From Prevotella sp. UBA3294 (GTDB taxonomy: Bacteria; Bacteroidota; Bacteroidia; Bacteroidales; Bacteroidaceae): a stretch of 36,696 nt of DNA. Of this stretch, positions 1-36,696 are shown piece after piece. The stretch covers positions 2,481 to 39,176 of the forward strand of contig DETG01000011.1 in assembly GCA_002361535.1 (NCBI GenBank), read 5' to 3'. Every line of letters starts with the position of its first letter. Position 1 is the stretch's first letter. The notes under the pieces were generated by a model. It made no database searches. It saw nothing but the letters and a program-made list of their open reading frames with translations, and was not told where the DNA came from. A program made the translations under genes and the position numbers.

Positions 1-89
1 AATAGCCGTCGCATCCGCAACGAATAGCAGCATGGGCGATTGCCTCATTGCCTTTCATCAATACAACTTCTCTTTTCTCTTCAGCCATA
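1..89 (-). CDS. vorB: 2-oxoacid:ferredoxin oxidoreductase subunit (VorB/KorA-like), N-terminal fragment
   Basis: Only the first 29 or so codons are in the window; the gene runs off the left edge. The N-terminus reads MAEEKREVVLMKGNEAIAHA, followed by AIRCGCDGY, which matches the start of the alpha-type subunit of 3-methyl-2-oxobutanoate/2-oxoglutarate:ferredoxin oxidoreductases in Bacteroidales (pyrimidine-binding/TPP enzyme partner chain). The enzyme oxidatively decarboxylates a 2-oxoacid to acyl-CoA while reducing ferredoxin. It starts 3 bases after the stop of the ferredoxin-like subunit upstream, as expected for a co-transcribed multi-subunit enzyme. Substrate (branched-chain versus 2-oxoglutarate) cannot be told from this fragment. 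Confidence 0.8.
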
Positions 90-91
90 GC

Positions 92-322
92 TTATTCCTC
101 CACTTTTTTACGATACACGGTGATACACCCATCAGGACAGACGATGCCGCATGAGGCACAGCCTACACAGGCTTCCTCATTGACAGCTTCCACGTAGGGG
201 TAGCCGTGCAGATTCACTTTGTTCGCCAGGGCTATTACCTTCTGAGGGCAGGCGATGACGCAGAGACTGCATCCCTTACACCTTTCGGTATTCACCTCTA
301 TGGCACCTTTCATTTTCGCCAT
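92..322 (-). CDS. 4Fe-4S ferredoxin-type subunit of 2-oxoacid:ferredoxin oxidoreductase
   Basis: A 76-residue protein with two bacterial-ferredoxin cluster motifs: CKGCSLCVIACP near residues 16-27 and CVGCASCGIVCPDGC near residues 52-66. Each supplies the CxxCxxCxxxC(P) ligands for a [4Fe-4S] cluster. It is the delta-type electron-transfer subunit that passes electrons from the TPP-bound substrate to external ferredoxin. The start at MAKMKG was chosen because the upstream in-frame extension is AT-rich promoter DNA (a consensus promoter lies at 382-412) and the family begins here. It is followed after 2 bases by the vorB-like gene, so the two are translationally coupled. Confidence 0.9.
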   Translation of the reverse strand: MAKMKGAIEVNTERCKGCSLCVIACPQKVIALANKVNLHGYPYVEAVNEEACVGCASCGIVCPDGCITVYRKKVEE

Positions 323-381
323 AATGTATTTGTTTAATGCAATAATTCCAGAAAATACATGCTTAGCATGACTTTGACGTG

Positions 382-412
382 CAAAGGTACAAATAAGTGT
401 GCAAAGCACAAA
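382..412 (-). promoter_or_regulatory. Bacteroidetes-type promoter of the ferredoxin/oxidoreductase operon
   Basis: On the minus strand TTTG (409-412) is followed after exactly 19 bases by TACCTTTG (382-389). This is a full match to the Bacteroidetes -33/-7 consensus TTTG-N19-TAnnTTTG. It lies about 60 bases upstream of the start codon at 322. Confidence 0.8.
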
Positions 413-508
413 GGAAAAATACCTTTTTCTTCTTGTTACCTTATTGATTAAGAGGTGTGACATCTGCAGAAAGAAAGACTGACTGCATATAGTCCTCACC
501 CCTGAGTA

Positions 509-688
509 TCAGGGATTATACATATCCTTACAATAAAAAGCCATGATGTCATCCAGCATCCGCTTGGCTTCTACCGCAGGACTGTCAGGATCGAGTTCAA
601 TCGCTTGGATATAGCAGTTGATGGCCTCGTGCCACAGTCCCTGCTTACGGGCCTTGTTGCCCTGCTGATAATACTCCTCTGCCGTCAT
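509..688 (-). CDS. Small tetratricopeptide-repeat protein
   Basis: A 59-residue reading frame starting MTAEEYYQQGNKARKQG and ending ...CKDMYNP. It fits one TPR hairpin: the spacing A/G-x-W/Y, the pattern 'GLWHEAINCYIQAIELDPDS' (W8-A-Y-A-P type residues), then a third capping helix. Small one-repeat TPR proteins of this length occur next to 2-oxoacid:ferredoxin oxidoreductase genes in Bacteroidales, so it may help assembly of that complex (inference). It precedes the ferredoxin subunit gene in the same direction, but the strong promoter at 382-412 separates them, so the two are at least partly independently expressed. An octamer repeat array occupies its upstream side. Confidence 0.8.
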   Translation of the reverse strand: MTAEEYYQQGNKARKQGLWHEAINCYIQAIELDPDSPAVEAKRMLDDIMAFYCKDMYNP

Positions 689-709
689 GATTCTTATGCT
701 TTCTTAGCG

Positions 710-757
710 TTACTACGTTATACCGATATTTCGTTATACAGTTTCATCGACATAACG
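710..757. repeat. Octamer tandem array A (6 units of 8 nt)
   Basis: Six contiguous 8-base units ending mostly in CG: TTACTACG, TTATACCG, ATATTTCG, TTATACAG, TTTCATCG, ACATAACG. It fills most of the gap between the folD stop (768) and the TPR gene start (688). It belongs to the same family as the arrays at 5393, 6541 and 30001. Confidence 0.75.
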
Positions 758-767
758 ATGGGCATTC

Positions 768-1646
768 TCACCGATAAAACTCCTTTTTCCCAGCGGAAAG
801 CGTATTCTTCATTAATGAGCAGATAGTCATCGGCCCTACCCCACCCGGTACTGGTGTGATGTAGCTACACTTGGGAGCCACTTCATCGAACTTCACGTCA
901 CCGTTCAGTCGGAAGCCACTCTTTCGGGTGCTGTCGGGCACACGGGTTGTACCCACATCCACAATCACGGCACCCTCCTTCACCATATCTGCAGTAACGA
1001 AATCAGGTTGTCCGATAGCAGCGACAATGATGTCTGCCTGTCGGCACTCATCCTTCAAGGTCTTGGAATGACTATGACACACGGTGACAGTGGCATCACC
1101 ATATTGTTTCTGCATCATTAGCTGTGCCATAGGCTTTCCTACGATGTTTGAACGACCGAGAACCACACATTTCTTTCCGGATGTCTCTATACCATACCGT
1201 TTCAGCAGGGTGATAATGCCTAAGGGTGTAGCCGAGATAAAACACGGTAATCCGATGGCCATGCGCCCAACGTTTATAGGATGGAAGCCATCCACATCTT
1301 TTCTGTAGTCAATGGCCTCTATAATCTTCTGCTCATCAATATGCTTCGGTAAGGGGAGTTGTACGATGAAACCATCCACATCCTTATCTTTATTCAGCTG
1401 ATCAACACATGCCAGCAGCTCTTCCTCTGAGACCGTATCCTCAAAACGAATCAGTGTCGATTTGAAGCCACAAGCTTCACAAGCCAGCACTTTGTTCTTT
1501 ACATACGTCTCAGATCCCCCGTCGTGCCCCACGAGAACTGCAGCCAGATGAGGCTGCTTGCCACCCTTGGCAACGATCTCCTTCACTTCCTCGGCAATCT
1601 CAGCCTTGATAGCTGCTGCCGTTGTTTTTCCATCAATCAGTTGCAT
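768..1646 (-). CDS. folD: Bifunctional methylenetetrahydrofolate dehydrogenase/cyclohydrolase
   Basis: A 292-residue FolD that interconverts 5,10-methylene-, methenyl- and 10-formyl-tetrahydrofolate using NADP(H) in cytosolic one-carbon metabolism. Visible family features are the YVKNK catalytic Lys/Tyr region near residue 50, the GFIVQLPLP segment, DVDGFHP, the Rossmann element [12 protein letters not shown] and the C-terminal [10 protein letters not shown] motif. Length is typical (about 280-300). It lies 38 bases downstream of ffh in the same direction, separated by a degenerate 7-mer array. Co-transcription with ffh is likely. Confidence 0.97.
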
Positions 1647-1654
1647 ATCTATTC

Positions 1655-1682
1655 TACTATGAACAATGAATTCTTAACTGTG
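1655..1682. repeat. Degenerate heptamer array behind ffh
   Basis: Four 7-base units in phase (TACTATG, AACAATG, AATTCTT, AACTGTG on the plus strand). They end two bases from the ffh stop codon at 1685-1687. It is the weakest member of the 7-mer family found at 8088 and 18071. Confidence 0.4.
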
Positions 1683-1684
1683 AA

Positions 1685-3028
1685 CTATCTCGCCATTCCG
1701 CCCTTCATTCCCTTCATGGCTCCCATCATGTTGCGCATGCCACCACCAGTCACCATCTTCATCATCTTCCGAGTCTGGTCGAATTGTTTAATCAATCGGT
1801 TCACCTCCTGGATATTGGTACCGGAGCCCTTGGCGATGCGCATTCTGCGACTCTGATTAAGGATTTCGGGGTTAGAACGTTCCTTGGGAGTCATACTTTG
1901 GATAATGGCCTCAATACCCTTGAAGGCATTATCATCAATGTCTATATCCTTCAGTTGCTTACCCACTCCAGGGATCATTGCAGCAAGATCCTTCAGGTTA
2001 CCCATCTTCTTGATCTGGTTGATCTGTCCCAAGAAGTCATTGAAATCGAACTTGTTCTTCGCAATCTTTTTCTGTAACCGTCTTGCTTCCTCCTCATCAT
2101 ATTGTTCCTGGGCTCGCTCTACCAAGGAGACCACATCACCCATACCAAGGATACGATCGGCCATACGATTGGGATGGAAGGCATCAATAGCCTCCATTTT
2201 CTCACCCGTTCCGATGAACTTGATAGGTTTTGTCACCACGGTACGGATGCTCAGTGCTGCACCGCCTCGGGTATCACCATCGAGCTTCGTGAGAATGACA
2301 CCATCGAAATCCAAGCGATCATTGAATTCCTTGGCCGTATTCACAGCATCCTGACCAGTCATGGAATCGACGACGAACAGGGTCTCATCGGGGTTCACAG
2401 CCTCTTTCAATGTGGCAATCTCGTTCATCATCTCCTCGTCAACGGCCAAACGACCTGCGGTATCGATAATGACCACATCATAATTCTTGGCTTTTGCCTC
2501 ACGGATGGCATGGTTGGCAATCTCCACAACATCCTTGTTACCCTCCTCGCTATAGACAGGTACCTCCACGGAAGCGCCCACCACTTTCAACTGTTCGATG
2601 GCAGCCGGACGGTAAACATCGCATGCCACCAGCAACGGGTTCTTGTGCTGTTTCTTCTTCAGCATATTTGCCAGTTTGCCGCTGAAGGTGGTCTTACCAG
2701 AACCTTGAAGACCAGACATCAGGATAATAGCCGGGCGCCCTTCCAGTTTCAGGCCCACTGTCTCACCGCCCATCAGCTCTGCCAACTCATCATGGACGAT
2801 TTTCACCATCAACTGTCCTGGTTTCACAGCAGTAAGCACATTCATACCTAATGCTTTCTGCTTCACGGTGTCAGTAAAAGTCTTGGCTACCTTGTAATTA
2901 ACGTCGGCATCCAACAGCGCGCGGCGCACGTCCTTCAAAGTCTCTGCAACGTTAATTTCGGTTATCTTTCCTTCGCCTTTCAGGATCTTGAACGACCGTT
3001 CAAGTCTGTCACTAAGATTCTCAAACAT
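1685..3028 (-). CDS. ffh: Signal recognition particle protein Ffh (SRP54 GTPase)
   Basis: A 447-residue Ffh that binds SRP RNA and signal sequences of nascent membrane proteins and docks with FtsY. Domains are an N-terminal helical bundle (1-90) and an NG GTPase with P-loop GLQGSGKT at 106-113, a DTAGR motif near 190 and TKLDGDTRGGAA near 250. A methionine-rich M domain follows from about residue 300, ending in a Met/Gly-rich tail. Length is normal. A -7-like TACATTTG lies 35 bases upstream at 3063-3070. Confidence 0.97.
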   Translation of the reverse strand: MFENLSDRLERSFKILKGEGKITEINVAETLKDVRRALLDADVNYKVAKTFTDTVKQKALGMNVLTAVKPGQLMVKIVHDELAELMGGETVGLKLEGRPAIILMSGLQGSGKTTFSGKLANMLKKKQHKNPLLVACDVYRPAAIEQLKVVGASVEVPVYSEEGNKDVVEIANHAIREAKAKNYDVVIIDTAGRLAVDEEMMNEIATLKEAVNPDETLFVVDSMTGQDAVNTAKEFNDRLDFDGVILTKLDGDTRGGAALSIRTVVTKPIKFIGTGEKMEAIDAFHPNRMADRILGMGDVVSLVERAQEQYDEEEARRLQKKIAKNKFDFNDFLGQINQIKKMGNLKDLAAMIPGVGKQLKDIDIDDNAFKGIEAIIQSMTPKERSNPEILNQSRRMRIAKGSGTNIQEVNRLIKQFDQTRKMMKMVTGGGMRNMMGAMKGMKGGMAR

Positions 3029-3062
3029 ATCCTTTTTTTACCTTAATTCTTTTTAAATCGTG

Positions 3063-3070
3063 CAAATGTA
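3063..3070 (-). promoter_or_regulatory. Putative -7 element of ffh
   Basis: TACATTTG on the minus strand, 35 bases upstream of the ffh start, matches TAnnTTTG. No clear TTTG lies 19 bases further upstream, so the assignment is tentative. Confidence 0.4.
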
Positions 3071-3177
3071 CATATTATTAAGGAGAAAAAAGAATAACCG
3101 ACTGTGTATTTAAAGTATTTTATCATTTAAGTCTTGAGGAAGTCGTACGTAGTTGTAGAAGGTACAGATTCCGATAT

Positions 3178-3238
3178 CAATGTGAAAATGACAGAGATTC
3201 CGCATAAAAGATTGGGAAGCTCTGTCATTCTCACATTG
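3178..3238. repeat. Long inverted repeat (19-bp stem) behind the zinc metallopeptidase gene
   Basis: Arms 3178-3196 and 3220-3238 are complementary at 18 of 19 positions. The 23-base loop can add a short TTCC/GGAA stem. It lies 29 bases downstream of the metallopeptidase stop. There is no T-tract after the stem on either strand, so it is not a canonical intrinsic terminator. It could be an mRNA 3' stabilising hairpin or a remnant of a repetitive element. Confidence 0.6.
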
Positions 3239-3266
3239 TTAGTAAAAACGGATGGGAACAAGCGAA

Positions 3267-4148
3267 TTAAGAACCTAACTCACTGTCGCTCATATCAAGA
3301 CGCGGTCCACCGTTCATATTGCCTGACTCCAGTCCACGTTTCAGCCAGCGCATACGCTGAGAGGAAGTACCGTGGGTGAATGATTCCGGCTGACTATAGC
3401 CCTGTGCCTTCTCCTGGAGATAGTTGTCACCAATAACCTGTGCACAGCGGATAGCCTCTTCAATGTCTCCGTCCTCCAAAGAGCCGAACATCTCATTATC
3501 GTAATGAGCCCACACACCGGCATAATAGTCGGCCAGCAATTCCAAGCGCACACTGATCTTATTGGCCTGAACCTTGTTGGTACGGCTCATGGCATTATGG
3601 GCAGTACCTAACGTACCGAGTAAGTGTTCCACATGATGTCCCACCTCATGGGCAATCACATAAGCATAGGCAAAGTCACCATCGGCTCCCAACTGTTTCT
3701 TCATAGTAGTGAAGAAAGAGAGGTCGATATACAGGCACTGGTCACCAGAACAATAGAACGGTCCGACCTGTGCTGAACCAGCACCGCAAGCGGTCTGCAC
3801 CCTGCCAGTGTAAAGCACCATCTTCGGTGGTGTATATGTGCGCCCCATCTGTTGGAACACTTTCGTCCACACATCCTCCGTACCAGCAAGGATCTGGCTG
3901 GAGAACTTGGCCAACTCCTGTTCTTCTTGTGTAAACTCACGCTGCCCCTCCTGAGTCGTTACATTCTGACTCTGACTCATCTGGGTACTCACAACGTTGC
4001 CGATCACATCACCTATGCTACCACCCTGCATGAGGGTAAATAAGGCAATCATCACGATTCCGCCTAATCCTAAACCTGCAGCTTTTCCAGCAGTCATACC
4101 ACGGCGGTCATCTACATTGCGACTTTCTCTTCTTCCGTTTAATTTCAT
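3267..4148 (-). CDS. Neutral zinc metallopeptidase, YpfJ/KPN_02809 family, membrane anchored
   Basis: A 293-residue protein of the family called 'neutral zinc metallopeptidase' (Zn_peptidase). A short basic N-terminus is followed by one membrane segment (about residues 24-40, Gly-rich) and then an extracytoplasmic domain. The catalytic HEVGHH begins at residue 167 (HExxH), and conserved Cys residues (121, 133, 138) lie in the ACGAGS...FYCSGDQCLY stretch typical of the family. A second acidic segment, ELLADYYAG, likely supplies the third ligand. Substrate is unknown for the family. It has its own full-consensus promoter (4194-4224). Confidence 0.9.
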   Translation of the reverse strand: MKLNGRRESRNVDDRRGMTAGKAAGLGLGGIVMIALFTLMQGGSIGDVIGNVVSTQMSQSQNVTTQEGQREFTQEEQELAKFSSQILAGTEDVWTKVFQQMGRTYTPPKMVLYTGRVQTACGAGSAQVGPFYCSGDQCLYIDLSFFTTMKKQLGADGDFAYAYVIAHEVGHHVEHLLGTLGTAHNAMSRTNKVQANKISVRLELLADYYAGVWAHYDNEMFGSLEDGDIEEAIRCAQVIGDNYLQEKAQGYSQPESFTHGTSSQRMRWLKRGLESGNMNGGPRLDMSDSELGS

Positions 4149-4193
4149 ATTATTTCTTTATTTGGTGATCAATTCCGTTTTCTTTAATGGGGG

Positions 4194-4224
4194 CAAATAT
4201 ACGAAAAAATACTGATGCCACAAA
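4194..4224 (-). promoter_or_regulatory. Promoter of the zinc metallopeptidase gene
   Basis: Minus-strand TTTG (4221-4224), 19-base spacer, TATATTTG (4194-4201). This is a perfect match to the Bacteroidetes consensus, 46 bases upstream of the start codon. It sits in the gap after the 3' end of the efflux operon. Confidence 0.75.
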
Positions 4225-4270
4225 GTATTTTGGGAAGATTAACGCAAATCATTCCATGATAATGGGGCTT

Positions 4271-5386
4271 TCAGGTATTCTTCCTATAACTGAAAACGGC
4301 CCAAGTGCCCATGAGAAGAGAGAATACCACAAGAGCCAACACTTGATGGAAGACACTGCTGAAGCCTCCGCCACGTACAAACACAGTGCGCACCCCATCA
4401 ATGAAATAGTGCATGGGATTGATGTATGTAGTGGCATACGACCAGTCGGGCATGGATCGGGTTGGGGTGAAGAGTCCGCTGAGCAACATCAGACAAACTA
4501 CGAAGAACCACATCACGAACATTGCCTGTTGCAAGGTGTTACTGTAGTTGCTGATCAGCAAGCCAAACGAGGAGAAGAACAGTGCCAACAACATAGCCAG
4601 CAGATAGACCAGCCATAGCGGACCTTGGCAGGTGATGCCATAGACGCCCCACGCCAGCAACAGACAGACCGTGACTATGAAGAGTCCGATAAGCCAATAG
4701 GGAATGAGTTTAGCCAGGATAAACGCCCACTTCGACACCGGTGTGACATTTATCTGTTCTATCGTACCCGTCTCCTTCTCACCCACAATATTCAGGGCGG
4801 GAAGGAATCCGCACATCAGCATCATGACAATGGCCAAAAGGGCGGGGATCATAAACACCTTATAGTTCAAGTGCTTGTTATAGAGATAAAGAACAGTTCC
4901 TGCCACAGCCCCACCCTGTCGGAAAGGGAGTGAGTTACTGACAATCTGAGCCAAATAGCTACTGCCGATACCTCCTTTAGTACCATTCACGGCATTGGCA
5001 GCGATCAGGATCTTCCCATCCGTTCCCCCAGAAGGAAGAGGTTGACCTTTTGCCACCATTTCTACCGTCTTTCCATAATTCTGCGGGATGACCATGACAA
5101 TATCTGTACGGCTCTTCTCTATTTCCTTCAAAGCCACCTCATAAGTTGGCTGCAGTCCACGGAAGAGGAAATAATGACTCTGCTTCATGTCGTTGATCAA
5201 TTGCCGGCTCACAGTGGAGTGATCGTTATCAACCACGCTGACTCGTATATTCTTCACCTCCTGATTCATGACCCATGGCATCACACACATGATCATGATA
5301 GGGAATATGAAGATGAGTTTGGGCAGGAACGGGTTGCGGCGAATCTGCAGGAACTCCTTTTGGATCAGATATTTTATTGTTTTCAT
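4271..5386 (-). CDS. ABC-2 type efflux permease (YbhR/YbhS-like), distal gene
   Basis: A 371-residue ABC-2 permease. An N-terminal cytoplasmic amphipathic stretch and first membrane helix (about 22-42) precede a large extracytoplasmic loop (about 45-175). Five more hydrophobic helices follow to the C-terminus, with the family signature 'NIVGEKETGTIEQINVTPV' between helices 2 and 3. It pairs with the neighbouring permease to form the membrane part of a YbhGFSR-type exporter of drugs or other amphiphiles. It is the last gene of the five-gene operon starting at 10375. The 85-base gap to the upstream permease is filled by an octamer repeat array. Confidence 0.92.
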   Translation of the reverse strand: MKTIKYLIQKEFLQIRRNPFLPKLIFIFPIMIMCVMPWVMNQEVKNIRVSVVDNDHSTVSRQLINDMKQSHYFLFRGLQPTYEVALKEIEKSRTDIVMVIPQNYGKTVEMVAKGQPLPSGGTDGKILIAANAVNGTKGGIGSSYLAQIVSNSLPFRQGGAVAGTVLYLYNKHLNYKVFMIPALLAIVMMLMCGFLPALNIVGEKETGTIEQINVTPVSKWAFILAKLIPYWLIGLFIVTVCLLLAWGVYGITCQGPLWLVYLLAMLLALFFSSFGLLISNYSNTLQQAMFVMWFFVVCLMLLSGLFTPTRSMPDWSYATTYINPMHYFIDGVRTVFVRGGGFSSVFHQVLALVVFSLLMGTWAVFSYRKNT

Positions 5387-5392
5387 GAATTA

Positions 5393-5464
5393 TTATTTCG
5401 TTATTTCGATATTTCGTTATATCGATATATCGTTATTTCGATATTTCGATGTTTCAACATCTCG
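5393..5464. repeat. Octamer tandem array B (9 units of 8 nt)
   Basis: Nine contiguous 8-base units: TTATTTCG (x2), ATATTTCG, TTATATCG, ATATATCG, TTATTTCG, ATATTTCG, ATGTTTCA, ACATCTCG. It starts 8 bases after the stop of the upstream permease (5472) and takes up nearly all of the intercistronic gap. Confidence 0.9.
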
Positions 5465-5471
5465 AAAAGAA

Positions 5472-6530
5472 TCACTCCAGCCTAATCTTGAATTTAGCCA
5501 ACGATATGGTCAGCAAGAGAAGGGTCATTCCAGACAGGATGATCACTTCGCGCATCACTTCACCCAAGCCCACTCCCATGATCATCAGTTTACGCATGGC
5601 CTCTATGTAATAGCGAGGAGGAACAATAGCAGACAACCATTGCAGGATTGTGGGCATCGACTCGATGGGAAAGAGCATACCCGAAAGCATGACGATGGGC
5701 ATGAGCAGTACCATCGCGGAGAGCAGCAAGGCCATGAGCTGACTGGTTGCGATATTGGATATAAGAAGTCCAAGCGACAGAGCCAACAGGATATAGATGG
5801 CACTGACCACAAAGACCCATACTACAGAACCTGCCAAGGGAACACCTAATACGAAGCGCGCCATCAAAAGGATACAGATCAGTATGGCGAAGGCAAGTAT
5901 CAGATAGGGTATGGCCTTGGCAATGATAATCATCAGCGGTCGGACGGGTGAGACGAGCAGCACCTCCATCGTTCCTTTTTCTTTCTCACGAACGATGCTG
6001 ATAGAGGTCATCATAGCACAAATCAGCATGAGCAGCATACCCATAATTGCAGGCACGAAATTATAAGCCGACTTCATCTGTGGATTATAGAGCATCTTTG
6101 AATTGACAAGCGACGATTGAGAATTGAGTATTACCTGCTGGGCATAGGCAGTCCATTGCTGGGCCATATTGGGGTCAGAAGCATCAACTATAAACTGCAA
6201 GCCGCTTTTTTTCGATGCGAAATCCATGCCAAAGATGATTGCCATATCTGCCTTCTGGTGACGGATCAACAGTTCAGCCTCCTTACTGGTGCCGACAGTG
6301 GCCGTGATATTGAAATATTCTGAAGCAGCCAGTCGATCGACAGCCGCCTGAGTCTGGTGATCCATCTGGGACGTGACGACCACAACGCGCACATTCTTCA
6401 CATCATTGGTGATGGCAAAGCCAAAAAGCAACATCAACACGATAGGCATGCCGAAAAGAATGAGCATCGTACGGTGGTCGCGCAGAATATGACGAGCCTC
6501 CTTGATGACAAATGATATAAACAGTTTCAT
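5472..6530 (-). CDS. ABC-2 type efflux permease (YbhS/YbhR-like), proximal gene
   Basis: A 352-residue ABC-2 permease, paralogous to the following gene. It has a first membrane helix near residues 22-42, an extracytoplasmic loop to about 165, the 'IVREKEKGTMEVLLVSPVRP' coupling region, then five C-terminal membrane helices. It is expected to heterodimerise with the 371-residue permease and be driven by the double ATPase. A stretch in the loop (QVILNSQSSLVNSK) is encoded by in-phase 7-base repeats (6097-6131), suggesting repeat insertion into the coding region. Confidence 0.92.
   Translation of the reverse strand: MKLFISFVIKEARHILRDHRTMLILFGMPIVLMLLFGFAITNDVKNVRVVVVTSQMDHQTQAAVDRLAASEYFNITATVGTSKEAELLIRHQKADMAIIFGMDFASKKSGLQFIVDASDPNMAQQWTAYAQQVILNSQSSLVNSKMLYNPQMKSAYNFVPAIMGMLLMLICAMMTSISIVREKEKGTMEVLLVSPVRPLMIIIAKAIPYLILAFAILICILLMARFVLGVPLAGSVVWVFVVSAIYILLALSLGLLISNIATSQLMALLLSAMVLLMPIVMLSGMLFPIESMPTILQWLSAIVPPRYYIEAMRKLMIMGVGLGEVMREVIILSGMTLLLLTISLAKFKIRLE
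6097..6131. repeat. Heptamer array inside permease coding region
   Basis: Five 7-base units on the plus strand (TTTGAAT, TGACAAG, CGACGAT, TGAGAAT, TGAGTAT) are in strict phase. They encode the Asn/Ser/Leu-rich part of the permease loop. The length of 35 bases makes it a local, partly degenerated insertion. Confidence 0.45.
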
Positions 6531-6540
6531 TGATTCTATT

Positions 6541-6588
6541 ATTATTCGATAATTCGATATAACGATGTTTCTATATAACGACGTTCAC
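6541..6588. repeat. Octamer tandem array C (6 units of 8 nt)
   Basis: Units ATTATTCG, ATAATTCG, ATATAACG, ATGTTTCT, ATATAACG, ACGTTCAC. It occupies the 61-base gap between the ATPase stop (6592) and the permease start (6530). Confidence 0.75.
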
Positions 6589-6591
6589 CTA

Positions 6592-8073
6592 TTAATCCGA
6601 CGACCGTGTGGCCTGCCGGGCCAGATAAGTAAACACATGGTCCATATCAGGTTGCTGAAAACGGCGTTTCAATTCCTCGGGTGTTCCAAGAGCACTGATT
6701 TTTCCATCTACCATGATTGAGATGCGGTCGCAATATTCAGCTTCGTCCATATAGTGGGTGGTCACGAAAACGGTGATGCCACGGGCTGCTGCATCATAGA
6801 TGAGTTCCCAGAACTGTCGGCGTGTGGCAGGATCGACGCCCCCCGTAGGTTCATCGAAGAACACCACACCAGGCTCATGGAAGATAGACACAGAAAAGGC
6901 CAGTTTCTGTTTCCAGCCCAAGGGTAGCGATGACACGAGATCATTCTTGTGTTCAGAAAAGCGAAGACGTTCCAGCAGTTCGTCGGTTTTTCGGGCTATC
7001 TCTTTATCCTTCATACCATAGATGCCGGCAAAGAGACGGATATTCTCTGCAACGGTCAGGTCTTCGTAGAGCGAGAATTTCTGAGACATATAGCCGATGT
7101 GCTTTTTGATCTGTTCATGCTGGGTGCAGATATCGTAGCCCACCACTGTCCCCGTCCCACTGGTAGGCTGGTTCAATCCTGTCAACATGTGCATAGCCGT
7201 TGTTTTCCCTGCTCCATTAGCCCCAAGGAATCCGAATATCTCCCCCCTCTTGACACTGAAGCTGATGTCATCAACAGCATGAAACGTTCCAAAGGCCTTG
7301 ACCAGATGGTGTACCTCGATAACAGGTTCTGTTTGATTCGGTGTCTCTGCCACAGACACAGACTCAACATGTTTGTGCTCAATGCCCGGCGGATTAAAGA
7401 TATCGGCAAAACGGTCGAGGATGATTTCCGGTGTATCAATACCACGCAGATGTCCCTGATCAAGGAATGCCACCCGCTCACAACGTCGCACCTCGTCGAG
7501 GTAAGGTGTCGAGGCAACGATCGTTATGTCACGTTCCTTCAGACAACCCAGCATTTCCCAGAACTCCTTTCGACTTACAGGATCCACACCAGTTGTAGGT
7601 TCGTCGAGGAAGAGGACACTCGGACTATGTACCAAGGCACACGACAGTGCCAGTTTCTGTTTCATTCCGCCAGAAAGAGCCCCGGCCTTCCGGTCACTGA
7701 AACGTTCTATCTGCGAATAGATGGCTTTAATACTGTCGTATCCCTCATCAACGGTCGTACCAAAGAGGGTGGCAAAGAACTCCAGATTCTCCCGTACTGT
7801 CAGGTCTTGGTACAAAGAGAACCGACCGGGCATATAGCCAACACGCCTGCGGATTGCCTTCATCTGACTCACAATGTCAAAGCCATCCACCATCGCTCCG
7901 CCGCCATCGGGCAGCAACAGTGTACAGAGGATACGGAACATTGTGGTCTTACCGGCACCATCGGGGCCGATCAGTCCAAACACTTCCCCTTTGCCAACGG
8001 AGAACGACACATCGTCGAGCGCTTTCACCTTTCCGTACGACTTCACCACATGCTTCACTTCAATTGCATCCAT
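6592..8073 (-). CDS. Double ABC transporter ATPase (YbhF-like)
   Basis: A 493-residue fusion of two nucleotide-binding domains. NBD1 has Walker A GPDGAGKT (36-43), signature LSGGMKQ (133-139), Walker B VLFLDEPTTGVD, and STPYLDE where the switch His is expected. NBD2 has Walker A GANGAGKT (284-291), a degenerate signature LPLGWKQ (383-389), FFDEPTGGVD and an intact TTHYMDE switch. One composite ATP site (NBD2 Walker/His with NBD1 signature) is therefore canonical, and the other is degenerate on both faces. This asymmetry is typical of YbhF. It energises the two ABC-2 permeases downstream. Confidence 0.95.
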   Translation of the reverse strand: MDAIEVKHVVKSYGKVKALDDVSFSVGKGEVFGLIGPDGAGKTTMFRILCTLLLPDGGGAMVDGFDIVSQMKAIRRRVGYMPGRFSLYQDLTVRENLEFFATLFGTTVDEGYDSIKAIYSQIERFSDRKAGALSGGMKQKLALSCALVHSPSVLFLDEPTTGVDPVSRKEFWEMLGCLKERDITIVASTPYLDEVRRCERVAFLDQGHLRGIDTPEIILDRFADIFNPPGIEHKHVESVSVAETPNQTEPVIEVHHLVKAFGTFHAVDDISFSVKRGEIFGFLGANGAGKTTAMHMLTGLNQPTSGTGTVVGYDICTQHEQIKKHIGYMSQKFSLYEDLTVAENIRLFAGIYGMKDKEIARKTDELLERLRFSEHKNDLVSSLPLGWKQKLAFSVSIFHEPGVVFFDEPTGGVDPATRRQFWELIYDAAARGITVFVTTHYMDEAEYCDRISIMVDGKISALGTPEELKRRFQQPDMDHVFTYLARQATRSSD

Positions 8074-8087
8074 AGCGACATCTTATA

Positions 8088-8150
8088 TTCACTCTTCCTT
8101 TTTCACTCTTCACTTTTCACTCTTCACTCTTCACTTTTCACTCTTCACTC
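8088..8150. repeat. Heptamer tandem array (9 units of 7 nt) behind hlyD
   Basis: Nine contiguous units on the plus strand: TTCACTC, TTCCTTT, TTCACTC, TTCACTT, TTCACTC, TTCACTC, TTCACTT, TTCACTC, TTCACTC. It ends inside the hlyD stop codon (8149-8151). On the coding strand each GTGAAGA-type unit carries TGA, so all three frames are closed. Confidence 0.9.
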
Positions 8151-9060
8151 AAAACTTCACCTCCCCATACATTCCGATTTTGGCAAAGCCATCGTTTTTG
8201 ATAGCCACCTTCATGGCATAGACCAGATCCGCACGCTCGTCATCGGTCACGATAGTCTTAGGCGTAAACTCCGACCGACTGCTGATCCAACTGACAGTTC
8301 CGTCGTATTCTTTTTTCTGTCCGTTACCATAGTCAGCAAACACCTTGACTTTCATTCCTACCCGAACCATCTGCAGCTGGGCTGAAGTTACATAGGCACG
8401 GATAAACATATTCTCAGTGTCAGCTACTTTCAACAACGGCTTTCCTGTAGCCACAAATTCGCCCTGCTCCACATATTTCTCTATAACGGTTCCACTGACA
8501 GGAACAGTCACATGGCACTTACTGAGTTGGTCACGCAGCTGACTCACCTGCACATCGGTTGCAGCCTGTTGGGAATTGAGCGTAGAGAGCTGGGTATTGA
8601 GCGAGGATACATGGGCATCGAGCTGTCGCTGAAGTACCAGCACCTGGGATTTAGCATCATCAAGCATCTTCCTCGGTGCGGCACCATCTGCTACCAGTTC
8701 CTGATATCGGCGCTGTTCCTGCTGCGCCTTGATCAGTTGTTGGCGGGTGGCAGCGATCTGCTTCTGCATATCAGGTTTCTGACTCTGATAGACCTGTTTT
8801 GTGGCTCCCAGCTGTCTGATCTTCAGCCATATCTGTGTGGTATCCACGAGACCCACCTCCTGTCCCTGTACGACCGGGGCACCCTCATTGACATTGAAAG
8901 AGAGCAACGTACCGTTTTGTTCAGCATAGACCGTTGTCTCTGTAGCCTCGAATGTGCCCGTGGCATCATACTCCTTTTCCTTCTCACCACAAGCGCCAAG
9001 CATTATCGTAGCACTTGCCATGATCAAGATCACCTTACCTGTATTCATACGATTATTCAT
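8149..9060 (-). CDS. Periplasmic adaptor (HlyD/YbhG-like membrane fusion protein)
   Basis: A 303-residue membrane fusion protein with a lipoprotein signal peptide: residues 1-24 end in the lipobox LGAC, so acylation would be at the Cys. A biotinyl-lipoyl half-motif (NEGAPVVQGQEVG) and a long Gln/Ala-rich coiled-coil hairpin (about 80-170) follow. Next come the second lipoyl half (VPVSGTVIEKYVEQGEFVATGKP) and a beta-barrel domain. It links the inner-membrane ABC complex to the TolC-like channel. Its start overlaps the end of the TolC-like gene by 8 bases. In the hairpin, SLNTQLSTLNSQ is coded by a 21-base-period repeat (8570-8604). Confidence 0.93.
   Translation of the reverse strand: MNNRMNTGKVILIMASATIMLGACGEKEKEYDATGTFEATETTVYAEQNGTLLSFNVNEGAPVVQGQEVGLVDTTQIWLKIRQLGATKQVYQSQKPDMQKQIAATRQQLIKAQQEQRRYQELVADGAAPRKMLDDAKSQVLVLQRQLDAHVSSLNTQLSTLNSQQAATDVQVSQLRDQLSKCHVTVPVSGTVIEKYVEQGEFVATGKPLLKVADTENMFIRAYVTSAQLQMVRVGMKVKVFADYGNGQKKEYDGTVSWISSRSEFTPKTIVTDDERADLVYAMKVAIKNDGFAKIGMYGEVKF
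8570..8604. repeat. Heptamer/21-nt repeat within the HlyD coiled coil
   Basis: A 14-base element TGGGWATTGAGCGW occurs at 8570-8583 and 8591-8604 with a 7-base unit between. The period is 21 nt, which is exactly one coiled-coil heptad in the encoded SLNTQL/STLNSQ stretch. Confidence 0.5.
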
Positions 9061-10375
9061 GATTGGTTGTATATTTCAGTTCATAAATCTCCTTCAGCAT
9101 TTCGATCTCATGCATAGACTGCTGCACACGCGCAGCATTCTCCGCATTGATCTCTCGTAGCAAGTCGTTTACATCGATGATGCCATGTCTCAGTTTCGAC
9201 TCCGCAGCTTTACGTATCTGGGAGCGAAGCTTGATAATCTCCTCGTCGTCAGCCATCAGTTTCCGATACCGTTCGATGTTTTCACTCTGCTGAATCTGTT
9301 CCATGTTACGATGAAACAAGAACACTTCACGACTGTTTTCCACTGTCTGTCGTGCAAGCTGCAGCTTTGCCTTGTCGTTCTTCCGTGAATAGAAAGCACC
9401 GATATTCCAGGATAGTCGTGCACCGATCATACCATTCAGAGACCATCCACGGTGCATCATGTCCTCAAACATATTGTAACCAGGGTAGCCGTAGAATCCC
9501 TGAGCGAAGATACCCAATCGGGGCAGCAGTGTCGAGTTGAGTGTCTTTTCCTGTGCATCGGTTAAACGCAGCTGAGCCTCCATCGCCTTTAGTTCCGGTC
9601 GTAGTCCTCCCTGCTGTAGAGATACAGCATCAGACGGAACAGGCTTCGTCACATCCTGAACCTCTAAGCCGCAAAAGACACTGAGCACCCTGGCCACCGT
9701 CTGACGCTGAGATTGCAGACTGTTCAGCTGCTGCATCACGTTCAGCCGTTCCGCCCTTACGTTCAGGTAGTCACTCTCTGCAGCAGTCCCGCCTTTGAAC
9801 ATCGAGGCCAGTTTCTTTTCGTTTCCTTCCAGCAATTGTTGCAGGTCGCGGTTCAGTTGAATCTGGTCGTCAAGCAACAGCAGGGAGAAATACATCTCAT
9901 TCACTTGTTTTCGGATGGGATACATATTGACCTCGTTCTGTGCTTCCTCGACTCTACCCTGCCATCGGGCCACCTCTTTTTGGTTCTTCATGGCACCGCC
10001 ATCGAAAACAGTCTGCTGCACGTCGATGCCTACCCGGTACTGGTCTTTCTTCAGTCCTTGCATACGAATGCCAATCTGCTGATACATTGACTGTATCTGA
10101 TCAGGGAAAGCCGTCACATCGCTCTGGTAGGTAGCCTGTGCAGAAGCCGACACCTGCGGTAGCCACCCTTTCTGGATGTTTTGTACCGTCAGGTCGGTTG
10201 TATGCCGTATCAAATCCATCCGCTGAATCAGTGGGTAGTTTTTTTCGGCAGCCTGTTGGCACTCTTCCAATGTATGAACGACTTGTGCCCTGTGCTCGTT
10301 TGTGGATTGAGCATTTGCCACCGACAACGCTGTCACCATCAATAATAAACCCGTCAGTATTCTCATATCGATCAT
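9053..10375 (-). CDS. TolC-like outer membrane efflux protein
   Basis: A 440-residue outer membrane channel of the TolC/OEP family. It has a signal peptide (MRILTGLLLMVTALSVANAQ after an optional MID), then two tandem helical-barrel repeats rich in Gln/Glu/Arg/Leu, e.g. MQQLNSLQSQRQTVARVL in the first half. It completes the tripartite exporter with the HlyD adaptor, ATPase and two permeases encoded downstream. First gene of the operon; a -7 element TATCTTTG lies at 10392-10399. A start at MRILTG (10366) is equally possible. Confidence 0.93.
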   Translation of the reverse strand: MIDMRILTGLLLMVTALSVANAQSTNEHRAQVVHTLEECQQAAEKNYPLIQRMDLIRHTTDLTVQNIQKGWLPQVSASAQATYQSDVTAFPDQIQSMYQQIGIRMQGLKKDQYRVGIDVQQTVFDGGAMKNQKEVARWQGRVEEAQNEVNMYPIRKQVNEMYFSLLLLDDQIQLNRDLQQLLEGNEKKLASMFKGGTAAESDYLNVRAERLNVMQQLNSLQSQRQTVARVLSVFCGLEVQDVTKPVPSDAVSLQQGGLRPELKAMEAQLRLTDAQEKTLNSTLLPRLGIFAQGFYGYPGYNMFEDMMHRGWSLNGMIGARLSWNIGAFYSRKNDKAKLQLARQTVENSREVFLFHRNMEQIQQSENIERYRKLMADDEEIIKLRSQIRKAAESKLRHGIIDVNDLLREINAENAARVQQSMHEIEMLKEIYELKYTTNHE

Positions 10376-10391
10376 CTTTTGTTTATCGCTG

Positions 10392-10399
10392 CAAAGATA
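10392..10399 (-). promoter_or_regulatory. Putative -7 element of the efflux operon
   Basis: TATCTTTG on the minus strand, 17 bases upstream of the TolC-like start. No TTTG at the 19-base distance, so activation by a regulator (for example the divergent AraC protein) is plausible. Confidence 0.5.
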
Positions 10400-10495
10400 C
10401 GGCTTTCAACACATAATCCTGCTATCCTTTTCGAAGAAATAATGTTCTTTTTGTACAATTTTGTCAAACATGACATGAGTAATAACAAAATTGCG

Positions 10496-10503
10496 TATAT
10501 TTG
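10496..10503 (+). promoter_or_regulatory. Putative -7 element of the AraC-family regulator
   Basis: TATATTTG, 22 bases upstream of the chosen ATG at 10526. It matches TAnnTTTG; the -33 region is poor. It helps decide the start, because any upstream ATG would lie in or before the promoter. Confidence 0.5.
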
Positions 10504-10525
10504 CATCCCAAACTGTTATTATCGC

Positions 10526-11473
10526 ATGAAACAATTAAAACAAATCAGTCTGAGTCAGCTGAGCAGGATTCTGAAAGATGAAAACTACTGGCTGGATTTT
10601 GACAACATTCAAATGGATCAGGATCAGTTGATGAGCGAGTATCTGTCCAAGCATCTGCTCGTAGCACGGAATCCTCCCGTTGGACAGCTCCTATCGAAAC
10701 TGTCCGAAGAAGCATTCTTGTTACCAGAAATGCGGGTGATAGTACTGACCCATGGCTCTGCCACCCCTATCGTGAACCTGACGCCGCATCGTTTCGAAGC
10801 AGGGCAACTCATCTTCTTGAGTCAGAACAGTATCGTACAAGCTCATGGCTATTCTGATGACATACAGGGGTTCGGACTGTCACTCACCGACGAGATTATC
10901 CGACTGCTCTTCCCCAATGACATGCCCAAACTGATGGACGGTCATATCCGCGACTGCTGCTTCTCTTTATCTGCAGAAGAGTTACGACAAGTGGAAGATC
11001 TCCACACCTTATTATATAATATGATACACAGCGAACAAAAAGCACCGCTGGTGGTACTCAACCTGGCGGCAGCTTTCCTGTGGCAAGCCGACTATCTCTG
11101 GAACCGTCATGAGAACGACAGCCGCAACTCCCTCTCACGTGAACAACGTCTTTTTACCGACTTCGTCCAACTGGTAAGCCGTTATGCCACACAGGAGCAC
11201 AACATCGACTTCTATGCCCAGCGCCTTTTCCTCTCACCCCGATACATGAGCACATTAGTGAAACAAGTCAGCGGTAAGGCCGCCAAGCAGTGGATCGACG
11301 ATGCCATTATCACGCGTATCAAAGTGGAGCTGCGCCATTCCAACAAGAGTGCAGCCGAGATCGCCGAAAAGATGAATTTCGCCAACCCGTCGTTCTTCTG
11401 TAAGTATTTCAAGCGCATGACAGGCATGACCACCCAAGCCTACCGAGAGGGGAAATACTCAACAGGAAGATAA
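10526..11473 (+). CDS. AraC-family transcriptional regulator, divergent from the efflux operon
   Basis: 315 residues from MKQLKQISLSQ. The N-terminal half (1-190) looks like a cupin-type sensing domain (VIVLTHGSATPIVNLTPHRFEAGQ region). The C-terminal 100 residues form a typical AraC double helix-turn-helix: RLFLSPRYMSTLVKQVSGK in the first, AEIAEKMNFANPSFFCKYFK plus RMTGMTTQAYR in the second. The start was chosen downstream of the TATATTTG element; an in-frame extension to 10379 would run through the divergent promoter. Position suggests local control of the TolC/HlyD/ABC exporter; the inducer is unknown. Confidence 0.9.
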   Translation: MKQLKQISLSQLSRILKDENYWLDFDNIQMDQDQLMSEYLSKHLLVARNPPVGQLLSKLSEEAFLLPEMRVIVLTHGSATPIVNLTPHRFEAGQLIFLSQNSIVQAHGYSDDIQGFGLSLTDEIIRLLFPNDMPKLMDGHIRDCCFSLSAEELRQVEDLHTLLYNMIHSEQKAPLVVLNLAAAFLWQADYLWNRHENDSRNSLSREQRLFTDFVQLVSRYATQEHNIDFYAQRLFLSPRYMSTLVKQVSGKAAKQWIDDAIITRIKVELRHSNKSAAEIAEKMNFANPSFFCKYFKRMTGMTTQAYREGKYSTGR

Positions 11474-11513
11474 AAGAGTTGGTGAGAAATGATGGTGTTA
11501 CCAAAAAAATGAC

Positions 11514-11521
11514 TATCTTTG
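11514..11521 (+). promoter_or_regulatory. Putative -7 element of the Lys-rich protein/copA unit
   Basis: TATCTTTG, 30 bases before the start codon at 11552. The -33 region is not a clear TTTG. Confidence 0.5.
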
Positions 11522-11551
11522 CGCCGTCAATTGATGTAAACCTAAAGGAAG

Positions 11552-12094
11552 ATGAAGAAACTATTAGTACTTGTCATCGTGATCGGAATAGCCATCCTGA
11601 TGACACAAACCGTACCCGATAAGAAGGCTCATAAGGCAGCCATGATGGAGGCTGTCAAGGAATATGTTGATGAAGAAGCTGAGGAAAGGGGATTTGCCGA
11701 CAATGGTATTACACGCTTTGGAAAGAATATGGTGAACAAAGCGATAGAGGGCACCTTGGGCTCCATGCTCAAAGTGAAGAACTATTATTTGTTCAACACG
11801 ACTCACGTCAGGGTGAAAGACAAGGACCAACTGCTCTCGGTGGGACTTCTCGGACAGGTGATTACCTTTAACAAGGACATGCTGCGCGAAACCATTGAGA
11901 ACGCTGCCGTAGCCAAGAAGGAAGCGAAAGCTGAGAAGAAACGTAGTAAGGCCGAGGCCAAAGCCGAAAAGAAGCGCAAGAAGGAAGCAGCGAAAGCTGA
12001 GAAGAAACGTCTGAAGGAGGAAAAGAAACGCTTGAAAGCAGAGAAGAAAGCACGTGAGAAGCTATTAAAAGAAAAGAAAAAGGAATCACAATAA
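11552..12094 (+). CDS. Membrane-anchored protein with Lys/Ala/Glu-rich C-terminal helix
   Basis: 180 residues; I do not recognise the function. Residues 3-20 form one hydrophobic helix (LLVLVIVIGIAILMTQT), which would act as a signal anchor. Residues 30-120 form a compact mixed region that includes YYLFNTTHVRVKDKDQLLS and VGLLGQVITF, with loose resemblance to small DUF4359-type proteins. From about residue 121 the protein is almost entirely Lys, Ala and Glu (EAKAEKKRSKAEAKAEKKRK and so on), a long charged single helix. It lies 30 bases upstream of the copper-type ATPase in the same direction, so the two probably share the promoter at 11514. A role in the cell envelope or metal stress is only an inference from position. 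Confidence 0.75.
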   Translation: MKKLLVLVIVIGIAILMTQTVPDKKAHKAAMMEAVKEYVDEEAEERGFADNGITRFGKNMVNKAIEGTLGSMLKVKNYYLFNTTHVRVKDKDQLLSVGLLGQVITFNKDMLRETIENAAVAKKEAKAEKKRSKAEAKAEKKRKKEAAKAEKKRLKEEKKRLKAEKKAREKLLKEKKKESQ

Positions 12095-12124
12095 AACACA
12101 CGATACAATTACCTGTCAGAAACG

Positions 12125-14047
12125 ATGGAGAAGAAAACGATTGCCGTGATCGGCATGATGTGTGCAGGCTGTGCCGCCAATGTGGAACGAAAAATGAACC
12201 AGTTGGAAGGTGTAGCCTCTGCCAGTGTCAATTTCCCTGCCCGTACCGTTTTAGTGGAATATGATCCTTCTGTCATCACCCCCCTGCAGATGAAAAACGA
12301 GATCATCAAGGCCGGCTATGACTTAGTGGTGGAAGAAGACCGCAACATTGTAGAGATAGAGAAGAATGCCTATCGGCAACTGCGACGGCGCGTGATCATC
12401 TCATGGATCTTTGCCGTCCTCGTCATGGCTATCTCCATGGGATGGATCAACGTAGGGAACAAAGATACTGCCAACCAGACCATGCTTATCCTCTCTCTGG
12501 CAAACCTGCTCTATTGTGGCAAGCAATTCTTTGTGAATGCCTGGAAGCAGATGCTTCACGGCATGGCAAACATGGATACCTTAGTGGCCATGTCAACGGG
12601 TATCTCCTTTCTTTTCAGTACCGTGAACACCTTCTGGGGTGACCAGCTTTGGAGCAGTCGGGGCATCGCATGGAACACTTACTTTGATGCTTCCGTGATG
12701 ATCATCACCTTCGTATTGACGGGACGACTGTTAGAAGAAAGGGCAAAGAACGGTACCGCCTCGGCTATTCGTGCCCTGATGGGACTTGCGCCCAAGACCG
12801 CCCGTTTGGATTCCGGTGATGAGGTGCCCATTGCTACATTACAGAAGGGTGACGTGATCATCGTAAAGGCTGGTGAGAAAATCCCCGTTGACGGAACGGT
12901 GCTCACCGAGGACAGTGAATTAAGGATTGACGAAAGTATGATCACGGGTGAGCCGCTCCCGGAAAACAAGAAAGTTGGCGGTCAGGTGTATGCCGGCACC
13001 ATCGTAAAAGGGGGTACACTCCGTTTCCGCGCCCAGCAGGTGGGTAAGGATACCATGCTTGCCAATATCATCCGCATGGTGCAGGAGGCACAAGGCAGCA
13101 AGGCTCCTGTGCAACGTGTTGTTGACAAGATTGCCCTGGTGTTTGTTCCTACCGTACTTGCCGTCTCTGTCCTTACCTTTATATTATGGTGGATCTTTGG
13201 CGGAGATTCAATGTTACCGAGAGCCCTTCTCTCAGCCGTCAGCGTACTGGTCATCGCCTGTCCCTGTGCTTTGGGGCTGGCCACTCCCACAGCTTTGATG
13301 GTAGGCATCGGCAAAGCCGCACAGAAGAATATCCTGATCAAAGATGCTACAGCCTTGGAGAATATCCGCCATATCAATGCGCTGGTCATTGACAAGACGG
13401 GAACATTGACGATACCCAACGGAGAACTGAATGCCAGGAGTGGAAAAGACGACATGTCAGCTACCTCCCTCAGTGCCCTACTCGAACAACGTGAAACGCT
13501 CAAGCCCCATGCCCGTGAAGCCATGAATAGTCTGCAGGAGCAAGGTATTGACATCTATATGTGTTCTGGAGATAAAGATGAAGCTGCAGCCTATTGGGCA
13601 GAGAAAGCCGGCATCAGCCACTATCGCAGTCAGGTACTGCCTCAAGACAAAGAGGACTTGGTGCGCGAACTGCAGTCACAAGGCAAACATGTGGCCATGG
13701 TGGGTGACGGCATCAACGACACACAGGCACTGGCAGCAGCCGATGTAAGTATCGCTATGGGGAAGGGAACAGATATTGCCATGGACGTGGCACAGGTGAC
13801 ACTGATGGGCAGCGATCTGCGACGGATCCCTGAAGCAATCGGACTATCAAGACAAACTGTCGGCATGATCCGCCAGAATCTTTTCTGGGCATTTATCTAT
13901 AATATCATCTGTATTCCCTTAGCCGCAGGCATCCCCTATCTCTTCGGCGTGGAATGGCAGATCACACCGATGTGGGCAAGTGCCTTGATGGCTTTCTCCA
14001 GCGTCAGTGTGGTACTGAACAGTTTACGACTGAAATGGATGTCTTAA
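12125..14047 (+). CDS. copA: Copper-type P1B-ATPase (CopA-like) lacking the nucleotide-binding N domain
   Basis: 640 residues. One N-terminal metal-binding HMA domain has MCAGC (12-16). Membrane helices M1-M4 precede the actuator motif TGEP (274-277), and the ion-site motif CPC is at 379-381. The phosphorylation motif DKTGTLT lies at 423-429 (Asp423), GDGINDTQ at 527-534, and the C-terminal copper-type YN and SSVSVVLNSLRLK helices follow. Only 104 residues separate DKTGTLT from GDGIND, against roughly 190-220 in CopA proteins. After TIPNGEL the sequence jumps in about 25 residues to LKPHAREAM, i.e. to the P-domain part after the N domain, with no SEHPLA and no GxGxxG. The frame is uninterrupted. 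Export of Cu(I) is predicted from the motifs. Confidence 0.88.
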   Translation: MEKKTIAVIGMMCAGCAANVERKMNQLEGVASASVNFPARTVLVEYDPSVITPLQMKNEIIKAGYDLVVEEDRNIVEIEKNAYRQLRRRVIISWIFAVLVMAISMGWINVGNKDTANQTMLILSLANLLYCGKQFFVNAWKQMLHGMANMDTLVAMSTGISFLFSTVNTFWGDQLWSSRGIAWNTYFDASVMIITFVLTGRLLEERAKNGTASAIRALMGLAPKTARLDSGDEVPIATLQKGDVIIVKAGEKIPVDGTVLTEDSELRIDESMITGEPLPENKKVGGQVYAGTIVKGGTLRFRAQQVGKDTMLANIIRMVQEAQGSKAPVQRVVDKIALVFVPTVLAVSVLTFILWWIFGGDSMLPRALLSAVSVLVIACPCALGLATPTALMVGIGKAAQKNILIKDATALENIRHINALVIDKTGTLTIPNGELNARSGKDDMSATSLSALLEQRETLKPHAREAMNSLQEQGIDIYMCSGDKDEAAAYWAEKAGISHYRSQVLPQDKEDLVRELQSQGKHVAMVGDGINDTQALAAADVSIAMGKGTDIAMDVAQVTLMGSDLRRIPEAIGLSRQTVGMIRQNLFWAFIYNIICIPLAAGIPYLFGVEWQITPMWASALMAFSSVSVVLNSLRLKWMS

Positions 14048-14733
14048 TAACCGTAGTCGCGTTTCTCCACATTCACCTGAATACTGAAATTCGGTGAGAA
14101 ATTATATTTCACCGCCAAGCCGATACGGTCACCGATATTACCGATGTCATAGAGTGGCAGCGGCATTCCTCTCCCCCAGAAGCCTCGCCCGATGCCTGAT
14201 GGCTTCACCAAGGCTTTCTGCGCATAGAGGTATGCTTCCCAGTGCTCATCGAAACGATAGCTCAATACTGCATTCAACCCCGCACTGCGGTAGGTATCAT
14301 GAGCCCAAAAGAGGTTATTCAGGTATCCCCCCACTGCCAACGACAGATGATTTGTGACCGGTTGGGCATACATCAAGGTGATGTCTTGTTCAAAGCCTGC
14401 TCCATGGTAAGCGTTTTTCCCAAAAGAGGTAAAGACACTGGCACCAAGGTTCATATTCAGTCCTGGATGTAACGCCCAGTTGGCATAGCTCCCCCACATG
14501 TAAGGGTACATTCCTAAATAGGGCATCTGACCATGATAGGTAAGCAAGGGCAGATGGAGGGAGTCGCTATCAAATGACTTGCTGAGTGAAGGGGCCAGAG
14601 CGGGTGTCACTATCTTATCTGTCGTGACCACGATACTGTCCACGACCGAGGTGACCTTCTCCTGTGCTCTGATGCCAAGGACGGCACAACCCAGAAGGAT
14701 CATCATCAGGTATAATCTCTTCTTATGAATCAT
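14044..14733 (-). CDS. Secreted, probable outer-membrane beta-barrel protein
   Basis: 229 residues with a signal peptide (basic start, MMILLGCAVLGIRAQ, cleavage after AQ). After a 45-residue N-terminal linker it consists of alternating aromatic/hydrophobic strands separated by short turns (e.g. LNMNLGASVFTSFG, LSLAVGGYLNNLFW, RIGLAVKYNFSPNFSIQVNV) and ends near an aromatic residue. This is typical of small outer-membrane barrels. No specific family recognised. It converges with copA and overlaps its end by 4 bases. A promoter-like TACCTTAG (14737-14744) lies so close to the start that a nearly leaderless mRNA is implied. Confidence 0.75.
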   Translation of the reverse strand: MIHKKRLYLMMILLGCAVLGIRAQEKVTSVVDSIVVTTDKIVTPALAPSLSKSFDSDSLHLPLLTYHGQMPYLGMYPYMWGSYANWALHPGLNMNLGASVFTSFGKNAYHGAGFEQDITLMYAQPVTNHLSLAVGGYLNNLFWAHDTYRSAGLNAVLSYRFDEHWEAYLYAQKALVKPSGIGRGFWGRGMPLPLYDIGNIGDRIGLAVKYNFSPNFSIQVNVEKRDYGY

Positions 14734-15430
14734 GCCGCTAAGGTAGTCATTTTTGCGTTACGGCAATCCCTTTTCCCACTCTTATTTGGCATTTTTCCAC
14801 TTATTTCACCTCAGTTAACCACTTTCCTTGAAATATTGAATCAAAAGAAGAATCACAGCATAGTTTCCCATGATGATATTGGATCTGTTCTTTTCCTGGA
14901 AGAACCCAACAATCAGCACAATCAGTTTGTCAAGAAAAAGTGCTAAAATTTAACACTTCTTTTTCGGGCAATTGAGAGAAGAAAGGAACGAAGAATTGGG
15001 GGGGATTGGGGTGTTTTTGAATATTGGAACAACGAAAACGGTGTTTCGTTAAGGTAAGAACGGTCTTTTTGAGTGATAAGAATACTGTTTTCGGTCACTC
15101 AAAATAGTGTTTTTGAAGCGTAAATAGACTCTTTTTGCCACCCAAACAGAGTCTAATTGCACTCAAAACAGACTTTATTTGCGTCACAATTAGACTTTAC
15201 TTTCAGGAAGAAAAGCGCACTGTTTCACAACGTCCTCATTATCAAGCATTTGCAAAAATGCCAAAAACAGGGCTTCTTTGCGACCAAAGTATCAGTTGAT
15301 GGCAATCGAGCAAATCTGGAGAGGTGGTTTGTCAAAATAAATCATCTATTTTAACATTTCCACATTTCATGGGGTTACATGATTACATCCTCTTATCTGG
15401 GACGTTCTTTGTATAGCTAATCCATTGCTT
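14734..15430. other. Long AT-rich intergenic region
   Basis: About 700 bases without a convincing gene; the reading frames present have no coding character. It contains an imperfect palindrome (14934-14965, GAAAAAGTG against CACTTcTTTTTC) that could be a bidirectional terminator or an operator. It also contains the 22-nt tandem array at 15040-15215. The remaining 200 bases before the pectinase show nothing recognisable apart from a weak promoter-like CTTTG just before 15416. Confidence 0.6.
15040..15215. repeat. 22-nt tandem array, 8 diverged units in strict phase
   Basis: Eight contiguous 22-base units start at 15040, 15062, 15084, 15106, 15128, 15150, 15172 and 15194. Within units, columns 3 and 5 are T and columns 18 and 21 are A in all eight; column 10 is G in six. 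A typical unit begins ActcTTTTTG and ends CAAAacAG, with a short variable middle, giving an imperfect TTG...CAA dyad. No unit is identical to another, but no indels break the phase. Confidence 0.8.
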
Positions 15431-16947
15431 ATGACAACGAAAAAAATCCTCTTCACGTTCTGTATGGTCATGGTTTCCTCCATTGCCGTGGCACAACAAT
15501 TGGCAGGACATCGCGACTATAGTTATACTTCCCGGGAATGGAAACAAATAGCGAGGAGCTACCCAGATGACTTCTTCAAGACTCCCGAGGCACGGAGAAT
15601 CGCTGAGAATGTGTTAATCTACCAACGCAATACCGGCGGATGGCCCAAGAACCTGCCGATCCATCGTGAACTGGGAGAGGAAAAAGAGATCGTCCTTGCA
15701 GACAAAAAGAAGCGCAACGACTCCACCACCGACAATGATGCAACGATTACGGAGATGACCTACTTGGCCCGACTCTACAATGTCCTGTCGACAGAGAACA
15801 AGTCATCCGACAAAACTGACATAAAAAGATATAAAGAGGCATTCCTGAAAGGTCTTGAGTTTATGCTCAGCGGACAATACAAGAACGGGGGATGGCCCCA
15901 GTTCTGGCCTGAGAACCGCGGCTATCAGGTACATATCACCTATAACGACAATGCCATGGTACAGACCATGCAGGTGATCCGTGACCTCCGCGACGGGAAG
16001 GAACCCTTTGGGAACCTCGTAGATGCCAAGATGAGGAAACGGCTGGCTTCGGCCTTTGACAAAGGTATTGAATGTATCCTGAAAACACAGATCGTGGTCA
16101 ACGGCAAGCCCACCGTGTGGTGCCAACAGCACGATCATATCACCTTGAAGCCTGCCCCCGCACGTTCCTTCGAACTGGCTTCCTACTGCTCTTCCGAGAG
16201 TGCTGCCTTGGTAAGACTCCTCATGGAGGTTCCCCACCCCAGCAAGCGCATCAAGGATGCTGTGAATGGGGCGATGGAATGGTTCGAAGCACATAAGATC
16301 ATGGGGATCCGCGTGGAAAGCTATCGTGACGAGAACGGCAGATACGACCGCAGGGTTGTGAATGACCCGCAGGCGGGTCCGATATGGGCACGCTACTATG
16401 ATTTCGAGAAAGAGCAGCCTTTCTTCTGCGACCGCGACGGTGTTCCACGGAAGACATTAAGCGAGATCGGCTACGAACGTAGGAACGGTTATGGATGGTA
16501 CAGCGATGCTCCCGCCCGTCTCTATCGTCAATATGCCCGATGGAAATCAGTCAACAACACCCAAGGGAAGCAATATGATGCCGTGGTGAACAGCGGGGAA
16601 CGGATACAAACGGCCATCGAGGCAGCACCCGACAACTCCCCCACCCCTTATGTGATCTTCATCAAGAATGGTATCTACCGTGAAAAGGTGATCATCGACA
16701 AGCCGACGACTGCATCATCTCCAACCTCACCGTATATAATAACTATGGTAGTTACGGTGGAAGAGATATGTTCAATGTGCACCGCAAGGGCGGCGACTAC
16801 AGTTGGATGAGAAACAACCTCCAGGAGTCAAAACAGAAACCCCGACCGGAAAATATCAATGCTTTGTGGACTTTCGGCGGGAAATGGGATCCGGAGGCAA
16901 AGATCGACGCATTGTGGAATATACTCGCATATCCAGAGGGTAAATAG
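15431..16947 (+). pseudogene. PL10 pectate lyase fused to a truncated CE8 pectin methylesterase, frameshifted
   Basis: The open part (to 16810) has a signal peptide (MTTKKILFTFCMVMVSSIAVAQ) and a complete family 10 polysaccharide lyase domain, about residues 20-370. Hallmarks are NTGGWPKN, NGGWPQFWPE, YNDNAMVQTMQ, WCQQHD and YSSES-like CSSESAALVRLL; this domain cleaves polygalacturonate. After residue 375 a CE8 pectinesterase begins (YDAVVNSGERIQTAIEAAP, PYVIFIKNGIYREKV, IIDKP) but stops after about 45 residues. From about 16703 the sensible reading continues in another frame as DDCIISNLTVYNNYGSYGG and then INALWTFGGKWDPE, ending at 16947. So an internal deletion joined two gene parts out of frame. 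The lyase may still work; the esterase cannot. Confidence 0.8.
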
Positions 16948-17008
16948 ACACGCAGATGCCAAATGAAAGTGTCTTTGCATTATTTTTTGCAGAAAAATGG
17001 CAAAATGC

Positions 17009-17039
17009 TTGTTCGTTTCAATTATTTGTTATAAATTTG
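17009..17039 (+). promoter_or_regulatory. Promoter of the aromatic amino acid operon leader
   Basis: TAAATTTG (17032-17039) with TTGT (17009-17012) exactly 19 bases upstream. It lies just before the leader peptide (ATG at 17068), giving a transcript that starts about 20 bases ahead of the leader. Confidence 0.65.
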
Positions 17040-17067
17040 CACCCGAATCAATAAAAATGATATTAAA

Positions 17068-17142
17068 ATGAAGCAATTCGCATCTTTCTATTACTTTTAT
17101 TTTTACTTTGCAGGGAACTGTGAAGCGGAAAGCCGTATGTGA
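17068..17142 (+). CDS. Phe/Tyr-rich leader peptide of the aromatic operon
   Basis: A 24-residue frame whose residues 4-14 read FASFYYFYFYF: five Phe and four Tyr codons in eleven. It ends ...NCEAESRM at a TGA. Its codons 18-21 overlap the first arm of the antiterminator (17119-17129). A ribosome waiting for Phe-tRNA or Tyr-tRNA in the run would leave that arm free, while one that reaches the stop at 17140-17142 would cover it. This is the arrangement of leader peptides such as those of pheA and trp in enterobacteria. No homology is claimed. Confidence 0.85.
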   Translation: MKQFASFYYFYFYFAGNCEAESRM

Positions 17143-17194
17143 AAGATTGAAAATTTGAATAATCAGAAAAAATGAATCAAGGCTCCGCTTCACA
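17119..17194 (+). promoter_or_regulatory. Antiterminator pairing of the attenuator
   Basis: TGTGAAGCGGA (17119-17129) is perfectly complementary to TCCGCTTCACA (17184-17194): 11 pairs, no mismatch. The second arm is also the left arm of the terminator at 17183-17221, so the two structures exclude each other. Confidence 0.85.
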
Positions 17195-17221
17195 AGCAAA
17201 GTGAAAGCGGAGTTTCTTTTT
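17183..17221 (+). terminator. Intrinsic terminator of the attenuator
   Basis: Stem CTCCGCTTCAC (17183-17193) with GTGAAAGCGGAG (17201-17212) has one bulged A and a 7-base loop, followed directly by the T-tract TTTCTTTTT (17213-17221). It lies 16 bases before the pheA start. Confidence 0.9.
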
Positions 17222-17236
17222 AGAAGCATTTAAGAT

Positions 17237-18067
17237 ATGAAGAGAATAGCCATACAAGGGTTGAGCGGATCGTTCCACGACATTGCAGCCCATCAGTATT
17301 TCCCTAATGAGCAGGTTCAGCTGATCTGCTGCTCCACTTTCGAACAGGTGTTCGAGAACCTGAAAAGTGACCCTACGGCCATCGGTATGCTGGCTATCGA
17401 GAACACCATTGCAGGAAGCTTGCTGCACAACTACGAGCTGCTGCGTGACTCAGGTACGACGGTGGTGGGTGAGCACAAGCTGCATATCAGCCATTGCATC
17501 TGCTGCCTGCCCGAAGACGACTGGGACACCATCACAGAGGTGCATTCCCATCCTGTGGCCCTGATGCAGTGCCGCCAGTTCCTCAGCAATCATCCCACCT
17601 TCAAGAATGTGGAGGCAGAAGATACGGCAGGCAGTGCGAAGATGATTGCCGAGGGGAACCACAAGGGATGGGCAGCCATCTGTCATGCTGATGCCGCCAG
17701 ACTCTACGGACTGAAAGTCTTAGAGGATCACATCGAGGACAACAAACACAACTTCACACGTTTCCTTGTCGTGTCGAACCCAAACAAGGCAGATATGCTC
17801 CGCCCGCTCACCGAAGCCAACAAATCGAGCATTGTTTTCTCTTTACCTCATGAGGAGGGATCGCTGAGTCATGTATTGGCCATCCTCTCTTTCTATAAGA
17901 TCAACCTCACAAAGATCCAATCCTTACCAATCATCGGTCGTGAATGGGAATACCTGTTCTATGTGGATGTCATGTACAACGATCTCACCCGCTACCGACA
18001 GTCAGTGGATGCCATCATCCCACTGACAAGGGATCTGAAGATATTAGGAGAGTACAAGGGAAGTTAA
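17237..18067 (+). CDS. pheA: Prephenate dehydratase
   Basis: 276-residue monofunctional enzyme that decarboxylates and dehydrates prephenate to phenylpyruvate in Phe synthesis. The periplasmic-binding-protein-like catalytic halves cover about residues 1-185. They begin IAIQGLSGSFHDIAA (compare the family's GPxGTFS/HxAA), include the IENTIAGS motif, and end with the catalytic NFTRFLVVS (TRF) motif. A C-terminal ACT domain (195-275, PHEEGSLSHVLAILSFYKIN) should bind Phe for feedback inhibition; its usual ESRP is IQSLP. First structural gene after the attenuator. No chorismate mutase domain is present; that activity is on the DAHP synthase two genes downstream. Confidence 0.96.
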   Translation: MKRIAIQGLSGSFHDIAAHQYFPNEQVQLICCSTFEQVFENLKSDPTAIGMLAIENTIAGSLLHNYELLRDSGTTVVGEHKLHISHCICCLPEDDWDTITEVHSHPVALMQCRQFLSNHPTFKNVEAEDTAGSAKMIAEGNHKGWAAICHADAARLYGLKVLEDHIEDNKHNFTRFLVVSNPNKADMLRPLTEANKSSIVFSLPHEEGSLSHVLAILSFYKINLTKIQSLPIIGREWEYLFYVDVMYNDLTRYRQSVDAIIPLTRDLKILGEYKGS

Positions 18068-18070
18068 TCA

Positions 18071-18105
18071 CTATAAACTTTAAACTTTGAACTTTGAACA
18101 TTTAA
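18071..18105. repeat. Heptamer array behind pheA (5 units of 7 nt)
   Basis: CTATAAA, CTTTAAA, CTTTGAA, CTTTGAA, CATTTAA starts 3 bases after the pheA TAA. Each unit contains TAA or TGA on the coding strand. Confidence 0.75.
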
Positions 18106-18108
18106 ATT

Positions 18109-19269
18109 ATGATAGAGCCAGCAAAGAGATTAGGATTAGTGAGTGAATACTATTTCAGTAGGAAACTGAAAGAGGTGGCACAGATGAATGCGGAAGGCAA
18201 GGATATTATCAGTCTGGCCATCGGCAGTCCTGACATGCCACCATCGCAACAGACCATCGACAAGCTCTGTGAAGTGGCTAACGACCCTGCCGCCCACGGC
18301 TATCAGCCTACGATGGGAACAACAGAGCTAAGGAATGCCATGGCAGACTTCTACCGTCGCTGGTATAACGTGGAACTGAATCCCCAGAGCGAGATCCAGC
18401 CCCTGATAGGAAGCAAAGAGGGTATCCTGCATGTCACACTCGCCTTCGTGAACCCTGGCGAGCAGGTATTGGTGCCGAATCCCGGATACCCCACCTATAC
18501 CTCACTGAGTAAGATCCTCGGTGCAGAGATCGTGAACTATGACCTGCTGGAAGACAACGGGTGGCAGCCCGACTTCGAAAGTTTAGAGAAGATGGATCTC
18601 AGTAAGGTCAAGCTGATGTGGACGAACTATCCCAACATGCCTACGGGTGGTGCTGCGAGGATGGAGACATACGAACGATTGGTGGCGTTTGCCAAAAAGC
18701 ACGACATCGTGGTAGTGAACGACAACCCCTACTCTTTCATCCTCAATGAGAAGCCGTTATCGCTGCTGCAGGTGCCTGGAGCAAAAGACTGCTGTATAGA
18801 GTTCAACTCGATGAGTAAGAGTCATAACATGCCAGGATGGCGTGTGGGAATGTTAGCATCGAATGCCCAGTTCGTGCAGTGGATCCTGAAGATCAAGAGT
18901 AACATCGACAGTGGTACGTTCCGAGGTATCCAGTTAGCAGCTGCCGAGGCTTACCACAACTCAGAACAATGGCACCGTGAGGCGAATATCGAGACCTACC
19001 GCCGCCGCCGTAAGTATGCCGAACAGATCATGGATGTGCTGGGATGTAAGTACGATCCGAACCAGGTGGGTATGTTCCTCTGGGGAAAGATTCCCGAGAA
19101 ATATGATGACGTGGAAGAACTGACCGAACGAGTGCTGCACGAGGCGCGGGTGTTCATCACCCCCGGCTTCATCTTCGGTAGCAACGGCAAACGCTATATC
19201 CGCATCTCGTTGTGTGCAAAAGAAGAAAAAATCAGATTAGCATTAGAAAGAATCAAAAAAACAATATAA
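18109..19269 (+). CDS. Class I/II PLP aminotransferase (probable aromatic aminotransferase)
   Basis: 386-residue fold-type I aminotransferase. It shows the N-terminal YYFSRKLKEVAQMN and SLAIGSPDMPPSQ substrate loop, the YQPTMGTTELRNAMADFY region, NPGYPTYTS and the PLP Lys in SMSKSHNMPGWRVG (near residue 235). Near the C-terminus it has GSNGKRYIRISLC with the carboxylate-binding Arg. In this operon it should transaminate phenylpyruvate and 4-hydroxyphenylpyruvate to Phe and Tyr; it could also serve aspartate or alanine. It ends one base before the DAHP synthase start (TAAG-ATG), so translation is coupled. Confidence 0.92.
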   Translation: MIEPAKRLGLVSEYYFSRKLKEVAQMNAEGKDIISLAIGSPDMPPSQQTIDKLCEVANDPAAHGYQPTMGTTELRNAMADFYRRWYNVELNPQSEIQPLIGSKEGILHVTLAFVNPGEQVLVPNPGYPTYTSLSKILGAEIVNYDLLEDNGWQPDFESLEKMDLSKVKLMWTNYPNMPTGGAARMETYERLVAFAKKHDIVVVNDNPYSFILNEKPLSLLQVPGAKDCCIEFNSMSKSHNMPGWRVGMLASNAQFVQWILKIKSNIDSGTFRGIQLAAAEAYHNSEQWHREANIETYRRRRKYAEQIMDVLGCKYDPNQVGMFLWGKIPEKYDDVEELTERVLHEARVFITPGFIFGSNGKRYIRISLCAKEEKIRLALERIKKTI

Positions 19270-19270
19270 G

Positions 19271-20335
19271 ATGGAATTAGAATTAAAACCACTAAGATTA
19301 CCGAGTGACAATGAGCGCCCCTTCGTCATTGCAGGCCCCTGTTCTGCAGAGACAGAAGAACAAGTGATGACCACAGCCCGCCAGTTAGCAATGAAAGGCT
19401 GTCATAATTTCCGTGCCGGAGTATGGAAGCCACGTACCAAACCAGGTGGATTTGAAGGAAACGGAGAGGCTGCCCTTCCCTGGATGCGCCAAGTGAAGGA
19501 GGAAACAGGTATGCTCGTCACCACCGAGGTGGCCACCCCCGAGCATGTGGAGCTGTGCCTGAAATATGGCATCGACATCTTGTGGATCGGAGCCAGGACG
19601 AGTGCAAACCCCTTTGCCATGCAAGCCATCGCCGACTCCCTGAAGGGTGTTGACATCCCTGTGTTCGTGAAGAACCCTGTCAATCCCGATCTGGAACTGT
19701 GGATTGGTGCCTTGGAGCGCATCAACCAAGCAGGTATCAAGAAATTAGGTGCTATCCATCGCGGTTTCTCTTCCTACGACAAGAAGATCTATCGGAACAT
19801 GCCGATGTGGCAGATCCCCATCGAACTGCGCCGTCGTATTCCCGACCTGCCCATCATCTGCGATCCCAGTCATATCGGCGGACGCCGCGAACTCATTGCT
19901 CCTCTCTGCCAGCAGGCCATGGACTTGGGCTTCGACGGTCTGATCGTTGAGAGCCATTGTGATCCTGACAAGGCATGGAGCGATGCAAAGCAGCAGGTGA
20001 CACCTGACGTTCTCGACTACATCCTCAGTCTGCTCGTCATCCGCGACGAGAAAATCACTACCGAGGGAATCAGTCAGTTACGTAAGCAGATAGATGAACT
20101 TGACAACGACCTGATGGAACTTCTTGCCAAGCGCATGCGTGTCTGCCGCGAAATTGGCCAATACAAGAAAGAACATAACATGACGGTGCTACAGCCCACA
20201 CGCTACAATGAGATCCTGAACAAGCGAGGAGCACAAGGAGCGCTCTGTGGCATGGACGATGAATTCGTGAAAGTGGTGTTCGAAGCCGTTCACCAAGAGA
20301 GTGTCCGTCAGCAAATGGAAATCATCAACAAATAA
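19271..20335 (+). CDS. Bifunctional 3-deoxy-7-phosphoheptulonate synthase/chorismate mutase
   Basis: 354 residues. Residues 1-260 are a type I-beta (KDOPS-like) DAHP synthase, which condenses PEP and erythrose-4-phosphate. Visible motifs are FVIAGPCSAET, the substrate loop FRAGVWKPRTKPGGFEG, ILWIGART, VKNPVNPD, and the metal-binding CDPSHIGGRRELIAPL and IVESHCDPDKAWSD. A type II chorismate mutase domain (about 268-350) is fused at the C-terminus: ISQLRKQIDELDNDLMELLA, then RMRVCREIGQYKKEHNMTV. The fusion supplies prephenate to PheA and TyrA and often makes the synthase sensitive to prephenate or chorismate. Confidence 0.96.
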   Translation: MELELKPLRLPSDNERPFVIAGPCSAETEEQVMTTARQLAMKGCHNFRAGVWKPRTKPGGFEGNGEAALPWMRQVKEETGMLVTTEVATPEHVELCLKYGIDILWIGARTSANPFAMQAIADSLKGVDIPVFVKNPVNPDLELWIGALERINQAGIKKLGAIHRGFSSYDKKIYRNMPMWQIPIELRRRIPDLPIICDPSHIGGRRELIAPLCQQAMDLGFDGLIVESHCDPDKAWSDAKQQVTPDVLDYILSLLVIRDEKITTEGISQLRKQIDELDNDLMELLAKRMRVCREIGQYKKEHNMTVLQPTRYNEILNKRGAQGALCGMDDEFVKVVFEAVHQESVRQQMEIINK

Positions 20336-20351
20336 TAAATCCTAACTTAAA

Positions 20352-21440
20352 ATGAAACAGATTCTGATTACCGCCGCCTTACTCTGCTGTGCCATGATAG
20401 CACAGGCTCAGAGAATTCAAGTAACCGACAAAGATGGAATGGGCATTGCACTGGCCAGTGTCACTGATGCCAACGGTGTGCTCATCGGAATCACCGACAT
20501 GCACGGCGTGCTGCCAGACATCAAGGGAGCGCGCACCGTGGCCATCAGCCATGTGGCCTATAAGGCCAAAAGGGTAAACGTTGACAGCCTCACCGACGGG
20601 CGCGTCACGATGGACGACAACGACTTCTCGCTCAACGAGCTCGTCATCAAGCCCAAGCCCCTTATCTACTCCGAACTCTACTATCGTTTCTATGCCTACG
20701 TTGACGACTCTCTGCGCACCTTCGTGGCCGGAATCGTGCCCTACGCATGGGACGTGCAGAAGAAGAAAGAGAGCGTGAAGTTTTCCGACTATGCCACCGC
20801 TGTATTCAACCTCAAGGACGTTTCTTGGTGGAAAGTGAGAGCCGAGGACATGGCCAAGGGTGCCATCCGAACGAAACCCGGCGAAGAGTGTCTCACCGAC
20901 GGCACATGGGAGAAGAGGTATTACATTAACAAGGAGGCCGACGGCGAGAACTGCTGGAAGATTGTCAATCCACGCGAGACCGTCGGTAAGCTCGTTCATG
21001 CCAACGGCCTGAGCACCATTACCATCGATGGTGCCAAAGCACAGATGTATGCTAACGAACGCAACGGCCAGGACAAACTGCTTAAGAGACGGCAGGACAA
21101 GAATTACGCCTACCAGTATGTAGAAGTGTTCAGGATTAACGACGAAGGGCAGGTGGGCAGAGAAGACTACGTCATGTCGCTCAACCACTGGGAGCACGAA
21201 GGCAGCAAAGGCCACGAGACCTACATCGTGGAGGCCTGGGTAACCGACCGTGGCTACATGACCGACGAAGAGTTCAAGCAAAAACGTAAGGACATCAATG
21301 CCCTGAGTAGCACACAGAACATGTGGCACATGCCGCTCAACGAGCTGGAGACATACGAGCGTCAGCACAACATCCCCGCCATCAGCGACGAGGCACGCAA
21401 GGCCATTGCCCTGATAACGAGAGAACGATGGACGAGATGA
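20352..21440 (+). CDS. Secreted protein with carboxypeptidase-regulatory-like N-terminal domain
   Basis: 362 residues with a clear signal peptide (MKQILITAALLCCAMIAQAQ). Residues 21-100 resemble the CarboxypepD_reg-like/'DUF4480-type' beta domain found at the start of many Bacteroidetes envelope proteins (VTDKDGMGIALASVTDANG, VAISHVAYKAKRV, FSLNELVIKPK). The remainder is Lys/Glu-rich and unrecognised, with aromatic stretches such as YSELYYRFYAYVDDS. It sits 16 bases after the DAHP synthase stop and before tyrA, so it should be co-transcribed with aromatic synthesis genes although nothing in it points to that pathway. Its C-rich codon use is slightly stronger than its neighbours', compatible with a later insertion. 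Confidence 0.8.
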   Translation: MKQILITAALLCCAMIAQAQRIQVTDKDGMGIALASVTDANGVLIGITDMHGVLPDIKGARTVAISHVAYKAKRVNVDSLTDGRVTMDDNDFSLNELVIKPKPLIYSELYYRFYAYVDDSLRTFVAGIVPYAWDVQKKKESVKFSDYATAVFNLKDVSWWKVRAEDMAKGAIRTKPGEECLTDGTWEKRYYINKEADGENCWKIVNPRETVGKLVHANGLSTITIDGAKAQMYANERNGQDKLLKRRQDKNYAYQYVEVFRINDEGQVGREDYVMSLNHWEHEGSKGHETYIVEAWVTDRGYMTDEEFKQKRKDINALSSTQNMWHMPLNELETYERQHNIPAISDEARKAIALITRERWTR

Positions 21441-21518
21441 CGTGTCGTACCCCCGCCTTTCGTCCCCCGTACCCCCCGATAATCATATATGCAAAATCTG
21501 TAAATAGAAATTGTAATC

Positions 21519-22316
21519 ATGAAAATATTAGTACTTGGAGCAGGTAAGATGGGAAGTTTCTTCCTCGACCTGCTGAGTTTCGACCATGAAGTGGCAGTCT
21601 ATGAGAGAGACCCGAAGCGTATGCGCTTCACCTATAACTGTCAGCGCTTCACACAACTGGAAGAGATCAAGGCATTCCAGCCCGAGCTCACCATCAATGC
21701 CGTGACCCTAAAATATACCATTCCCGTATTTGAACAGGTGATCCCTTACCTGCCTAAGGAGTGCATCATCAGCGACATCGCCAGTGTGAAGACCGACTTA
21801 AAGGAGTATTACGAGAGCACAGGGATGCGCTATGTCTCCACACACCCGATGTTCGGTCCTACCTTTGCCAACCTCCAGCAGCTGAGTGAAGAGAATGCCA
21901 TTATCATCAGCGAAGGTGACTACATGGGACGTATCTTCTTCAAAGACCTGTATCAGAAGTTAGGACTGAACATCTACGAATATACGTTCGAGGAGCACGA
22001 CAAGACCGTTGCCTACTCCCTGTCCATTCCTTTTGTATCCACCTTTGTCTTCGCCGCCGTGATGAAACACCAGGATGCACCGGGCACGACGTTCAAACGT
22101 CACATGAAGATTGCCAAGGGGGTGCTCAACGAAGATGACTATCTGCTACAGGAAATCCTCTTCAACCCCTACACCAGCGGTCAGGTTTCCCAAATCCGCA
22201 CAGAACTGAAGGAGTTGTTAGAGGTCATCGACAACAAAGATGCTGAAGGCATGAAAGCCTATCTCACCAAGATACGCAATAACGTAAAACGCGATATCCT
22301 TATAGAAAAACCATGA
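21519..22316 (+). CDS. tyrA: Prephenate dehydrogenase
   Basis: 265 residues; oxidises and decarboxylates prephenate to 4-hydroxyphenylpyruvate (Tyr branch). The N-terminal Rossmann fold shows VLGAGKMGSFF and acidic YERD after beta-2, suggesting NAD+. SDIASVKTD and the catalytic-site STHPMFGPTFA follow, then an all-helical dimerisation domain with HDKTVAYSLSIPF. No chorismate mutase or ACT domain. It is the fourth pathway gene of the operon, after the unrelated secreted protein. Its stop overlaps the next start by 4 bases (ATGA). Confidence 0.95.
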   Translation: MKILVLGAGKMGSFFLDLLSFDHEVAVYERDPKRMRFTYNCQRFTQLEEIKAFQPELTINAVTLKYTIPVFEQVIPYLPKECIISDIASVKTDLKEYYESTGMRYVSTHPMFGPTFANLQQLSEENAIIISEGDYMGRIFFKDLYQKLGLNIYEYTFEEHDKTVAYSLSIPFVSTFVFAAVMKHQDAPGTTFKRHMKIAKGVLNEDDYLLQEILFNPYTSGQVSQIRTELKELLEVIDNKDAEGMKAYLTKIRNNVKRDILIEKP

Positions 22317-23257
22317 TGCCCCTGACCTATCTGATACTTGGAATATTCACACTGGTAGAACTGAACACTGAAAACCTGTTCGACACGCAGAAAGACAGTG
22401 TGAAAGATGACACAGAATATACGACGGAAAGCCTGAAACGATGGACACGCACCCGTTACTGGAACAAACTGAACCATATTGCTCAAGAGATTATCTCATG
22501 TGGGGAGGATGGTAACGGGTGGGCTCTTCCCGATCTTGTTGCCTTATGCGAGGTGGAGAACGACACCGTCCTCACCGACCTTACCCGCCGTTCCCTACTT
22601 CGCAAAGCTGGTTATGAATATGTGATGACCGACAGTCCTGACCAGCGTGGCATTGATGTCGCCTTGTTGTACAGTCCGTTTTCCTTTCGTATGATCCGCC
22701 ACTACCCCCTTCGCATCCCTCCTTTGAAAGAGATGCGTCCTACTCGTGACATTCTTTATGTCTGCGGCGAACTGATCAACGGTGACACCCTGCATGTCTT
22801 TGTCGTTCATGCGCCCAGTCGGTATGGCGGTGAAAGGGTTACACGTCCTCACCGTATGGCTGTGGCCAACCGGCTTTGTCAGACCATCGACTCCATCCGT
22901 AACAACTCGCCAGAAGCGAGTATTGTGGTGGCAGGCGACTTCAACGACCCTTATGACAGTAAAGCTCTTGAAATCCTTCGCGGTCACCAGTTGATGAATG
23001 TCTCGCAAGCGGCACGGGGCAGTCATGGAGCAAAGGGGACCTACAAATACCAAGGACAGTGGGAGAGCATCGATCATATCTTCGTGGGAGGCCATATCCT
23101 CCATGCGTTCCGGCAATGTATCATCAATGATGCGCCTTTCCTGTTAGAAGAAGATGAGCAATACGGAGGGGTCATGCCCCGAAGAAACTACCGGGGGTAT
23201 AAATACAACAAGGGCTACAGCGACCATCTGCCGCTTGTAGCCCAGTTCGAGTTATAG
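22313..23257 (+). CDS. Endonuclease/exonuclease/phosphatase family protein
   Basis: 314 residues with the DNase I-like fold. It has the metal-binding ELNTENLFDT (N and E), ALCEVEN (catalytic Glu), DQRGIDVALLY, VFVVHAPSR, VAGDFNDPYDSKAL (D and N) and the C-terminal YSDHLPLVAQF (Asp-His). The first 15 residues are hydrophobic (MMPLTYLILGIFTLV), so export or membrane association is possible. Substrate could be DNA, a phospholipid or an inositol phosphate; it cannot be told. It is coupled to tyrA by a 4-base overlap and is the last gene of the operon. Confidence 0.9.
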   Translation: MMPLTYLILGIFTLVELNTENLFDTQKDSVKDDTEYTTESLKRWTRTRYWNKLNHIAQEIISCGEDGNGWALPDLVALCEVENDTVLTDLTRRSLLRKAGYEYVMTDSPDQRGIDVALLYSPFSFRMIRHYPLRIPPLKEMRPTRDILYVCGELINGDTLHVFVVHAPSRYGGERVTRPHRMAVANRLCQTIDSIRNNSPEASIVVAGDFNDPYDSKALEILRGHQLMNVSQAARGSHGAKGTYKYQGQWESIDHIFVGGHILHAFRQCIINDAPFLLEEDEQYGGVMPRRNYRGYKYNKGYSDHLPLVAQFEL

Positions 23258-23270
23258 TGTCTTAATATCG

Positions 23271-24416
23271 TTATTTTGTGATTACGGTATCTCTTAGAAT
23301 CTGCACGATACGCTCTGCCGTACGACCATCCCATCGATCGGGCACACTGCATTTCTTCCAGTTTCCGCCCACCATGTCGTGCAGGGCGGCAGACAACAGA
23401 TCAGCATCTTCGCCCACCAGCACATTCGTTCCTTGTTTCACCGTCTCGATATGCTCGGTATAGCTGTTCAATGTGATGCAGGGAATGCCGTTGAACGTAG
23501 CCTCCTCTGCCACATTACCACTATCCGTGATGATACCCATGGCATGGGTGGTGAGATAGCCAAACTCCAAATAAGGTAAGGGAGGAAGGAGAATGGAGGA
23601 AGGAGGAAGGCCGATGGACGAGAGTGAAGCGATGGAGGCAGCGTCAATGAAATGAGGATCGAGGGAGGAAACGACCTCTTTGGCCAATCCTCTGAGCGGG
23701 GCGACAATGGGTATTCTTGTTGCCTGTCCCTCTCCTACTTCTGCCATTGCATCCAGCATCTTCTTCAGGTTCTCCCTGTTCTCTAATAGTGCCTTACGGT
23801 TCATGGTGAAGACGATATACTTACCTTCTTCTAACTGCAATTCGTCCATGATGGCAGGACGCTGCCAACGGTCATGGTTGAATCGCAGATTATCGATCAA
23901 GATATTCCCAACCCTATAGACCCTGCTTTGTTCCGCTCCCTCACGGTTGGTGATGCTATTGTTACTGATGCCTGCCGTGAAGAGCAGGTCTGACAAGCCA
24001 TCGATAACCAGTCGGTTCACCTCTTTCGGCATCTTGATGTCGAAGCTGCGGGTACCGGCCACCAGATGTGCCAGACAGATTCCACGTTTCTTGGTAACGA
24101 TCGCTGCCGCCATGGTTGAAGCAAGATCGTCCACCACGACAACCACATCGGCAGGATGCTCAGCGATGTAATGATCGAAAGCACTCATCACCCGACCGGT
24201 GATCTCACTAAGACTTTCACTATCCACCCCAAGGAAAACATCCGGATGTGGGATCTGCAGGTCGTCGAACAATGTCCCCTCAAGGGTAGGATCATCAGGA
24301 CATCCCGCATAGACCAGCTGCTCACTGATTCCCTCCGTGCGCTGGATGGCACGGATGAGGGGTGCTACCTTGATAAAGTTTGGGCGCGCACCAGCTACAA
24401 TACATACTTTCATCAT
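23271..24416 (-). CDS. wecB: UDP-N-acetylglucosamine 2-epimerase (non-hydrolysing)
   Basis: 381 residues with the GT-B fold of WecB/MnaA. It has GARPNFIKVAPLIRAI at the N-terminus, HLVAGTRSFDIKMPKEVNRL, GNILIDNL, and the C-terminal TDSGNVAEEATFNGIPCITLN UDP-binding region. It makes UDP-ManNAc for surface polysaccharide. The family's usual 'H.E.G.R' appears here as HLVAGTRSF, so activity on a related sugar is possible. Between about 266 and 285 (SIASLSSIGLPPSSILLPPL) there is a Ser/Pro/Leu-rich stretch coded by in-phase 7-base repeats, which looks like an insertion. Driven by one or two promoters in 24496-24607. Confidence 0.87.
   Translation of the reverse strand: MMKVCIVAGARPNFIKVAPLIRAIQRTEGISEQLVYAGCPDDPTLEGTLFDDLQIPHPDVFLGVDSESLSEITGRVMSAFDHYIAEHPADVVVVVDDLASTMAAAIVTKKRGICLAHLVAGTRSFDIKMPKEVNRLVIDGLSDLLFTAGISNNSITNREGAEQSRVYRVGNILIDNLRFNHDRWQRPAIMDELQLEEGKYIVFTMNRKALLENRENLKKMLDAMAEVGEGQATRIPIVAPLRGLAKEVVSSLDPHFIDAASIASLSSIGLPPSSILLPPLPYLEFGYLTTHAMGIITDSGNVAEEATFNGIPCITLNSYTEHIETVKQGTNVLVGEDADLLSAALHDMVGGNWKKCSVPDRWDGRTAERIVQILRDTVITK
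23581..23622. repeat. Heptamer array inside wecB
   Basis: Plus-strand units GGAGGAA, GGAGAAT, GGAGGAA, GGAGGAA, GGCCGAT, GGACGAG are in strict phase. They encode the Pro/Ser/Leu-rich insert on the opposite strand. The total of 42 bases (6 x 7) keeps the frame. Confidence 0.6.
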
Positions 24417-24495
24417 ACCGTTTCAGTCAAAAGTCGTTTAATGATGCTGATGACCTCTATAGAACAGACCCATAAGGCACATACAGCATCTTTTG

Positions 24496-24526
24496 CAAAG
24501 GTACGGATAAACGAGCACAATGCAAA
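24496..24526 (-). promoter_or_regulatory. wecB promoter P1
   Basis: Minus-strand TTTG (24523-24526), 19 bases, TACCTTTG (24496-24503), about 80 bases from the wecB start. A 10-bp inverted repeat (24518-24527 with 24542-24551) covers its -33 side. Confidence 0.8.
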
Positions 24527-24612
24527 GAAAAATCCTTTATTTTTGCATTGTCGAGTGAAAGTACTTTCAACGAAGTTAAAGGTACGGATAAACGAGCACA
24601 ATGCAAAGAAAA
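24497..24612. repeat. 35-bp perfect direct repeat (two copies)
   Basis: 24497-24531 and 24578-24612 are identical over 35 bases and 81 bases apart. Each holds nearly the entire promoter described above. Confidence 0.9.
24577..24607 (-). promoter_or_regulatory. wecB promoter P2 (copy of P1)
   Basis: Minus-strand TTTG (24604-24607), 19 bases, TACCTTTA (24577-24584). It differs from P1 only at the last base of the -7 box. A perfect 14-base palindrome TGAAAGTACTTTCA (24556-24569) lies at its expected start point. Confidence 0.55.
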
Positions 24613-24666
24613 CGGCAACTGGAAGATTTATTTTGTTTATTTCGCGAATAAATGAAAATAAAATCG

Positions 24667-24674
24667 TATATTTG
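24667..24674 (+). promoter_or_regulatory. Putative -7 element of the VanZ-like gene
   Basis: TATATTTG, 17 bases before the start at 24692; no -33 TTTG at the expected distance. Confidence 0.45.
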
Positions 24675-24691
24675 TACCCACAAACAGGAAA

Positions 24692-25117
24692 ATGGCACCA
24701 AGACTTAAACAAACCCTCAGTGTGGTCTTACTTTTGACGGGAGGACTGATCTATCTGTTGTTCCGTCCCACCACCTTACTACTCTTTCGGGTAACAGCAT
24801 GGTTGGGCCTTACACCTGTCATCTATGAGGTAAGAAAGACGGCAACCAACTGGCATCCGTGTGAATTCGTCGTGTATTGTCTGCCCAACGGACTGTGGGC
24901 GTTGGCTTATATCCTGGTTACAGACAGCCTTCTTCAAGGGTATTCCCTCAAAACCCGGCTACTGGTCGGCAGCATGATTCCCCTGATAGGAGCCTTCTCG
25001 GAATTGTTACAATCAACCGGACTGCTGCGAGGAACATTCGACTGGCTCGACTTGGCATGCTACATGGTGCCCTGCCTTCTATATATCTGGCTACTCACTC
25101 AAAACGAACAAATATGA
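24692..25117 (+). CDS. VanZ-like small membrane protein
   Basis: 141 residues with four hydrophobic segments (about 8-25, 62-80, 90-105, 120-137). The C-terminal GTFDWLDLACYMVPCLLY resembles the 'GTFDWxDL' element that ends VanZ-like domains. VanZ proteins have a poorly defined link to cell-envelope stress and glycopeptide response. The stop codon overlaps the start of the AAA+ gene (ATGA), so they are translated together and may form a membrane complex (inference). Confidence 0.75.
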   Translation: MAPRLKQTLSVVLLLTGGLIYLLFRPTTLLLFRVTAWLGLTPVIYEVRKTATNWHPCEFVVYCLPNGLWALAYILVTDSLLQGYSLKTRLLVGSMIPLIGAFSELLQSTGLLRGTFDWLDLACYMVPCLLYIWLLTQNEQI

Positions 25118-26196
25118 ATCTAAACGAGAAATTTACAGGAAAGCAGCTCACGATCATTATCGTAGCTGTCTGTGCAGTGTTTATCTTTTTTGGCATACTC
25201 ACCATGGTCGCTGGCTCTGCTGAAGATGAAAGCAGTTCCGAAAGCGATCGGGTTATTGCGGTGGATGAAGAGGATGACGGCAGTGATGTTAGTGGACGGA
25301 AATACATTTTCAAGAACCGTAATGATCGTTCCGAAGGCAGCGAGGCAGAAGACAGCATGGTAGTAAACAAACCCATGGAAGGCGATCCCTATAAGGAACT
25401 CGACGAACTGATCGGACTGGAATCGGTCAAATCAGAGGTACGATCCTTGGCAAACTTCGTCAAAGTGCAGAAAATGCGTGAGCAGAAAGGACTGAAAAGT
25501 CCGAAGCTCAGCTACCACTTGGTGTTCACGGGCAGTCCGGGCACTGGCAAGACCACCGTGGCCCGTATCGTAGCACGTATCTATAAAGACTTGGGTATCT
25601 TAAAGAAAGGCCATCTGGTAGAAACAGACCGCTCCGGTCTGATCGGCAAATACGTGGGTCAGACAGCCCCTCGTGTCAATGCCGTCTGCGACTCAGCACT
25701 CAATGGTGTATTGTTTATCGATGAGGCATACGCCCTCACCCAAAGTGAGAGTTCCCAAGACTATGGTGCAGAAGCCGTAGCCACCCTGCTCAAACGCATG
25801 GAGGATGACCGTGACAAGTTAGTGGTCATCGTGGCTGGCTACACCAATGAAATGAAGAAGTTCATTGACACAAACCCAGGGCTCCAGTCACGATTCAACC
25901 GCTACATCAATTTCCCCGACTACAATGAGACAGAGCTTTACGAGATTTTCCGTCTCTATCTTCGCAAGAACGAATACACCATTACAAAAGAGGCAGCCAG
26001 TTTGTTACAAGAAGAACTGAAAAATGTGGTGAAGAACAAAGACCGCAATTTCGGCAATGCCCGTTATGTGCGCAATCTCTTTGAGAAATCCATCCAGTGC
26101 CAGGCAAACCGACTCTCCAAGACAAAGAATGTCAGCAACGAGGAACTGATTGAGATCACCCGTGCTGACATTCAAGCCGCTTTCAAAGAAATGTAA
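25114..26196 (+). CDS. Membrane-anchored CbxX/CfqX-type AAA+ ATPase
   Basis: 360 residues from MNLNEKFTGK. One membrane helix (11-34) is followed by an acidic, Ser-rich linker (35-90) and then a single AAA+ domain of the CbxX/SpoVK family. The domain has Walker A GSPGTGKT (140-147), the pore-like GKYVGQTAP loop (179-187) and Walker B VLFIDEAY (199-206). It also has sensor-1 region IVAGYTNEM (239-247), Arg finger SRFNR (259-263) and C-terminal GNARYVRNLFE sensor-2 region. Such proteins remodel partner complexes (rubisco activase CbbX, EccA of type VII secretion). An N-terminal membrane anchor is unusual. The start was chosen at the ATGA overlap with the VanZ-like gene. Confidence 0.9.
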   Translation: MNLNEKFTGKQLTIIIVAVCAVFIFFGILTMVAGSAEDESSSESDRVIAVDEEDDGSDVSGRKYIFKNRNDRSEGSEAEDSMVVNKPMEGDPYKELDELIGLESVKSEVRSLANFVKVQKMREQKGLKSPKLSYHLVFTGSPGTGKTTVARIVARIYKDLGILKKGHLVETDRSGLIGKYVGQTAPRVNAVCDSALNGVLFIDEAYALTQSESSQDYGAEAVATLLKRMEDDRDKLVVIVAGYTNEMKKFIDTNPGLQSRFNRYINFPDYNETELYEIFRLYLRKNEYTITKEAASLLQEELKNVVKNKDRNFGNARYVRNLFEKSIQCQANRLSKTKNVSNEELIEITRADIQAAFKEM

Positions 26197-26207
26197 TTCG
26201 TGCAAGG

Positions 26208-26242
26208 ACTGTTCAAGGGATCATTATTCCCCCTTGAACAGT
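26208..26242. other. 12-bp inverted repeat between convergent genes
   Basis: ACTGTTCAAGGG (26208-26219) pairs perfectly with CCCTTGAACAGT (26231-26242), with an 11-base loop. It lies between the AAA+ stop and the SPFH stop; the right arm is inside the SPFH coding end. It has no T-tract on either side, so any terminator role is uncertain. Confidence 0.5.
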
Positions 26243-27177
26243 TCTTTGATACCACCAATGGAGCCCATCACGTTGGTAGCCTCGTATGGCAGATAGACCG
26301 TCTTGGTCTTGTCACCCTTAGCCAGTTCCTCCATCATCTGGATATACTTCTGTGCCAACAGGTAGTTTGCCGGGTTGGTACTCTTACCCACTGCCTCGGT
26401 AATCTTCTCGATAGCTATTGCCTCGGCCTCAGCCTTACGGATTCGTGCCTGAGCCTCACCCTCAGCATGGAGGATAGCCTGCTGTTTGGCAGCCTCTGCA
26501 CGGTTGATCATGGCAGTCTTCTCACCTTCCGATGCAAGGATCTCGGCAGCCTTCTCACCCTCTGATGTCAGGATCTGCGCACGTTTATTACGCTCAGCCT
26601 GCATCTGCTTCTCCATGGCGTTCAGCACCGTTGCCGGCGGAACAATGTCCTGCAGCTCCACACGGTTCACCTTCACGCCCCACTTATCAGTAGCATCATC
26701 CAACACAGCGCGCAGTTTAGTGTTGATGGTATCACGCGAAGTCAGGGTTTCATCCAGTTCCAGTTCACCAATGATGTTACGCAGCGTAGTCTGTGTAAGC
26801 TTTTCGATAGCGTTCGGCAGGTTGGAAATCTCATAGACTGCCTTGAAAGGATCCACGATCTGGAAGTACAGCAAAGCATTGATCTCCATCTGGATATTAT
26901 CCTTTGTAATCACATTCTGCGAGGGGAAGTCGTACACCTGTTCACGCAGATCAATCGTGTTAGAGTAAGAATAGCGGCCACGGTTCAACACCACGATGTC
27001 CTTAGCACGATCGATAAACGGGATAATAATGTTTATACCCGGATTCAGCGTGGCAAAATACTTTCCCAGACGCTCAATAATCTTGGTTTCCGACTGAGGG
27101 ATAATCACAAGTGCCTTCTTGGCGATGATAACCACCAATACTACGATGGCTATCAGTACATAAGTCATAATGTCCAT
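26224..27177 (-). CDS. SPFH/band 7 membrane protein (stomatin/QmcA-like)
   Basis: 317 residues. One N-terminal membrane helix (about 5-22) is followed by an SPFH domain (about 25-190) with LGKYFATLNPGINIIIPFID, VYDFPSQNVITKDNIQMEIN and VNRVELQDIVPP. A long Ala/Glu-rich coiled coil (190-260, repeating ASEGEKTA and AEGEAQARIRKAEAEA) comes next, then a C-terminal tail. It oligomerises into ring-shaped cages on the membrane and scaffolds or guards proteases such as FtsH/HflKC-type partners. Encoded 36 bases downstream of NfeD, the classic pairing of these two families. Confidence 0.94.
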   Translation of the reverse strand: MDIMTYVLIAIVVLVVIIAKKALVIIPQSETKIIERLGKYFATLNPGINIIIPFIDRAKDIVVLNRGRYSYSNTIDLREQVYDFPSQNVITKDNIQMEINALLYFQIVDPFKAVYEISNLPNAIEKLTQTTLRNIIGELELDETLTSRDTINTKLRAVLDDATDKWGVKVNRVELQDIVPPATVLNAMEKQMQAERNKRAQILTSEGEKAAEILASEGEKTAMINRAEAAKQQAILHAEGEAQARIRKAEAEAIAIEKITEAVGKSTNPANYLLAQKYIQMMEELAKGDKTKTVYLPYEATNVMGSIGGIKELFKGE

Positions 27178-27213
27178 ATTACATCTATTAAGTTGTTAAA
27201 AAAAGAATTACTG

Positions 27214-27675
27214 TCAATTGTTGGCTGGTTCTACGGTGATGATAATGCTCTCCCGTCCGATGACACGGACATAGGCACCAACAGGAATCGTCTCATGGAT
27301 ATTCGCTGTGGCCTTCCATACGTCACCATCAATAGCCACGCGGCCAAAGCCTCCTGCCTCAATGGCTTCCACCACCCTGCCCCGTCGTCCGATGAGTGCA
27401 TCGGCATTGCTCACTCGGTTCTCCTCGTTCTTATGGAGATAGCGCAAGGCGAAGGGTCGGACAAAATACAAGCTCAGGAGCGTGAAGATAGCGAAAACGA
27501 TAATCTGCCAATAGAAACCCAGTCCGAGTGGATCACTGACAGCAGCGAACACGGCACCGATAGAGAAACAGATGATAAAGAAGTCACCTGCCGTGAGTTC
27601 CAGGATCAGGCAGAGCACAGCAACCACCGCCCACATCTGCCATAAGTGTTGTGATAAGTATTCAATCATATCCAT
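27214..27675 (-). CDS. NfeD-like membrane protein
   Basis: 153 residues from MDMIEYLSQHLWQ. Two to three membrane helices (about 13-30, 33-52, 57-77; LELTAGDFFIICFSIGAV) are followed by a C-terminal OB-fold (about 95-153; ALIGRRGRVVEAIEAGGFGR, PVGAYVRVIGRES). This is the short NfeD form without the ClpP-like protease. NfeD and SPFH proteins act together in the membrane. The start was placed at the methionine just before the first helix; it is 28 bases from the regulator's stop, so the regulator gene is probably in the same transcript. Confidence 0.9.
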   Translation of the reverse strand: MDMIEYLSQHLWQMWAVVAVLCLILELTAGDFFIICFSIGAVFAAVSDPLGLGFYWQIIVFAIFTLLSLYFVRPFALRYLHKNEENRVSNADALIGRRGRVVEAIEAGGFGRVAIDGDVWKATANIHETIPVGAYVRVIGRESIIITVEPANN

Positions 27676-27703
27676 TCGTATTTGATAATTAATATTATTG
27701 ATC

Positions 27704-28387
27704 TTAGAGTCCAATGATGAAGTCATCCCAGTCTTTCGAGGATCCTTTCTTTCCAAACACTTTCTGATAGAGTCTGCTCCGCGTAGATGCCACACTTTCT
27801 TTGGAATGGGCCGTAAGCACGGCGATGTCCCTCGGTGGGATACGTACTTTGGTCAGCAGACTCACGTTGTAGTCTTGTGCAGACAGGCTGTAAAGGCTGT
27901 ACAACTTCTCCGTAAACCCAGTGTATATACTATCCACCAACTGCATCAGTTCCTTCCAGTCTGTCTGTGTCAGACTCTTTCCTTGATCGATGCAGCGTTG
28001 TATCCGCTGGTAGATATCGGAACCGAAGATGATGGTCTCGGCCTGCCGACGTTTCTCACGTTCAATCATCGCCACCTTATTATTATATAGAAGGCGAGCC
28101 TTTTTCTCTTCCAGTTCCAGCCGCAGCATGGAGTTCTCATCATCAAGTTTCTCTATCAGACTCTCCAGCTCAGCCATCTTCTTTTTGTTGGCCTCGATAT
28201 GTTGCCGGTCTTGTGCCTGTTGTTCCTCCTGCATCGCACGTACCTTTTTAAGTCGTTCCTCTAACATCAGGATTTTCCTCCGACTGTTCTGCACGGCTAC
28301 TACGAATAAGGCCACATAGGTGATAGTGCCCAGAACGAGGAGAAACAATTCTCGCTGTGTCAATATCGTCAACAGTATCTGATCCAT
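27704..28387 (-). CDS. Membrane-bound coiled-coil regulator with LuxR-like HTH
   Basis: 227 residues from MDQILLTIL. A membrane helix (about 14-34) is followed by a long coiled coil rich in Glu/Lys/Arg/Gln (38-120), a helical linker, and a C-terminal helix-turn-helix (about 180-225). The HTH contains VSLLTKVRIPPRDIAVLTA, SVASTRSRLYQKVFG and ending DWDDFI. This last part matches the HTH at the end of many Bacteroidetes TPR/sensor one-component regulators. No periplasmic sensor is present, so it may sense membrane state or partners; the downstream SPFH/NfeD pair is a candidate (inference). The start was chosen after the -7 element at 28407. Confidence 0.85.
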   Translation of the reverse strand: MDQILLTILTQRELFLLVLGTITYVALFVVAVQNSRRKILMLEERLKKVRAMQEEQQAQDRQHIEANKKKMAELESLIEKLDDENSMLRLELEEKKARLLYNNKVAMIEREKRRQAETIIFGSDIYQRIQRCIDQGKSLTQTDWKELMQLVDSIYTGFTEKLYSLYSLSAQDYNVSLLTKVRIPPRDIAVLTAHSKESVASTRSRLYQKVFGKKGSSKDWDDFIIGL

Positions 28388-28406
28388 TTCCTCAATGATT
28401 TTGATG

Positions 28407-28437
28407 CAAAGATAAGACAAAAAAACGAACCCGCCAA
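28407..28437 (-). promoter_or_regulatory. Promoter of the regulator-nfeD-SPFH unit
   Basis: Minus-strand TATCTTTG (28407-28414) with TTGG (28434-28437) 19 bases upstream. It overlaps the terminator hairpin of the upstream gene. Confidence 0.55.
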
Positions 28438-28450
28438 GAAAACGGGTTCG
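28418..28450 (-). terminator. Intrinsic terminator behind the HExxH protein gene
   Basis: On the minus strand CGAACCCG, a 9-base loop, CGGGTTCG (28426-28450), then seven T (28419-28425). An 8-bp GC-rich stem plus T-tract is a good intrinsic terminator for the M48/HExxH operon. Its stem and T-tract lie inside the spacer of the next promoter, and its loop covers the -33 box. Confidence 0.75.
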
Positions 28451-28516
28451 CAATAATTCGCAAATAAAAAAACGGTTCGCAAAAGTTTGCAAAGTGTTCT
28501 TTTTGTGGGTTTTTCC

Positions 28517-28981
28517 TTATAGTCCGATGTTGTTCTTACGGATATACCGCAGCCGTGCTGCCAATGACATCTTGGCAAATTTCCGCCATTCGGAAGCCTT
28601 CCCCCCCGTACGGTCAAGATAGTGCAGGTCGAACATGTGTCCGTAAGCTTCTATCTCGAAGGGGTTCAGGTAATAGGCCGCATTGCGCTGTTTCCGAAAG
28701 AAGCGCAGGGCAAGCAGCGAGTACCACATATACCGCAGGTAGAAACGATACCAGGAGTTCCCCGTATCCTGTGCCTGTCGCAGGTGGATCATCTCATGAT
28801 TCTTCAGAGCATCGTATTTTCTGTTCAGTCGTTCAGCCGAAGCCTCCTCCCGGGTGAAGAGCTGTCCGAAGAGCGTAATCGCCGTATATCCCTTCCTGCA
28901 CAGGAAGCGGTTCACCGTAGCCGGCATGTCCGTCAGTGCAGAGGGACGGGGAGGAGCGATAAGCAGTCGGAAGAAACCCAT
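28517..28981 (-). CDS. Small HExxH protein (putative zinc metallopeptidase-like)
   Basis: 154 residues. It contains HEMIH at 62-66 and NPFEIEAYGH (107-116), whose Glu could be the third zinc ligand, a spacing seen in M56/M48-like gluzincins. A hydrophobic aromatic stretch (78-95) lies between. No signal peptide is evident. I do not know a characterised member. It follows the M48 lipoprotein gene by 27 bases in the same direction and ends before a good terminator, so the two form a two-gene operon of proteases. Confidence 0.7.
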   Translation of the reverse strand: MGFFRLLIAPPRPSALTDMPATVNRFLCRKGYTAITLFGQLFTREEASAERLNRKYDALKNHEMIHLRQAQDTGNSWYRFYLRYMWYSLLALRFFRKQRNAAYYLNPFEIEAYGHMFDLHYLDRTGGKASEWRKFAKMSLAARLRYIRKNNIGL

Positions 28982-29008
28982 ACCACGTCCTTTTCAGTAA
29001 AGTCTTTC

Positions 29009-29896
29009 TTACTTTTTCTTTTTCAGCGACGACACACTCACCGTCTTCGTAGCCTTCGTACTCTTCTTGGCGGTCGTCGTAGTTCCCGCAGGCTTGTAGT
29101 ATGACAAAGCCTCCGGCATGTGGCGTTGGATATCGGCGATACGCTTCTCGTCAGAGGGGTGACTGCTCAGCCACTCGGCTGTCTGACTGGATGATCCTGC
29201 CGACATACGCTGCCAGAACGACACGGCCACCTGCGGATCGTATCCCGCCATAGCAGCGAATACCAGTCCCATGTGATCGGCCTCACTCTCATTATCGCGA
29301 GAATATTTCAGGTTCAGCAGAGACAGACCTTGCGACAGGGCTGCCGCTCCCAACTGTGTAGCCGTCTGTCCTACGCCCATCGCCTGTGCCACGGCTCCGC
29401 CGATCTGCACCAGTGTACTGGAGTTATTGGCTTTTGTCATCTGTTCTGCCGAATGTTTAGCCACGGCATGAGCGATCTCATGGCCCAACACGATGGCCAA
29501 CGAAGCCTCATCCCTCGTGACGGGCAGGATCCCTTCATACACCACGATCTTTCCGCCGGGCATACAGAAAGCGTTCACTTCATTGCTCTGCACAAGGTTA
29601 AACTCCCATGCGAAGTTCTGTACCTCGTTGGCGAAGCCGTTGTTCTTCAGATAAGTTTCCACGGCTGTTGCCAGGCGCTGTCCCACCCGTTTCACCAAGG
29701 CGGTGTTCGTAGCGTTGGTAGAAGCCTTGGCCTGTTTCATATACTGTGCATACTGCTGGGTACTCAGACTGAGCACATACTCATCGCTCACACTCAGTTT
29801 GTGTTTTCTTCCGGTAACAGGCACCGTACTGGTTGTCCCACATGATGCTAACACAGAGATGACGATAGCCATCAAGATGATTTTTACTTCTTTCAT
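29009..29896 (-). CDS. M48 family metallopeptidase lipoprotein
   Basis: 295 residues from MKEVKIILMA. Lipoprotein signal ends in LASC (Cys19), so it is attached to the membrane facing the periplasm. The M48 catalytic site is HEIAH (139-143), and the third ligand is in NESEADHMG (near 205). NEVNAFCMPGGKIVVYEG (105-122) is also typical. Related to LoiP/YcaL, BepA and Oma1-like proteases that degrade misfolded envelope proteins. The C-terminal tail is Lys/Thr-rich. The start was chosen at the signal peptide; a consensus promoter lies at 29938-29968. Confidence 0.93.
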   Translation of the reverse strand: MKEVKIILMAIVISVLASCGTTSTVPVTGRKHKLSVSDEYVLSLSTQQYAQYMKQAKASTNATNTALVKRVGQRLATAVETYLKNNGFANEVQNFAWEFNLVQSNEVNAFCMPGGKIVVYEGILPVTRDEASLAIVLGHEIAHAVAKHSAEQMTKANNSSTLVQIGGAVAQAMGVGQTATQLGAAALSQGLSLLNLKYSRDNESEADHMGLVFAAMAGYDPQVAVSFWQRMSAGSSSQTAEWLSSHPSDEKRIADIQRHMPEALSYYKPAGTTTTAKKSTKATKTVSVSSLKKKK

Positions 29897-29937
29897 AACT
29901 AATTGTTTTGATTGATTCAAGAATCCATTTCGTGATG

Positions 29938-29968
29938 CAAAGATACGGATTAGTGAGCACAGAACAAA
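29938..29968 (-). promoter_or_regulatory. Promoter of the M48 protease operon
   Basis: Minus-strand TTTG (29965-29968), 19 bases, TATCTTTG (29938-29945): full consensus. The -33 box lies inside a perfect 17-bp palindrome (29959-29995). Confidence 0.8.
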
Positions 29969-29995
29969 GAAAAATTCGATTTTTCTTTGTTCTGT
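29959..29995. repeat. Perfect 17-bp inverted repeat over the M48 promoter
   Basis: Arms 29959-29975 and 29979-29995 are exact reverse complements with a 3-base TCG loop. AT-rich; arms contain AAAGAAAAAT and ATTTTTCTTT. It could be an operator or a terminator for the PBP gene upstream. Confidence 0.85.
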
Positions 29996-30000
29996 TGAAA

Positions 30001-30088
30001 ATATTTCGGAATATCGTTATTTCAGGAAATCGATATTTCGTTATATCGTTATATCGTTATAACGTTATATCGAATAATCGAATTATCG
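30001..30088. repeat. Octamer tandem array D (11 units of 8 nt)
   Basis: Units ATATTTCG, GAATATCG, TTATTTCA, GGAAATCG, ATATTTCG, TTATATCG (x2), TTATAACG, TTATATCG, AATAATCG, AATTATCG. It lies between the transpeptidase stop (30109) and the M48 promoter palindrome. Confidence 0.9.
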
Positions 30089-30108
30089 AAAAGCGTCATT
30101 TTGAAAAA

Positions 30109-31293
30109 TCAGTTCAATTGAAGGGTGGTCTTTCCCTCTATCCGCTTAGCCTTTGCCTGTGACGTTGCGGAGAGGGAGCCTTTCAGATAGGCCTCAATGA
30201 TCAGTCCTGCCATCGGTGCGGCCAGATCGGCTCCGAAGCCACCATGCTCCACATACACAGCCACCGCTATCTTCGGATCGTTCATCGGTGCGAAGCCGAT
30301 AAAGGCAGAATGATCTTTCCCTGCGTTCTCCACCGTTCCCGTTTTCCCACAGATGGGATAAGTGGTATTGATGCTGGAACATGTACCGTTCTCCACGGCC
30401 TTACGCATTCCTGCAATCACTGGTGCGTAGGCATCAGGTGCCACCTTGGTTGTGTGCCGTCGCAGGTAACGCTGCGCCAACGGCTTCTCCGTTGTTCCCC
30501 GATGGATATGCGGTGTATAGAAGAAGCCTCGGTTGGCAATGGTCACGGCTAAGTTACACAGTTGCAAAGGTGTGATAGTGATATCTCCCTGTCCCATACC
30601 CGCCCACAGAATGGTACGTGCATTCCATCCCTCCTTATACCGACGGTTTAGATAGTTCACGTTCGCCACCAGTCCGCCTTTCTCGCCGGGGATATCCACT
30701 CCCAGAGCACCCCCCAAGCCCATGCTCCGCATATAGTCGTTCCATACGGTGATGGCCTCTTCCTGGTTCTCATACACGAAATCATCGTTCAGCATCGACA
30801 TAAACGAAGAGAGGAACCAAGTGTTGCACGACACGGCCAAGGCGGCAGGCAGTGCTAATGGCGAACGGTGCTGATGGCATCCCACATGGATATTCCCATC
30901 GGTGAACCCGTTGGTACAGTCCACGGTGGTCTCTGCGGTAACGATACCCTCCGAGAGCAGCATCAGTGCCTGTGCTGTCTTGAAGGTAGATCCCGGTGCA
31001 TAGGGTGTGGCAATGGCCAACGACACGTCGCTGCCATGAGCTGAGTTCGTTGTCAGACAGAGGATCTCACCCGTCTCCGGACGGATAGCCACAATGCTCC
31101 CCTGCTTTCCTTTCAACAGTCGATCACCCAACTGTTGCAACATGGGGCGCAAGGTCAGCGTACCGTCATCCACGGGCATCTGAGCCTGAACGGTTGTCCA
31201 TGCTCCCACCAGAGCTAATAGTATGCCAATACGGATGCCCCATGTCCTACCGACACGGGGCATTCCTTTATCTCTTTTATCTTTTCCTCTCAT
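30109..31293 (-). CDS. PBP2-like penicillin-binding transpeptidase without dimerisation domain
   Basis: 394 residues. A basic N-terminus and a signal/anchor segment (about 20-38, IGILLALVGAWTTVQAQ) are followed by a transpeptidase domain with all three active-site motifs: S102-T-F-K105, S155-C-N157 and K317-T-G319. GVDIPGE, AGMGQGDITITPLQL and YVEHGGFG are typical of class B PBP2/MrdA. Full PBP2 proteins have about 600 residues, with a 200-residue pedestal before this domain; here the catalytic domain follows the signal directly. It should cross-link peptidoglycan or act as a DD-peptidase/regulatory PBP. It has its own promoter (31315-31345). Confidence 0.9.
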   Translation of the reverse strand: MRGKDKRDKGMPRVGRTWGIRIGILLALVGAWTTVQAQMPVDDGTLTLRPMLQQLGDRLLKGKQGSIVAIRPETGEILCLTTNSAHGSDVSLAIATPYAPGSTFKTAQALMLLSEGIVTAETTVDCTNGFTDGNIHVGCHQHRSPLALPAALAVSCNTWFLSSFMSMLNDDFVYENQEEAITVWNDYMRSMGLGGALGVDIPGEKGGLVANVNYLNRRYKEGWNARTILWAGMGQGDITITPLQLCNLAVTIANRGFFYTPHIHRGTTEKPLAQRYLRRHTTKVAPDAYAPVIAGMRKAVENGTCSSINTTYPICGKTGTVENAGKDHSAFIGFAPMNDPKIAVAVYVEHGGFGADLAAPMAGLIIEAYLKGSLSATSQAKAKRIEGKTTLQLN

Positions 31294-31314
31294 CGTCCGT
31301 TTCTATTTTGAGCG

Positions 31315-31345
31315 CAAAGGTACAAAGAAGTGAGAGAAAAGCAAA
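31315..31345 (-). promoter_or_regulatory. Promoter of the PBP2-like gene
   Basis: Minus-strand TTTG (31342-31345), 19 bases, TACCTTTG (31315-31322), 22 bases upstream of the start. Full consensus. Confidence 0.8.
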
Positions 31346-31357
31346 ACAAAAACGATT

Positions 31358-32179
31358 TTATTTCACCACCACCTTTCCGTTGATGATATAGATGCCTTTC
31401 TTAACCGTCTTCACCCGGCGACCTTGCAAGTCGTAGGTTTCCTCTTCCTGGTCATCGGTTCCTACCCCATCGATCCCCGTCTTGATCATCAGGGGGTTGT
31501 CATAGACGAAGGCTTCAGTATAAACAGTACTCCATGTGCCCTTCGAGTCGCCTACCATCCACGACAGGGTGTGCTCGCCATCGGGAACGGAGCTGATATC
31601 AATGGCGATAATGTCACTCTGTGAAGACAGTGTTCCTTTCACCACCTCGTCATCATCGATCCAGTACAGGTAGCGCGAGACGGTCAGGCCGCCTTCTATC
31701 ATTGCAGCTCCAGGCACGATGAAATACTTCGTCATCGTACTGCTCCACACACCAGCATCGTTCTTCACCCGCATGGTAAAAGCATGCAGACCCTGTGGCA
31801 GTCCTGTCAGATCCACCACAGCCACCGACTCACTTAGCGCTTTCCGGTTCTCCACCTTGTTATCAAACCAATATTCGCAGGCAGCCACATCGGCAGAGGT
31901 CGGCGTGGGTTTCTTCACGAAATATTTGGTCATCGCACTGCTCCACAGTTCTTCCGAATCCTTCACCCTCAGAGAGAAAGCATGCAACCCTTGGGAAAGG
32001 GCTGATATATCAACGGCTGTCGTCGCCGCATCAAGTGTCTGCAGCGTACTGACATTGTTATCGAACCAATACTCCCGCTCCACGATGCTCTTCGTCACCG
32101 GCTCTTCATTGTCTTGTCCCCATGTCGCCCCACAGACTACTGTAGCCGCGATCATGAATAAATATCTAATTCCTTTCAT
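31358..32179 (-). CDS. Secreted YWFD-repeat protein with C-terminal sorting-type tail
   Basis: 273 residues with a signal peptide (MKGIRYLFMIAATVVCGATWG). Two close repeats of about 75 residues each run REYWFDNNVSTLQTL...VDISALSQGLHAFSLRVKD...WSSAMTKYFV and CEYWFDNKVENRKAL...VDLTGLPQGLHAFTMRVKN...WSSTMTKYFI. A more diverged third (RYLYWIDDDEVV...DGEHTLSWMVGD...WSTVYTEAFV) follows. These beta-rich modules occur in Bacteroidetes surface proteins; the function is not known. The C-terminus, TYDLQGRRV then KGIYIINGKVVVK, is the tail associated with type IX secretion or cell-surface attachment. Probably co-transcribed with the beta-helix-like gene upstream. Confidence 0.85.
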   Translation of the reverse strand: MKGIRYLFMIAATVVCGATWGQDNEEPVTKSIVEREYWFDNNVSTLQTLDAATTAVDISALSQGLHAFSLRVKDSEELWSSAMTKYFVKKPTPTSADVAACEYWFDNKVENRKALSESVAVVDLTGLPQGLHAFTMRVKNDAGVWSSTMTKYFIVPGAAMIEGGLTVSRYLYWIDDDEVVKGTLSSQSDIIAIDISSVPDGEHTLSWMVGDSKGTWSTVYTEAFVYDNPLMIKTGIDGVGTDDQEEETYDLQGRRVKTVKKGIYIINGKVVVK

Positions 32180-32205
32180 ATCATTATCTTTTTATGATTC
32201 ATTTC

Positions 32206-32243
32206 ATACCCCCTCCCTTTGGGAGGGTTGGGGTGGGCTTCTA
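32206..32243. repeat. GC-rich REP-like element (copy 1)
   Basis: CCCTCCCtttGGGAGGG palindrome (32211-32227) preceded by CC and followed by TTGGGGTGGGCTT, in the gap between two secreted-protein genes. It is of the kind repeated in Bacteroidales genomes and similar to the insert at 33776. Confidence 0.55.
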
Positions 32244-33296
32244 CCTCACCTCTGCCTGGTATGTCACATTCAGGCTCGTGCCACTTGGCATAACACTCAG
32301 GTTCTTCACCACCGGCGTACTGGGCACCTTGCTCCATCCGTTGCCCCCATGGATGCCAATCTGCGTGCCGTCAGTACCAATCCATTCGGAAGAATGATCT
32401 GTATTCAGTACATAAGTGCGTTCAGAGGAATAGGCTCCATCCGTGCCGTCTGCGAAGATGTCCGTCAATGCCACCTGATAGCAGTTCTCGAAACCGGAAA
32501 TGGCTAAGTCGGATATACATCCCTTGATATCGCTTCCGGTAGGCCATCCGTAGGAGCTTCCCGATCCAGATGCTTTCATATAAATGGAATTCTTGAGTGT
32601 CAGAACATCAGTATGTGAGTTATAGAACGGTGACCCATTATATATTTCCGTCCGAAGGGCACAGAATATGCAATGATCTAACACGATGGAACTGGAGGCC
32701 ATCTTATAATTTTTAAAAGTTCCTCTACTCATGATACAATTATTGAAATAAAAATCGTATATTCCGTTAGCTTCTCCAGCAGTACCACAATCGAATGACC
32801 CCATAATAACACACTGGTCAAAACTTGTGTTCGAACTGGTGCTTTGGGCAAACATGGATTGAGCCAAGACCTTGACTACGCGTAAATTCTCCAAAGGAGC
32901 TGAATTATACTGACCGCCAACTTTCAACTGTCCATCCAAATAGAAACCTTCGAGGTGTACGTTGGCCAACGTGGTTTTATCTGTTTTTCCTACAGTTAGG
33001 TCACCTGATATTTTCGTCAGCAGGGTTCCTGCTTCGGTATCCTTCTGGTATCCCATGCCATAGATGGAAACCGGCTTGGTGATGGTGATAGCAGTGAATG
33101 TTCCTTCGCTCAGTGTGATCACATCACCTCCAGCTTCATCGGCGGCAGCATGAGCATTGGCCAGAGCTCCCGGTCCTTTGAACACACTTACATTATCACC
33201 ATGTTGCAACGTGGCAATGGCCACATCGTTCTGTGCCACTCCTTTCAGTGCCCCAATCAGGAGGACAGTCATTAGTAAAATCTTTGTTCTCATCAT
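32241..33296 (-). CDS. Secreted parallel beta-helix-like protein
   Basis: 351 residues with a signal peptide (MMRTKILLMTVLLIGALKGVAQ). From residue 30 on it shows the pattern of right-handed beta-helix proteins: short strands with stacked Asn/Ser/Cys and regular turns. Examples are AADEAGGDVITLSEGTFTAI, VSIYGMGYQ, VHLEGFYLDGQLKV, SFDQCVIMGSF, DFYFNNCIMSRGTF, VLDHCIFCAL and LTLKNSIYMK. Such proteins include pectate lyases and surface polysaccharide-binding proteins, but no catalytic pattern is recognised. The start was chosen at the signal peptide, below the TATCTTTG element at 33334. Confidence 0.8.
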   Translation of the reverse strand: MMRTKILLMTVLLIGALKGVAQNDVAIATLQHGDNVSVFKGPGALANAHAAADEAGGDVITLSEGTFTAITITKPVSIYGMGYQKDTEAGTLLTKISGDLTVGKTDKTTLANVHLEGFYLDGQLKVGGQYNSAPLENLRVVKVLAQSMFAQSTSSNTSFDQCVIMGSFDCGTAGEANGIYDFYFNNCIMSRGTFKNYKMASSSIVLDHCIFCALRTEIYNGSPFYNSHTDVLTLKNSIYMKASGSGSSYGWPTGSDIKGCISDLAISGFENCYQVALTDIFADGTDGAYSSERTYVLNTDHSSEWIGTDGTQIGIHGGNGWSKVPSTPVVKNLSVMPSGTSLNVTYQAEVR

Positions 33297-33333
33297 TCTA
33301 TGTTTTTTTAGTGAATACTCGGTTATGATGCTA

Positions 33334-33341
33334 CAAAGATA
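33334..33341 (-). promoter_or_regulatory. Putative -7 element of the beta-helix protein gene
   Basis: Minus-strand TATCTTTG, 38 bases upstream of the start; -33 region poor. Confidence 0.5.
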
Positions 33342-33444
33342 ATAAATAGGTAAAAACAACGACTCCCAGATCATACAACGACGTAACATTTGTATGATTT
33401 GGGAGTAGATTTGTATGATTTGAAAGTAAAACAGTGCCGGGAGT

Positions 33445-35151
33445 CTACCATTCTCTCGGCGTCTTCCCCGTAATCGTCTTGAACGCACGGAAGAAGGATG
33501 TCTCTGACGAGAAGCCCGAGCGGTCGGCCAGCTTGCCTAATGGGATGCCGGGCTCTTCGTGCAGCAACCTCTTGGCATGCTCCACACGGCAGGTGTTCAC
33601 GAAATGGGAGAAGCTGCATCCACGCTGGCTATTGATACATGCCGACACATAGTTCTTGTTGACACCTAACTGCAGGGAGAAGTCGGAGAGTTTCAGGTTC
33701 TTGTTCAGGTAGGGCTGTTCACTCTCCATCAGTTGACAGATGCGCTGCATCAGGGCTTCCTCATCCTTTGTGTCAGGCCCCCTCCGACTCCCCCGAGGGG
33801 GAGAGACTGCGAGAGGTGGGGACTGTATCTTTCCTTTTCTTTTCCGTAACCACCCAACCAGCACCGCTGCAACACCCACCACCAACGCCAAAGCAAGCCA
33901 CCCCCAACAACTTATCTTCCTACCACTGGCGAGTGCATCCTTCCCACTCACCATCAGCAGATAGGCAGCCTTTGATGGCGTATAGTTATAGTTCTGTTTC
34001 GGCAACATCCCTCCTGTCAGTACGATATTCCCGTCGTTGTTGATAATAAAGTTGCCGAAGCCCACCTCCGTCAGCGGGTCGGTATGATAGAGAGTCAGCT
34101 TGCAGGGCTTCTCGGCATACTCGATGCAGAGCAGGTACAGACGGGTGGAATCGTTCTCCCTGTTGAAGTAATCCTCATCGAATCCGGCAAGATAAGCCCG
34201 CTGGGTCTGCCGATGGGCCATCACCATCCCTGCGTAATGAATCTTTCCCCACGGTCCTTTCGTCGGAACGTCTGTGGCAGTGGGCAGGAGAGAGAACACC
34301 GTATCGTTCACTTCGATAATAGCAATCCGTCCATCGCCATCGGTTACAGGCAGTAAATATCTGTAAGATTGTTTTGCATCATCGCCAATGAAACAGCAGT
34401 TGACAGGTGTATGCAGGTCATCTTCCAGCAGATGCCACGTCGCCAACAGCGGAACATGAAAGGGTCCACCGCGAAGACGGTCCACCAAGGTTCGGTCTAC
34501 CGCCTCCCCTTTCGTTCCCACTCTGCCAATCACTAACACATCATGATCGGACGTACGGAACAGATAAGGCGAGCATCGAGGCACCTTCACCTCCTTGACG
34601 AAAGAGAAAGAATCCTTGCCGTTGAACATCTCGATGCCGTCGTCATGATACCAGTTGCCGGCAATCACCACCTGACCGCTGTCTATCTCCACGGCATTCG
34701 CCAGACTGCGTCTCTTGGCCAGACAGCCGAAGCCCTCGAAGGAGTGAGTAGCAGGGTCGTACATCTCCACCTCGAAGCTCTGTCCTATACCCAAGTTCTT
34801 CTCATGACCGCCCCCAATCAGAACCTTTCCCGATTGCAGGGGAAGGGCGAAGCCATCGTCATGCTGATACACCATCTGCAACTGTTTCCACCTTCCGCCG
34901 CTAAAATACTCAGCGGTAGAAGTAGAGACAAAGCCGTTGGAATGTCCGCCAATGACCATCAGTTCGCCATTGACAAACAGCGTGGAATGACCAGCCCGTG
35001 CAGTATTCATGTCAGGCAACCGCTCTGCTGGGATCTGAACCACAGGACAACTGTTCCCTTGATCTTCGGACAAATTCTGTTGCTCTTGCTGCGCCCAGAT
35101 GGTGGGCGCAGCAAGCAGACAACAAAGGATTAGTTCTATGCGGATTCGCAT
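33445..35151 (-). CDS. Transmembrane one-component regulator: periplasmic propeller-like sensor plus AraC HTH
   Basis: 568 residues. A signal peptide (to AAPTIWAQ, about 20) precedes a periplasmic domain (25-410) with kelch-like repeats: GHSTLFVNGELMVIGGHSNG, LQSGKVLIGGGHEKN, IDSGQVVIAGNWYHDDG and NDGNIVLTGGM. A single membrane helix lies at 413-435. A basic linker follows, then a cytoplasmic AraC-type HTH (about 470-568: LKLSDFSLQLGVNKNYVSACI, LGKLADRSGFSSETSFFRAFK, ITGKTPREW). It would sense something outside the cytoplasm and directly control transcription. Gene order suggests control of the surface proteins around it. Only 19 bases separate it from the BspA-like gene upstream. The linker carries a REP-like insert. 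Confidence 0.88.
   Translation of the reverse strand: MRIRIELILCCLLAAPTIWAQQEQQNLSEDQGNSCPVVQIPAERLPDMNTARAGHSTLFVNGELMVIGGHSNGFVSTSTAEYFSGGRWKQLQMVYQHDDGFALPLQSGKVLIGGGHEKNLGIGQSFEVEMYDPATHSFEGFGCLAKRRSLANAVEIDSGQVVIAGNWYHDDGIEMFNGKDSFSFVKEVKVPRCSPYLFRTSDHDVLVIGRVGTKGEAVDRTLVDRLRGGPFHVPLLATWHLLEDDLHTPVNCCFIGDDAKQSYRYLLPVTDGDGRIAIIEVNDTVFSLLPTATDVPTKGPWGKIHYAGMVMAHRQTQRAYLAGFDEDYFNRENDSTRLYLLCIEYAEKPCKLTLYHTDPLTEVGFGNFIINNDGNIVLTGGMLPKQNYNYTPSKAAYLLMVSGKDALASGRKISCWGWLALALVVGVAAVLVGWLRKRKGKIQSPPLAVSPPRGSRRGPDTKDEEALMQRICQLMESEQPYLNKNLKLSDFSLQLGVNKNYVSACINSQRGCSFSHFVNTCRVEHAKRLLHEEPGIPLGKLADRSGFSSETSFFRAFKTITGKTPREW
33776..33830. repeat. GC-rich REP-like element inside the AraC-sensor coding region (copy 2)
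   Basis: CCCCCTCCGACTCCCCCGAG, then GGGGGAG and a GAGGTGGGGACT tail, including the palindrome CTCCCCCgaGGGGGAG. It is read in frame as SPPLAVSPPRGSRRGPD (about residues 444-460) in the cytoplasmic linker. Confidence 0.55.
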
Positions 35152-35170
35152 GTATATAATAATGGTGTCA

Positions 35171-36696
35171 CTACTTCTTCAGCACCTTCCGTCCGTTCTG
35201 AATGACGACACCCTTGTAGCTGTCGTTCACGCGCTGTCCTTGCAGGTTGAACATTGGAGCATCGGCAGAAGACAATCCATTACCTACAGAACCAACACCT
35301 GTTGCAATGCCCTCCTTAGCAGTTAAATAACCAGGACCATCCCGGCCATCGACACGAGCATAGGTCTGATCGGTGTGACTTGCATTATACACCGTACCAT
35401 TACCTCCCTTGAGCTCTTGGCAACCATCGAACATACCGTAGTCTGATGTCACACTGCCAGTAGTCCAACCATCGCCAACGGTTATGGTTACCAATGATGA
35501 GCATCCAGAGAACATACTGCTCATATCCGTCACCTTACCTGTATCGAAACCAGACAGGTCAAGACTTGTAAGGCTGCTACAGCCAGAGAACATGGAACTC
35601 ATATCGGTCACCTCACTGGTGTTCAGATACTGCAAGCCATCTATAGATTCTGAAGAAAGATTCGAGCAACCCTCAAACCAATGGGACGTGGAAGTTGGCT
35701 TGTAATCAGCAAAGGCGCGGGTGAACTCCACGCGATCTATATCAAATCCCCATGTTTTAAGTCCTACAGGAGACCCATTATTCTTAGAAATATCAAGATC
35801 GTAATAGAAGGTAAGTATCTTAGCGAAACTGTCATAGACAACATACGCCTGCTTGGCGGTTAAATAGCCTTGTCCTCCTCTTCCATCAACACGGGCGTAG
35901 GTTTTGTCAGTAAAACCAGCGTTATACCTTGTGCCATTGCCTCCAATGATATTACTGCATCTTTCAAACATGCTACTACTTTCCATTACGCTGCTGGTAT
36001 TCCATCCATCGCCAACAATAATGGTTACCAATGATGAGCATCCGCTGAACATATTGCTCATATCCGTCACTTTACCTGTTTCGAAACCCAACAAGTCGAG
36101 TTCTACAAGGCTACTACAACCCGAGAACATGGAACTCATATCGGTCACCTCACTGGTGTTCAGATACTCCAGACCTTTAATCTCATAAAGTCTTGAGACA
36201 TTCTCAAACCAACCAGAAGTAGAAGTAGGCTTGTAATCAGCAAAAGAGGGCTTAAACTCAGCGGTTTCTACAGTATAAGCAGTCCATGTTCGTCTTCCTA
36301 AAGTGTAAACTGTACCTTCAGATTGTCTGTTAAGATTATTGTCATCGTAATAGAAGGTTAGATAATAGCTGCCACTGTTATAAACGGCATACGCTATCTT
36401 ACCGGTTAAATAACCCTGTCCATCATCGCCTCCATCAATATGGGCATAGGTCTTATCGGCTACTCCCATATCACTATACCTTGTGCCATTGCCTCCAATG
36501 AGACTCTGGCATCCATCGAACATACAATCACTTGACGTTACGTTGCTGGTTTTCCAGCCCTCGTCAACTCTTATTGTTTTCAACGACGAGCATCCGCTGA
36601 ACATATTGCTCATATCTGTCACCTGTCCTGTATCGAAACCCCTCAGATCAAGACTTGTAAGGCTGCTACAGCCCGAGAACATGGAACTCATATCGG
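35171..36696 (-). CDS. BspA-like leucine-rich repeat (DUF285) surface protein, N-terminus outside the window
   Basis: The 508 C-terminal residues of a larger protein; the frame is open through the right edge. At least three copies of a module are visible. Each has 25-residue BspA-type repeats (LNTSEVTDMSSMFSGCSSL, DLSGFDTGKVTDMSSMFSGC), then a MFxGC...GGNGTxY segment, then a KTYARVDGRxGxGYLT linker and a beta-rich YYLTFYYDDN-type piece. BspA-like proteins bind host matrix proteins or act as surface adhesins. The end, MFNLQGQRV...KGVVIQNGRKVLKK, is a secretion/anchoring tail of the type seen at 31358. Modules repeat at 540-550 bases in DNA and stay highly similar, so unequal recombination is likely. 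Confidence 0.92.
   Translation of the reverse strand, partial: DMSSMFSGCSSLTSLDLRGFDTGQVTDMSNMFSGCSSLKTIRVDEGWKTSNVTSSDCMFDGCQSLIGGNGTRYSDMGVADKTYAHIDGGDDGQGYLTGKIAYAVYNSGSYYLTFYYDDNNLNRQSEGTVYTLGRRTWTAYTVETAEFKPSFADYKPTSTSGWFENVSRLYEIKGLEYLNTSEVTDMSSMFSGCSSLVELDLLGFETGKVTDMSNMFSGCSSLVTIIVGDGWNTSSVMESSSMFERCSNIIGGNGTRYNAGFTDKTYARVDGRGGQGYLTAKQAYVVYDSFAKILTFYYDLDISKNNGSPVGLKTWGFDIDRVEFTRAFADYKPTSTSHWFEGCSNLSSESIDGLQYLNTSEVTDMSSMFSGCSSLTSLDLSGFDTGKVTDMSSMFSGCSSLVTITVGDGWTTGSVTSDYGMFDGCQELKGGNGTVYNASHTDQTYARVDGRDGPGYLTAKEGIATGVGSVGNGLSSADAPMFNLQGQRVNDSYKGVVIQNGRKVLKK

Follow-up and report, generated by a model that had tools for sequence, protein, structure and literature searches.

A candidate dual phenylalanine/tyrosine leader-peptide attenuator ahead of the pheA operon in Prevotella and its relatives in the class Bacteroidia

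Ribosome-mediated attenuation in its classical form is best known from Proteobacteria. The enterobacterial pheA leader (pheL; Rfam Phe_leader) senses Phe only and controls pheA, the tyrosine genes answering to TyrR. In Bacteroidia, ribosomes start largely without Shine-Dalgarno pairing. Among the RNAs of Bacteroidetes, Bacteroid-trp (RF01692) is presumably a Trp leader attenuator located ahead of Trp genes. It is listed as a probable cis-regulatory RNA of Bacteroidetes in Table 1 of Weinberg 2010 (PMC2864571), and RNA-level control of amino-acid genes thus has a precedent in these bacteria. The same table contains a Leu/phe leader (RF01743), which is likewise named for two amino acids but belongs to Lactococcus lactis and concerns Leu and Phe, as well as a 'pheA' motif from Actinobacteria; a Phe/Tyr leader in Bacteroidetes is not described in the available parts of that paper. 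According to the available part of an article by Naville and Gautheret (2010; PMC2965389), leader-peptide systems had, to the authors' knowledge, previously been shown only in Proteobacteria and Actinobacteria; the authors reported their own finding of such a system in Firmicutes. A transcriptome paper on B. thetaiotaomicron (PMC7366714) mentions sORFs reminiscent of leader peptides, and the term pheA is absent from its main text. An earlier report of the pheA leader element described here was not found in the literature searched, subscription papers and supplements aside.

Here, we describe a pheA leader of Prevotella sp. UBA3294 that is very probably a three-stem ribosome-mediated transcription attenuator with a dual sensor for Phe and Tyr, controlling pheA together with the genes for an aminotransferase, a DAHP synthase-chorismate mutase, and TyrA. 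It lies in a stretch of 36,696 nucleotides of contig DETG01000011.1 (the window), and its features are compiled in Table 1. Similarly to pheL, it consists of a short Phe-rich ORF and alternative antiterminator and terminator structures ahead of pheA; it differs from pheL in carrying Phe and Tyr codons and in preceding an operon that unites pheA, tyrA, and the DAHP synthase gene. The mechanism is of a known kind, and the variant is the probable dual Phe/Tyr sensing of a combined operon, found class-wide in Bacteroidia. As in known attenuators, the upstream ORF is rich in codons for the end products, and the downstream genes make the same amino acids. Pfam agrees with the earlier note on all four enzymes. 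Of the 80 close loci, 58 extended far enough in the 3' direction to show the order of these genes, which was the same in 57 of them.

Table 1. Positions of the attenuator parts and operon genes, numbered from the first base of the window
Feature	Position	Strand	Details
Bacteroidetes-type promoter-like site	17009-17039	+	TTG 17009-17011, 20-nt spacer, TAAATTTG 17032-17039
Leader peptide ORF	17068-17142	+	24 codons; ATG 17068; stop TGA 17140-17142; translation MKQFASFYYFYFYFAGNCEAESRM
Stem 1:2 (anti-antiterminator)	17106-17125	+	17106-17113 pairs with 17118-17125; GGAA loop
Region 2, antiterminator 5' arm	17119-17134	+	17119-17129 plus GCC 17132-17134; within the leader ORF, ending ahead of its stop
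Intrinsic terminator	17180-17221	+	17180-17193 with 17201-17215, one bulged A; T-tract 17213-17221
Region 3	17181-17194	+	Antiterminator 3' arm 17184-17194, also terminator 5' arm; GGC 17181-17183 pairs with GCC
pheA, prephenate dehydratase	17237-18067	+	PF00800; ATG 17237
Class I/II aminotransferase	18109-19269	+	PF00155
DAHP synthase-chorismate mutase fusion	19271-20335	+	PF00793 and PF01817
tyrA, prephenate dehydrogenase	21519-22316	+	PF02153

Two observations concern the neighborhood of these features. Between the DAHP synthase-chorismate mutase gene and tyrA lies a gene for a 362-aa protein (20352-21440) without a Pfam match; tblastn at E 1e-20 detected it in none of the 58 close loci with enough sequence, and it therefore seems to have entered the operon recently. 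Upstream, at 15425-16945, is a pectate lyase gene whose ORF continues as far as the first part of a weak match to pectinesterase; by eye, this ORF seems broken near 16700, with the downstream sequence going on in another frame.

The leader ORF has nine Phe/Tyr codons within codons 4 to 14 (17077-17109), and both the promoter and this 24-codon leader match their earlier description base for base. The promoter-like site follows what we take to be the Bacteroidetes consensus (TTG / TAnnTTTG), and TTG-N(17-22)-TAnnTTTG occurs a single time on the + strand of the whole window, at 17009. Of 80 close Prevotella loci, two were too short upstream (less than 150 nt); each of the other 78 carries a Phe/Tyr-dense leader. 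For wider sets, we scored an ORF with six F/Y in 12 codons as a leader. Leaders preceded pheA in 88 of 92 genus loci (90 of the 97 matches of one search plus 2 added from another), in 56 of 60 order loci (60 of the 67 non-window matches plus 1 added; L216, with 15 nt upstream, was dropped), and in 37 of 44 more distant loci, here called class+ (the 44 best-scoring loci outside the order), comprising 34 of 41 from the same class and 3 of 3 from other classes. Thus, 181 of 196 real upstream regions passed the test, compared with 38 of 980 shuffled ones (3.9%); the 15 pheA loci without a leader over the threshold were 4 genus, 4 order, and 7 class+ loci. A TAnnTTTG element lay no more than 85 nt from the leader start in 82 of 87 genus, 41 of 52 order, and 14 of 36 class+ loci (5, 5, and 2, respectively, in one shuffle of each set). 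The earlier note held a mixed Phe and Tyr sensor to be unusual in Bacteroidetes, which this distribution contradicts: judged by leader composition, the putative mixed sensor is the norm in class Bacteroidia and no oddity.

In other classes of the same phylum, 8 of 11 genomes were without an aromatic leader even at a laxer threshold of four in 12. The remaining three (G515, G608, and G628; loci L286, L288, and L290) possess the most Bacteroidia-like PheA proteins of the other-class genomes, and therefore pheA and the attenuator may possibly have been acquired together by horizontal transfer. Within the genus, 11 of 56 near-complete genomes had no PheA match, which suggests Phe auxotrophy or a replaced enzyme.

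The 11-bp antiterminator, the overlapping terminator, the T-tract, and the pheA start after it were all re-found where the earlier note had correctly placed them, and every part that it named stands. It had overlooked stem 1:2, which completes the classical three-stem attenuator layout. In antiterminator 2:3, TGTGAAGCGGA (17119-17129) is fully complementary to TCCGCTTCACA (17184-17194) over 11 pairs, and this structure and terminator 3:4 with its T-tract are mutually exclusive, as in an attenuator. The 5' arm of stem 1:2 runs from the third base of the final Tyr codon through the final Phe codon and slightly beyond; it pairs with the start of the antiterminator arm. The overlap of 1:2 with the control codons is apparent in the genus alignment and less clear by folding, the 1:2 fold exceeding 95% of arm-1 shuffles in 30 of 74 genus, 13 of 52 order, and 20 of 37 class+ loci. 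Folding energies were -18.8 kcal/mol for the terminator (17176-17222; z -5.0; 0 of 200 shuffles as stable) and -23.8 for the antiterminator segment (17110-17200; z -3.2; 1 of 200 shuffles as stable). When 17086-17222 was folded as a whole, the antiterminator was favored over the terminator, and default termination would thus require co-transcriptional folding or a ribosome.

Covariation was analyzed in an alignment (A1) of the 74 distinct genus sequences for which our terminator finder script had a result; among all leader-bearing loci, the script found no terminator in 18 of 181. Stem 1:2 was paired in 99.8% of cells and had 29 double-change cells versus a shuffle mean of 8.5; column pair 28/34, for example, held AU 44 times, GC 24 times, UA twice, and UG and CG once each in the 74 rows, with one row unpaired and one gap. 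Terminator 3:4 had 69 double-change cells versus a shuffled mean of 26.3, and was unexceptional for the number of pairs with double changes (71 of 500 shuffles) and for pair types (199 of 500). In antiterminator 2:3, 88.2% of cells were paired and most pairs were near-invariant, with 12 double-change cells versus 4.3 in shuffles; its covariation score within the genus was modest, being reached by 16 of 500 shuffles and exceeded by a control slid by -2 (0.124 versus 0.091). The check for covarying stems and conserved codons among relatives, which had been proposed along with the attenuator, had a positive outcome, less strongly so for the antiterminator in the genus alignment. Stronger support for 2:3 comes from comparison between distant species. 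The own duplex averaged -15.7 kcal/mol in 52 order loci, versus -10.5 with other species' arms and -7.1 with shuffled ones, and -14.6 versus -9.7 and -6.7 in 37 class+ loci; in 43 of the 52 order loci and 29 of the 37 class+ loci, none of 20 shuffles was as stable. Part of the genus has an extra small hairpin after region 2, inside the antiterminator loop (A1 columns 47-69; AAGTTG..CAACTT, elsewhere CGTTG..CAACG), which apparently covaries.

The arrangement of the arms relative to the codons fits a translating ribosome. Region 2 starts about 11 to 13 nt past the last aromatic codon and would lie directly ahead of a ribosome stalled there; a spacing of 8 to 18 nt was found in 72 of 74 genus, 47 of 52 order, and 33 of 37 class+ loci, compared with 65 of 370, 58 of 260, and 54 of 185 when the searched stretch was shuffled. 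If a ribosome is taken to cover -15 to +13, one at the stop codon overlaps region 2 in 161 of 163 loci, the stop codon being placed for masking of region 2 by the terminating ribosome. Stalling on the last aromatic codon would accordingly leave the ribosome touching region 2 or slightly upstream of it, and a finishing ribosome would cover part or all of region 2. We infer ribosome stalling, dependence on tRNA charging, termination in vivo, and an untranslated default. With ample supplies of both charged tRNAs, the first ribosome on the leader would reach the stop codon (17140) and cover much of region 2, leaving region 3 free for the terminator to form. When tRNA-Phe or tRNA-Tyr is poorly charged, this ribosome would stall within 17077-17109, its leading edge reaching no farther than the start of region 2; antiterminator 2:3 would form and RNA polymerase would read through, so that the leader would respond to a shortage of either amino acid (an OR response). 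In an untranslated leader, 1:2 could capture region 2 as it is made, and termination would be the default. The operon would in this way respond to charged tRNA-Phe and tRNA-Tyr.

The possibility that the short ORF encodes a functional small protein, the hairpins being an ordinary terminator plus chance pairing, has to be considered in view of the NCEAGSC-type C-terminal tail, which is strongly conserved in the genus. This tail, however, is the in-frame reading of the region-2 RNA arm, and beyond the genus tail, length, and sequence vary while aromatic density, arm pairing, and spacing stay. NCBIfam gave no match for seven leaders, and we regard a small protein as highly improbable.

The structured nature of the region might also point to a metabolite riboswitch or a T-box for Phe/Tyr with an incidental ORF. 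Against this, Rfam yielded no match at gathering score in the whole window, Phe_leader included; at E up to 10, the 11 matches near the leader were all below gathering score, the best being RF03161 (29.3 versus 46.5 bits). Neither Bacteroid-trp nor the Leu/phe leader matched at the Prevotella leader, and by eye A1 shows no conserved aptamer-like core beyond the attenuator arms; we therefore give a riboswitch or T-box even less credence than a small protein. A covariance model of the leader (R1), trained on a set that included 18 of the 19 pheA-bearing genus genomes below (only G012 was outside), matched at E < 1e-12 adjoining pheA in 19 of 19 of these, and gave no match at E < 0.1 in the 5 of the 24 genus genomes that lack pheA. 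Among 40 genomes, 20 had one site each with an R1 match at E < 1e-6, always adjoining pheA, and all remaining matches had E >= 0.01; across the window, it scored well at 17086-17220 only. Six pheA-bearing order genomes (G123, G125-G128, and G130) gave no match or only E > 0.01. The model reaches little beyond the genus and therefore says nothing on distant regulon targets.

TAY and TTY codons are one base apart, and the attenuator might sense tRNA-Phe only, with Tyr codons as neutral substitutes for Phe codons: F and Y are freely exchanged among relatives, and random TWY codons would yield mixtures anyway. We consider this unlikely given how leader codons vary with the genes behind them. At lone-pheA loci, the 12 credible leaders are Phe runs, e.g., MTRFFTHFFFFFTQQ, MRRNSFRFFFFFAFFFC.., and MITINNSFFFFFFRSDPEKGL, eight of them having no Tyr codon and four having a single one. 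Where an aminotransferase, DAHP synthase-chorismate mutase, or TyrA gene follows, 132 of 133 leaders have at least two Tyr codons (187 of 188 with the fresh loci below). The sole exception, L249, which favors sensing of Phe alone, has TyrA in its operon yet one Tyr versus eight Phe codons. The contrast (Mann-Whitney 1.6e-8; Fisher 3e-10; L217 included and relatedness ignored) left out 62 loci with less than 600 nt downstream and three duplicates (L335, L351, and L362); class+ loci were viewed with 1.5 kb downstream, and 'operon' there mostly means that an aminotransferase or DAHP synthase gene comes next. No leader over the threshold was found in 9 of the operon loci in the contrast and in 11 lone-pheA loci, one of which, L359, has a sub-threshold Phe-only leader. 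L217 was initially a thirteenth lone-pheA leader and was rejected as a spurious ORF inside the upstream gene.

A forecast was recorded before 60 fresh loci were retrieved. Among the 57 operon loci of this set, 55 carried a mixed leader, in each case with at least two Tyr codons, and two (L410 and L438) had no leader; the three lone-pheA loci had no leader over the threshold, L420 containing a sub-threshold FFFYF, so that the Phe-only half of the forecast gained no new case. In a FastTree phylogeny of 140 PheA proteins, there are four changes of operon state among leader-bearing loci; the three well-supported independent pairs showed the predicted direction or equality, never the opposite (sign test p = 0.25, three pairs being too few to reach 0.05). 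With just about four independent operon changes, a point in favor of Phe-only sensing, and with 8 of the 12 lone-pheA leaders from one family (f35; two from f25 and one each from f15 and f89), the dependence of codon content on operon content is suggestive. Genomes with a split pathway speak for dual sensing. G143, G246, and G217 have an aminotransferase/DAHP synthase/tyrA operon and G133 has a weakly matching tyrA followed by a DAHP synthase gene, each with its own mixed leader, identified as an ORF only; pheA has a Phe-only leader in G143 and G133 and none in G246 and G217. Such natural splits amount to a built-in experiment on whether codon content sets specificity.

At the level of sequence, the case for a dual-sensing attenuator draws on the anatomy of the leader and its conservation, on the covariation and placement of the stems, and on a codon content that follows the genes of the operon, the sensor codons apparently being kept in step with the operon's products. 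On balance, we lean toward one ancient aromatic attenuator of Bacteroidia with codons matched to the downstream end products, that is, Phe only for lone pheA, Phe and Tyr with DAHP synthase-chorismate mutase or tyrA, and perhaps Trp as a minor third input. Trp occurs in 40 of 188 operon leaders, or 40 of 2,256 codons of the 12-codon windows (1.8%), and in the first set it makes up 1.28% when leaders are counted in full. If this reading is true, the amino acids sensed by an operon would be predictable from leader composition, and classical attenuation, with a dual-input sensor, would be a general way of controlling aromatic amino acids in a class that is prominent both in the gut and in the environment. 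At locus L369 (G208; 4749-4933 in operon orientation), two successive aromatic-rich short ORFs, MMTTYTFSYFYYWFRTP and MVNFEFYYGFYYYLD, lie ahead of an aminotransferase/DAHP synthase operon and are possibly tandem attenuators.
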